A DNA stretch of 51,492 bases from Gammaproteobacteria bacterium (GTDB lineage Bacteria; Pseudomonadota; Gammaproteobacteria; S012-40): positions 1 through 51,492 of the forward strand of contig JAOUJM010000006.1 of NCBI GenBank assembly GCA_029883265.1, read 5' to 3'. Each line of letters starts with the position of its first letter. Position 1 is the first letter of the stretch. A program made the translations under genes and the position numbers. The notes under the pieces were generated by a model. The model had not been told where the DNA came from, ran no database searches, and worked only from the letters and a program-made list of their open reading frames with translations. This document shows positions 1 to 51,492 of this stretch, piece after piece.

Positions 1-2163
1 CGTAGCAACAAAACTGCGATCTATTTTTAAATAGTCCACTGGAAAATGTTTCAAATAAGCAAATGAAGAATATCCTGTTCCAAAATCATCAATCGACAAT
101 TTAACATTAATTGAACGCAATTTATTTAATAAGGTCACCGCAAATTCCATGTCGCGTGCTAATGCGCTCTCTGTTAATTCCAGCTCAATCATGTTCGGCT
201 CGATTTGATGAGCCACGATAGTCTCTGCTAACTTGTCGATAAAATCTGCTTGGTTTAGCTGGCGTAAGGATACGTTTATGGCCACCGTAAAATCTCTCCA
301 GCCTTTGTCCAACCATAAACGCACTTGCTGACATGCTTCTTGAATCACCCATTGACCAATAGGCAAAATCAAACCGGTTTCTTCGGCCAAAGGAATAAAT
401 TCTAATGGAGAAATCAAACCATTTACCGGATGGTTCCAACGAATTAAGGCCTCCATTCCTAGCAACTGATTATTGCTCAAATTAATTTTTGGTTGATAAT
501 ATAGTTCAAAACCGTGCTTCTCAATCGCTCGATGTAATTCGCGTTCTAGCTCAAACCGACGATTCACTTTTGCTGAAATCGACTCATTGAAACTTGCATA
601 ATTGTTCCGCCCAGATAGTTTCACCTGATGCATTGCTTTATCTGCGTTGCTAACGAGTTGCGCCACGTCGTTTGCATCATCAGGATAACATGCAAAACCA
701 ATGCTTGCAGATAAATACAAATCTTGTTTATTAATTTGAAAGGGCATTTCCATAACAGCCAGAATACGCCTGGCGATACTTTCAACGTCAGCACGCGAAC
801 TCATAAACTCAATCAAAATACAAAATTCATCAGCACCCCAGCGCGCAGCCATATCCACATCGCGCATGGCCAGTTTTAAGCGCTCGGAAAATTGCCATAA
901 AATTGAATCACCTTTTTCATGACCTAGCGACTCATTCACCACTTTAAAGTTATCAATATCAATAAACAGAACCGCTAGGCTCATCTTCTGGCGTTTGGCA
1001 CGAGCAACCGCTCGCTGTAGGCTTTGCATTAATAAGTTGCGATTGGGCAGTCCTGTTAAGGCGTCATAATTTGTCATTTCACGTATCATACGTTCATTTG
1101 CTTTCTGCTCACTCACGTCCCGCAAGGCCACCACGCGTGCAGACATTCCATCCCAGTCACCATAGTCTTTACTGCATACTTGCACTTCAATACGCTGGCC
1201 CTCAGCATCGACAATAATTGTTTCATAGGGGCTTGCAATTGGGGTGGCCAGGCGTTTTATAATTTCCTGTTTTCTATCGTCTGCCACATATTCCAGCACA
1301 TGGCTGCCAATAATTTCACCAATGGGTTTGCCTAACATATTAGAGATGGCCAAATTCGCATCTTTAATTACGCCATTACAATGAATAAACAAACCTTCAA
1401 ACGCAACATCGACAAACATATTGGCGCGTAGCTCATGTTTTTTGGCCGCTGCTTTTGCTTGCTCTTTTTGTTTTTGTTCGTCTTGCAAGGATTGATGTAA
1501 TCGATTAGCACGATAAGCCATTAAAATTGCATCTTCTGTATTCTTTGCCATGACTCGGGACATATAACTAATCACCAACAAATATAAAGTGGCCATGATT
1601 GCCATCATGCTGGAGAGAAACGATTGTAGAAAAGCCAATTTGAGAATGAATGGTGTTAAACTAAAGTAGGCATATAAATAGAATGCGATTGGATAGGTGG
1701 AGTAGCTGGTTAAGGCGCCCGCCAACATGCCGCCGAGAACAAATGCCACAAATGTCTGGTAAACCGCTTCCTCAGGAAAAGCAAGTACGGCAATACTACC
1801 CCAAGCAATCCCACCAAGAGCGGCAGAAATAACAAACACAATTTTCCATTGTTTACATTCTTGACGTAACTCATCTACACTTTTTTTGCTATAACGATAA
1901 GCCACTGAAAAACGCAATAAGAAGAGCAAACCCAGTGCTCCCATCCAGAACAACAATGGCTCGTGTGCAACCACTTCCCACAAGACAATACATAACAAGC
2001 CGCCATTGAGTAGTGAGACAATAAATCCAGGAAGTGTTTGTTTAAATGCAAGACTTAGTTTGTCAAATTCAACCGCATTTGACGGAATTTCTGCCATGTG
2101 ACGAAACGCATCAGATTGAATACTTGATGAAGAGCCACCGGCGGGTTTGGCAATCTGTTCCAT
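1..2163 (-). CDS. Membrane PAS/GGDEF/EAL cyclic-di-GMP protein (C-terminus cut by window edge)
   Basis: Probable cyclic-di-GMP turnover protein in the inner membrane. About 721 residues are visible and the frame is open to base 1. Residues about 38-200 are a run of hydrophobic helices (MASE-like sensor region), followed by a short coiled stretch, a PAS-like domain (about 240-350), a GGDEF domain and an EAL domain. The GGDEF signature reads GADEF (about residue 444) with an RxxD inhibitory-site pattern five residues before it, so cyclase activity is uncertain. EAL motifs look intact: MEALIRW at about 569 and DDFGTGYSS at about 692, which favours phosphodiesterase activity. The start ATG overlaps the TAA stop of the upstream response regulator by one base (TAATG), indicating translational coupling. 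The left edge removes the end of the EAL domain. Confidence 0.9.
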   Translation of the reverse strand, partial: MEQIAKPAGGSSSSIQSDAFRHMAEIPSNAVEFDKLSLAFKQTLPGFIVSLLNGGLLCIVLWEVVAHEPLLFWMGALGLLFLLRFSVAYRYSKKSVDELRQECKQWKIVFVISAALGGIAWGSIAVLAFPEEAVYQTFVAFVLGGMLAGALTSYSTYPIAFYLYAYFSLTPFILKLAFLQSFLSSMMAIMATLYLLVISYMSRVMAKNTEDAILMAYRANRLHQSLQDEQKQKEQAKAAAKKHELRANMFVDVAFEGLFIHCNGVIKDANLAISNMLGKPIGEIIGSHVLEYVADDRKQEIIKRLATPIASPYETIIVDAEGQRIEVQVCSKDYGDWDGMSARVVALRDVSEQKANERMIREMTNYDALTGLPNRNLLMQSLQRAVARAKRQKMSLAVLFIDIDNFKVVNESLGHEKGDSILWQFSERLKLAMRDVDMAARWGADEFCILIEFMSSRADVESIARRILAVMEMPFQINKQDLYLSASIGFACYPDDANDVAQLVSNADKAMHQVKLSGRNNYASFNESISAKVNRRFELERELHRAIEKHGFELYYQPKINLSNNQLLGMEALIRWNHPVNGLISPLEFIPLAEETGLILPIGQWVIQEACQQVRLWLDKGWRDFTVAINVSLRQLNQADFIDKLAETIVAHQIEPNMIELELTESALARDMEFAVTLLNKLRSINVKLSIDDFGTGYSSFAYLKHFPVDYLKIDRSFVAT

Positions 2164-2525
2164 TAACCGACCAATTTTTTAACTGCTGCAAGTAGTCGCT
2201 CCGGCGTAAAGGGTTTTGTCATCCAGCCAGTGGCCCCTAAGTTCTTTGCTTTTAATTTTTTATCTTCGCCACTTTCGGTGGTAATCATGATCATTGGGAT
2301 AAATTCATAGCCATCAATTTTACGTAGACGGCTCACCATTCCTATACCATCCATACGGGGCATATTAATATCCGCGAGAACCAGATCAAACTTTTCTTTT
2401 CGTGCCAGTTCCAATGCCGCCAAACCATCTTCGGCGCTGGTCACCGCATAACCTGCATTCTTTAATACGCTTTCAACTAATTCTCTAATCACCCGTGAAT
2501 CATCTACTGATAGTACTTTAATCAT
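2163..2525 (-). CDS. Single-domain CheY-like response regulator
   Basis: Stand-alone receiver domain of 120 aa, the usual CheY length. The acidic pocket (VDDS), the phospho-acceptor Asp in VLADINMPRMDG (about residue 52), the conserved Thr in MIMITTES and the Lys in MTKPF are all present, so it should accept phosphate. It has no output domain. Its stop codon overlaps the start of the GGDEF/EAL gene, so the two are likely made together, and the regulator may signal to or through that c-di-GMP protein. This is inference from position. It resembles PilG/CheY-type regulators, but no kinase gene is nearby, so the partner is unknown. Confidence 0.9.
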   Translation of the reverse strand: MIKVLSVDDSRVIRELVESVLKNAGYAVTSAEDGLAALELARKEKFDLVLADINMPRMDGIGMVSRLRKIDGYEFIPMIMITTESGEDKKLKAKNLGATGWMTKPFTPERLLAAVKKLVG

Positions 2526-2732
2526 TGTTCAATCCTTGTTATCTAGCTGTCACTTAGACTTGTCTTGAGCACTTGGCTATCGACACTTTTTCCTTGATTA
2601 TTAAGTAAATGGCCTTACAAAGCCGACATAAAAAAATCATGTTAAACTCTCATGGATTTGTTTGACTCAATCACAACCAGCGAACAAAGGTAACTAGATG
2701 ATTTTATTCAATACGCACAGATTTCAAGACTA

Positions 2733-3275
2733 ATGCAAAAGCGACATATGAGAAAATTTACAATTAAAAAATTGATAAAATCCCGCAGAAAATTAGCAAA
2801 AGAAATCCTTATCAATTTGGCAATTATTTTCATCTTTTATTATATGGTCCAAACCTATTATCAATGGGACACGCCTCATGGCCAAGCACCTGGCATCCAA
2901 GGTGTACACTTGGATCAAACCCCCATCAATATCCCTCATGATTTAGACCAAGCCACATTAGTCCACTTTTGGGCAACTTGGTGTGGTGTCTGTCGCTTGG
3001 AACAAAACTCAATTGATAGAATTTCAGATGACTACCCAGTCATTGCAATAGCAAGCCAATCGGGTTCCTACCAAACAGTGAAAAACGCGGTGACAGAGCG
3101 AAAAATACGTGTACCCGTACTTGTAGACGAAACCGGTATTTTAGCCAAACAGTATGGTGTTAAAGCCTTTCCCTCTAGTTTTATTGTTGATAAAGAGGGG
3201 CAAATTCGCTTCACTGAAGTGGGTTATAGCACAGAATGGGGATTACGTTTTCGTTTATGGTGGAGTAATTTGTAG
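2733..3275 (+). CDS. Membrane-anchored thioredoxin-fold protein disulfide oxidoreductase (ScsD/TlpA-like)
   Basis: 180 aa. A basic N-terminus precedes one transmembrane helix (about residues 25-43), followed by a periplasmic thioredoxin fold with the active site WCGVC (Cys84 and Cys87) and a cis-Pro region near FPSSFIV. The WATWC-x-VC-RLEQ-S pattern resembles ScsD-type protein disulfide oxidoreductases. Likely role: reducing or isomerising disulfides, or copper-linked thiol chemistry, in the periplasm. A second possible start is Met6. The gene converges on a cupredoxin gene with which it shares a bidirectional terminator. No scsB or scsC partner is visible. Confidence 0.85.
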   Translation: MQKRHMRKFTIKKLIKSRRKLAKEILINLAIIFIFYYMVQTYYQWDTPHGQAPGIQGVHLDQTPINIPHDLDQATLVHFWATWCGVCRLEQNSIDRISDDYPVIAIASQSGSYQTVKNAVTERKIRVPVLVDETGILAKQYGVKAFPSSFIVDKEGQIRFTEVGYSTEWGLRFRLWWSNL

Positions 3276-3277
3276 AA

Positions 3278-3310
3278 TAAAAAAGGCAGGATTAATACCT
3301 GCCTTTTTAA
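3278..3310. terminator. Bidirectional Rho-independent terminator
   Basis: A perfect 10-bp inverted repeat (AAAAGGCAGG / CCTGCCTTTT) with a 7-base loop. It is flanked by A-runs on the left and T-runs on the right, so it works as an intrinsic terminator on both strands. It sits 2-3 bases after the thioredoxin stop and about 20 bases beyond the stop of the convergent cupredoxin gene. Confidence 0.88.
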
Positions 3311-3331
3311 AACCCTTACACAATTTTTTAT

Positions 3332-3760
3332 TTATTTTACTACTAAAGAAGCATGCATACCCATGGAATAGTGCTGCTCCAATTGACCTTCCTCCATTTC
3401 GACCATATTACAAATTAACGCATAAGTGCCTGGGGCTAAATTCACTTTCATAATACGTTTATCTTTCGGCCCAATATCTTCAACTTCTGATATGACGCTA
3501 CCCGCTTTATCCTCATCAATACCACCGGCAGATTTTAAGGGTAAGCGGTTATATGGCTGATCCGTGCGCATGAGCACAAATTCGTGAGGCTCACGACCGC
3601 GATTCTGAATCGACAGGGTGACCGGGCCTGCTTTAACCGTGGAGACATCAGTGACCAAACGCCATTCTTGTAATAAAACATTGACTTGCGACTCTGCATA
3701 AGCCGCACCGGATAAAACAAGCATAATACTGCATACGACTAAATTCGCTAAATTTTTCAT
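3332..3760 (-). CDS. Periplasmic cupredoxin (plastocyanin/azurin-like copper protein)
   Basis: 142 aa from the ATG at 3760, chosen because a strong GGGGAG ribosome site lies 4 bases upstream; a longer ORF begins 8 codons earlier. A signal peptide ends near AYA (residue 22). Copper ligands of a type 1 site are visible: His59 (REPHEF), Cys117 (ALICNMVE), His130 (QHYSMGM) and Met133 or Met135. An acidic insertion of about 9 residues separates the Cys from the second His, longer than in the usual CNxxGHxxxGM signature. Likely a small electron carrier or copper-binding protein of the periplasm. It lies near a thioredoxin-fold protein but is convergent with it, so co-regulation is not implied. Confidence 0.82.
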   Translation of the reverse strand: MKNLANLVVCSIMLVLSGAAYAESQVNVLLQEWRLVTDVSTVKAGPVTLSIQNRGREPHEFVLMRTDQPYNRLPLKSAGGIDEDKAGSVISEVEDIGPKDKRIMKVNLAPGTYALICNMVEMEEGQLEQHYSMGMHASLVVK

Positions 3761-3924
3761 AGGACTCCCCTCCCACATGCTCACGCTATTATTTGTATCA
3801 AAGATTGAAGTTACTGGGGCGATCTGAATTTTAGCTTAAAAATGCGCTATTCCAGCCAAATGGTCTGGCATTAAAATCGCATTTTACCTACCTATACACG
3901 CCCTCATTCGCAACGGATCGCAAA

Positions 3925-4995
3925 ATGAAGTCTACCCAACTATTTCGCCACTTGCCAATTTGTCTAAGCCTATTAGTTTTCACCGGGTCAATACTGCCGC
4001 TATCCACTTGGGCCAAAACTGCGCCACGCCTCGAATTTCCCACTTGGCTTAACAATTTAAAACGAGACGCTGTCGCTGAGAACATTTCCGCAGCACTACT
4101 CGATAAGGTTTTCGCTGATTTACAACGAGCACCTAAAATTCCTGCCAGTAATAGTAATCGCCGTGTCGGCAAGGAAAATTTAAGCGACTATATAAACCGC
4201 ATACTGACTCTCGACAGAATTAATGACATACGGCAAGAATATGATCAGAACCAAGCATTAAAAAATACGGCAATAGCATTTGGCGTGGCACCACGCTTAC
4301 TTCTCGCCATGAGTGCAATTAATTCCGACTTCGGCAAAAATAAAACCAACTATCCAGTGATTACCACACTGACAGCCTGGGCCTACTTTAAACCCAAAAG
4401 CCCACAACATCGTCGCGAGCTATTAGCGGCTTTGCAACTGCTTAACAGCAAGCAAGTCACGCTTGAGCAATTATTGGGTAATCGCCAAGGACAATTAGGC
4501 AACACTCTCATATTACCTAGTCAATATGCTCAAGTCGCAATCGATCAAAATGGAAATGGCAAAATCGATATTTGGAATGAAGCAGAAGACCAATGGGCGG
4601 CCATGGCCAAACTTGTGATATTGAATGGCTGGAATGAAAGCCAAATCTGGGGACGAGCGGTGATCGTACCAAAAGATGCTGATAAAACCCAATTCGGCAT
4701 CAATCAATTATGGGATATTGGGCATTGGCAGGAACTTGGCGTGGTCATGCTTGATGGCTCTGAGTTAATCTATAGTGATTATTTCGGCGCGATTTTCACG
4801 CCCGAGGGAAGCGACGGGCCAGCCTTTCTGATCTATGATAATTATTATTCTTTATTACGCATACGTCGTTCACATAGTTACAGTTTAGCAACGGTTATTT
4901 TGTCAGACCTGATCGTCACGCCAATAATTGAAGAAGCCTATCCTATCAGTTTCACAGAAAAATCAATTGAGTTCACTGAGCAACCGATCCAGTAG
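3925..4995 (+). CDS. MltB-like (SLT_2 family) protein lacking the catalytic Glu
   Basis: 356 aa with a signal peptide (about residues 1-30). It aligns end to end with MltB-type membrane-bound lytic transglycosylases such as the one at 48502 in this window. The catalytic motif GVE(T/S)xxG reads AINSDFG (131-137), with Asn133 where the catalytic Glu should be. The GSYAGAxGxPQFMPSSY block reads LGNRQGQLGNTLILPSQY. The DFDGDGKRD loop survives as DQNGNGKID. Known of the family: that Glu is the general acid/base for cleaving peptidoglycan. I infer a non-catalytic peptidoglycan-binding or regulatory protein. The 3' end overlaps the convergent fructosamine kinase gene by 33 bp. Confidence 0.75.
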   Translation: MKSTQLFRHLPICLSLLVFTGSILPLSTWAKTAPRLEFPTWLNNLKRDAVAENISAALLDKVFADLQRAPKIPASNSNRRVGKENLSDYINRILTLDRINDIRQEYDQNQALKNTAIAFGVAPRLLLAMSAINSDFGKNKTNYPVITTLTAWAYFKPKSPQHRRELLAALQLLNSKQVTLEQLLGNRQGQLGNTLILPSQYAQVAIDQNGNGKIDIWNEAEDQWAAMAKLVILNGWNESQIWGRAVIVPKDADKTQFGINQLWDIGHWQELGVVMLDGSELIYSDYFGAIFTPEGSDGPAFLIYDNYYSLLRIRRSHSYSLATVILSDLIVTPIIEEAYPISFTEKSIEFTEQPIQ

Positions 4996-5841
4996 CTGTT
5001 GCGCCTGGCTCAAGTAACCACCGCCAAAAAGATTAAGATGATTCAGCACGTGATAAAGCTTATAAAGATGTTTACGCACTTGATAACCTGAGTCGAGTGG
5101 CCATGCTCGATTGTAAGCTGCATAGAAATCAGCAGGGAAACCACCAAATAGTTCGGTCATCGCTAAATCAGTTTCACGATCACCATAATACACGGCAGGA
5201 TCAAAGATTACAGGTTGTGCATTTTTATCATAAGCATAATTGCCTGACCACAAGTCGCCATGTAATAAAGATGCTTGCGGTTGATAATCTGTAAAGAAAT
5301 ATTTTAATCCATTGACTAGACGATCCCCCTGTTGTTGTAAATCACCGGAGAATCCATGGCGTGCGGCTAACTGTAATTGAAAAAGCAGTCGATGTTCTGC
5401 AAAAAAAGTCACCCAATCGCTTTCCAAGGTGTTTATTTGTGGCGTGGAGCCGATCGTATTATGCCGATACCAGCCAAACTGCGCCTGTGTGTGTTGATGC
5501 ATAGCCGCTAGTTGTTCGCCTAATAGTGTTGCTGAACTCGACTTTGCTGATCCTAGCTCAATGTATTCCATTACAATATATGCATCCGTCTGCTCCACGC
5601 CATAAGCAAATGATTGGGGCACACGAATACTGCTTGTTTGCGCCATTGCTAATAATCCTTCGTGCTCAGCTGCAAACATATCTTGTAATTCGACTTGATT
5701 AAGCTTGACAAAAAAATTACCTTGATCCGTAGCCACATGCAAGGATTCATTTATACTGCCACCAGCAACAGGACGTACTTGCTTAATATGAATCGATTGC
5801 TGAGTGACAGATGTCAAAATCTGCTGTAATTGTTGAGTCAC
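4963..5841 (-). CDS. Fructosamine kinase family protein
   Basis: 292 aa, the normal length for bacterial FN3K-related kinases (COG3001). Visible features: a Gly-rich nucleotide loop VAGGSINES near residue 25, the ATP-lysine region FFVKLN, the Brenner-type catalytic motif HGDLWSGN (about 195) and the metal-binding FDPAVYYGDRETDLAM. It is predicted to phosphorylate protein-bound ketoamines so that they come off spontaneously (deglycation) in the cytosol. Bacterial members often act on ribulosamines; the substrate here is not shown by sequence. Its last 33 bases overlap the end of the MltB-like gene on the other strand. Confidence 0.9.
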   Translation of the reverse strand: MTQQLQQILTSVTQQSIHIKQVRPVAGGSINESLHVATDQGNFFVKLNQVELQDMFAAEHEGLLAMAQTSSIRVPQSFAYGVEQTDAYIVMEYIELGSAKSSSATLLGEQLAAMHQHTQAQFGWYRHNTIGSTPQINTLESDWVTFFAEHRLLFQLQLAARHGFSGDLQQQGDRLVNGLKYFFTDYQPQASLLHGDLWSGNYAYDKNAQPVIFDPAVYYGDRETDLAMTELFGGFPADFYAAYNRAWPLDSGYQVRKHLYKLYHVLNHLNLFGGGYLSQAQQLLDRLLSELN

Positions 5842-5889
5842 GAAAATTGCTCCAGTGAAAATGTGTACGAATAACGACTCAGCAGTTTA

Positions 5890-7188
5890 TCAAAAACTTC
5901 GTGACACTTGTAGAAACAGATCGAGACGGTTATAGGTATAAGCTTGCGCCGAGGATTGATTCAAACTATAACTAAAGCCTGTGGTAATTTGCCAATTTCT
6001 AAACGCTTCAACATCGACAGAGGTGCGCAATAACTTCAATTCATCATGACGATTAAATCCCCAGAAACCACTAGTAAACAAGGTATGTGTCCAATCCAGC
6101 CTCAAGGAGATTTGCATTTTTATCTTTACAAACATTGGTTGCAATAATTGCAAATAGCCACCCGCATAATAATGACTAAACGGCGAAGCCGTTTCCACTG
6201 CTCGCGCATAAGCAGCATTCACACCTAATTCAGCTTGAAAAGCATTCACACCTGTGGATTTATAATCAAGTTTAACCGCCGACAGATATTGATTAACACT
6301 GCGTTCTGCGTACGCGGCTTTTGCACGAAAACGCGCATATTTAAATATGGCTGTTGATGCAATTACACTAGCTCGTGGAAACAACCATGATACCTGCGCA
6401 ACACTAGTATCAGCATTAAAACCGCCGTCCCAACGCTGCTGGTCATAAGCCATATGCAAATCTAGCGTTGCCAGTCCCTTAGCCACAAAAAAATTAACAT
6501 CAGCACCTCTTAAACCCGTAAAAACGGATTCCGCATAAAAATGACGTCGCTGCTGCAAATAAGCATCAAGTGAGAATTTCACTTTCGGTATTTCGCTTGT
6601 CCAATTAAATCGAGTTAACCCGTCGGAGTAAATTGATAGATCTTTAGTACCCGCAGAATTTAAGCTGGTTAATAGAAACAGGTTATTCTCATTTGCCGCG
6701 TATGCATTGGTATCCACGCCAGAACGACTGGCGACAAGTGCAGAAACTTTAGATTTCAAGCTTGGCTTGACAACGGCAGGTGCAATGTCATCCGTGTCAA
6801 CAAATGCCAGCATCGATTCTGATTTTGTTTTAGTGGAGTTCTCTAGCAGCGAATGATTGGCTCGCATAATGTCCTCGCTATCATGCATGGCGTCTTCAAG
6901 CTGTGTTTTGAATTGAGATGACAAATAGCGCGCAATCACTTGCTCAATAATTTGCTGTGCTCGTTGTTTATCACCAAGATCGAGTGCGGCAATCCCTAAA
7001 ACATATTCCTGACTGGCATAGGCGTTAAAAAGAAACTCGTATTTAAGTAACAATTCAAAAGCTGAACGCACCTCACTGGCCTGCACACGCAAATACGCTT
7101 CTTCTACTATTGTGGCCCGTGACAAAGGAAACTCTGCACGAACCAAAAACGGTGTAAATACAAGAAGAAGCAAAAAAATCTTGCGCAT
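5890..7188 (-). CDS. Outer-membrane beta-barrel protein with helical periplasmic N-domain, unrecognised
   Basis: 432 aa. Residues 1-18 form a clear signal peptide (RKIFLLLLVFTPFLVRA). About 19-130 is helical and TPR-like, with regular Ala/Leu spacing. From about 170 the sequence alternates polar and hydrophobic residues in short strands with aromatic girdles and ends in Phe (VSRSF), the classic terminal signature recognised by BamA. The helical-plus-barrel design recalls surface lipoprotein assembly modulators (Slam, DUF560), but I cannot see a decisive motif and would not name it. No co-directional lipoprotein substrate lies adjacent, so the partner is unknown. Confidence 0.6.
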   Translation of the reverse strand: MRKIFLLLLVFTPFLVRAEFPLSRATIVEEAYLRVQASEVRSAFELLLKYEFLFNAYASQEYVLGIAALDLGDKQRAQQIIEQVIARYLSSQFKTQLEDAMHDSEDIMRANHSLLENSTKTKSESMLAFVDTDDIAPAVVKPSLKSKVSALVASRSGVDTNAYAANENNLFLLTSLNSAGTKDLSIYSDGLTRFNWTSEIPKVKFSLDAYLQQRRHFYAESVFTGLRGADVNFFVAKGLATLDLHMAYDQQRWDGGFNADTSVAQVSWLFPRASVIASTAIFKYARFRAKAAYAERSVNQYLSAVKLDYKSTGVNAFQAELGVNAAYARAVETASPFSHYYAGGYLQLLQPMFVKIKMQISLRLDWTHTLFTSGFWGFNRHDELKLLRTSVDVEAFRNWQITTGFSYSLNQSSAQAYTYNRLDLFLQVSRSF

Positions 7189-7306
7189 AAAAAATCATCT
7201 TACTCAGTGATCAAGCCAAGATGACCTATTAGGAATTCACAATCAATTGAAATACTTAAAGTGATCATAGGCCATCATGCAAAAATAACGGCACAAATAA
7301 TCAAAA

Positions 7307-7762
7307 CTAGAGCAATGCTAAAATAGTTTCCCACTCTTCAGCATGTACAGGCATGATAGACAGACGATTGCCTTTTTTTAATAGCTGCATATATTGGAGC
7401 TTTCGGTTTTGTTTTAATTCATCCAAAGAAATAACACGCTTGAATTTTTTAACAAATTGTACATCCACCATAACCCACCGGGGATTATCGACGGAGCTTT
7501 TAGGATCATAATAGTCGCCTTCAGGATCCCAGGACGTGAAGTCAGCATAGGCTTCGCGTTTAATTTTAATTATTCCAACAATACCTGGCTGTTTACAGCT
7601 TGAATGATAGAAAAAACCAAGATCACCTTGCTTCATTTCATCACGCATATAGTTTCGCGCCTGATAGTTGCGTACACCGTCCCAATGTTCTATTTTTTTT
7701 TGTTTCAAATCATCAATGCTAAACGCATCAGGCTCGGATTTGAATAACCAAAAGTTCATCAT
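7307..7762 (-). CDS. EVE domain-containing protein
   Basis: 151 aa, the full length of a stand-alone EVE (PUA-like) protein. Diagnostic segments: WLFKSEPDAFSIDDL at the N-terminus, WDGVRNYQARNYMRDEMKQGD, FFYHSSCKQPGIVGI and RWVMVDVQFV. Known of the family: a PUA-like fold binding modified bases in DNA or RNA; the cellular role in housekeeping copies is unclear. It lies 5 bp downstream of the 5-formyl-THF cyclo-ligase gene and is probably co-transcribed with it and the 6S RNA. Confidence 0.93.
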   Translation of the reverse strand: MMNFWLFKSEPDAFSIDDLKQKKIEHWDGVRNYQARNYMRDEMKQGDLGFFYHSSCKQPGIVGIIKIKREAYADFTSWDPEGDYYDPKSSVDNPRWVMVDVQFVKKFKRVISLDELKQNRKLQYMQLLKKGNRLSIMPVHAEEWETILALL

Positions 7763-7767
7763 TCCCC

Positions 7768-8364
7768 CTAAAAACGCGTGATACCTGCGGGAGTTACCAC
7801 CGCATGCAAGGGAACATCCCAGGCTTCCATTTGCAATTGTTGTACTTGTTGAAAATCATGTGCAAGCCCAATCAGTTTTGGTTGTCGCCAAGACTGCCGA
7901 TTCAAGAGAAAAGCAAAACTACGATCATAAAACCCGCCACCCATGCCTAAGCGTGCACCCTTAGCATCAAACGCCACTAACGGCATAAAAACCATATGCA
8001 AAGACATGACAGTTTGCAGAGCAACGGTTTTATGCACTGGTTCCAAAATACCAAACCGATTAGCAGATAATATTGTTTTTTTAGTAAAACCTGAAAAACG
8101 CATTCGATTAAAATGAAAACTTTGAATCACTGGTAAGAAAACACTTTGTTTTCGCGACCATGCAAGATCAATAGCCGCTTCTGTTTGCACTTCCCCGTCA
8201 TTAGCCAAATAAAATGCCAAGCGTTTTGAACGACGAAATTCAGACCAATGATTTAGGTGATCGCGCACCGCTAGCGCAGCAAGTTGTTGCTCGGCGTTAC
8301 TCAAAGCTCGACGCTGTGCACGTATGGATTGACGAATATTTTTTTTGCAAACCGTTGAGGACAT
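7768..8364 (-). CDS. ygfA: 5-formyltetrahydrofolate cyclo-ligase
   Basis: 198 aa, matching the family. Converts 5-formyl-THF to 5,10-methenyl-THF with ATP, salvaging folate in the cytosol. Recognised by the N-terminal RxxIRAQRRALS helix, the substrate region LANDGEVQTEAAI and the signature GARLGMGGGFYDRSFAFL. It lies 13 bp downstream of the 6S RNA 3' end on the same strand. The ssrS-ygfA arrangement is conserved across gammaproteobacteria, where ygfA is often expressed by readthrough from the 6S promoter. Confidence 0.95.
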   Translation of the reverse strand: MSSTVCKKNIRQSIRAQRRALSNAEQQLAALAVRDHLNHWSEFRRSKRLAFYLANDGEVQTEAAIDLAWSRKQSVFLPVIQSFHFNRMRFSGFTKKTILSANRFGILEPVHKTVALQTVMSLHMVFMPLVAFDAKGARLGMGGGFYDRSFAFLLNRQSWRQPKLIGLAHDFQQVQQLQMEAWDVPLHAVVTPAGITRF

Positions 8365-8377
8365 AACTTAGATAGAA

Positions 8378-8561
8378 GGCGTTCTCCGCAAATACCGTGG
8401 ACTCCGTTTTCCTTGAACCCATAGGTTCAAGTGGGAGCAACGACTAATGAATTAGGCTTTCCGTCGAGCGGACATGCTCACATCACTAGATTTTAGCCCC
8501 CTGGGTAACAATATCGGCTCAAGAATGTACCGGAGCTTCCTCGAATATCACAGAGAACGCC
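8378..8561 (-). ncRNA. ssrS: 6S RNA
   Basis: 184 nt, the length of E. coli 6S RNA. The ends form the closing stem (GGCGTTCTC at the 5' end with GAGAACGCC at the 3' end). Read on the minus strand it keeps family landmarks in order: GAGCCGATATT after the 5' stem, GTGAGCATG before the CG-rich apical region, AAGCCTAA, and the hairpin TTGAACC-TAT-GGTTCAA near the 3' side. 6S RNA mimics an open promoter and sequesters sigma-70 RNA polymerase in stationary phase. Its position between zapA and ygfA is the standard gammaproteobacterial one. Confidence 0.95.
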
Positions 8562-8629
8562 GAAACTAATCGTATGAAGCGCTAAAAACTTTAGTTCTAG
8601 CCAGCTGTCATGACTTACTTTAGTAAGTT

Positions 8630-8935
8630 TTACTGTATCACAGCTTGGCGATCTAACGCACCTTCGATTTTTTCTTGCAATCCCTGCAATCGATGTTTTA
8701 AGTCTTGATCTCGACTTTCAAACTCAACTCGATTTTGCAACAATTCATGCGCAATATTTAATGCTGCCATCACTGCAACGCGTTCACCCCCGACCACTTT
8801 GCCGCTATTTTTAATATCACGCATTTTTTCATTCAGGTATGCTGCTGATGCAATTAGTGCATCTTTTTCATGATCATAGCATGCTACCCGATAGTCCTTC
8901 CCCAGGATCTCCACAGTTACTGCTATAGGTTCCAT
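8630..8935 (-). CDS. zapA: Cell division protein ZapA
   Basis: 101 aa. Cytosolic FtsZ-associated protein that bundles FtsZ filaments at the division ring. The N-terminal globular part VTVEILGKDYRVAC, the central LIASAAYLNEKMRDIK and the motif VAVMAALNIAHELL are typical, followed by a C-terminal coiled coil. It starts 2 bp downstream of the ZapB-like gene and precedes the 6S RNA, as in Pseudomonas and relatives. Confidence 0.95.
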   Translation of the reverse strand: MEPIAVTVEILGKDYRVACYDHEKDALIASAAYLNEKMRDIKNSGKVVGGERVAVMAALNIAHELLQNRVEFESRDQDLKHRLQGLQEKIEGALDRQAVIQ

Positions 8936-8937
8936 TG

Positions 8938-9177
8938 TTATTGTGCCTCGGTTTCCATTTCTTTCAAACGAGAAATGATGGATTCAACCCGCTCCCGTGC
9001 AACCTCATTGCGATTTAGCAAATCAGAGCGCTCTGCTAATATTTCCGCTTGACGTTGCCGCAAATCTTGGTTTTCCGCCCGTAATTGATCGCATAAACTG
9101 ATCAACGCATCAATACGTTGCTCCAGTTGCAGCAATCGCTCTTTTTCATCATAAATCGATGTTTTTCTATCCCCCAT
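8938..9177 (-). CDS. ZapB-like coiled-coil protein (TIGR02449 type)
   Basis: 79 aa, almost entirely one coiled coil with heptad-spaced Leu (LLQLEQRIDALISLCDQLRA, then ENQDLRQRQAEIL). It is the small protein that regularly sits directly before zapA in non-enteric gammaproteobacteria. By position and structure it probably works with ZapA at the Z-ring, similar to ZapB, but no function is shown by sequence alone. It is the first gene of the minus-strand unit running through zapA, 6S RNA, ygfA and the EVE gene. Confidence 0.85.
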   Translation of the reverse strand: MGDRKTSIYDEKERLLQLEQRIDALISLCDQLRAENQDLRQRQAEILAERSDLLNRNEVARERVESIISRLKEMETEAQ

Positions 9178-9434
9178 GAGCCAAAATATAATTGCGTGGC
9201 GTCACTAGGTCAACGCAAATCCCGTTGTTTATTCGAATTATTTTTTATTCTTCGATTTCCGTAATTAACTTGGCCTAATGATCGGGTAATGTTAGCATTA
9301 TGCGCCCAAGCCTAGACAGAGATAAATGTGTAATAAGGCCAGATATCCGTCTTCGCAATTTAACATGGAACATCATTTGCAAATATCGCCAAACCATTAC
9401 CTTTAGCTACTACCCGAGATCATTATTTTCAATT

Positions 9435-10007
9435 ATGAAAAAATCCACCAAAATTAGTTTTAACCAGGTTGATGACGCTTTACGCCGAGCAAATGCGGAG
9501 GCAGATACGGCGGAGGCCCATGGTATGTTATGTGGAATGATTTGCGCTACGGGTCGCGGGGATATTAATAGTTGGATTCCACAAATTATTGGTGATCGTG
9601 ACCCAAGAGATGTATTAGTAAAAGAAAGCCATAAGCTCTTGATGGATTTACATGATCAAACCTTCGAACAAATTACTGACGGCAATTTTGCTCTAAAATT
9701 ACTCCTACCCAGCGACGACACTTCACTCGACCAACGCATACTTGATCTCGGCGAATGGTGTCAGGGTTTTTTGTTTGGCATGTCTTTATCCAATTTATCT
9801 GATCCCAAAAAACTACCTGACGAGGCAGGTGAGGTTTTGGCAGATATGGTAGATATCTCAAAAACAGGGTATGATGCAGGTGATGACGACGAGGAAAACG
9901 AAGCTGCTTATAATGAGATTGTGGAATATATTCGTATCGGCGTATTGGTTATTTATAACGAACTTAACGGTCATTTGCATTCTGCTGAAGGCCAAATCCT
10001 ACATTAG
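9435..10007 (+). CDS. ygfB: UPF0149 family protein YgfB
   Basis: 190 aa from the ATG at 9435; a longer ORF opens at 9300, but E. coli YgfB is about 192 aa and homology begins at MKKSTKISFNQVDDAL. Family landmarks: AEAHGMLCGMICA near the N-terminus, LGEWCQGFLFG in the middle, and the acidic EENEAAYNEIVEYIRIGVL near the end. All-helical cytosolic protein. In Pseudomonas, YgfB is linked to AmpC/AmpDh3 expression; the role here is unknown. First gene of the plus-strand unit ygfB-pepP-ubiH-ubiI. Confidence 0.93.
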   Translation: MKKSTKISFNQVDDALRRANAEADTAEAHGMLCGMICATGRGDINSWIPQIIGDRDPRDVLVKESHKLLMDLHDQTFEQITDGNFALKLLLPSDDTSLDQRILDLGEWCQGFLFGMSLSNLSDPKKLPDEAGEVLADMVDISKTGYDAGDDDEENEAAYNEIVEYIRIGVLVIYNELNGHLHSAEGQILH

Positions 10008-10015
10008 ACCTTATT

Positions 10016-11335
10016 ATGTATACTCATAAGGATTTGCGTGAATATGCACGACGTCGACGTGCGCTCATTAAACAACTACCACCCAAATCAGTGCTAATAA
10101 TAGCCACCGGTCATGAGAAAATTCGCAATCGGGATGCAGAATATCGTTTTCGACCAGCTAGTGATTTTTATTATCTCTGCGGCTTTGCCGAAGCCGATGC
10201 TGTGCTTGTCATACGCAAGGACAAAACACCCCATACTGTATTATTCAGCCTACCAAAAAATACACTTGCGGAGACTTGGACAGGACGTCGTGTCGGTCAG
10301 ACCGAAGCACGCAGTGTTTATGGTGTTGATGAAGCATATTCGCTTGATGATATGAACCTACAAATGCCTACATTGCTCGAGAATCAACAACGCATTTATT
10401 ACCCCATGGGTGAGGAACCAGATTTCGATCAACAAGTGCAAGCGTGGATTAAAAAAGTCAAACAAAAATATCGCAGTGGTGTAAACGCGCCTACTGAAAT
10501 TCATTCACATGAAAACCTTCTTCATAATATGCGTCTCATTAAATCTCCATGGGAAATTCAACGCATGCGTGTTGCCGCGAAAGTGTCTGCGCAAGCACAT
10601 CAAGAGGCTATGCGTAGCTGCAAACCCGGCCAATGGGAATATCAAATTGAAGCGGGCTTCGACCATGTTTTTCGCAAAAACAATTGTCATCACGCTTATA
10701 ACTCAATTGTCGCCAGTGGCGACAATGCCAATATTTTGCATTACACGGAAAATAATTCGCAACTTCAGGCGAAAGATTTATTACTCATTGATGCAGGCGC
10801 CGAATTTGACAACTATGCAGCAGATATTACGCGCACATTTCCTGTAAGTGGAAAATTTTCAAATGAACAAAAACTCTTATATCAGCTTGTGCTTGATGCG
10901 CAACAAGCTGCAATCAATCAAATCAAACCCGGGAAACCATGGAATCTACCTCATGATGCTGCAGTCAAAGTGTTAACCAAAGGCTTAGTCAAGCTCGGCA
11001 TTTTAAAGGGCAATATTCGCAAGTTAATCAAAGAAGAAAAATACAAACAATTTTATATGCATAATACCGGGCATTGGCTAGGCATGGATGTGCACGATGT
11101 CGGTGCTTATAAAGTTAATGGTCAATGGCGTAAATTTCTGCCAGGCATGGTTTTAACTGTCGAGCCAGGAATCTATATTGCCGCCAACACAAAAGGTGTT
11201 GCTAAAAAGTGGTGTGGCATTGGTATACGTATCGAAGACGACGTACTAGTGAACAAATCGTCCTGCGAGATTCTCACTAGTGACGTCGTAAAAGAAATTA
11301 GCGATATTGAAGCATTAATGGCTGAAGCGATATGA
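10016..11335 (+). CDS. pepP: Xaa-Pro aminopeptidase
   Basis: 439 aa (E. coli PepP 441). Cytosolic Mn-dependent aminopeptidase removing an N-terminal residue that precedes proline. The N-terminal creatinase-like domain (1-170) precedes a pita-bread catalytic domain with all five metal ligands visible: two Asp in LIDAGAEFDNYAADITRTF, His in MHNTGHWLGMDVHD, and Glu in TVEPGIYI and IRIEDDVLV. It follows ygfB by 8 bp and overlaps the ubiH start by 4 bp (ATGA), as in the conserved ygfB-pepP-ubiH-ubiI operon. Confidence 0.96.
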   Translation: MYTHKDLREYARRRRALIKQLPPKSVLIIATGHEKIRNRDAEYRFRPASDFYYLCGFAEADAVLVIRKDKTPHTVLFSLPKNTLAETWTGRRVGQTEARSVYGVDEAYSLDDMNLQMPTLLENQQRIYYPMGEEPDFDQQVQAWIKKVKQKYRSGVNAPTEIHSHENLLHNMRLIKSPWEIQRMRVAAKVSAQAHQEAMRSCKPGQWEYQIEAGFDHVFRKNNCHHAYNSIVASGDNANILHYTENNSQLQAKDLLLIDAGAEFDNYAADITRTFPVSGKFSNEQKLLYQLVLDAQQAAINQIKPGKPWNLPHDAAVKVLTKGLVKLGILKGNIRKLIKEEKYKQFYMHNTGHWLGMDVHDVGAYKVNGQWRKFLPGMVLTVEPGIYIAANTKGVAKKWCGIGIRIEDDVLVNKSSCEILTSDVVKEISDIEALMAEAI

Positions 11336-12555
11336 AACAGATACCACAATATGATTTAGTCATCATTGGCGGCGGCATGGTTGGCGCCAGTTTAGCGGCG
11401 GCCTTGCGCAGTACTAATTTAAAAATTGCAATTGTTGAAAAATTTTCATTTCAAGATAACCATCAACCCAGTTTTGACGCACGCTGCATTGCCCTCGCCT
11501 TCGGTAGTTTTCGTATTCTACGGTCTATGGGCATCACTGACGAATTACAAGATTATCTTACTGCGATAAACACTATTCATATTTCAGATCAAGGACATTT
11601 TGGCGTTACTCGTTTGAATGCAGACGAACAACAAGTGCCGGCATTGGGCTATGTGGTAGAAAATAGAGATTTTGGTCGCGTCCTGATGAAACATATTAAC
11701 AACAGCAAACACATTCATTTAATCTGTCCAGCAGAGTTAGCTAGCATTGAGAACAAAAACGATATCCTTAATATTCATTTGAACCACGCAGACAGTCCCA
11801 CACTGCAATGCAAACTTGTTATTGCTGCTGATGGCGCTAGCTCTTTGACCCGTCAATTGCTTGCAATCTCCCATGAAACTCATGATTACCAACAGGACGC
11901 AATAATAAGCACGGTCGAGACCAGCGAACCCCATCACGGCATGGCGTTTGAACGTTTTACTTCGCATGGTCCCGTTGCCTTGCTGCCAATTCGTCAACAA
12001 CGCTGCTCATTGGTATACACCGTTAAACGAGAGAATACTGCATCAACACTCGAATTGGGCGACGAACAGTTCCTCAATAGACTTCAATCAGACATGGGCT
12101 ATCGTCTTGGGAAATTCACCCGCCTTGGTCGTCGTCATTGTTACCCATTAAAACTAATACGTGCCAAGCGCTTGGTCTGTCAACGGGGTGCGTTAATTGG
12201 TAATGCTGCCCACAGCTTGCATCCAATCGCCGGCCAAGGTTTTAATTTGGGAATCCGCGACGCAGCATACTTAGCAGAGATCATTATTGACGCAAGCAAT
12301 CAGGGACTCGATATTGGTGATTTAAGCGTGCTAAAAAAATACGAACAACACCAGCAACTCGACCATCAAAGCACTATTAAATTTACCGATCGCCTGGTAA
12401 ATATTTTTTCCAATAATTTTTCACCTTTATCTTATTCACGCTCAAAAGCACTTGGACTTACCAATTTAATTCCAGGCACTAAAACCCGTTTGGCACAGCA
12501 AGCCATGGGAGTCAAAGGTCATTTGCCACGTCTGGCCAGAGGACTACGTTTGTGA
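11332..12555 (+). CDS. ubiH: Ubiquinone biosynthesis FAD-dependent hydroxylase UbiH
   Basis: 407 aa flavoprotein monooxygenase of aerobic ubiquinone synthesis (ring C1 hydroxylation). Motifs: dinucleotide fold DLVIIGGGMVGASLAAAL at residue 7, the middle DG motif LVIAADGASSLTRQ, and the FAD-ribityl motif ALIGNAAHSLHPIAGQGFNLGIRDA. Between the two UbiH/UbiI paralogues in this operon, the first gene after pepP is normally UbiH. The start overlaps the pepP stop, and the end overlaps the ubiI start by 4 bp, so the three are translationally coupled. Confidence 0.92.
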   Translation: MKQIPQYDLVIIGGGMVGASLAAALRSTNLKIAIVEKFSFQDNHQPSFDARCIALAFGSFRILRSMGITDELQDYLTAINTIHISDQGHFGVTRLNADEQQVPALGYVVENRDFGRVLMKHINNSKHIHLICPAELASIENKNDILNIHLNHADSPTLQCKLVIAADGASSLTRQLLAISHETHDYQQDAIISTVETSEPHHGMAFERFTSHGPVALLPIRQQRCSLVYTVKRENTASTLELGDEQFLNRLQSDMGYRLGKFTRLGRRHCYPLKLIRAKRLVCQRGALIGNAAHSLHPIAGQGFNLGIRDAAYLAEIIIDASNQGLDIGDLSVLKKYEQHQQLDHQSTIKFTDRLVNIFSNNFSPLSYSRSKALGLTNLIPGTKTRLAQQAMGVKGHLPRLARGLRL

Positions 12556-13781
12556 GCAAGTGTTACGACTATGATGTTATTATTGTTGGCGGAGGAATGG
12601 TTGGCACCGCAAGCGCGTGCGCACTTTCCCAATTAGGATTATCGGTTGCGATTATTGACATTAAAAGCGCTCAAACCCAGTGGCAGCAGGATACAATTGA
12701 CATGCGCGTCAGCGCGATTACCCTAGCTTCACAACGCATCTTAAAGCGTCTCAATGCCTGGCCGCTAATTTTGGAAAAACGCGCCAATGCCTATGAACAC
12801 ATGCATGTTTGGGATGCAAGCGGTAGTGGTTATATTCATTTTGATTGTGCTGATATTGGTGAACCTTGCTTGGGTCATATTATTGAAAACAATGTTGTTA
12901 TCAGTAGTTTATGGCAAATTATACAACAACAAACGATTGACATTTTCGCGCCCGCGCAAATTGAAACAATACACTTTCATCATCATCAGGTTGAAATTTT
13001 ATTGCAATACAATCAAAACACTTTAAATTTGACTAGCAAACTCATTATTGCCGCCGATGGTGCCCAATCGCTACTACGCCAACAAGCCAGTATAGAGGTC
13101 ACCGCGTGGTCTTATCATCAACACGCCCTAGTTTGCACGGTTAAAACATCAGAATCACATCAACAAACCGCTTGGCAACGTTTTCTCAGCTCCGGCCCTC
13201 TGGCTTTTTTACCTTTGCAGGAAAATTATTGTTCTATTGTTTGGTCAACCTCACCCGAGCAAGCCAATCAACTAAAGCACGCGAGTGATGAACAGTTTTT
13301 GCTAGAACTCAATTCAGCTATCGCTGAATCACCATTAGGTGAGGTCAATCAAACTAGTTCACGCGGTGTTTTTCCTCTACAACGACAACATGCTCAAAGC
13401 TATATTGCTCAACGAATGGTTTTAGTGGGCGATGCTGCGCACACCATTCACCCATTGGCTGGGCAGGGTGTTAATCTTGGCTTTCTTGACGTTGCCAGCC
13501 TTACTCAGGTGATTAGTCAAGCTTTAGAGCAGAACAAAGATATTGGTGCACAACATATTTTGCGGCGTTATGAGCGCGCCCGCAAAGGTGACAATCTACT
13601 TATGATGAGCAGTATGGATGCTTTTAAATGGCTTTTTAGTAACAATAATCCATCTTTGAGCCTGTTGCGTAATAGCGGCTTGAAGCTTAGCAATCAACTG
13701 CCAGGGGTCAAAAATTATTTTATGCAGCAAGCCATGGGCGCCAATCGAAATCTCCCACCTTTAGCGCAAGCTATTTATTAG
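12552..13781 (+). CDS. ubiI: Ubiquinone biosynthesis hydroxylase UbiI/VisC family
   Basis: 409 aa, paralogue of the preceding gene. UbiI hydroxylates ring C5 in aerobic ubiquinone synthesis. Motifs: VIIVGGGMVGTASACAL, LIIAADGAQSLLRQ and MVLVGDAAHTIHPLAGQGVNLGFLD. The start is GTG at 12552, overlapping the ubiH TGA. The position as last gene of ygfB-pepP-ubiH-ubiI favours UbiI/VisC over UbiF or UbiL-type relatives. Sequence alone does not prove which ring carbon is hydroxylated. Confidence 0.88.
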   Translation: MSKCYDYDVIIVGGGMVGTASACALSQLGLSVAIIDIKSAQTQWQQDTIDMRVSAITLASQRILKRLNAWPLILEKRANAYEHMHVWDASGSGYIHFDCADIGEPCLGHIIENNVVISSLWQIIQQQTIDIFAPAQIETIHFHHHQVEILLQYNQNTLNLTSKLIIAADGAQSLLRQQASIEVTAWSYHQHALVCTVKTSESHQQTAWQRFLSSGPLAFLPLQENYCSIVWSTSPEQANQLKHASDEQFLLELNSAIAESPLGEVNQTSSRGVFPLQRQHAQSYIAQRMVLVGDAAHTIHPLAGQGVNLGFLDVASLTQVISQALEQNKDIGAQHILRRYERARKGDNLLMMSSMDAFKWLFSNNNPSLSLLRNSGLKLSNQLPGVKNYFMQQAMGANRNLPPLAQAIY

Positions 13782-13868
13782 CTATGTTTGACGTTTTCCT
13801 CAGTGAAAAAAGATTAAATATTTAAACAGCAAACGACGACCTCTATGAACAGCAAACAAGGTGGTCTC

Positions 13869-14996
13869 ATGCAAGAAAAAATATTAATCGTGGAAGACGA
13901 CGAAGACGTACTCAATATGCACGAACTGTTAATCAGCAAACTTGGCTACCAAAGCATTCCTGCTAGCAATGGCAGCAGTGCACTTACGACTTTAGACTGC
14001 GACCAAGAGATTCGTCTAATTTTATGCGATATTAATATGCCTGACATTAATGGTTACGACCTTTGCAAGGACATCAAATCAAATGAGAATCTAAAAGACA
14101 TCCCTTTGGTTTTTGTTTCAGCATTAACGGACATAGAAGAAAAAATTCGCGGCTATGAAGCCGGCGCCGATGATTATATTGAAAAACCCATCGAAGAAAA
14201 CGTACTAAAATACAAGATTAAAAGCCTTTTAGACTCAGAAAAACACTTAAAAGATTTAAATGAACAAATAGTAGAAAGTCACAAAACAACCGAACAAATA
14301 ATGAAATATTATGGTGATTTGGGCCAAGTACTGGATTTTTATAATACCATACAAAAAACTCACACCTTTGAATATTTATCAGACACATTATTCAGCGTAA
14401 CTGACAACTTCCAGCTCAACTGTGTAATACAATTCGATACGACTGATGGCCTGCAAACGTTTAGCTCAACCGGTACCGCAACACCTTTAGAATCCAATCT
14501 ACTTGAGTTATCCCGCAACAAAGAACGCTTTCTCGATTTCGGAGCCCGCACAATAATTAATTATAGTGACTTTTCTCTTTTAATAAAAAACATGCCTATT
14601 ACCAATCAAGAACGCTATGGCATTTTGAAAGACACTTTAGGTGCGTTGTGCAACGCACTCGCGTCACGAGTTGACGTTTTAAATAAATATGCTATCTCTA
14701 ACAAAAAAGACAATATTGTAAGTACAGTCAAACTTGGCCTTGAAAAAGTCCGAGGGGCTACAGAAACACTTCAAGAACGTAATATAGAGGCTATTGAAAC
14801 CATGATGGATGACATAGAAAACGCTTTCATTAGCTTGGGCTTGAGTGATGAACAGGAGAATAACATTCGCCACATAATCGATCTTTGTCGGCAACGCATG
14901 GTTACTGCATTTGAAGATGGCAAAGAAATTGTTGTTTCCATGAGCGAGATCGATCGCCAATTAGATCAGAGCTTTCAGATCGGAAAGTCCACTTAA
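13869..14996 (+). CDS. Response regulator with unrecognised C-terminal output region
   Basis: 375 aa. Residues 1-120 are a receiver domain: EDD acidic pair, phospho-acceptor Asp54 in LILCDINMPDINGYDL, Ser in FVSALT, and Lys106 in YIEKPI. Start ATG 13869 is preferred because AAGG lies 7 bases upstream; an in-frame ATG at 13845 would add eight residues with no good ribosome site. Residues about 120-160 look like a linker helix. Residues about 160-280 contain a mixed alpha/beta, GAF-like region (VTDNFQLNCVIQFDTTDGL), and 280-375 is helical. No DNA-binding, GGDEF, EAL or kinase motif is visible. It lies 87 bp downstream of ubiI with no kinase nearby. Confidence 0.8.
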   Translation: MQEKILIVEDDEDVLNMHELLISKLGYQSIPASNGSSALTTLDCDQEIRLILCDINMPDINGYDLCKDIKSNENLKDIPLVFVSALTDIEEKIRGYEAGADDYIEKPIEENVLKYKIKSLLDSEKHLKDLNEQIVESHKTTEQIMKYYGDLGQVLDFYNTIQKTHTFEYLSDTLFSVTDNFQLNCVIQFDTTDGLQTFSSTGTATPLESNLLELSRNKERFLDFGARTIINYSDFSLLIKNMPITNQERYGILKDTLGALCNALASRVDVLNKYAISNKKDNIVSTVKLGLEKVRGATETLQERNIEAIETMMDDIENAFISLGLSDEQENNIRHIIDLCRQRMVTAFEDGKEIVVSMSEIDRQLDQSFQIGKST

Positions 14997-15053
14997 GATT
15001 GCGATATACAGATGAAGCACGTATGCTTATAGAAAATAATAAGGGACGAACTC

Positions 15054-15785
15054 ATGTTAAAAACTTTTCTCATGCTCTGCATCTTGCCTATTTGCATCGC
15101 ATATTCATGCGCTATTCAGGCGGATTGGCGCGACAAATTGAAAGAAGCAGCTCAAATAGTCGAAGAACAAAAATCTGATAAACCCAACCAAAAAGAAGTC
15201 GCACAAGGATTAAAGCAGGCTTTAGAGAACGGTTCTGACAAAGCCGTCACCACTCTTGGAAAGACCGACGGTTTTTACAAAGATCCAAGCGTTAAAATTC
15301 TAATGCCTCCGGAACTACTTAAAGTTGACCAAACCCTTCGTAAGATTGGGCAAAATAAACTGGCGGATGAATTCATTCAAACTATGAATCGCGCCGCCGA
15401 GCTTGCAGTCAAAACCACTTTAAATATTTTTGTCGATGCCATAAAAAAAATGACAATAATCGACGCTTTAACAATTCTTGCTGGCTCCGATGATGCTGCC
15501 ACAAGATATTTTGAACGAACCGAAGGCTCGCGTTTACACGGCACAATCAAACCTATCGTGACCGACGCCACAAAAACTGTCGGCGTTACCAAAGTTTATA
15601 AAAAAATTCGAAATCGTTTGCGTTTTGTTGCTCCATCCCTAACCAATAACTTACCTGAACTAGACGAGTATATTACCCAAAAAACGATGGACGGTTTATT
15701 CCTAAAAATTGCTGAAGAAGAGGGTCGTATTCGAAAAGATCCGGTCGCCAGAACAACAGACTTACTTCGGCGTGTTTTTGGATAG
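15054..15785 (+). CDS. DUF4197 family secreted protein
   Basis: 243 aa. Signal peptide about residues 1-22 (LMLCILPICIAYSCAIQA). The body matches the DUF4197 pattern: ALENGSDKAVTTLGKTDGF, the block MPPELLKVDQTLRKIGQ, NRAAELAVKTTLNIF, and DALTILAGSDDAATRYFER followed by TxxL/I-x-P repeats. The cleavage region contains Cys19, but the flanking residues do not form a convincing lipobox, so soluble periplasmic is more likely. Function of the family is unknown. A ribosome site (AAGGGACGAACTC) precedes the ATG. Confidence 0.85.
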   Translation: MLKTFLMLCILPICIAYSCAIQADWRDKLKEAAQIVEEQKSDKPNQKEVAQGLKQALENGSDKAVTTLGKTDGFYKDPSVKILMPPELLKVDQTLRKIGQNKLADEFIQTMNRAAELAVKTTLNIFVDAIKKMTIIDALTILAGSDDAATRYFERTEGSRLHGTIKPIVTDATKTVGVTKVYKKIRNRLRFVAPSLTNNLPELDEYITQKTMDGLFLKIAEEEGRIRKDPVARTTDLLRRVFG

Positions 15786-15983
15786 GCATTGGCAAACACG
15801 CTACGCTATTCTTTTAGGTCACTAAGTAAACCCTTGTTTCATTTAAGGATGACTAAGCGGGCGCAAAGTCTTTGCAATACGCTGCATATTTGTCCATACT
15901 TAACGTTGGTTTTATGATACCAATATTCTGTTTGTGCTCGAAAGTTGTGAGCAAGCCTGTGAAATAAGCAACTGCAAGACTAT

Positions 15984-16739
15984 ATGAGCGAATCCATTCC
16001 AACGATCTTAATCACCGGCGGCGCCCAAGGCATCGGACGTGCGCTATGCGGTTTTTTCATATCCAAGGGCTATAGTGTCGTTTGTGCCGACATTGATGAA
16101 ACCGCAGGCGCTGAATTGCTGTTACAATTTAAGAATGAGGCGCAGTTTCTTTGGGCACCATGTAATGTTGCCAATGAAAATCAAGTACAACACATGATTC
16201 AAAATAGCATAGAACGCTTTGGTGGTCTTACTACACTTATCAATTGCGCAGCTGTTAATCGACAAAAACCTATTAGCGAATTAACACTGGTCGAATGGTC
16301 TACCGTAATTGCTAGCAATCTCACCGGCCCTTTTTTATGCAGCAAATATGCAGCGCCTTTTCTAAAACAAAACGGTGGCAGCATAATAAATATTGCCTCC
16401 ACTCGTGCACTTATGTCAGAGGCAAACACAGAAGCCTATTCTGCATCAAAAGGAGGATTGATTTCATTAACTCACTCACTCGCAATTAGCCTTGCGCCTG
16501 ATATCCGCGTTAATTGCATTAGTCCAGGCTGGATAGACGTGAGTGAATTTAAAAAGTCCGGTACTGAGACTACTCACCCAATCAATGCAGATGATCATGC
16601 GCTCCATCCCAGCGGACGAGTTGGCACCACTCAAGATATTTGTTATTTAGTCGATTTCTTAGCATCCAATAAAGCTCAATTCATTACCGGTGCGAATTAT
16701 ATTATTGATGGTGGCATGACCCGTAAAATGATTTATTAA
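15984..16739 (+). CDS. Short-chain dehydrogenase/reductase (SDR)
   Basis: 251 aa classical SDR. NAD(P)-binding TGGAQGIG at residues 11-18, CAAVN in place of the usual NAG element, catalytic Ser in IINIASTRA, and Tyr-x-x-x-Lys in AYSASKGGLISL (about 152-156). The C-terminus IIDGGMTRKMIY is typical of FabG-like enzymes. Asp after beta-2 (VVCADIDE) suggests a preference for NAD over NADP. The substrate cannot be inferred. The gene is followed 18 bp later by an unknown membrane protein. Confidence 0.9.
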   Translation: MSESIPTILITGGAQGIGRALCGFFISKGYSVVCADIDETAGAELLLQFKNEAQFLWAPCNVANENQVQHMIQNSIERFGGLTTLINCAAVNRQKPISELTLVEWSTVIASNLTGPFLCSKYAAPFLKQNGGSIINIASTRALMSEANTEAYSASKGGLISLTHSLAISLAPDIRVNCISPGWIDVSEFKKSGTETTHPINADDHALHPSGRVGTTQDICYLVDFLASNKAQFITGANYIIDGGMTRKMIY

Positions 16740-16757
16740 TCCTCTAATCCTAAACAT

Positions 16758-17486
16758 ATGTTTGATAGAAAAATAGTATTCCTAATACCCATCAGCATCA
16801 TTATTGCTCTGTTTGTTCTAGCATTTTTCAAGCTGGAAACATTTAATTATTCCAATGACTCTCACGAGCTAGCAAATCATGTTTATCAACAAATTATGTC
16901 CGACGAAATATTTTCAAGCATAGATCAACACCAAAAACTTATCTCGGAGAACATCAAACAGTCAATTTCTCAAGCCATTGCTAAAGGCCAAGATCCTGAT
17001 CTTATCATTCACCAGCTTAAGCAAAACCGCAGCAGTTTGATCATGGATATTGCCATATTCAGCGACAACATAAGTATCGTTAAATTTCTTGGCAATCTTG
17101 TTAAACAGATGCAGCACACACTAAATATAAGTGGCGACGCCTGTTATCAATTAGTTTTCCCAGAACAATATGGAAAATACAGTAGCGACAATCATGAATT
17201 TTCAAAACTTAAGCAAGATGAACATATGATTTCATTGCAAATCATACGCAATGCCAATCTACTTGAAAACAAACTTGATCAGAAGCGCGCAAGCATACTA
17301 CTCGAACAAGCCTATGAGTTATTGGCGAATCGTTATGCCGATAAAGCACTTTTACTTGCCGACCCTACCCAACAAGGCATCGACAAAAAACAAGCTTGCG
17401 GGATGATTATTGCGCTCTACCAACACATTATCAGCCTCCCCACAGAACAGGCTGGCTTGTTAGCCCGCTTTATGTTTCAGAAGTAG
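16758..17486 (+). CDS. Unknown protein with an N-terminal membrane anchor
   Basis: 242 aa, not recognised. One hydrophobic helix (about 5-25, KIVFLIPISIIIALFVLAFF) acts as a signal anchor; the rest is mainly alpha-helical and likely periplasmic. Two Cys are present, in GDACYQLVFPEQYG (about 130) and KKQACGMIIALYQHI (about 215), which could form a disulfide. The ending AGLLARFMFQK is compact and hydrophobic. It follows the SDR gene by 18 bp and converges on the spermidine-synthase-like gene with a 3-bp gap. No function is proposed. Confidence 0.7.
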   Translation: MFDRKIVFLIPISIIIALFVLAFFKLETFNYSNDSHELANHVYQQIMSDEIFSSIDQHQKLISENIKQSISQAIAKGQDPDLIIHQLKQNRSSLIMDIAIFSDNISIVKFLGNLVKQMQHTLNISGDACYQLVFPEQYGKYSSDNHEFSKLKQDEHMISLQIIRNANLLENKLDQKRASILLEQAYELLANRYADKALLLADPTQQGIDKKQACGMIIALYQHIISLPTEQAGLLARFMFQK

Positions 17487-17489
17487 ACT

Positions 17490-18356
17490 TCATACCAGCA
17501 ATTTTCGCAAATCTTTACTCAAGGCGAATACATGATTATGCGCGTCACCATCATAAAATTTTAGCTTTGATTCTATATTTCTTCGATCAAGTCTGCGATT
17601 AACAATTTCTTTGGGCAATTTGGCAACATGACAAGCATCGCTTGCACAAATACAAGTTTTAATATTTGTCGACGACGGCACAAATACACGCCCGGTATCA
17701 ATAAACTTGAAGTGGGCTTTCACTAAGCTCAATAAATTCAAGTGGCGCTCATTATCGCTTACTGAGAAAGGAAAACTTTTCATGACAAAACTTCCACCAG
17801 GATGCATGCGAATTTTTATTTTTTGCAACAGTTTACTAAAAGATTCAACACTCATGGAAGATAGCAACTCAATTTGATCGTAGACCACAATGTCAAATGG
17901 CATGGAGAATTGATGAAAGAATGCTGACATATCACCAATGACAAACTCTACTCTCGGGTCATCAAAAACACCCTGATGCCATTCGGGAAGAAAACGTTCA
18001 CAAGCATCAATAAAATCCCCATCTTGGTCAAGCACAATGACTTTTTCTATATCAGGGTGCTTTAGAATTTCGCGTAAGCCTGCGCCATGGCCTCCACCGA
18101 GTAATAACACTCGCTGTGGATGCGGATGCGCTAATAAGGCAGGATGAATTATCGATTCATGATAAATATATTCATCATCCTCCGCTGAATGACAATACTC
18201 ATCAAAATAAAGCATTTTGCCGTGAACTGAATGATGATAAATCGCGAACCGTCGTTGCGGCGTCTGGTGTACATAAAGTGTGTTAGTGCGTAAATTTGGA
18301 TTTTCTTCGATGACACGCATATCCATTGCATGCCCAAGCTGAGCATTCGTCCCCAT
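17490..18356 (-). CDS. Spermidine synthase (SpeE) family protein with altered active-site motifs
   Basis: 288 aa, same length and architecture as SpeE: N-terminal beta region, then a Rossmann methyltransferase-like fold. The family blocks align but key residues differ. The GGGDG motif for decarboxylated SAM is GGGHG (87-91). The Gln of DGVVQTTERDE is His56 (DEYCHSAEDDE). The catalytic DxTDP loop is YDQIEL (159-164). YHE, the Asp at the end of beta-2 (VIVLDQD) and DDPRVEFVIGD are kept. I infer that it is not a normal aminopropyltransferase. It may use another substrate or be a non-catalytic paralogue. Confidence 0.82.
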   Translation of the reverse strand: MGTNAQLGHAMDMRVIEENPNLRTNTLYVHQTPQRRFAIYHHSVHGKMLYFDEYCHSAEDDEYIYHESIIHPALLAHPHPQRVLLLGGGHGAGLREILKHPDIEKVIVLDQDGDFIDACERFLPEWHQGVFDDPRVEFVIGDMSAFFHQFSMPFDIVVYDQIELLSSMSVESFSKLLQKIKIRMHPGGSFVMKSFPFSVSDNERHLNLLSLVKAHFKFIDTGRVFVPSSTNIKTCICASDACHVAKLPKEIVNRRLDRRNIESKLKFYDGDAHNHVFALSKDLRKLLV

Positions 18357-18484
18357 AGTACTCTCCCACGTATTTGATTATTTTAGTCATTTGTTGACCT
18401 TTTTATTAAGTATATGCAGGGAGATTAAAAATTTAAACTAAAATTTACGCTTATTTACACATAAGAGAACCAACCAAATCTTGC

Positions 18485-20032
18485 TTATGATTTTGTAGAG
18501 ATTTTTATTTGGTTGCGACCTGCATTTTTGGCCGCGTAAAGCGCTTGATCTGCTCGTTTAAATACGGAATCCGCCGAATCTCCATTTACAAACTCCGCTA
18601 GGCCGCCAGAAACCGTAATTTGCACAGGTTGATCATGAAAATGGAACGCTGCCGCAGCAACCGCCTTGCGTAATTTTTCAGCGACCATTGCGCCAGACTT
18701 AGCATCAGCACCTGGCATCACCAGGATAAATTCTTCACCACCAAAACGGGCAATGAAATCCGTTTCACGGGTTTTTTTGCGCATTATTTTCGCGATTGAC
18801 TTTAAAGCATTATCACCAGCTAAATGGCCATAGTTATCATTAATTTTTTTAAAATGATCGATATCCCATACCACAATACTCAACGGGGCATTAAAACGTT
18901 TCCAGCGCGCAATTTCTTGATTGATTCGTTCTTGGTAACCACTGCGGTTAGCAATACCGGTTAGACCGTCAACAAAGGCTTGCTGGCGCTCTTGCGCGAT
19001 CTTCGCACGCAAACGATTAGACTCTCGTTCCATTTCGGTCAGCATATGTAATAAGGCTTTTACCTGACCTTCCGAATATTTATGCCTCTCAATTTCTGAG
19101 TCCCGAAAAAAAGACATATATTTTTCTAGTTTGCCTAATCGGTTTTCAATAACTACACGAATATCATCCAGCGTTGAAGCACCATTAACACCTGTTTTAA
19201 TATTACCCAGTTCCTGTAGAACATTATTGTTAAGATCATCCGTTTCTGCTTTGGATTGATCTCGGTGATTAGCATGTGTTTTAAGATAAAGCTCAAGCTC
19301 ACTTAATCGCTTAGTCGTTTGGTTTAGGAATTCTTCAGACTCTCGTCGTTCGCTATTAATTTTATCTGATAACAACATACTGATTTCAGTAACTTGCTCA
19401 AGCGTTGTTTGCCATTCATTAAGATTGACTCCTTCTTCCATGCCTTGCTTTAAATTATGTAATCGATCATGCAATTCAATCGGTAAATCAATCTTTTCGA
19501 GTAACTGATAGAGCAGTTCAGAAACCAATAAAGCGCATAATTGGTTTTTGTTGCGCTCGCTACTTTCGCCCGCTTTAACATCATCAATATTTGATTTCCA
19601 AAAATTCGCGATATCCGTAACCAATTCATCATAATCATCTTCACTTTCAACGGTCTCCAGACGACTAAGGAAACTATGAATAGATTTGCTAAATGGTAAG
19701 GGTAACTGCAACTGTGTTAATAGCTCGCGAATTTCAGCACCGGCAATATATTCTGATGGGGGTTTAATGGTACCTTGACGTACAACGATATCGGTTAACT
19801 TGGATAGAGAGGCTTCTAACAATAATTTATCAGGGGTGGTCGCAACTATTTGCCTTAACCCTAGTATGGCGTCATCAAGCGATTTACTGCCAGAATGAAT
19901 TAGACGTGAAAGTTTAACAATCACGTTTATTAACACATCTTGTGCGGCTTGGCTTTCTTCGATATCTCGCTCAGCATCTTCAAGCTTGGCACGCCAATGA
20001 TCGATTTCCGTTTTTTTTCGTTGATCGCTCAT
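18485..20032 (-). CDS. Diguanylate cyclase (GGDEF) with long coiled-coil N-region
   Basis: About 515 aa from ATG 20032 (MSDQRKKTEIDHW). An ORF opening at 20134 adds 34 residues that do not look native. No membrane segment. Residues 1-340 are helical and coiled-coil rich, with no recognised sensor. The C-terminal GGDEF domain carries DALTGIANR-like FVDGLTGIANRSGY, WDIDHFKKINDNYGH, and the active signature FGGEEF with the RETD inhibitory site five residues before it. It should therefore synthesise cyclic-di-GMP with product feedback. The EEP-family gene ends 121 bp upstream on the same strand. Confidence 0.88.
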   Translation of the reverse strand: MSDQRKKTEIDHWRAKLEDAERDIEESQAAQDVLINVIVKLSRLIHSGSKSLDDAILGLRQIVATTPDKLLLEASLSKLTDIVVRQGTIKPPSEYIAGAEIRELLTQLQLPLPFSKSIHSFLSRLETVESEDDYDELVTDIANFWKSNIDDVKAGESSERNKNQLCALLVSELLYQLLEKIDLPIELHDRLHNLKQGMEEGVNLNEWQTTLEQVTEISMLLSDKINSERRESEEFLNQTTKRLSELELYLKTHANHRDQSKAETDDLNNNVLQELGNIKTGVNGASTLDDIRVVIENRLGKLEKYMSFFRDSEIERHKYSEGQVKALLHMLTEMERESNRLRAKIAQERQQAFVDGLTGIANRSGYQERINQEIARWKRFNAPLSIVVWDIDHFKKINDNYGHLAGDNALKSIAKIMRKKTRETDFIARFGGEEFILVMPGADAKSGAMVAEKLRKAVAAAAFHFHDQPVQITVSGGLAEFVNGDSADSVFKRADQALYAAKNAGRNQIKISTKS

Positions 20033-20153
20033 AATCTTGTCATTAATAATTATTGAGCAACTAAAGGCAAATACCAAGCCACGACTGGGAAAATAGCGAT
20101 TAGCAGAAACGACGACGCCGATGAATGGAAGCACTATAAAACTAAGCTATTGA

Positions 20154-20957
20154 TTAAGCGGCGAGACCAACGGCTCCAGGAATTGTCACATCCATACTTA
20201 TGGGCAAGTGATCAGAAATCGCGACATCAACAACGGAAACATCGTGCACACGAAGTGAGGGTGAAACAAGTATATGATCTAGCATTCGGCTGGGCTTCCA
20301 GCTAGGGAAAGTCAATAAATCGGCAACCGGTGCTCTCAGGTCTGTAGACTGGAGCAAAGAAAGCATTTCCTCACTTTCGGGCTGACAGTTTAGATCCCCC
20401 ATTAAAACCACATGCTCATATGCGCTAACGATATTGCTGATATAAAGCAATTGTTGTTGACGCGCTTTTTTGCCTAGAGCCAAGTGAAGAAGCACAACCA
20501 CTAAAGGATTCTCCGGGGCACCAAAAAACGCAATCATTGCCCCTCGGCCTGGCAAACGACCTGGTAATTTATGTTGCTCTATATGCTGCAAAGGATATTG
20601 GCAAAGTAAACCGTTCGAATGTTTGGCGAAATGTCCAAGATTACGATTGGTTTGATGCTGCCAAAATGCAAATTCTGCCTTTTCCGCCAGATATGCCGTT
20701 TGGTTAACATATGAACTACGTATACTCCCCGCGTCAACCTCTTGCAAACCGACGATATCGTAGCCTTTTACTAATTCAGCTATTTGATCGAGATTATTGA
20801 AATGTGCCGCATGTGGTAAGACATGCTTCCAACTTTTGGTTACATAATGGTGCGGACGACTGGTTCCCATACCGACCTGCACATTATACGAAAGTAACTT
20901 GATTCGGTTTCCAGGAGTAAACGAATTATTATGTGAAAACAATAATTTATCAGACAT
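20154..20957 (-). CDS. Endonuclease/exonuclease/phosphatase (EEP) family hydrolase
   Basis: 267 aa. Metal-dependent phosphoesterase fold: IKLLSYNVQVG at beta-1, the metal Glu in VGLQEVDAGS (about 72), GDLNCQPESEE (about 190) and the C-terminal SDHLPISMDV with catalytic Asp-His. Conserved His in LLHLALG. No signal peptide, so it is likely cytosolic. EEP members include exonuclease III-like nucleases and lipid or phosphodiester hydrolases; the sequence does not decide between them. It lies in the same orientation as the upstream acetolactate synthase gene and the downstream diguanylate cyclase. Confidence 0.85.
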   Translation of the reverse strand: MSDKLLFSHNNSFTPGNRIKLLSYNVQVGMGTSRPHHYVTKSWKHVLPHAAHFNNLDQIAELVKGYDIVGLQEVDAGSIRSSYVNQTAYLAEKAEFAFWQHQTNRNLGHFAKHSNGLLCQYPLQHIEQHKLPGRLPGRGAMIAFFGAPENPLVVVLLHLALGKKARQQQLLYISNIVSAYEHVVLMGDLNCQPESEEMLSLLQSTDLRAPVADLLTFPSWKPSRMLDHILVSPSLRVHDVSVVDVAISDHLPISMDVTIPGAVGLAA

Positions 20958-21032
20958 CTATAATATTTCCTCAGCCCCAGATCTTAGAATAGTCCTAGTT
21001 CATTAATTGAAGCTTTAAAACGACAAAAACTG

Positions 21033-22664
21033 CTAAATAGGACATACCATTTCACCAAGTTGTTCAGTTAATTTGAGATTTTCACTATAGTCAACTGGAC
21101 AATCGATGATACTTACCTTGTTATCGGCTAGCGCAGCGTTGATCGTAGAGTACAAATCTTCCGTTTTTTCAATGCGATAGCCTACAGCTCCAAAAGACTC
21201 TGCGAGTTTTATAAGATCAGGATTCGTAAAATGCACATGTGAAGAACGGCCAAATTGCTGTAACTGCTTCCATTCGATCAAACCATAACCACCGTCATTC
21301 CATACTAGAATGACTATGGGTAAATTAAGGCGTACCGCGACCTCGATTTCCTGCACATTCATCAAGAATCCAGCATCGCCACATACAGCGACCACATTTT
21401 TTTCTGGATAGGCGAGCTTTGCAGCGATCGCGCCTGGTAACGCAATACCCATGCTAGCAAAACCATTTGAAATAATGCAGGTATTAGGCTGATCACAACG
21501 GTACATACGCGACATCCACATTTTGTGCGCACCGACATCACAAATAACCAAATCATCACTGGCTAGTGCTGTACGTAAATCCCAGATTAGCTTTTGAGGT
21601 TTTACTGGATAGGACATATCATCTTTATGTTGATTCATCTCTTCAACCAAAGCTTTACGCAAAGCGCCCATGCGATAACCTTCGTGAGCTTTGCTAAGCT
21701 CGGAAATTCTTGAAAGACTATGACGAATATCCCCCGTAACTCCGAGCACAACCGGATAGTAAGCATCCACTTCTGCAGAAACAGTGTCGATATGAATAAC
21801 CGTTCGGTCTTTGGTTGGATGCCACAGCTTGGGATGATATTCGACCAAATCGTAGCCAATACAAATAATTACATCCGCATGATCAAAGCCCACATTTGCA
21901 TAATCCTTAGCTTGTAGACCTACGCTGCCTAAGGCCATAGGATGTCGAAATGGTATGACTCCTTTTGCCATAAACGTGTTCGCCACAGGAATATTCAATT
22001 TTTCAGCAAATTCTGCCAACTGCTGACAAGCATTGGAACGAATCACACCGTTGCCTGCCAGAATAATGGGTTGCTTGGCGTTAGAAATAACTTCAGCAAT
22101 CTGGCGCACCCGTAGACTATCAGGCTCAGCTAAAATACTGTGTTTCACCGGCAAAGGTTGATCATCGATTTCCATTTTGGCAATGTTTTCGGGGAACTCG
22201 ATAAAACATGCCCCTTTTTTTTCTGCCATGGCCACTTTAAAAGCTTTGCGAACCACTTCTGTAATCACTTCTGGAGACAATATTCGTGAAGAATATTTGG
22301 TGATATGGCTAAAAATGGCGTCCAAATTAAGTACCTGATGTGACTCTTTGTGCAAACGTTGAGTATCGGCTTGTCCTGCAATAGCAATAAGCGGAGCATG
22401 GTCCATGTTCGCATCAGCAACACCTGTCACTAGATTTGTTGCACCAGGCCCTAAAGTGGCTAAACAAACTCCTGGCTGCCCAGTTAAGCGTGCATAAACA
22501 TCGGCCATAAAAGCAGCACCTTGCTCATGGCGAGTAATGATAAACTTGATGGGTGATTCCAATAGTGCATCCATTACGTCTAAATTTTCTTCACCCGGAA
22601 TTCCAAAAATATACTGAACACCTTCATTTTCCAGTGCCTTAATAAATAATTCAGCCGCCTTCAT
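21033..22664 (-). CDS. alsS: Acetolactate synthase, catabolic type
   Basis: 543 aa thiamine-diphosphate enzyme joining two pyruvates into 2-acetolactate. The catalytic Glu is in ITRHEQGAAFMAD, and the ThDP/Mg motif runs from CGDAGFLMN to NDGGYG. The region where biosynthetic enzymes carry the FAD-contact motif RFDDR reads IGYDLVEYHPKLWHP, matching catabolic, FAD-independent AlsS/BudB. No regulatory small subunit (ilvN/ilvH), no acetolactate decarboxylase (alsD) and no other branched-chain gene are present nearby. A stand-alone role in pyruvate overflow or pH control is inferred. Confidence 0.85.
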   Translation of the reverse strand: MKAAELFIKALENEGVQYIFGIPGEENLDVMDALLESPIKFIITRHEQGAAFMADVYARLTGQPGVCLATLGPGATNLVTGVADANMDHAPLIAIAGQADTQRLHKESHQVLNLDAIFSHITKYSSRILSPEVITEVVRKAFKVAMAEKKGACFIEFPENIAKMEIDDQPLPVKHSILAEPDSLRVRQIAEVISNAKQPIILAGNGVIRSNACQQLAEFAEKLNIPVANTFMAKGVIPFRHPMALGSVGLQAKDYANVGFDHADVIICIGYDLVEYHPKLWHPTKDRTVIHIDTVSAEVDAYYPVVLGVTGDIRHSLSRISELSKAHEGYRMGALRKALVEEMNQHKDDMSYPVKPQKLIWDLRTALASDDLVICDVGAHKMWMSRMYRCDQPNTCIISNGFASMGIALPGAIAAKLAYPEKNVVAVCGDAGFLMNVQEIEVAVRLNLPIVILVWNDGGYGLIEWKQLQQFGRSSHVHFTNPDLIKLAESFGAVGYRIEKTEDLYSTINAALADNKVSIIDCPVDYSENLKLTEQLGEMVCPI

Positions 22665-22810
22665 CTCGTTTTCCTTAAATTCAAAAGCCCAATATCACAA
22701 TTTAGTGATACGCTTACATAAATAATGCTTCTGTCGTCGATAAACGAATGCAATTAGACAACAGGCTTAAATTTCTAATAATTTATAACATTAACTTGGA
22801 GACTCGCGAA

Positions 22811-22996
22811 ATGGAACTTCAACCGCTACCCAATATTGATGCTTATTACACCAACTCCCAGGGAGAAGCATTTATGGTGATTGGCCGAGGTACCCGTGGC
22901 ATTATAATCGAATACAGCGATGGTCGAGTCGAATTAGTTAGCATGGAACGCTGGCGTAAAATGACGGTTAATATACTCTCAAAGGCATTCCACTAA
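22811..22996 (+). CDS. Small unknown protein (61 aa)
   Basis: 61 aa from ATG 22811, preferred because GGAG lies 9-10 bases upstream; the frame is open from an ATG at 22748. Sequence is beta-rich (EAFMVIGRGTRGIIIEY, then SDGRVELVSMERW), suggesting a small barrel or SH3-like fold. No signal peptide or Cys. Not recognised as a named family. It sits alone between the divergent acetolactate synthase gene and uppP, with 72 bp before uppP. Confidence 0.6.
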   Translation: MELQPLPNIDAYYTNSQGEAFMVIGRGTRGIIIEYSDGRVELVSMERWRKMTVNILSKAFH

Positions 22997-23068
22997 GCCA
23001 TTCTTTAGATTGTAAAAATTAAGCAAAGCCACTACACTAAGGCCCAACTCCAATAGGGTAATAGCCGC

Positions 23069-23866
23069 ATGGATTTAAGCCAAATTATAGTACTGGCAGT
23101 GCTACAGGGAATCACTGAATTTCTGCCAATCTCAAGCTCTGCACATTTAATACTTGTCCCCAAAATATTTGCGTGGCCAGATCAAGGATTGGCATTTGAT
23201 GTCGCTGTGCACGTCGGGACTTTGAGTGCAGTCATGTGGTATTTTCGTGCCGAAATCTTTCGTATGAGTATCGACTGGGTAAAATCAGTTACACGTTTTA
23301 AGCAGGTTGGCGAGAGTCAACTTGCCTGGATGGTTATCATCGCAACCATACCCGCAGTGATTTTCGGTTTAATGTTTAAAAATGAAATCGAAACAACCTT
23401 TCGCTCACCTGTTACAATAATCGCCACCACGGTCGGTTTTGGTTTGTTATTGTGGTATGCCGATTTTTTTGGACGACGCGTTCGCCACACCAGTAGTCTA
23501 ACATGGTTTGACGCCTTACTCATCGGAGTAGCCCAAGCCATTTCCATCATTCCCGGCACTTCCCGCTCAGGTGCCACTATGACCATGGGTTTAATGCTGG
23601 GCTTAACCCGAGAACACGCTGCACGTTTTTCCTTTTTAATGTCTATTCCTACAATACTCGGTGCAGGATTATTAAAAAGTAAAGATTTGATTGAACAAAC
23701 ACAAGCAGTTGACTGGAACTCCATGATTATTGGTGCATTGATCTCAGGTATTGTCGCTTACCTCTGCATCACAGCATTTTTCAAAATACTCGAACGCATA
23801 GGCATGTTTCCATTTGTCATCTATCGTTTATTACTCGGTGGAGTTTTATATATAATTTTCGTTTAA
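23069..23866 (+). CDS. uppP: Undecaprenyl-diphosphatase UppP/BacA
   Basis: 265 aa integral membrane protein with about eight helices. Recycles the lipid carrier by dephosphorylating undecaprenyl diphosphate on the periplasmic side; extra copies confer bacitracin resistance. The two signature blocks are intact: GITEFLPISSSAHLIL (about 15-30, with the catalytic Glu) and IPGTSRSGATMTMGLMLGL (about 161-179). Its stop overlaps the end of the convergent cca gene by 4 bp. Confidence 0.96.
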   Translation: MDLSQIIVLAVLQGITEFLPISSSAHLILVPKIFAWPDQGLAFDVAVHVGTLSAVMWYFRAEIFRMSIDWVKSVTRFKQVGESQLAWMVIIATIPAVIFGLMFKNEIETTFRSPVTIIATTVGFGLLLWYADFFGRRVRHTSSLTWFDALLIGVAQAISIIPGTSRSGATMTMGLMLGLTREHAARFSFLMSIPTILGAGLLKSKDLIEQTQAVDWNSMIIGALISGIVAYLCITAFFKILERIGMFPFVIYRLLLGGVLYIIFV

Positions 23867-25092
23867 CTCGCTAATAGCTCGTGTTTGATACGGCTAATCG
23901 TTTGCAGGCGTTCACGTTTTAATGCTGCACCAATTGCTTTCCCTTCTAAACCTTGTTGCTGCAACGGCACACTACTAACTTGCTTACAAGCTTCTGCTAA
24001 TCGACGCAAAAAATCTGCTTGCGGGTAATCGCAATTTTCAAAACCGGTTCGCCCACGAGCATCTGCTTCACAAGCCAATAGAAATGATTCCAATCGACTT
24101 TTCTGCCGGAAAACATCAAGTTTTTCTAAAAGATTGAGCAACGTGTCCGGTCGCAACTCAAACGCTTTGTGGCAGTGGGTATGATAACGGGCCACTAACA
24201 TTGCAGTATCTTTTAAACGATTAGGTATACGCAAACGCTGACACAGTTGCCTAACCCGTATGACCGAAGCTTGCTCATGTTTAATATGGCGTGGCCATTC
24301 GCTTTCTGGGGTATCCGCTTTACCCAAATCGTGAAGCAATGCTGCAAACCGGGCCTCTATGTCTTCGGTTAATTTGCTCGCTGCATCGACCACCATCATT
24401 GTATGCAAACCGGTGTCAATTTCAGGATGATGTATCGCTGTTTGCGGAACCCCAAATAATGCGTCAATCTCAGGTACAATAACATTCAACGCGTTGATTT
24501 GACGTAATTCAATAAAAAACACTGACGGTGTTTGTGCAGTAAGCGCTTTTTGAATTTCCATCCAAATTCGCTCGGGTGTTAAATGTTCGAGCTCTCCCGA
24601 ATCGACTACCGCAGCCATTAACGCACGGGTCTCCGACGCAATTTTAAATCCCAAAGTGGAAAAACGCGCTGCAAAACGTGCTACACGTAATACGCGTAAT
24701 GGATCTTCAACAAATGCATGCGAAACATGACGCAAAATTCTGTTTTCTAAATCTTTGACGCCACCATAAGGATCAAACAACTGCTCATCTTTTTTTGCAA
24801 TGGCGTTTATTGTTAAATCCCGTCGCGATAAATCCTGTTCAAGCGTGACACTTAAATCGGTATTGAATTCGAAACCAGTATAACCATGACCGCTTTTACG
24901 TTCTGTTCGTGCAAGTGCATATTCATCGCCGGTTTTTGCATGGATAAACACCGGAAAATCCTTACCGACAGGTTTATACCCCAGTTCGAGCATTTGTTCC
25001 GGACTTGCGCCGACAACCAGCCAATCACGTTCTTGAACACTTAAACCGAGTAGCTCATCTCGTACGGCGCCACCAACTAGGTAGATTTCCAT
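23863..25092 (-). CDS. cca: CCA-adding enzyme (tRNA nucleotidyltransferase) with HD domain
   Basis: 409 aa from ATG 25092 (MEIYLVGGAVRDELLG), the family start; an upstream in-frame ATG at 25134 adds 14 residues. Adds or repairs the 3' CCA of tRNAs. The N-terminal class II nucleotidyltransferase domain shows GGAVRD and a DLSRRDLTINAIA block. The tRNA-binding region DPLRVLRVARFAARF follows. The C-terminal HD phosphohydrolase domain is visible as ALLHDLGKADTP and a later His motif, as in E. coli Cca. Confidence 0.95.
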   Translation of the reverse strand: MEIYLVGGAVRDELLGLSVQERDWLVVGASPEQMLELGYKPVGKDFPVFIHAKTGDEYALARTERKSGHGYTGFEFNTDLSVTLEQDLSRRDLTINAIAKKDEQLFDPYGGVKDLENRILRHVSHAFVEDPLRVLRVARFAARFSTLGFKIASETRALMAAVVDSGELEHLTPERIWMEIQKALTAQTPSVFFIELRQINALNVIVPEIDALFGVPQTAIHHPEIDTGLHTMMVVDAASKLTEDIEARFAALLHDLGKADTPESEWPRHIKHEQASVIRVRQLCQRLRIPNRLKDTAMLVARYHTHCHKAFELRPDTLLNLLEKLDVFRQKSRLESFLLACEADARGRTGFENCDYPQADFLRRLAEACKQVSSVPLQQQGLEGKAIGAALKRERLQTISRIKHELLAS

Positions 25093-25162
25093 GTTATACA
25101 GGTACCTCATTTGCTTGCTACTATAGACTAACACAGCATACCCTAGAGGTCAGTATAAGCCT

Positions 25163-26251
25163 ATGAAATTCAGATTGTTTTTATTTGGGATTGTGCTTTT
25201 GCTCAATTTAAACGCATGCTCCATGATAGGCTATTATCAACAATCCATCAGTGGTCATTTAAAACTATGGTGGGCGCAGGAAGCAATTGATGATGTCATT
25301 AATCACCCAGCCACTTCAGTACAACTGGTGGAAAAACTTCAAACCGCCAAACTGGCGCGACGTTTTGCGGTAGAACAACTGGCCCTACCAGATAACAAAA
25401 GTTATTTAAAATATGCTGACTTAAAACGTGAATATGTAGTTTGGAATGTTTATGCTGCCGAGGAATTTTCCATTGATCCGCATCGTTGGTGTTATTTTAT
25501 AGTGGGTTGTGTTTCCTATCGTGGCTATTATGCGCAAAATGACGCCAGAGAGAAGGCTAACGAACTTAAACAACAGGGCTTTGATACCACAGTCGAAGGT
25601 GTGGCCGCATATTCCACGCTCGGTTGGTTCAATGATCCACTGCTTAATACCATGATGCATTGGTCGGAAACCAGTTTAGTCGGACTAATTTTTCACGAAC
25701 TCAGTCATCAAGTTCTGTATTTTCCGGGAGACGCTGCGTTTAATGAAGCATTCGCATCTGCCGTACAGCGGATTGGAGTGATTAAATGGTTGCAACAAAA
25801 TAATCCACAGCAACTAGAAAACTATTATGCATATCTATCCAGACAACAAGATTTTCGTCAGTTATTGCTTGATACCCGCGAGCAACTCAACACACTTTAC
25901 AATCAAACCTTAGCCGATGAAGAAAAACGAAAACAAAAACAGAAAATTTTCACAGCCCTACGCATACAACACCAACAAGTTAAAACCAGCCGATGGAATA
26001 ATTACAGTGGTTATGACCAATGGTTTGCACGTGAAATTAACAATGCTCGACTAAGCTCTAATATGACTTATTTGGAATTAATTCCCGCTTTCTACGCGTT
26101 GTTTGAACAAAGCCACGGAAATTTCGTTCAATTTTTTAATCGAGTAAAACAGATGTCGGAACTTGAAAAAAATGCTCGCAAACAACAAGCGTTGGACTTA
26201 GTCAAGACCGCACCCAGTTTGCTTCAACTAGTACAGAAAAACTTAATTTGA
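25163..26251 (+). CDS. Putative zinc aminopeptidase lipoprotein (COG4324)
   Basis: 362 aa. Signal peptide ending in lipobox LNAC (Cys19), so predicted membrane lipoprotein. Zinc site HELSH (178-182) with a downstream Glu in FNEAFASAV, matching gluzincin peptidases of the COG4324/PF10023 aminopeptidase family. The preceding segments STLGWFNDPLLNTM and WSETSLVGLIFHE are family signatures. It lies alone between cca (divergent) and sspB (convergent). Substrate unknown. Confidence 0.88.
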   Translation: MKFRLFLFGIVLLLNLNACSMIGYYQQSISGHLKLWWAQEAIDDVINHPATSVQLVEKLQTAKLARRFAVEQLALPDNKSYLKYADLKREYVVWNVYAAEEFSIDPHRWCYFIVGCVSYRGYYAQNDAREKANELKQQGFDTTVEGVAAYSTLGWFNDPLLNTMMHWSETSLVGLIFHELSHQVLYFPGDAAFNEAFASAVQRIGVIKWLQQNNPQQLENYYAYLSRQQDFRQLLLDTREQLNTLYNQTLADEEKRKQKQKIFTALRIQHQQVKTSRWNNYSGYDQWFAREINNARLSSNMTYLELIPAFYALFEQSHGNFVQFFNRVKQMSELEKNARKQQALDLVKTAPSLLQLVQKNLI

Positions 26252-26258
26252 AATATTT

Positions 26259-26672
26259 TTATTTAACGAGTTTTAGTTCAGGGCGATCAGGTTTTTTATT
26301 CGTCGGCGAGTTATCCGGATCGGGTGATGGTGTCGAAGGTTCTTCAGCAAACACCATGCCTTGGCCATTTTCACGAGAATAAATGGCCATTACCGCATCA
26401 ATTGGCACCCAGATTTCACGAGATTTACCGCTAAAACGCGCAGAAAACGATAAATATTCATTATCGATATTCAAATTTGCAACAGCAGTTGGAGCGATAT
26501 TTAAAACAATTTTTCCCGCTTCAACATATTCACGCGGCACATCGACATTTTCCGCTTGAGCGTCAACCACCACAAACGGCGTCATGTCATTGTCGACAAT
26601 CCACTGCTCCAATGCACGTAATAAATAGGGACGACTTGAGGTCATTGCTGAACCGGTTGTGTCCATGCTCAT
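26259..26672 (-). CDS. sspB: ClpXP protease specificity-enhancing factor SspB
   Basis: 137 aa. Cytosolic adaptor that binds ssrA-tagged polypeptides and hands them to ClpXP. The N-terminal substrate-binding domain has RPYLLRALEQWIVDNDMTPF and the block VNLNI/VLNIAPTAVANL; a flexible acidic linker follows (110-130). The C-terminal tail LKLVK (133-137) matches the ClpX-docking XB motif. The start overlaps the sspA stop by one base. Confidence 0.95.
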   Translation of the reverse strand: MSMDTTGSAMTSSRPYLLRALEQWIVDNDMTPFVVVDAQAENVDVPREYVEAGKIVLNIAPTAVANLNIDNEYLSFSARFSGKSREIWVPIDAVMAIYSRENGQGMVFAEEPSTPSPDPDNSPTNKKPDRPELKLVK

Positions 26673-27298
26673 TAAGTATTTAGTGTTTTCTCGGTTTCTG
26701 TCATGCTGGATTGAAATGATGGACGCTCAAACAATCTAGCTGCGTATTCTTGAATGGCTGTCGGTTGACTCGACATGTCGATACCCCAAGAATTCAAACG
26801 CCACATAAGGGGAGCCACACAACAATCAATTAAGGAAAAATCTTCGCTCATGAAATATGGCATGGCTTCAAATATTGGAACCACTGATGTCAGGCTAGCC
26901 TTGAATTCCGAGCGTGCTTTTTCTTCTCTAGCTGAATCGCCTGAAGATATATCGGCAAGCAAGGTATACCAATCAGAATCAATGCGATGCAACATTAAGC
27001 GTGATCTTGCTCTAGAGACTGGATCAACAGGCATTAATGGCGGATGCGGAAAACGCTCATCTAAGTATTCCATAATCACCCGAGAATCATATAGCACCAA
27101 ATCACGGTCCACCAAGGTTGGCACAGTGTTATAAGGGTTTAAATCGATTAAATCTTCTGGAAGCTGCCCGGGCTCTACTTCAAAAACCTCAAATGTGACG
27201 CTTTTTTCAGCTAAAACCAAGCGAGCACGGTGACTATAACAGTCATTTGCACCAGAATATAAGGTCATTACCGAGCGCTTATTGGTAATAACAGCCAT
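26672..27298 (-). CDS. sspA: Stringent starvation protein A (SspA)
   Basis: 208 aa, GST-fold protein associated with RNA polymerase and induced in starvation; in E. coli it supports stationary acid tolerance. N-terminal thioredoxin-like part MTLYSGANDCYSHRARLVLAEK, followed by NPYNTVPTLVDRDLVLYDSRVIMEYLDERFPHPPLMP, the diagnostic SspA block. The catalytic residue of active GSTs is absent, as is normal for SspA. Positioned downstream of the act operon but separated from it by a strong terminator. Confidence 0.95.
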   Translation of the reverse strand: MAVITNKRSVMTLYSGANDCYSHRARLVLAEKSVTFEVFEVEPGQLPEDLIDLNPYNTVPTLVDRDLVLYDSRVIMEYLDERFPHPPLMPVDPVSRARSRLMLHRIDSDWYTLLADISSGDSAREEKARSEFKASLTSVVPIFEAMPYFMSEDFSLIDCCVAPLMWRLNSWGIDMSSQPTAIQEYAARLFERPSFQSSMTETEKTLNT

Positions 27299-27390
27299 AT
27301 TTTGCTTCTCCTAACACCTGAATTTGCACAAACCTAGGGGGCACACAACGATATAGTTGACTAGCAATTACTGATCCGTGGTGGCCATAA

Positions 27391-27422
27391 ATAAAAAAGG
27401 GCAAATGGAAAACCATTTGCCC
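27391..27422 (-). terminator. Rho-independent terminator of the act operon
   Basis: On the minus strand: a 10-bp perfect stem (GGGCAAATGG / CCATTTGCCC), a 4-base TTTT loop, and then TTTTTT. It lies 26-57 bases after the actF stop and about 90 bases before the sspA start, so the alternative complex III genes and sspAB are probably separate transcripts. Confidence 0.9.
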
Positions 27423-27447
27423 CGAATCATACCATAAATACAGAATT

Positions 27448-28491
27448 CTAGCTCGGTTTAACCAAACCAAATCGATTGAGTGACCAACGGATCGTCATAA
27501 AAGCGGCGCCGGCTACTAAAATTGTAACAAGAATATCAAATCCAGATGTCATCGGTGTATGGTAGTGCTCTGGAGAAACCGACCCAGATATCCAGGTATA
27601 GCGTTCCAACCAAGTACCGATGACAACACTCGTCGCGACAGCAACCACTAATGCTGGTGTGTTACGCACTCGTGCAAAAATCAATGAGCAGAATGGTATA
27701 ACAAATTTCATTGCCAAGAATGTCCACCAAATTCCGCTTAAATCATTGTCCATCATATTACGAAAACGTACGATTTCTTCAGGTAAGCGCCCATACCACA
27801 TGATTAGATATTGGGTGAAATACAAATACGTCCACAAGATAGTAAAGCCCAGCATTACTTGCGCTATATAATTTATAATGCGGTCAGGCACATTTACCCT
27901 TAATTTTCCAGATCGTTTCAATACAAATAGGAAAATTGCAAAAAACGCTAGGAAAAACTGGAACAGACTTATGAAATGATAGGCTCCATAACTTGCACTA
28001 TGCCAGCTTGGAATCATAGTCATTTCAAAATCCCAAGCAACCATAGTCGCATAAGACACATATACAAACGGAATTAACAAAGCCACATTTCTAAATCGAC
28101 GTTGTACTGCGTAGGAATCATCCTTCACTGCGTCAGCTTGATACTTTATAAATAAACCATAAAGCCCAGCTACAACTAGAAATGCTACGATTTGGCGCGT
28201 GACTAGAAATGTATAATTATGCCAACCCGGCATATGGTGTCCTTCACCTCCGCCATCATGAGCGTGAGCCAACCATTGAAAGGTGTGTTCACCACCCACC
28301 AATAAAATAATCAAAAGGACAAACGCTAGCGGAAATAAGGCAAACAAAGATACCGACAAAAAGCGTACATGCTCACGCCATTTACCATTAACCAAATGTA
28401 AAATGGCGGCGAGTGTCACCCCGTTCACAGCGATATAAAGGATAATTAAAAAATTTGTCGTTAAGACGGACCAGCTACCAAAGCTTTCCAT
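27448..28491 (-). CDS. actF: Alternative complex III subunit ActF (membrane)
   Basis: 347 aa polytopic membrane protein with about ten hydrophobic helices (for example LIILYIAVNGVTLAAILHL and FPLAFVLLIILLVGG). ActF is the smaller NrfD/PsrC-related quinol-side subunit of alternative complex III. Aromatic and His-rich periplasmic loops (GGGEGHHMPGWHNYTF) fit the family. It is the last gene of the seven-gene operon, 23 bp after actE, and is followed by a terminator. No cytochrome oxidase genes follow it, unlike in many act clusters. Confidence 0.85.
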   Translation of the reverse strand: MESFGSWSVLTTNFLIILYIAVNGVTLAAILHLVNGKWREHVRFLSVSLFALFPLAFVLLIILLVGGEHTFQWLAHAHDGGGEGHHMPGWHNYTFLVTRQIVAFLVVAGLYGLFIKYQADAVKDDSYAVQRRFRNVALLIPFVYVSYATMVAWDFEMTMIPSWHSASYGAYHFISLFQFFLAFFAIFLFVLKRSGKLRVNVPDRIINYIAQVMLGFTILWTYLYFTQYLIMWYGRLPEEIVRFRNMMDNDLSGIWWTFLAMKFVIPFCSLIFARVRNTPALVVAVATSVVIGTWLERYTWISGSVSPEHYHTPMTSGFDILVTILVAGAAFMTIRWSLNRFGLVKPS

Positions 28492-28514
28492 ATTGCTACC
28501 CTTCTCTCAATCTC

Positions 28515-29063
28515 TTAGTTTATCGACGCGGTACCAGAGGCGGCCGCATCTTTGACTAATTGTTTTTTAACATAATTGACTACATGCCAACGCTCTTCTG
28601 GTGACAAATCATTAGAACCACCAACTTCTCGAGTTGGAACACCATAGGCTGGCATGATTGCACTACCAAAAGTTATTGTGCCCCAAATCCAACCCTCGGT
28701 TAGTGTTTCTTGAACGTAGTCACTAGTTAAATCAATCGCTCCAATCTTCGGACTAACAGGCGAATCTGCTTTACCAGTTAAACCATGACAGGCTGCACAA
28801 ATAATTTTAAAAAGCGTCTTCCCTGTTTTCAAAGATTCGGCCGTCGCAGGAAACGGATTTTTCAATTTTTCTGCCGCCTGACGATCTTTGACTTTTGTTG
28901 GAATACCACTTACCGGTACCGAACGTTGAGGGAAAACTGCTGGCGGTCCCTCCTGCGGCTTAATACTCGGTTGATTCATCATATCGGTAGACCAAGGCCA
29001 AGCAAAAACTTGTACCGGCACCACCATTAACATTGCCAAGAAAAATAAGTTTCGCTTAATCAT
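28515..29063 (-). CDS. actE: Alternative complex III monoheme cytochrome c subunit ActE
   Basis: 182 aa. Signal peptide cleaved near VFA (residue 21). One class-I cytochrome c domain with CAACH (89-93) and probable axial Met137 in SAIMPAYG; C-terminal helix WHVVNYVKKQL. ActE carries electrons out of the complex to a terminal oxidase or soluble cytochrome c. No lipobox Cys is visible, whereas ActE of some Bacteroidetes complexes is a lipoprotein. The start overlaps the actD stop. Confidence 0.92.
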   Translation of the reverse strand: MIKRNLFFLAMLMVVPVQVFAWPWSTDMMNQPSIKPQEGPPAVFPQRSVPVSGIPTKVKDRQAAEKLKNPFPATAESLKTGKTLFKIICAACHGLTGKADSPVSPKIGAIDLTSDYVQETLTEGWIWGTITFGSAIMPAYGVPTREVGGSNDLSPEERWHVVNYVKKQLVKDAAASGTASIN

Positions 29064-29584
29064 GTAACCGCCTCTTCCCTAATTTCAATGGATTTCTGCT
29101 TCTTGAAATACTCTTTAACTGATTTCAATTTATGTTCGTCAACTTCCAACATAATGCCACATTGATCAACGGTCAGCTTTTCACTATATAAGGTGCCTCG
29201 CTTACGCAACAAACCGGCAAGAAAAAGAAACGAAAAAACAGTCGTCCAAATACCAAAGAAAATCAGCATTTCATACATGAGAACAAAATTGGTGGGGAAC
29301 GGTACGACGGCTTTACCTCCCTGTGGCTGCACAAGAAAACTTGCTTGTGCTGAAGCCAAAAAGAAAAACCCAAAAGTAACGCCAAAAACCGCCCCAGTGA
29401 ACGTAAACTTCTGCACGTTAACTTTGCGCTCTAAAATTTCATCAATGTCGGGATGTTCGATTGGTGATAGGTAATCCACATCATCAATCGAGACCCCGGC
29501 ACATCCGCCGGCTTTAATGTCGCGCAACACGGGCAACGAATCATCAAAGCCTTTAAACATTGCCAATAAACGATGTTTACTCAT
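29060..29584 (-). CDS. actD: Alternative complex III subunit ActD (DUF3341)
   Basis: 174 aa. Cytoplasmic N-terminal domain beginning HRLLAMFKGFDDSLPVLRDI with GCAGVSIDDVDYLSPIEHPDID, then two transmembrane helices (VFGVTFGFFFLASAQASFLV and LMYEMLIFFGIWTTVFSFLF), matching the DUF3341 ActD subunit. It carries no cofactor and packs against ActC. Overlaps actC by one base and actE by 4 bp, so it is tightly coupled. Confidence 0.92.
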   Translation of the reverse strand: MSKHRLLAMFKGFDDSLPVLRDIKAGGCAGVSIDDVDYLSPIEHPDIDEILERKVNVQKFTFTGAVFGVTFGFFFLASAQASFLVQPQGGKAVVPFPTNFVLMYEMLIFFGIWTTVFSFLFLAGLLRKRGTLYSEKLTVDQCGIMLEVDEHKLKSVKEYFKKQKSIEIREEAVT

Positions 29585-30999
29585 TACGCGCCCTCCAATC
29601 CGGGTTTACCGACCGCACCTGCCTTCGATTTCGAACTCGTCGCAGCCGCTTCTTTTTCTTCTTCCATTTCATGCTTCAAATGGAACGTCAGTTCTTTTAC
29701 TTCATACATAGACACCGATGGGAACAATTTCACAAACACCAGGAATAATAATGAGAACCAACCAAAACTTCCGAAGACAATCGCCCATTCGATGATCGAG
29801 CCATATAACACATCCCATTGGTGTGGGTTATGTGCCATAGATAAGGTTGGTGCCACAATCATCCAACGTTCCACAAACATGCCCAATTGTAATATCAAGG
29901 AGACCGCAAACATGGTCGGCATATGCCTTCGCAGTTTTTGGAATGCCAGCGCAAATGGTGCAACCGATCCGCAGAATAACATTAACCAAAATATGTGTGC
30001 GTAGGGCCCATTGGCTTTATTGATTAACAACTCTTTATCGTATGTGTTGTGTCCATACCAAGTTGAAGCAAATTCAATAATATTTAAATAACTCCAAACC
30101 ATGGCAATGGCGAAGGTCAACTTACAAGTTTTTTCCATGATATTTAACGTCATGTACTCTTCCATACGGAAGAAATAACGCAAAATAATGAATAAGGTCA
30201 TAATCGCCGCACAACCTGAATACAATGCACCCGCTACGAAGTATGGTGGGAAAGTTGTTACGTGCCAACCAGGCATAATCGACATCGCAAAGTCAGACGA
30301 TACAATCGAATGCACGGATACCGCCAATGGGATTAAAAAGCACGCCATTAACATATAAGTCTTGCGGAACACGCGCCATTGTCTGTCATCACCACGCCAG
30401 CCTAATGCAAGAATGCCATAGGCTTTACGACGCCAGCCTTTCGCATGATCACGCAAAATCGCCATGTCGGGAATCATTCCGATAACCAGGAACAATGCAG
30501 ATGCAGATAAATAGGTACTAATCGCAAATGCATCCCATACTAGAGGTGAACGAAAGTTTGGCCAAATTCCTCGATCACTGACATAAGGAAGTACCCAGTA
30601 CAAATTCCATACACGACCCAAATGGATCATAGGAAAGAAACCTGCTGTCATTAATGAGAAAGTGGTCATGGCTTCTGCAAACCGATATATCGGCTTACGC
30701 CATTGCGCATGAATAATGTGCAGAATCGCGGACAACAGGGTTCCGGCGTGACTCATGCCAATCCAGAATACGAAGGTTGCGATATACATATCCCACATGT
30801 GCGGGTTATTTAAGCCAACCGTACCCATACCCATGCGATATTGATAAATCTCTGCTGCAACCGCGCACAACACCATCGCAATACATACAGCAAAGGTTAT
30901 CCAATAATATTTTCCGGGTGCATCCATAGAACGGATCACGTCTTCGTTAATCCGTTGCCACCCTAAGTTTTCGTCGATAATTTTGTCTTTAATTTCCAT
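29584..30999 (-). CDS. actC: Alternative complex III quinol-binding membrane subunit ActC (NrfD family)
   Basis: 471 aa, about ten transmembrane helices, NrfD/PsrC type. ActC holds the quinol oxidation site and touches the Fe-S protein. Typical stretches: WITFAVCIAMVLCAVAAEIYQYRMGMGTVGLNNPHMWDMYIATFVFWIGMSH in the first two helices (residues about 33-85), and PGWHVTTFPPYFVAGALYSGCA mid-protein. The C-terminal cytosolic tail is charged and Ala/Lys rich. It lies 33 bp after the Fe-S gene and overlaps actD by one base. Confidence 0.94.
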   Translation of the reverse strand: MEIKDKIIDENLGWQRINEDVIRSMDAPGKYYWITFAVCIAMVLCAVAAEIYQYRMGMGTVGLNNPHMWDMYIATFVFWIGMSHAGTLLSAILHIIHAQWRKPIYRFAEAMTTFSLMTAGFFPMIHLGRVWNLYWVLPYVSDRGIWPNFRSPLVWDAFAISTYLSASALFLVIGMIPDMAILRDHAKGWRRKAYGILALGWRGDDRQWRVFRKTYMLMACFLIPLAVSVHSIVSSDFAMSIMPGWHVTTFPPYFVAGALYSGCAAIMTLFIILRYFFRMEEYMTLNIMEKTCKLTFAIAMVWSYLNIIEFASTWYGHNTYDKELLINKANGPYAHIFWLMLFCGSVAPFALAFQKLRRHMPTMFAVSLILQLGMFVERWMIVAPTLSMAHNPHQWDVLYGSIIEWAIVFGSFGWFSLLFLVFVKLFPSVSMYEVKELTFHLKHEMEEEKEAAATSSKSKAGAVGKPGLEGA

Positions 31000-31032
31000 A
31001 ACGTGCCCTTTATGACTAATGCACTCAGTCGA

Positions 31033-31875
31033 TTAAACTTCGGTCTCTCGGACCCGCTCAAGATACATGATTGAAGGATCAACGTTTAATTCTTCAAACA
31101 CCCGATAACCACGCAATTCTGCATTTTCTTTCGGCTTCTTGTGCGTATATGGACCGCGCTCAACTTGGTGTTTACGCCAAGCTTTGCTGACCTTGCTGTT
31201 TGGATCTAAGGTATCACCAAAAGTAATCGCATTGGTTGGGCAAGCTTGCGCACACGCTGTTACAAAATCCTGATCCTGCAATTGGCGTTTTTCACGTTGT
31301 GCAGTATCTTTTGCGGTGCGGATGCGTTGGACACAGAAAGTACATTTTTCCATAACACCCTTATCACGCACAGACAAATCTGGATTCAGTTGTTGATTCA
31401 AGGGTTCTGGCCAAGACTGTTCGTAGTACGACCAGAAATTAAAGTAACGAACCCGGAAAGGGCAGTTATTTGAGCAATAGCGAGAACCAATACAACGGTT
31501 ATAAACTTGAGCGTTCAAACCATCAGGCGTGTGGTATGTTGCTGCTACCGGACAAACCGGTTCACACGTTGCCGCCCCGCATTGCTGGCACATCATTGGA
31601 ACAAATGATGCACCTTGTTCGGGAAACTCGCCATCGGTTTCATCCCAATAACGTTCAACCCGCAACCAGTGCATGGCTTGACCTTTTTCAAATTTCTCTT
31701 TGCCAACAATGCCTAAATTATTTTCAGCATAACAAGCGGTTGAACATGCATTACAACCAATGCACAAATTCAAATCGATCGACATTGCCCAACGATGTTC
31801 ATAATCATGGTGACCACCAACTTCGGCATCGCGACGAAAATCCGAGAAGTTCTCCAGAATATTTTTTAAAGACAT
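31033..31875 (-). CDS. actB2: Alternative complex III Fe-S subunit (ActB C-terminal part, B2)
   Basis: 280 aa ferredoxin-like protein of the DmsB/NrfC type. Fifteen ligand Cys are visible (38, 41, 44, 48; 96, 99, 104, 108; 128, 134, 138; 178, 181; 208, 212). That is exactly enough for three [4Fe-4S] and one [3Fe-4S] cluster, the composition reported for ActB. The CIGSRYCSNNC block lacks one Cys where a 4Fe cluster would need it. In most described complexes this domain is fused to the molybdopterin-like domain; here it is a separate gene 3 bp downstream. Confidence 0.93.
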   Translation of the reverse strand: MSLKNILENFSDFRRDAEVGGHHDYEHRWAMSIDLNLCIGCNACSTACYAENNLGIVGKEKFEKGQAMHWLRVERYWDETDGEFPEQGASFVPMMCQQCGAATCEPVCPVAATYHTPDGLNAQVYNRCIGSRYCSNNCPFRVRYFNFWSYYEQSWPEPLNQQLNPDLSVRDKGVMEKCTFCVQRIRTAKDTAQREKRQLQDQDFVTACAQACPTNAITFGDTLDPNSKVSKAWRKHQVERGPYTHKKPKENAELRGYRVFEELNVDPSIMYLERVRETEV

Positions 31876-31878
31876 AAA

Positions 31879-34095
31879 CTAAGCCTCCCCTTCTGTACGA
31901 CGGAACTGATCCGCAGACACCGTGCGCACAAATCCACGCCCCAGTTGCGTTTCGCTTCCACCCATTTTCACCAATACCTCAGACTTATTGGTCTTGGTCA
32001 CTTTTACACGTGTGGCGTAGAGCGCCAGTTCACCTGTTTTCTCTTCACTCACAGCATCAAGAATTTTAAGTGGATTCACACCACGATCCTTGGCATATCG
32101 TCCATAGGCACTATGACCTTGCCCCATCGGTACAGCAACCACATTCGGGTGTATGCCTTTGTGTACATAGACTTGAGTTTCAATAGAGCCACTAGCGGAT
32201 GACACACGAATAAAATCTCCGTTTTGCACACCAAGCTTACCTGCCGTCGATGGATGTAACTCAGCCCAGGAACCCCAAACCACTTTCGATATTTGATCGG
32301 GTGCTTCTTGCAACCAAGGAATATTTGCGTGTCGACCATCCCACAGACCTAAACGCGCAGACGGTACTAAGTGCATGGGATACTCACTGTTTTTGCTCAC
32401 GGTGGCCGCTTTTATTGCGCGTGGTTTTGGCGTTAACTTTGGTGTATTACTACCAGCGTTTAACACACCATTCTGCAACAAGTTCGTCCACATTTGATCG
32501 CGAGACCCTTTTAAACCACTACGAACCGACTCAGGCATATTCACCATGGCAGTTTTTAGATATGAATAATAATCCGGGAATTTGTTATAAGCATTGGATT
32601 TGACTTTAAGCAAACTCAACATGACATCACCAAAACCACGGGTATCCTTATAAAGTGGTTCCATCAACGGCTGCTGAATACTCAAGCTAACTTTTTCCGG
32701 CTGATACGCAGGAACATGCGATCCCCAATCCTCCATTGACGAATAGAGCGGTAATACTAAGTCAGCAGCTAATGCTGTTTCATCAGGATGTTGGGTCAAA
32801 GCAACTTTAAAACTTGCGTTTGACAAGTTTTCTTTCACCCGCAAAGCATCAGGTGCTGTATAAACTGGGTTACTGTTAGAAAAGAAAAGCAAATCAAATT
32901 TTTTGTCTTCCAAGCCTTGTGCAAACTTGACGAGATCGCCTGTATTTCCCGACTTGGCGCGCAATGCACGCTCAGGAAACTTGTTACCAGCTTCAATCGT
33001 GTTACCGATGTTGCCCATAATGATGTTTAACAACATAACCGCAGATGCTGCATCATAGCCATTGGCCTGACCCTCAACAGTAGCTCCAGCAATAGCCAAA
33101 CTCGGCGCACGTTCTGAAAATAAACTAGCGATACGTTGAATTTTTGTTGCAGGCACACCAGTAAGTCCAGCGACGGTATCCACATCATAAGCAGCAAGCG
33201 CTTGCTTGACCGTACCAGGTACATTTTCTTTATTCCAACCACGATCAAGAATAAAATTGGCGACCCCTAAAGCCAAGGCACCTTCGGTGCCCGGGTTGGC
33301 AGCAATCCATAAATCTGCGTTCCCTCCGGTCAAGGTCATTTTTGGCTCAACTTGAACTAACATACCACGCTGACCACTGCGGAATTTCGCATATTCGCCA
33401 GCGAAATGCACAGGGGACTTCCAAGTTCCAAGAAAATCCGCGCCAAAGGAAACAATTATTTGTGCTTTATCCAAACGCAAACGCGGTTCGGCATCGCCAA
33501 TCATGTCGGCGCAAACTTGCGACCAAACTGAGCTGTTAATTGTTTCATGTGCAAAATGATTTTTTGAACCAACACTGGACAAGAATTCGGAAATTAAAAC
33601 ACTTTGATGGCCTGAGACACTTCCCGATACCCAAGCAATCTTGCTGCCCGAAGTACTCTTAATGCGCTTACTCAGTTCAGCCATCGCATCGTCCCATGAG
33701 ATGGGTTGCAAACCCGCACCCTTACGCATCATGGGTTGAGTCACACGATCAGGGTTGTAATGATTTTGCACCCCGGCTTGACCCATCAAACAAGTACTAC
33801 CATTATTGATGAGTGAATCAGGATTTCCTTCAACCTTCAGAATACGTCCTTCGCGCACGCGCCCGTGCAAACCGCAACCTGCATCGCATTGAGTACATGT
33901 CGAGGCATACCAAACACCGATACCAGGAATAACATATTCTTCGGGGACTACATAAGCTACAACTTCCTCTTTACCTTCTTCCAAGGTAATTGTTGTTGGC
34001 AAATCGCAAGCGGTTAACGCGGTACCGGCACCACCCCAACCCAATGCTTTCAAGAAGCCTCTGCGATTAACTTTAATGTCGTTCATATCGTTCAC
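31879..34095 (-). CDS. actB1: Alternative complex III molybdopterin-oxidoreductase-like subunit (ActB N-terminal part, B1)
   Basis: 738 aa. N-terminal twin-arginine signal RRGFLK (11-16) followed by lipobox LTAC (Cys30), so it is predicted to be exported folded and lipid-anchored. The body is the CISM catalytic fold (SGSVSGHQSVLISEF, LADLVLPLYSSMEDWG). ActB1 subunits characterised so far have no molybdenum. A cluster motif C67-x2-C70-x3-C74 ... C102 is present near the N-terminus. In the ActB sequences I remember from Bacteroidetes this motif is lost. The Fe-S partner is encoded directly downstream as a separate protein. Confidence 0.92.
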   Translation of the reverse strand: MNDMNDIKVNRRGFLKALGWGGAGTALTACDLPTTITLEEGKEEVVAYVVPEEYVIPGIGVWYASTCTQCDAGCGLHGRVREGRILKVEGNPDSLINNGSTCLMGQAGVQNHYNPDRVTQPMMRKGAGLQPISWDDAMAELSKRIKSTSGSKIAWVSGSVSGHQSVLISEFLSSVGSKNHFAHETINSSVWSQVCADMIGDAEPRLRLDKAQIIVSFGADFLGTWKSPVHFAGEYAKFRSGQRGMLVQVEPKMTLTGGNADLWIAANPGTEGALALGVANFILDRGWNKENVPGTVKQALAAYDVDTVAGLTGVPATKIQRIASLFSERAPSLAIAGATVEGQANGYDAASAVMLLNIIMGNIGNTIEAGNKFPERALRAKSGNTGDLVKFAQGLEDKKFDLLFFSNSNPVYTAPDALRVKENLSNASFKVALTQHPDETALAADLVLPLYSSMEDWGSHVPAYQPEKVSLSIQQPLMEPLYKDTRGFGDVMLSLLKVKSNAYNKFPDYYSYLKTAMVNMPESVRSGLKGSRDQMWTNLLQNGVLNAGSNTPKLTPKPRAIKAATVSKNSEYPMHLVPSARLGLWDGRHANIPWLQEAPDQISKVVWGSWAELHPSTAGKLGVQNGDFIRVSSASGSIETQVYVHKGIHPNVVAVPMGQGHSAYGRYAKDRGVNPLKILDAVSEEKTGELALYATRVKVTKTNKSEVLVKMGGSETQLGRGFVRTVSADQFRRTEGEA

Positions 34096-34115
34096 CTTTT
34101 CCTATTAATCGCTTA

Positions 34116-34754
34116 TTACTTATGACATTTCCAGCAATCGCCGGGACCACCATTGGCTTGATGGCAACGCTGACAAAATCCCATATTCAGTGGCTTGGTT
34201 TTTTCCGCCACGGTCATCTCGCGAATTTCACCATGACAAAGACCACAAACCTGTTGCACGTCCTCCACCGGGAAGTTGGCATCAAACACAAACTTACGAA
34301 TATGTTTCTCGTGAGTGAAGTGCACATAATCAGGTACATCATGTACTTTTTTCCAACGTGGTGATTCACCGTTTTCCCAATATTCAGTTAATTTCTGAAT
34401 ACGTGGTTTATCAGTAGCAATCATTTTGTGACAACCCATACATTTACTGGTTGGCGGAATGCCCGCGACCTTCGAGCGACGCGCATACGTATGGCAATAC
34501 ATGCAGTTAATCTTGTTATCCTTAACGTGCGTGTTATGCGGAAATTCTATCGGTTGCGGAACGTTCTCACCTTTATGCTCACCCACTGGTGCAACAATAT
34601 GAGACGGCACAGGCAACTCTGCTTGTGCGTAGGAAGCAATAAAAAAACTTGCTAGTGCAAAATAAATTGCAGTGCTTATTGTTCGTGACGATTTATAAAA
34701 AATCGTTGAGCAATAACGCAAATAGCAATTCCGTGTATGTACAGTAAATCGCAT
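34116..34754 (-). CDS. actA: Alternative complex III pentaheme cytochrome c subunit ActA
   Basis: 212 aa. Hydrophobic signal/anchor about residues 27-44 (TAIYFALASFFIASYAQA). Five CxxCH heme sites: CMYCH 84, CMGCH 105, CGLCH 170, CQRCH 194 and CWKCH 207. Five hemes in one small periplasmic protein at the head of a cluster with an Fe-S/molybdopterin-like pair and two NrfD-like proteins is diagnostic for ActA. First gene of the act operon, 20 bp before actB1, with a long upstream control region. Confidence 0.95.
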   Translation of the reverse strand: MRFTVHTRNCYLRYCSTIFYKSSRTISTAIYFALASFFIASYAQAELPVPSHIVAPVGEHKGENVPQPIEFPHNTHVKDNKINCMYCHTYARRSKVAGIPPTSKCMGCHKMIATDKPRIQKLTEYWENGESPRWKKVHDVPDYVHFTHEKHIRKFVFDANFPVEDVQQVCGLCHGEIREMTVAEKTKPLNMGFCQRCHQANGGPGDCWKCHK

Positions 34755-34957
34755 CTCTCACCCTCAAATTGGTTTTATTATTTCTTAAAAAAATCGCAAA
34801 AACGATTTTCATAGAAAAAAAATAACCCCCTGTCGCTTGTTTTACCTTGCAACAGAGCCAAAACTTTTTTTGAAAAAATAGCGGATGTTCATCAGTAGTT
34901 TGGACAAAACTACTGCCGCCTCCCTTTTTGTGACAACCCCCTCCTGCTGCTCACAAT

Positions 34958-34971
34958 CTGATCTATATCAG
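34958..34971. promoter_or_regulatory. FNR/ANR-like binding palindrome upstream of actA
   Basis: CTGATctatATCAG is a perfect 5-bp inverted repeat that keeps the TGAT-N4-ATCA core of the FNR/ANR box (consensus TTGAT-N4-ATCAA), with only the outermost bases different. It lies about 204 bp upstream of the actA start. It would make oxygen-dependent control of alternative complex III plausible. A regulator gene is not in the window. Confidence 0.45.
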
Positions 34972-35148
34972 TATTTACTTATAAAAAACCTATAATTATC
35001 TATCAATTAATTTGATGTCTAACGATGCTAGACTAATTCAAAGTAAATTGTCAACGGATTTTGTCAATTTTGCATACGCGTTTAAGCATACTGATTTAAT
35101 TAAAAAAATTAGCAAATACTGAAATAGGTGCGTGAACCAGAGGGCTCA

Positions 35149-35173
35149 ATTGCAAATAATAATGATTTGCATT
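35149..35173. promoter_or_regulatory. Fur-like inverted repeat
   Basis: TGCAAAT-aataatg-ATTTGCA (35151-35171) is a perfect 7-bp inverted repeat with a 7-bp spacer. The full stretch resembles the GCAAATGATAATnATTTGC form of Fur boxes. It lies between the nif3-like stop and actA, about 400 bp upstream of actA. There is no obvious plus-strand gene directly downstream, so its target, if any, is unclear. Confidence 0.35.
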
Positions 35174-35247
35174 CCAACTGAACTACATGATCTTGCATGA
35201 AATATTTCTTATGACAAAGTATAGAAGGAATTCTACGGAAAGCCTTT

Positions 35248-36006
35248 TTATATAGGATTTTCTTGATCAAAAAAACTATACGTGAGATCAAATTTTTTTA
35301 CTAATAATTCAGCCAATGCTTGCACACCATAACGCTCTGTTGCGTGATGTCCCGCACTAAAAAAATTCACTTGGTTTTCCATCGCGCTATGGAAATTATA
35401 TTCCGATGCTTCACCAGTCAAATAAGCATCAACTCCACGTGATATCACTTCATCAAAATAGGATTGTGCACCACCACTACACCAGGCGATCGATAGAATT
35501 TTTTTATCATTACCTTTCACATACACCGGTTTGCGCCCTAATTTTCTTTCAAGGTGTGAAGCAAACTGATCAGCATCCATCGCCGTTTTTAATTGTCCTT
35601 GGTAACCAATCCCAATGGCACCACCAAGATCAAAGCGCTGCTCTACCTGCATGTCTAGCTTTAATGCGAGTTGTGCATTGTTCCCCAGCTCAGGATGCGC
35701 ATCCAAAGGCAGATGATAAGCCACTAAATTGATCTCATGGGATAACAGGGTTTGAATACGCTTGCGTTTTATCCCCGTAAGTACTGGCGATTCACCGCGC
35801 CAAAAATAGCCGTGATGCACTAACAGCATATCTGCATTGATTCGCACGGCCTCATCAATCAAAGCTTGCGAAGCACTAACGCCTGCTAAGATGGATTTAA
35901 TTTCACGACGCCCTTCGACTTGCAGACCATTAGGACCATAATCGTTATATTGGTCTACGCTTAACACATTATTCGCATATTCTAATATATGCTTTAACTC
36001 AGGCAT
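35248..36006 (-). CDS. ybgI: Nif3-like dinuclear metal center hexameric protein
   Basis: 252 aa from ATG 36006 (MPELKHILEYANNVL), chosen for the AGGAG site 8 bases upstream and homology; the frame is open to 36138. Metal-site motifs: LLVHHGYFWRGE, NLVAYHLPLDAHPELGNN and, near the C-terminus, SAGHHATERYGVQALAELL. Cytosolic toroidal hexamer with a di-metal centre; it has been proposed to act as a GTP cyclohydrolase-like or general hydrolase, but the role remains unsettled. Diverges from the degS-like gene across 61 bp. Confidence 0.94.
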   Translation of the reverse strand: MPELKHILEYANNVLSVDQYNDYGPNGLQVEGRREIKSILAGVSASQALIDEAVRINADMLLVHHGYFWRGESPVLTGIKRKRIQTLLSHEINLVAYHLPLDAHPELGNNAQLALKLDMQVEQRFDLGGAIGIGYQGQLKTAMDADQFASHLERKLGRKPVYVKGNDKKILSIAWCSGGAQSYFDEVISRGVDAYLTGEASEYNFHSAMENQVNFFSAGHHATERYGVQALAELLVKKFDLTYSFFDQENPI

Positions 36007-36067
36007 GAGTTTCTCCTGGTGATAAAAAGGATTACACTTACGCTTTTCAACAACATGTGCGGCTATT

Positions 36068-37258
36068 ATGGCAGACTCCGACGAACAACGTAACACCATC
36101 AGAACCTTAATAAAATTCACCTTAATCGGTATGACCATCGCATTCGTGGTGCTCTATATCGCAGATGATGACGTTAAAATAGATTTTTCCTCATCAACAG
36201 TGGAATTTAAGGAGATTAGCGCAGAAGATGATAAGCAACTGCATGACAAGGCCATGCAAGGGCCCGTATCATATTCAAATGCTGTCGCCAAGGCCGCGCC
36301 ATCCGTCGTCAATATTTTTACCGCCAAAACCATTACCCAAGAACGCGCACAAGTTTTTGAAGATCCATTATTCGAATATTTTTTTGGTGATCGTGCGCCG
36401 ATGGCGCCACAAAAACGCACTGAGACCAGTTTAGGATCAGGCGTCATCATTAGTGAACAAGGTTTTATTTTGACAAATAATCATGTCATCGAAAGCGCAG
36501 AAGAAATACAAGTCGCATTAAAAGACGGTCGTAGCGCTCAAGCAAAAGTCGTCGGCACGGATCCAGAATCCGATTTAGCTGTATTACAAATTACACTTAA
36601 TAATCTTCCTAGTATTACCATGGGTCATTCTGGAAATCTAAATGTAGGTGATGTGGTATTAGCCATTGGTAATCCGTTTGGTGTCGGCCAGACAGTGACT
36701 ATGGGCATTGTTAGTGCCACCGGTCGTGATCGCATTGGCTTAAATACGTTCGAAGATTTTATTCAAACAGATGCTGCTATAAATCCCGGCAACTCCGGTG
36801 GCGCACTGATTAATGCACATGGTTACTTAGTTGGCATTAATACAGCGATTTTCAGCCGATCAGGTGGCTCGCAAGGTATTGGTTTTGCTATCCCAGTTTC
36901 AGCCGCAAAAGATGTCACTCAACAAATTATTGAAAAAGGTCATGTGGTTCGCGGATGGCTTGGCATTGAGATTCAAGACATGACACCTCAATTAGCCGAA
37001 TCCTTTAGCCTAGATGAAGTCAGCGGCGTTATTGTTGCCGGTGTCTTGAAAAACGGCCCGGCCGATCAGGCTCAATTACGGCCAGGCGATATCATCATTA
37101 AAATCGAAGGTGAAAAAGTGAGTGATGGCAAGTTTGCAGTGAATCGTATTGCCCGTGCCGCACCAGGCACACAAATCAATTTATCCATTTTACGCAACCG
37201 TAAAAATATGGAGATTAAAGCCACGACGGCGGAACGCCCAGTGCCACAGGACAATTAG
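36068..37258 (+). CDS. degS: DegS/AlgW-type periplasmic serine protease
   Basis: 396 aa. One N-terminal membrane helix (about 13-31, TLIKFTLIGMTIAFVVLYI) tethers it to the inner membrane. The trypsin-like domain has His139 (NNHVIESAE), Asp169 (ESDLAVLQI) and Ser243 (NPGNSGGAL). A single PDZ domain occupies about 290-390. One PDZ plus an anchor is the DegS/AlgW layout, in which outer-membrane protein ends activate cleavage of anti-sigma-E RseA/MucA. It is longer than E. coli DegS (355). The nif3-algW pairing also occurs in Pseudomonas. Confidence 0.9.
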   Translation: MADSDEQRNTIRTLIKFTLIGMTIAFVVLYIADDDVKIDFSSSTVEFKEISAEDDKQLHDKAMQGPVSYSNAVAKAAPSVVNIFTAKTITQERAQVFEDPLFEYFFGDRAPMAPQKRTETSLGSGVIISEQGFILTNNHVIESAEEIQVALKDGRSAQAKVVGTDPESDLAVLQITLNNLPSITMGHSGNLNVGDVVLAIGNPFGVGQTVTMGIVSATGRDRIGLNTFEDFIQTDAAINPGNSGGALINAHGYLVGINTAIFSRSGGSQGIGFAIPVSAAKDVTQQIIEKGHVVRGWLGIEIQDMTPQLAESFSLDEVSGVIVAGVLKNGPADQAQLRPGDIIIKIEGEKVSDGKFAVNRIARAAPGTQINLSILRNRKNMEIKATTAERPVPQDN

Positions 37259-37271
37259 GCGGATTGTAAAT

Positions 37272-37682
37272 ATGAACAATCCAATCGTATTACCAAGAGT
37301 GTTAATCAATAGAATTTTACAACACGCACAATCGGATACGGAGCACGAGGTTTGTGGCTTAATTGCCCGAACTAAGAATGGCGACTTTAGCTGCCATCCC
37401 ATCGACAATATTGCTTCCACACCCGATTGCTTGTTCCAAATGGACGGCAAACAACAAATCGATGCTATGCGGAATATGCGCGAACAAAACGCTGAGCTGT
37501 TCGCCATCTATCACTCTCATCCGCACACAGCCGCAGCACCCTCAGCAACCGATTTGCTACAAGCCAATTACACGGATGCGCTCTACATAATTGTTTCTTT
37601 GCAACAAGAAGGCGTGCTGGATTTACGCGGCTTCTTTCTCCGCAATAATCAGGTAACTATTGCCAGCATTGAAGTCACCTAA
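37272..37682 (+). CDS. JAMM/MPN (M67 family) metallopeptidase
   Basis: 136 aa from ATG 37272, 13 bp after the degS-like stop. Zinc metalloprotease motif is complete: Glu26 (HEVCGL), then HSHP (His81, His83) and PSATD (Ser91, Asp94). Bacterial JAMM proteins often free the C-terminus of ThiS/MoaD-like sulfur carriers (cysteine synthesis, Mec+), but no sulfur-carrier gene is beside it here. Same-strand closeness suggests an operon with the DegS-like protease. Substrate unknown. Confidence 0.9.
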   Translation: MNNPIVLPRVLINRILQHAQSDTEHEVCGLIARTKNGDFSCHPIDNIASTPDCLFQMDGKQQIDAMRNMREQNAELFAIYHSHPHTAAAPSATDLLQANYTDALYIIVSLQQEGVLDLRGFFLRNNQVTIASIEVT

Positions 37683-37743
37683 AGTAAAATTCGTCAACAC
37701 AAAGCGGGGGCGACTATGTCATGATTTTTATAACACCCAGCAA

Positions 37744-38422
37744 ATGAACAATACTAACATTTTTTCAAAAATTCCAACTTGTATTAGCAGGTGACTCTAT
37801 TTTACATGAGCTAAATCTAAGTGAACAAGAACTATTAATTCTCTTAATAAAAAGCCTTCCCCAAAGTTAAAACAATGCTCACACTACTATTACGCTTGAT
37901 ACCCATGAACGCATCTATTAAAACAATGCCATGGTTTCTATCTAAGGAAAAAATCATGACTACTTAAATTAAAGCCCCTCTGCACCGAAAGCAACTGCAA
38001 ATAAAAGAATAAAATTCGCCAATTCCTAAAGAGAGCTATGCCTATCACGAGCGATCACTTTTTTAACTTTTAGCACAAAACTATTTCAGGATTCAAACCA
38101 TTGCATTTCAAAAAAACTTAGCATGCAGGAAATACATATGTCTGCACAACCGAAGACTGGATTAGCAACACTCTCCTTTTTGCCGTTGACGCCACTTCAA
38201 ATACAACGCTAAACAATACCTGAAACGAAAGCGGAAACCATTCATCCCACTAACTCAACCGATGGTGGAATAGCACCACCCTGGATGACAACTGTAGTTA
38301 GCATCCTATTCCAATCCATCCCAGAAAAATTCTCACCACAGGAATTGCGCGATACATATTTAGTCAAACAATCAAACGAGACGACACTAGGTAGTAACAA
38401 AGATGAGTCGATCAATGCTTAG
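37744..38422 (+). pseudogene. Possible decayed gene of unknown family
   Basis: No intact gene lies between 37683 and 38411. One frame, followed from 37748 to the TAG at 38420-38422, is about 225 codons long. It is broken only by six TAA codons (37868, 37919, 37943, 37970, 38027, 38210). The best part is 38138-38422, where ATG preceded by AGGAAAT opens MSAQPKTGLATLSFLPL, is stopped by TAA at 38210, and continues in the same frame (HPTNSTDGGIAPPW, FQSIPEKFSPQELRDTYLV) to the end. An ATG at 37744 is one frame off. I do not recognise a family. The region could instead be ordinary AT-rich spacer. Confidence 0.35.
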
Positions 38423-39290
38423 TCGGTGGCACGGATGGCTGACCATCGGCTGCAGCGAATATTAATTCCGCATCGACTTTATCAAATTCGTAATGCTGAT
38501 TGCAGAATTGGCAATCCACGGAGACGCTACCTTGTTCCTCAAGAATAGAATGTACTTCATCTGGGCCCAAGGTTTTTAACATATTAGTGACTCGTTCGCG
38601 GGTGCAGGTACAACGGAAACTCAAAGGCTCTGCATCGTATAAACGGATATCATCTTCATGGAATAAGCGATGCAGAATTTCTTCGGCGGACAAATTCAGC
38701 AACTCTTCATCACTAATTGTGTTGGCTAACTGGGTTACACGATTCCAGGCATCTTGATCCTCATCATGAGCACCCGGCATTTTTTGAATTAACAAACCAG
38801 CGGTTTGCTGCAAATCACTACTTAACCACAAAAAGGTTTCTAACTGCTCTGATTGCATCATATATTGTTGCAATGCTTGCGCAAGATTCTCCCCTTTAAG
38901 TTCAACTATGCCCTGGTATCGCTCCCGAACATTTTCCCGGTCAATCGTAATCACCAATCGGCCACTACCAAATAGTGCTTCTAGATTTCCGGGCTCAACC
39001 TCCCCTCGCCAGTGCGCTAATCCACGGAAGCTACCATCGCTCACCGCTTCCATTACCAATAAAGGAATTTGGCCATCACCTTGCACTTGTAAAATCATCG
39101 AGCCATCAAATTTCAGCATTGACGACAACAACGCCGATGCTGACAAAAATTGAGCTAGTTCTTGCGCTACGACCGGCGGGTAATTGGATTTTTCATGAAT
39201 GGCTTTCCAAGTTGCATCAAGATGTACAACAGCACCACGGATTGCGGCTTGCTCGAATAAGAATCGGCGTAAACGATCGGTTTCTTTCAC
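38412..39290 (-). CDS. hslO: Redox-regulated chaperone Hsp33
   Basis: 292 aa (E. coli 292). Cytosolic holdase switched on by oxidation and unfolding. The C-terminal zinc-redox centre is complete: Cys227 and Cys229 in FRCTCTRERV, Cys260 and Cys263 in DCQFCNQHY. The N-terminal part has VVHLDATWKAI and GRLVITIDREN. The last 11 bases overlap the possible pseudogene on the other strand. It lies 13 bp after gatB but is functionally unrelated to it. Confidence 0.96.
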   Translation of the reverse strand: MKETDRLRRFLFEQAAIRGAVVHLDATWKAIHEKSNYPPVVAQELAQFLSASALLSSMLKFDGSMILQVQGDGQIPLLVMEAVSDGSFRGLAHWRGEVEPGNLEALFGSGRLVITIDRENVRERYQGIVELKGENLAQALQQYMMQSEQLETFLWLSSDLQQTAGLLIQKMPGAHDEDQDAWNRVTQLANTISDEELLNLSAEEILHRLFHEDDIRLYDAEPLSFRCTCTRERVTNMLKTLGPDEVHSILEEQGSVSVDCQFCNQHYEFDKVDAELIFAAADGQPSVPPTKH

Positions 39291-39303
39291 GGGACAACCT
39301 GAA

Positions 39304-40740
39304 TTAAGAACTGAGTTTTTTACGTAACAACTCGTTGACCTGAGCCGGATTAGCTTTGCCTTGAGTTTGTTTCATTACTTGACCAACAAAAAAACCGAAC
39401 AGCTTATCTTTTCCTGAACGGTATTGCTCAAGCTGACCGGGATTATTTGCAATAATCTCATCAATCACTTGTTCAATTAAACCTATATCGGTAACTTGTT
39501 TCAGGCCTTTACTCTCAATTACCGCATCAGCATCGCCTTCACCATTCCACATGGCTTCAAACACTTGTTTGGCAATTTTTTGCGACACTGTATTATCTTG
39601 AATACGTTTAATCAAACCCGCCAGTAGCGCCGGACTGACTTGCGCTTGTGAAATCTCCATGCCTTCGCGGTTTAGCGCACCAATCACTTCACCTTGCACC
39701 CAGTTTGCGCATAGCTTAGCTTCACCTGCAACCGCAGCCACTGTGGCTTCAAAATAATTGGCTAACTCACGACTGGCAGTTAAAACATCTGCATCATAGG
39801 CTTTTAAACCGAAATCGCTCATGAAGCGCTGTTTTTTCTCATCCGGCAGTTCCGGCATTTCACTTTTGACTTGCTCAATAAAACTTTCTTCGATCATCAC
39901 TGGCAATAAATCGGGATCTGGGAAATAACGATAATCATTGGCTTCTTCTTTGGAACGCATGGAACGGGTTTCATCAGTGTCAGGATTATATAACCGGGTT
40001 TGCTGAATGATTTCACCACCATTTTCGATAATTTCTATTTGCCGTTGAACTTCATGGTGTATTGCTTTCTCAACAAACCTAAATGAGTTTAGATTTTTTG
40101 TCTCAGTGCGCGTACCAAATTCTTTCTGGCCTTTTGGGCGTACTGATACATTTACATCACAACGAAACGAACCTTCCTGCATATTACCGTCACAAATTTC
40201 CAAATATTGCACCAAGGAATGAATTTTTTTCATATAAGCCACGGCTTCTTTAGCACTACGGATATCAGGTTCAGATACGATTTCTAGCAGCGGCGTACCG
40301 GCGCGATTCAAATCAATTCCTGTCATGCCATGAAAATCTTCGTGCAAGGATTTACCTGCATCTTCTTCCAAATGTGCACGGGTAATGCCAATGGTCTTGG
40401 TCGCGCCATCATCAAGAACAATTTCCAATTTCCCATTATGCACAATAGGCAATTCGAATTGGGAAATTTGATAACCTTTAGGCAGATCTGGATAGAAATA
40501 ATTTTTGCGTGCGAATACCGAACGTTGCGCCACGGTTGAGCCTGTGGCAAGACCAAACTTAGTCGCCATCTTTACCACTTCTTTATTCAAAACAGGCAAT
40601 ACACCGGGCAAAGCCAAATCGACTTCACAAGCCTGGGTATTCGGTTCAGCGCCGTAAGCAGTGGACGCACCGGAAAATATTTTACTATTCGTAGCAAGTT
40701 GGGCATGAATTTCCAAGCCAATAACAACTTCCCATTCCAT
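39304..40740 (-). CDS. gatB: Aspartyl/glutamyl-tRNA amidotransferase subunit B
   Basis: 478 aa, full length. Kinase-like subunit of GatCAB that activates mischarged Glu-tRNA(Gln)/Asp-tRNA(Asn) with ATP. Signatures: [21 protein letters not shown] at the N-terminus, [32 protein letters not shown] and, at the end, the tail domain [24 protein letters not shown]. Separated from gatA by 165 bp, wider than in most gatCAB operons. Confidence 0.97.
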
Positions 40741-40905
40741 TTTTTCTACCTCTGATTTTGAACTGCCAAGAGCACCAAGTTTTTTGTTTTACCCATTTGA
40801 ATAACTACCGATTGAATTAGAAAACCAATATCTATTTGAACTCCACTCGATCAAATCTTTTAAACCACGTGTCGCCTTCAAGGTTCCCAACGGCATTAAG
40901 ACAAA

Positions 40906-42351
40906 TCACTGTGGACGACGCATATGCCAATCGGTTTCCTGTTGAAATCGATGCGCCACATTCAATAAACGTGCTTCTTCAAAATAATTACCAATAATTT
41001 GCAAACCTACTGGCATGCCGTTGCTAAAACCTGCAGGAATGGACATACCCGGTATGCCGGCTAGATTCACCGCAATCGTATAAATATCCGACAAATACAT
41101 GCTAATAGGATCATTGGATTTTTCTCCAATACCAAATGCAGTTGATGGTGCCGTGGGCCCCATAATCACGTCTACTTGAGAAAATGCGTGTTTGAAATCA
41201 TCCGCGATCAAATGCCGTAGTTTTTGCGCTTTTAAATAGTATGCATCGTAATAACCTGCTGATAAGGCATAAGCACCAATCATAATACGGCGCTTGACCT
41301 CAGAGCCAAACCCTTCGCCACGACTACGCTTATATAAATCTTCCAGGTCTTGCGGATTTTCACAGCGATGACCATAACGCACTCCATCAAACCGTGATAA
41401 GTTGGAGGAACATTCGGCTGGCGCAACTACATAATAAACTGGAACGGAAAGCTTAGAATTGGGTAAACTAATATCGACGATTTTTGCGCCCATTTTTTCA
41501 TAAACCACAATCGCATCTTGAACTGCTTTTTCGGTCTGCGCATCTAGACCTTCGCCAAAAAACTCTTTAGGCAAACCTATTTTTAATCCTGATAAATCAT
41601 TATTCAGATCCGCAGTGTAATCGGGCACTTCACGATCCACGCTGGTGGAGTCTTTGGGGTCAAATCCTGCCATCGTATTTAACATTAACGCCGCATCTTC
41701 AGCATTGCGTGTCATTGGACCGGCTTGGTCTAAACTAGAAGCAAATGCAATCATGCCATAACGCGATACACGACCATAAGTTGGTTTCAAACCTGTAATA
41801 CCACAAAGTGCTGCAGGTTGCCGAATCGAACCACCGGTGTCAGTGCCGGTTGCTGCCGGCGCCAACCCTGCCGCGACACAAGCGGCTGAACCACCTGACG
41901 AACCACCAGGCACTTTTTTCACATCCCAGGGATTTTTCACGCCGCCATAAAAACTAGTTTCGTTGGATGAACCCATTGCGAATTCATCCATATTAGTTTT
42001 ACCTAGGGTCACGACACCGGCTTGTTTGAAATTTTTCACCACAGTCGCATCATAAGGCGAAATAAAATTGTCTAACATTTTTGAGCCGCAAGTGGTTTTT
42101 ACGCCTTCGGTACAAAAAATATCTTTATGCGCAATAGGTACGCCACATAAAACTGGCGCTTCACGTTTGGCCAAAACAGCATCTGCTGCCTGGGCTTGAG
42201 CCAAGGCCTCGGCTTCGCAAACCGTGATGAAACTATTGTAATTTCCATCGTTTGATTTAATCCGATCCAGGTGAGCTTGAGTCACTTCTACACTGGAAAA
42301 TTCTTTATTTTTTAGGCCTTGCGCTAACTCGGCTAGGGTTTTATCCATCAT
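40906..42351 (-). CDS. gatA: Glutamyl-tRNA(Gln) amidotransferase subunit A
   Basis: 481 aa amidase-signature enzyme that releases ammonia from glutamine and channels it to GatB. Ser-cisSer-Lys triad segments: Lys in [13 protein letters not shown] (about 78), then [37 protein letters not shown] (about 148-184) with both serines. C-terminal [19 protein letters not shown] is also typical. Together with gatB and gatC it makes the trimeric transamidase. Confidence 0.97.
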
Positions 42352-42440
42352 CTTTTTCTAAAACTCTCAGGACAGTAAACGGGAACACTTTCTGCATAAT
42401 GCTCAATGGGATACAGCACGGCATCGGGTAAAATCCAGGT

Positions 42441-42728
42441 TTATTCTATGACCTTGGGAACAAGATACAGCCCATTTTCCACTTGTGGCGCAATCGACTG
42501 AAACTTTTCCCGCTGATTGGCTTCAGTGACTTCGTCGGCGCGTAAGCGCTGTACTGCATCTAGAGGGTGCGCCATGGGAGTCACGTCATCAGTATTAACC
42601 TGATCCATTTGTTCGACGAGTTGTAAAATATTGGAAAGATTTTCCGCATAGACGGGAATATCGTCTTCGCTTAAGGATAAACGCGCCAAATGAGCTATTT
42701 TTTCAACATCCGATTTTTCCAAGGACAT
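42441..42728 (-). CDS. gatC: Aspartyl/glutamyl-tRNA amidotransferase subunit C
   Basis: 95 aa from ATG 42728 ([19 protein letters not shown]), the family start, with GGAG upstream; the frame opens ten codons earlier at 42758. GatC wraps around GatA and GatB and stabilises the complex. The C-terminus [18 protein letters not shown] and [11 protein letters not shown] is typical. First gene of gatC-gatA-gatB, divergent from mreB. Confidence 0.96.
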
Positions 42729-42849
42729 TTTTCTGCTCCAAGTCTGTATAATGGTCAAGTTAACGAAGGTTTGAACCTTACCATATATAAGTGCTTGCCC
42801 AAAGTGTTTCCCATTGATAGATTAACCATCCGGAAATTATAGGACGTAG

Positions 42850-43902
<1,053 letters not shown>

Positions 43903-44100
43903 AAACCGGGGTCTTTTTTCAGACCCTATAGCTCGGCAGTAAACTTGCAGCCAATGAGCGTCGATAAGCTGTTATTAGCTGGTACCCTCTTATTGAATAC
44001 TCGGTTTGTTCTTTAATTAAAACCATCAACTCAAAATTGAGGTATCAGCAGAGCAATCGTATTCTTAGCTCAAAGCCAATATGTATGTTGGAGAAGTGTT

Positions 44101-44994
44101 ATTAAGCCGCTGTTTGCATACGGACAAGCTGCAGGTATTCGATTGGCAATCCTAATCGCTTTGTCAGCAGCCATGATGACCATGGATCACAGACATCATT
44201 ATTTAGATGGCCTGCGCTCGGCCATGTCGATTTTAATTTACCCTGTTCACTATTTCGTCAATTTACCTTTCTCTGCCGGCACATGGATGGGAGATAATAT
44301 GATTTCGCGTGAGGAGTTACTCGCGCAAAAAGGAGAATTAAACTCACAGAACACTTTTTTAAAAGCACAAATGCAGAAATTCATTTCTTTGGAAATAGAA
44401 AATATGCGTTTGCGTAAATTATTGGATGCCTCACAACAAATAGGCGATAAAGTACTTGCTGCTGAACTATTTGCAATCGACCTTGATCCTTTCAGCCACA
44501 AAGTGTTAATCAATAAGGGCTCTCGACATAATGTGCATGAAGGTCAGCCACTGCTCGATGCTGATGGCGTCTATGGGCAAACGATTTATGTAACACCTAT
44601 TTCAAGTACGGCCATGTTAATTACCGATCCATCGCATGCTATCCCAGTCCAAGTAAACCGTACGGGATTACGTGCAATTGCGGCTGGCACGGGCAGTATG
44701 GATAAATTGGATTTGTTACATATCCCTAATAATGCAGATATTCGAGTCGGTGATGTATTAGTTAGCTCGGGCTTGGGTGGTGTTTTTCCGGTGGGTTATC
44801 CTGTAGCAGAAGTGACAGAAGTCACGCCCGATCCCAGCCAACCTTATGCGGTTGTCAAAGCCAAACCCAAAGCTCAATTGGATCGTAGTCGTGAAGTATT
44901 AATCGTTTGGCAGGCGGAACATGAACACGATGAAGCTATAGCCACCGATGCGAAAGGTCATGCACGCAAGCAATTACCGGAGCTGCAGCAATGA
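44101..44994 (+). CDS. mreC: Rod shape-determining protein MreC, apparent ATT start
   Basis: About 298 aa. Inner-membrane elongasome protein with a cytosolic tail, one helix, a coiled coil (about 65-110) and a periplasmic beta domain (VLINKGSRHNVHEGQPLLDADGVYGQ). The first ATG/GTG/TTG in frame is TTG 44143, which would cut off the cytosolic tail. Upstream in frame, ATT at 44101 begins (M)KPLFAYGQAAGIRLAIL, aligning residue for residue with E. coli MKPIFSRGPSLQIRLIL. GGAG lies 7 bases before ATT. I therefore place the start at the rare codon ATT. The 3' end overlaps mreD by 4 bp. Confidence 0.9.
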   Translation: MKPLFAYGQAAGIRLAILIALSAAMMTMDHRHHYLDGLRSAMSILIYPVHYFVNLPFSAGTWMGDNMISREELLAQKGELNSQNTFLKAQMQKFISLEIENMRLRKLLDASQQIGDKVLAAELFAIDLDPFSHKVLINKGSRHNVHEGQPLLDADGVYGQTIYVTPISSTAMLITDPSHAIPVQVNRTGLRAIAAGTGSMDKLDLLHIPNNADIRVGDVLVSSGLGGVFPVGYPVAEVTEVTPDPSQPYAVVKAKPKAQLDRSREVLIVWQAEHEHDEAIATDAKGHARKQLPELQQ

Positions 44995-45479
44995 GTGAAG
45001 CTAAACGCCAAGGTACGAGTGTCATCATCCTCACTTTTTTGTTCGCCTTACTCCTCAGCGTGATCCCCCTGCCAAGTTGGTTAGTTTTCGTGCGCCCAGA
45101 ATGGGTACCTTTGGTGCTTATTTATTGGTGCCTAGCCTTACCCACTCGCGTCAATGTTGGCGTGGGTTGGTCGGTAGGATTAGTGGTTGATGTATTGGAA
45201 GGCAATTTACTTGGGCAACACGCTTTGGCCTACGCTGTCATCGCCTTTGTCACCGTAAAACTACACAAACAAATTCGCGTTTACCCGTTATGGCAACAAG
45301 CCTTGAGTATTTTAGTTTTAATTGCCTTATGTCAGTTATTGCTTGCATGGGTTCGTGGCATTATCGGCCAAGCACCAGACTCCTGGGCATATTGGGTGTC
45401 GTCTTTTATCAGTGCTATTTTATGGCCTTGGGTATTTTTATTGTTGCGTGATATACGGCGCAAATTCCGGGTAAGCTGA
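44991..45479 (+). CDS. mreD: Rod shape-determining protein MreD
   Basis: 162 aa, five or six hydrophobic helices, usual length. Inner-membrane member of the MreBCD elongasome. Typical motifs: RPEWVPLVLIYWCLALPTRVNVGVGW and GLVVDVLEGNLLGQHALAYAV. ATG overlaps the mreC stop (ATGA); mrdA begins 2 bp after its end. Confidence 0.95.
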   Translation: MSEAKRQGTSVIILTFLFALLLSVIPLPSWLVFVRPEWVPLVLIYWCLALPTRVNVGVGWSVGLVVDVLEGNLLGQHALAYAVIAFVTVKLHKQIRVYPLWQQALSILVLIALCQLLLAWVRGIIGQAPDSWAYWVSSFISAILWPWVFLLLRDIRRKFRVS

Positions 45480-45481
45480 GC

Positions 45482-47344
45482 ATGGCACAGTTTGATACAC
45501 GAGTTACTTTAAAAGATCATTTACGTGAAACTCAATTATTCAGTTCGCGCATTATTTTCTTTTTTGCGATAACCGTGATTCTCATCATCGTGCTGGTTTC
45601 GCGTATGGTATATTTGCAAATATTCAGTCACCAGCACTACACCACCTTATCGCAAAACAATCGAGTCAGCTTAGTTCCCATACCTCCTACTCGGGGTTTG
45701 ATCTATGACCGTAACGGTGTGATATTGGCACAGAATCTTCCATCATTCACTTTGGAATTAATACCCGAGAAAATCGAAGATATGGATTTAATAATAACTG
45801 AGCTCCGAGCCATTATTGAGCTTAGTGACGAGGATATTCAACGCTTCGAAAAACTGCGAAATCAAACATCAAAATTTAAAGCCGTACCTTTACGTTATCG
45901 TTTAACTGAAGAAGAAGTTGCTCGCTTTTCTGCACGACGCCACCGCTTTCCCGGTGTCGATATTGCTGCGCGACTCATGCGCCACTATCCCCACGGAAAA
46001 CTTGCAGTTCATGCACTAGGTTATGTCGGTCGAATCAATGAAGCCGAATTGAAAAAACTGGATTCAGCGAGCTATAACGGCACAACCCATGTTGGCAAAA
46101 ACGGGGTCGAGCGCTCCTACGAAACTATTTTACATGGCGAAGTCGGTTTTAAACGTGTAGAAACCAGTGCACAAGGACGGGTGATTCGTGTGCTCGAAGA
46201 ACAACGACCAATCCCAGGAAAAGATTTATTTTTACATTTGGACATAGCCGTGCAAGCAGCGGCAGAAGCCGCCTTAGGAGAAAACCGCGGCGCAATAGTT
46301 GCGATTGATCCTCGCACAGGTGGAGTAATCGCACTGGCGAGTATGCCAGGTTTTGACCCCAATCCTTTTGTTAATGGAATCGAAACAGCGGCCTATACCG
46401 CCTTAGCAACTTCAACTCAGCAGCCTTTGTTCAATCGCGCAATCAAAGGTCGTTATCCACCGGGCTCCACCCTGAAGCCATTCATTGGTTTAGCCGGACT
46501 TGAATATGATGTTATTCATGGCGGTTCCACTATCGCCTGTCCAGGCTGGTATATGTTAAAAAATGATGAACGTCGCTATCGAGACTGGAAACGGGATGGA
46601 CATGGCGAGGAGGTGACATTGCGTGGCGCTATTCGTGAATCTTGTGATGTCTATTTTTATGATCTCGCATTGAATCTCGGTATCGATCGTATATCTGCTT
46701 TTATGCGACATTTTGGTTTTGGTGAATACACTGGCATCGATATACTCGGCGAAACCCGCGGACTGTCACCTTCACGCGAATGGAAACGCCGGGCAAAACG
46801 AGAAATGTGGTACCCAGGCGAAACCCTCATCACAGGCATCGGCCAAGGCTTTAACCTTGCTTCGCCGTTACAACTAGCCGTCGGCACCGCAATTTTAGCT
46901 AATAATGGACTACACATCGAACCACGCTTGGCTATGGCATTACAAAATAGCGACAGTAATGAAAAAGAATATTTACCTTTCTCAGTAGCCGGCACAGTTC
47001 CCGTGATTAAAAAATCCAATTGGGATTATGTTATCGACTCGATGATCAAAGTGGTGCATAGTGCCCGCGGATCAGCCCGTCGTATTGGTGAAGACTCGTC
47101 CTATATAATTGCCGGTAAAACCGGTACCGCCCAGGTCTTTGGTATTAAACAAAATGAACGCTATATCAAAGAAGAAGTGGAATTACATTTGCGCGATCAC
47201 GCATTGTTTGTTGCCTTTGCACCCGCAAGAAATCCAACCATAGCCGTATCGGTGATTGTGGAAAATGGTGGCAGTGGTGGTGGAGTAGCGGCGCCTATCG
47301 CGCGTAAAGTGTTAGATGCTTACATTCAAGGATCGCGCACATGA
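45482..47344 (+). CDS. mrdA: Peptidoglycan D,D-transpeptidase PBP2
   Basis: 620 aa class B penicillin-binding protein that crosslinks peptidoglycan during elongation with RodA. N-terminal helix (about 22-42), pedestal domain with PPTRGLIYDRNGVILAQN, then the transpeptidase domain: catalytic Ser in PGSTLKPFIGLAG (SxxK), SxD in RESCDVYFYD, and KTGTAQ near 553. The stop overlaps the rodA start by 4 bp. Confidence 0.97.
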   Translation: MAQFDTRVTLKDHLRETQLFSSRIIFFFAITVILIIVLVSRMVYLQIFSHQHYTTLSQNNRVSLVPIPPTRGLIYDRNGVILAQNLPSFTLELIPEKIEDMDLIITELRAIIELSDEDIQRFEKLRNQTSKFKAVPLRYRLTEEEVARFSARRHRFPGVDIAARLMRHYPHGKLAVHALGYVGRINEAELKKLDSASYNGTTHVGKNGVERSYETILHGEVGFKRVETSAQGRVIRVLEEQRPIPGKDLFLHLDIAVQAAAEAALGENRGAIVAIDPRTGGVIALASMPGFDPNPFVNGIETAAYTALATSTQQPLFNRAIKGRYPPGSTLKPFIGLAGLEYDVIHGGSTIACPGWYMLKNDERRYRDWKRDGHGEEVTLRGAIRESCDVYFYDLALNLGIDRISAFMRHFGFGEYTGIDILGETRGLSPSREWKRRAKREMWYPGETLITGIGQGFNLASPLQLAVGTAILANNGLHIEPRLAMALQNSDSNEKEYLPFSVAGTVPVIKKSNWDYVIDSMIKVVHSARGSARRIGEDSSYIIAGKTGTAQVFGIKQNERYIKEEVELHLRDHALFVAFAPARNPTIAVSVIVENGGSGGGVAAPIARKVLDAYIQGSRT

Positions 47345-48489
47345 GTTTTAATAGCTCTCGTCAATATTCCCCCTGGGTTGATCGTCGCCAATCAAAATCA
47401 ATGATGGGCATAGTACGAGGCTTCCATCTAGACTGGCCTTTGTTCGCGGGATTATTAGTATTATCTGTTGTGGGTTTGTTTATTCTTTATAGTGCCAGCG
47501 GTCAGGATCTCGGCACGATTGGCCGCCAAGTGTTACGCTTGACCATGGCCTTTATGGTCATGTTATTAATCGCACAAATTCCGCCGCATCACTTGGAGTT
47601 CTGGACACCTTGGGTGTTTAGCCTAGGTATCGTTTTATTACTTGCAGTTTTGTTATTTGGTGATGTCGGTAAAGGCGCGCAGCGTTGGCTTGACCTAGGC
47701 CTATTTCGTTTTCAACCATCCGAGTTAATGAAAATCGCTGTGCCGATGATGGTCGCCTGGTATTTATCTGAAAAAGCCATGCCTCCATCATTTTTACGAA
47801 TATTAGTTGCGCTCAGTATTATTGTAGTACCTGTTACACTCATTATGAAACAACCCGATCTTGGCACATCGCTACTAGTGGGCAGTGCGGGTGCGATCGT
47901 ACTACTACTTACTGGCATTAGTTGGTGGTTAATCGGTACCGCTGGAATTTTGATGGCGGCTAGTGCGCCTGTCGCCTGGTTTTATTTGATGCATGATTAT
48001 CAGCGCCAGCGGGTTCTTACATTCTTAAGCCCAGAAAACGATCCACTTGGTTCCGGCTACCACATTATCCAATCAAAAATCGCAATTGGCTCAGGCGGCA
48101 TTTACGGAAAAGGCTGGCTTAATGGCACCCAGTCACAATTAGATTTTTTACCCGAACGTTCAACGGATTTCATTTTTGCAGTTTTCGCTGAAGAATTTGG
48201 GTTGATTGGAATATTATTTTTGCTTTCCATTTTTTCCTATATTGTTATGCGCGGATTACGTATTGCTTATCAAGCACAAGACACATACACGCGGTTATTA
48301 GCGGGCAGTTTGGTTCTAACCTTTTTGGTCTATGTATTCGTTAATATCGGCATGGTCAGCGGCCTTCTGCCTGTCGTTGGTGTACCGCTCCCTCTCGTCA
48401 GTTATGGCGGCACCTCAATGGTGACATTAATGGCAGCCTTTGGAGTATTAATGTCTATTCATACTCATCGTAAACTTTTACCTAGCTAG
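47341..48489 (+). CDS. rodA: Peptidoglycan glycosyltransferase RodA
   Basis: 382 aa SEDS-family polymerase with about ten transmembrane helices. Motifs: GDVGKGAQRWLDLGLFRFQPSELMKIA, IIMKQPDLGTSL-like LIMKQPDLGTSLLVG, QSQLDFLPERSTDFIFAVFAEEFGLIG, and GLLPVVGVPLPLVSYGGTSM near the end. Polymerises lipid II into glycan strands and pairs with PBP2, encoded directly upstream with overlapping codons. Confidence 0.97.
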   Translation: MSFNSSRQYSPWVDRRQSKSMMGIVRGFHLDWPLFAGLLVLSVVGLFILYSASGQDLGTIGRQVLRLTMAFMVMLLIAQIPPHHLEFWTPWVFSLGIVLLLAVLLFGDVGKGAQRWLDLGLFRFQPSELMKIAVPMMVAWYLSEKAMPPSFLRILVALSIIVVPVTLIMKQPDLGTSLLVGSAGAIVLLLTGISWWLIGTAGILMAASAPVAWFYLMHDYQRQRVLTFLSPENDPLGSGYHIIQSKIAIGSGGIYGKGWLNGTQSQLDFLPERSTDFIFAVFAEEFGLIGILFLLSIFSYIVMRGLRIAYQAQDTYTRLLAGSLVLTFLVYVFVNIGMVSGLLPVVGVPLPLVSYGGTSMVTLMAAFGVLMSIHTHRKLLPS

Positions 48490-48501
48490 GACATACCTGT
48501 T

Positions 48502-49521
48502 ATGAATCAATTAATGCTACGTACTCTATTTTTCGCCTGGTTAATTCTATTGACACTGGGCTGCGCCAATACACCCATGGCCGATGGCAAACTATATAAA
48601 CACCCACGCTTAAAACCAATTATTAAGGAATTGGTCGACAATCATGGCTATAGCCTCGGCGAGCTAAAAAATATTTTTGACCAAGTGAAAACCGATAAAG
48701 AAATAATAGCCCGCATGCAACGCCCGGCAGAAGCTTTGCCATGGCACCGTTACCGCAATATTTTCCTCAAGGAAGACCGCATTCAAATGGGTGTCGCTTT
48801 CTGGCAAGAGCATGAAGCCGTTTTAAAACGTGCAGAGAAAGAATACGGTGTCGCACCAGAGATTATTGTCAGCATTATCGGTGTTGAAACTCGTTATGGT
48901 AGCCGTACGGGTGGGTATCGCGTCGTAGATGCGCTAACAACCCTCACTGTCGACTATCCCAAACGCAGCAAGTTTTTTGGTAAAGAATTGCGGGAATTTC
49001 TTGCCATGATGAAACGAGAAAAAATTGATCCACTCAGCATGACCGGCTCATACGCTGGTGCGATAGGATGGCCGCAGTTCATGCCCAGCAGTTATCGGGC
49101 CTATGCAATCGATTTTGACGGTGACGGTAAACGCGACTTAGTACACAGTGTGGACGATGCGATTGGTAGTGTTGCAAATTATTTCAAACGTCATGGCTGG
49201 GAAACTGGCAAATCGGTGACTATGCAAGTGAAAGTGAAGGGCAAAAAGTATCGTCATTTTGTTCAAAAGGGCTTAAAACCCAAAGTGGCGCTACGCGACG
49301 CCGGTCAGTTTGGTGTTGCGATTACCAATATGGATCTAGAGCTTGACCAAAAAGGCGCACTGATTAAACTAGAACAACAAGACGGTCACGAATTCTGGAT
49401 TGGCTTGAATAATTTTTATGTCATAACACGTTATAATCATAGCGCCTTATACGCCATGGCCGTATTTCAGCTAGCCGAAGAAATTCGCAAGTCGCGTGGC
49501 AGCATGGCGAATATTAACTAA
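48502..49521 (+). CDS. mltB: Membrane-bound lytic murein transglycosylase B
   Basis: 339 aa lipoprotein (lipobox LTLGC, Cys21). Cleaves peptidoglycan glycan strands non-hydrolytically. Catalytic Glu129 in IIGVETRYG is present, as is GSYAGAIGWPQFMPSSYRAYAIDFDGDGKRDL. It is the intact counterpart of the Glu-less relative at 3925. Twelve bp after rodA and 15 bp before rlpA, in the standard shape operon order. Confidence 0.95.
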   Translation: MNQLMLRTLFFAWLILLTLGCANTPMADGKLYKHPRLKPIIKELVDNHGYSLGELKNIFDQVKTDKEIIARMQRPAEALPWHRYRNIFLKEDRIQMGVAFWQEHEAVLKRAEKEYGVAPEIIVSIIGVETRYGSRTGGYRVVDALTTLTVDYPKRSKFFGKELREFLAMMKREKIDPLSMTGSYAGAIGWPQFMPSSYRAYAIDFDGDGKRDLVHSVDDAIGSVANYFKRHGWETGKSVTMQVKVKGKKYRHFVQKGLKPKVALRDAGQFGVAITNMDLELDQKGALIKLEQQDGHEFWIGLNNFYVITRYNHSALYAMAVFQLAEEIRKSRGSMANIN

Positions 49522-49536
49522 TGGGATTGTCGACAG

Positions 49537-50118
49537 ATGTTTCATTTTCGTTTGTTAATTTCAATTCTAGGCCTATTTTTTATCAGCGCTTGCACACATA
49601 TCCCTGATGATAGCGGCGCTGATTCCGCACCTAAGCTTTTTCTAGATCCCGAACAAATCGAAGATGCAATTCCAACCATTGAGCCATTGAGTCGTTATGG
49701 CAATCCCTCGTCTTATGAAATCAAAGGTGTGCGTTACCACTTATTGAACAGTAACGAAAACTACCGTGAAGTAGGAAAAGCATCGTGGTATGGCAATAAA
49801 TTTCATGGTCGACTTACCTCGAATCGTGAAATTTATAATATGTATGAAATGACAGCGGCCCACAAAACCTTGCCAATTCCTTGTTATGTTGAAGTCACAA
49901 ATCTAGAAAATGGGCGCAAGGCAATCGTCAGAGTCAATGATCGTGGACCATTTATCGAAGACCGCATTATCGATCTATCTTATGCAGCAGCAACTAAACT
50001 TGGTGTTTTGGATAATGGCACTGCCACAGTACTGGTAAAGCAAATTGGTCCTATTCAAAGCACGACTCAAGATGCAAAACAACAAGCCACTCACAACAGC
50101 ACTATGCAACCTGGTTAA
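49537..50118 (+). CDS. rlpA: RlpA-like septal ring lytic transglycosylase, without SPOR domain
   Basis: 193 aa lipoprotein (SAC, Cys19). The double-psi beta-barrel (about 78-170) has GKASWYGNKFHGRLTSN, MTAAHKTLPIPCYVEVTNLENGRKAIVRVNDRGPF and DLSYAAATKLGVL. The usual NGE in the TANGE segment reads NRE. Pseudomonas and E. coli RlpA carry a C-terminal SPOR domain that targets denuded septal glycans; here the protein ends about 20 residues after the barrel. The typical next gene dacA is absent; a chemotaxis receptor converges with a 4-bp gap. Confidence 0.9.
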   Translation: MFHFRLLISILGLFFISACTHIPDDSGADSAPKLFLDPEQIEDAIPTIEPLSRYGNPSSYEIKGVRYHLLNSNENYREVGKASWYGNKFHGRLTSNREIYNMYEMTAAHKTLPIPCYVEVTNLENGRKAIVRVNDRGPFIEDRIIDLSYAAATKLGVLDNGTATVLVKQIGPIQSTTQDAKQQATHNSTMQPG

Positions 50119-50122
50119 ATCA

Positions 50123-51492
50123 CTATTGCAAGCGAAAGAATGCCATGGCGCGCTGCAAATTTTCAGCATGACCTTTCATTTCTTCTGATGTCGCGGCTAA
50201 CTGTTCAGAAGATGCTGCCGTTTGTTGCGCCACTTTATCAAGCTGTGATACTGCAGAATTCACTTGCTCCACACCTGCCGACTGTTCTTCTGAAGCGTAA
50301 CGAATTTCCTCAACCAAAGATGAGGTCTTTTTCACATTCGGCAACATGACTTCGAATAATTCACCGGCTTTTTCCGCAACAGCCACGCTATTCGCGGCCT
50401 GCTCACTAATTTCTTGCGCCGCTGTTTGGCTGCGCTCTGCAAGCTTACGTACTTCGTCAGCAACCACGGCAAAACCTTTGCCATGCTCGCCTGCGCGCGC
50501 GGCTTCGATTGCTGCATTTAAGGCTAACAAATTCGTTTTATAGGCAATATCTTCGATCAGTGAAATTTTCTCTGAAATCACTTTCATTGCATCAACAGTC
50601 TCGCGAATAGCAACACCGCCTTGATCAGCTTGATCGGCTGTTGTTTGTGCAATGTTATTAGTGTTTTTTGCATTATCTGTATTTAAATTAATCGATGAAC
50701 TCATTTCCTCTAAAGATGCGCTAGTCTCTTCAACACTTGCTGCCTGTTCAGAAGAACCTTGACTCAAAGCGGTAGAGGAAGAACTGACTTGTTCAGCCGC
50801 AGTCGCCACTAAATTTGCGGAGCCTGCCACCTCAGAGGTGATTTCGCGCAAACGATTCACCAAGGTTTGCATGGACTCCATCATGTCACCTAGCTCATCG
50901 TTCGACATGCGTTGCACTTCGACAGTTAGATCGCCTTCAGCTACACTTTGTGCTGCCACAATAGTTTGTTTGATCCCACCAACAATAATCTTTAGTAACA
51001 TAAGTGTCGCACTTATGGCCACAACAATTGAAACCAAGGACACTACAACAATCATTGTTTCCGCACTGTTCACTGTAGACTGCACAGCTTCAACAGCACC
51101 TTCCACTTTACTGTCTCCCACTTCTTCTAACTCACCAATAAATTCTAAAAACTCCTTGGCTGCAACTTTATAGTTTTCTTTATTTTGATACATGGTTTTG
51201 TAGTCAATAATAACTTTTCTGTATCCTTGCTCCACTGGACCGATGAATTTTTTAATATTCTGCGCATAACTCGCACCAGAAAATTCACCTTTAGCATTGG
51301 TACGACGAAATAATTTCACATCAGGCAACTCACTCACGGTAGACTTAAAATCCTTCAAGGCATCACTAAATTCTTTTTCTACTGATTCTGACGCACCACT
51401 TTTCATATAGGTCTCAAATAGAAATGCAACTTTTAAAGTTTCGATTTGAGATTCCATGGCGCCATCAGCTGCGGCCCAACGCTCTTTAAGGC
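50123..51492 (-). CDS. Methyl-accepting chemotaxis protein (N-terminus cut by window edge)
   Basis: At least 456 codons are visible; the frame stays open beyond Met at 51457 to the right edge ([14 protein letters not shown]), so the true start lies outside. A helical ligand-binding region is followed by one transmembrane helix (about [20 protein letters not shown]), a HAMP domain ([22 protein letters not shown]) and the MCP signalling hairpin with the conserved tip [42 protein letters not shown]. Methylation helices are Gln/Glu-rich ([19 protein letters not shown]). The C-terminus lacks a CheR-docking pentapeptide. Ligand unknown. Confidence 0.95.

Follow-up and report, generated by a model that had tools for sequence, protein, structure and literature searches.

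The window analysed here, that is, the whole stretch of 51,492 nucleotides of gammaproteobacterial DNA, raises the question of what an ActB protein encoded by two genes is doing with a molybdoenzyme-like set of four cysteines. The original prediction treated the split and the cysteine motif as a peculiarity, and considered an extra cluster or a state near the molybdoenzyme ancestor possible. Open reading frames and family profiles reveal a complete actA-B1-B2-C-D-E-F operon on the (-) strand of the window, with the following features.

34116..34754, (-) strand: ActA, pentaheme cytochrome c (ORF; 5 CxxCH; Cytochrome_C7 match; QrcA below cut-off)
31879..34095, (-) strand: ActB1, molybdopterin-oxidoreductase-like, with Tat motif, lipobox C30 and C67/C70/C74/C102 (ORF, families, alignments, model)
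33790..33897, (-) strand: CX2CX3CX27C, putative [4Fe-4S] motif, ActB1 codons 67 to 102 (translation; Pfam Molybdop_Fe4S4)
31033..31875, (-) strand: ActB2, ferredoxin-like, 15 Cys, three [4Fe-4S] and one [3Fe-4S] expected (ORF, Pfam, alignment)
29584..30999, (-) strand: ActC, NrfD-like membrane subunit (Pfam NrfD, 91.5 bits)
29060..29584, (-) strand: ActD (Pfam ActD, 76.8 bits, cut-off 25.7)
28515..29063, (-) strand: ActE, monoheme cytochrome c (Pfam Cytochrome_CBB3 / Cytochrom_C; one CxxCH)
27448..28491, (-) strand: ActF, putative second NrfD-like membrane subunit (operon position and similarity to relatives)

ActB1 has 738 amino acids from its GTG start (an in-frame ATG occurs at codon 4), and ActB2 has 280, with an ATG start and 15 cysteines. 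Three bases (31876-31878) lie between the stop of B1 and the start of B2, and the coordinates thus confirm the two genes, with a 3-bp gap and a separate stop and start, that had been described originally. Pfam matches to Molybdop_Fe4S4, Molybdopterin and Molydop_binding occur in B1, and matches to 4Fe-4S dicluster domains in B2. No Pfam or NCBIfam family matched ActF at E 1e-3; its identity to the proteins whose genes occupy this operon position in the split loci compared is 42-75%. ActC weakly matches the ActF proteins of relatives.

The operon has a pentaheme ActA and a monoheme ActE (5 and 1 CxxCH), an ActB with a MopB-like part and a four-cluster ferredoxin part, and an NrfD-like ActC and an ActD that both exceed their Pfam cut-offs, all of which are expected of alternative complex III (ACIII). 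It lacks a one-gene ActB, which is usual in solved ACIII, but is not defining, as split forms are published. Judged from these sequence features, the operon is an ACIII of the split-ActB type, with a predicted role as a quinol:cytochrome c oxidoreductase. We also considered the menaquinone reductase QrcABCD, which resembles the window in having separate B and C subunits, and whose QrcB is the top NCBIfam model for B1. We rejected this assignment because the QrcB score is 295.1 bits against a cut-off of 440 and because ActD, ActE and ActF are present in addition; Qrc is a complex of four subunits (PMC13059093) and has none of these three.

To what extent split ActB occurs elsewhere was surveyed in Pseudomonadota, with other phyla represented by four PDB sequences and one Planctomycetota plasmid record. 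A search of 369 genomes of the class gave a B1 relative in 36 of them (threshold E 1e-60), and all 36, each of which was examined, have a split ActB with the four cysteines. A sample of 299 genomes of the phylum contains 33 that are ActD-positive, all of them examined. Seventeen of these, including the window's genome, have a split ActB with the four cysteines, and 10 have a fused ActB without them; 4 are interrupted by contig ends and 2 have no ActB match. The 16 split four-cysteine loci beyond the window's genome appear from size and similarity to be Zetaproteobacteria, and B1 of these Zetaproteobacteria-like loci is 43-46% identical to that of the window.

All 13 fused ActB proteins that were examined have none of the four cysteines. 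Three of the 13 are plasmid-borne (from Paludisphaera, Nitrobacter and Martelella). Rows below 80 bits were left out of the comparison alignment, including the fused protein L096, which was checked separately afterwards. In alignments with the fused ActB proteins of known structure (PDB 6f0k, 6lod, 8k9e and 6btm), no cysteine occurs at any of the four positions. The original statements that described ActB proteins are mostly fused and that Bacteroidetes ActB has lost the motif therefore agree with the solved structures.

Since the window comes from a draft assembly of 520 contigs, the split could in principle be an assembly error or a frameshift in a normally fused gene. However, B1 and B2 are separate genes in 50 of the 50 loci that hold both, and their junctions range from genes that overlap by 11 bases to genes that are 30 bases apart. 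Because the junctions vary in this way, the split is genuine, and we rejected the artefact, whose probability we regard as negligible. Split ActB with a four-cysteine B1 is the rule in the window's clade, and is normal for Zetaproteobacteria-like lineages as well. The original prediction had itself named a clade in which split ActB is usual as evidence against a peculiarity, and this is what we found, with 36 of 36 B1-positive genomes of the class alike and a published precedent (Kato et al. 2015).

Some individual loci in the survey deserve mention. In one (L104, 7575-9956, genome G449), a single open frame spans B2 and ActC, and B2 leaves the frame before its end. We rejected a true B2-ActC fusion and read this as probably a frame shift within B2 in a draft genome, because the reading becomes unrelated sequence ahead of ActC. 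In another (L123, 10898-12857, genome G252), most of B1 is repeated internally in tandem, and a truncated B2 start separates the copies. Given that the copy is identical, the second B1 was rejected as a paralogue, and is a recent duplication or an assembly error. In G504 and G630 (L107 and L106), an ActD-family match lies beside a distant ActC-like protein with no ActB match, and this pair perhaps belongs to another NrfD-type complex. A Deinococcus match (H29) is a lone oxidoreductase with no act genes adjoining, and was rejected as an ActB.

The four cysteines of B1 have the spacing C67-x2-C70-x3-C74-x27-C102 (numbered from the GTG). Pfam Molybdop_Fe4S4 covers residues 62-114 with 45.9 bits (cut-off 22.7), so that the translation and the family match both bear out the cysteines originally noticed. 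Sequence, Pfam and alignment agree that B1 has the N-terminal CX2CX3CX27C that is expected of an FS0-binding CISM subunit. The motif is present in all 62 split B1 sequences that span this stretch (51 plus 11, with L005 and L019 being the same protein), and because of this retention it reflects neither chance nor sequencing error. The Tat signal and lipobox, also part of the original description, hold up: every row of a 42-row alignment has the R11-R12 pair of the Tat motif, and C30 is a cysteine in 50 of 51 split B1 rows. Each of the 15 cysteines of B2 is conserved throughout the 50 split and the 12 fused rows aligned.

Split actB1/actB2 genes with CX2CX3CX27C were reported in iron oxidisers by Kato et al. 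2015, who call it a [4Fe-4S] binding motif (PMC4643136), and split ActB with this motif was therefore already known. The ACIII operons of Ferriphaselus, Sideroxydans, Gallionella and Mariprofundus have the same actAB1B2CDEF order, split ActB and motif as the window (PMC4643136), and the spacing of the motif is identical. The window differs in belonging to another lineage. Split actB1/actB2 without ActF is also reported in passages of a 2025 study of Nitrospirales (PMC12342949). The split ActB of the window is thus no artefact. It is conserved, usual for its clade and known from earlier work, and in these respects mostly ordinary.

We compared split B1 with fused ActB and with molybdoenzymes, the latter represented by 8 distant rows (L002, L003 and L006-L011). 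The lysine two positions after the fourth cluster cysteine presumably links the cluster and the pterin. It is found in 8 of 8 molybdoenzyme rows, while the 51 split rows have methionine (50) or leucine (1), and two more split B1 proteins have isoleucine. The window's B1 has methionine, and so lacks the Lys/Arg of a Mo/W-bisPGD subunit. Alignment column 187, which we take to be the Mo-ligand position, is occupied by cysteine (7) or aspartate (1) in the molybdoenzyme rows. The 51 split rows include asparagine (38), proline (8) and glycine (2), and never cysteine. The window's B1 has asparagine here, and therefore no amino-acid Mo/W ligand, although some members of the group have none.

Other residues are shared differently. 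The acid of PGT(D/E), at position 271, is aspartate in 8 of 8 molybdoenzymes and glutamate in 50 of 50 split rows, and is replaced by Ile, Val, Met or Leu in 10 of 11 fused ActB proteins. The ArrA-like stretch GQGHxxYGRYA is kept by split B1, but lost from fused ActB. By contrast, E250, G257 and Q596 are common to split and fused ActB and are not general in the molybdoenzyme rows. As far as these residues can tell, split B1 has lost the molybdenum signatures and kept Fe-S ligands, as well as pieces of a pterin-nucleotide site that fused ActB lost. This looks like a graded decay from molybdoenzymes to split B1 (cluster ligands, no Mo signature) to fused B1 (neither). The literature passages that we searched, in searches not aimed at this point alone, do not contain the three-way residue comparison. 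The loss of the Mo ligand and lysine beside retained Fe-S ligands and pterin-site pieces is what the present analysis adds.

Fold and phylogeny bear on the origin of the cysteines. An AlphaFold2 model of B1, made with 42 split B1 sequences, has a pLDDT of 82.6 and a pTM of 0.85. Its top Foldseek match is ArrA, and its top VIA-align match is Roseiflexus ActB (6lod; Z 36.2, rmsd 2.5 Å, 595 residues), tied with Chloroflexus ActB (Z 35.8) and followed by ArrA (6cz7; Z 33.8, rmsd 2.6 Å over 625). In a tree of 38 rows (from 68) that excluded the Fe-S stretch, the molybdoenzyme rows are apart from all ActB (100/97), fused ActB forms a clade (100/100) and the split ActB of gamma and zeta-like loci forms another (97/97). 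Five partial or duplicate rows had been left out of an earlier tree, and both trees gave long-branch warnings. A deep split ACIII from genome G017 (L032/L122) forms an open fork with the fused and split clades, and a single clade of split ActB plus L032 was not rejected (p-AU 0.276). This locus (L122, on contig C102 of G017) has a full split actA-F operon and the four cysteines (B1 36% and B2 50% identical), with leucine at the lysine column and asparagine at the Mo-ligand column.

Because molybdoenzymes possess the cysteines, those of split B1 were most simply inherited from a molybdoenzyme and lost on the fused branch. Given the root and the placement of L032, we infer this history rather than prove it. 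The suggested closeness to the molybdoenzyme ancestor survives in part, in that the cysteine set is best read as inherited, but the Mo ligand and the bridging lysine are gone.

Could B1 nevertheless be a catalytic subunit of the Arr/Psr type, in an operon that is not an ACIII? Its fold and sequence resemble ArrA of the arsenate respiratory reductase ArrAB, including the C-terminal GQGHxxYGRYA-like stretch, and its Fe-S motif is intact. However, ArrA has a cysteine at column 187 in the alignment, where the window's B1 has asparagine; B1 lacks both a Cys/Asp ligand and the bridging lysine. The partners ActA, ActD, ActE and ActF are those of ACIII, and E250, G257 and Q596 are of the ActB type that fused ActB shares. 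We consider this reading very improbable, and rejected a catalytic molybdoenzyme on the Mo-ligand column and the missing lysine.

A different concern is that the four-cysteine site is empty, a mere leftover, or serves another use (disulfides or zinc), leaving B1 without a redox cofactor. Cysteine conservation alone could be compatible with an unfilled or differently used site. There are parallels, as B1 of the fused Rhodothermus ActB has no prosthetic group (PMC5928083) and QrcB is stated to have no redox cofactors (PMC13059093). On the other hand, a mere remnant should erode, so the invariance of the four cysteines in 62 of 62 split B1 proteins counts against it, and all four are lost in 13 of 13 fused ones. 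Kato et al. also assign a [4Fe-4S] binding motif (PMC4643136). We regard the empty or differently used site as unlikely. The sequence evidence favors a split-type ACIII whose B1 has lost molybdenum but kept the N-terminal [4Fe-4S] (FS0) ligands, and we hold this with good confidence. Most likely, B1 has a single additional [4Fe-4S] cluster and is free of molybdenum, which keeps the originally proposed extra cluster plausible, and the site is probably filled.

The Rhodothermus ActB has three [4Fe-4S] clusters and one [3Fe-4S]; the quinol site of ActC passes electrons to FeS1 of B2, which is ~11 Å away from heme I of ActA, and the role of FeS2-FeS4 is termed elusive (PMC5928083). With the order of the wire taken from solved relatives, electrons from quinol at ActC would pass to the [3Fe-4S] cluster of B2 and on to the hemes of ActA and ActE, and might flow in reverse whenever quinone has to be reduced. 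B1 and B2 are probably exported by the Tat system after folding as a pair in the cytoplasm; B1 would carry the only Tat signal of the two, and a lipid anchor at C30. A cluster in B1 would bring the number to five. It would sit at the distant end of the wire through B2, in the former place of molybdenum, and would lengthen the FeS2-FeS4 wire by one step toward the old Mo site. Its role might be to store electrons at the end of the wire, to support the structure or to serve as a side port. We think that, if filled, it is terminal, with a store or structural role first and a side port second. A bolder view, which we put forward as quite doubtful, is that split B1 represents a surviving stage on the way from a molybdoenzyme to an ActB without cofactor. 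It would have a fifth cluster and perhaps a bound nucleotide (e.g., metal-free pterin) at the PGTE / GQGHxxYGRYA site, and the cluster would provide ACIII with another electron port, one that suits autotrophs in which electrons run backwards into the quinone pool.

A bc1-type cytochrome b is encoded in the window's genome too, along with five matches to the haem-copper oxidase family and three to the family of the RuBisCO large chain; some of these three may be RuBisCO-like proteins. Such a set fits an autotroph in which ACIII may work in the reverse direction. The act operon is flanked on one side by a Nif3-like gene and an HtrA/DegP-like protease and on the other by sspA-sspB (window 26259-37258, names from translations), a spot that in Gammaproteobacteria is the usual place of petABC (bc1). 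HtrA or Nif3 adjoins the act operon in 14 of 18 gammaproteobacterial loci examined (L141-L158 compared), and sspA in 6 of the 18. In the window's genome the cytochrome b gene is found on a different contig (C230), and in L155 and L158 a bc1 cytochrome b gene and the act operon are no more than a few kb apart.

Expression data from iron oxidisers are available for related complexes. A Mariprofundus 'molybdopterin oxidoreductase Fe4S4 region' protein is highly expressed in Fe(II) oxidation (Singer et al. 2011, PMC3179512). In Sideroxydans ES-1, ACIII genes increase by up to log2 6.84 once Fe(II) is added, and reverse electron transport was proposed in that study (PMC8788666). A similar link was proposed for 'Candidatus Tenderia electrophaga' (PMC5371394).

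The solved ACIII of Rhodothermus (6f0k), Flavobacterium (6btm), Roseiflexus (6lod) and Chloroflexus (8k9e) share the B1 fold, the 15 cysteines of B2 and the Act modules with the window. However, all are fused, with a single ActB gene, none of the four B1 cysteines and no B1 cluster, whereas the split type, which is common in Gammaproteobacteria and iron oxidisers, is predicted to have five clusters. The structure of a split ACIII would reveal the fate of a molybdoenzyme wire after the loss of molybdenum, and would show whether the cluster plays a part when quinone is reduced by reverse electron transport.
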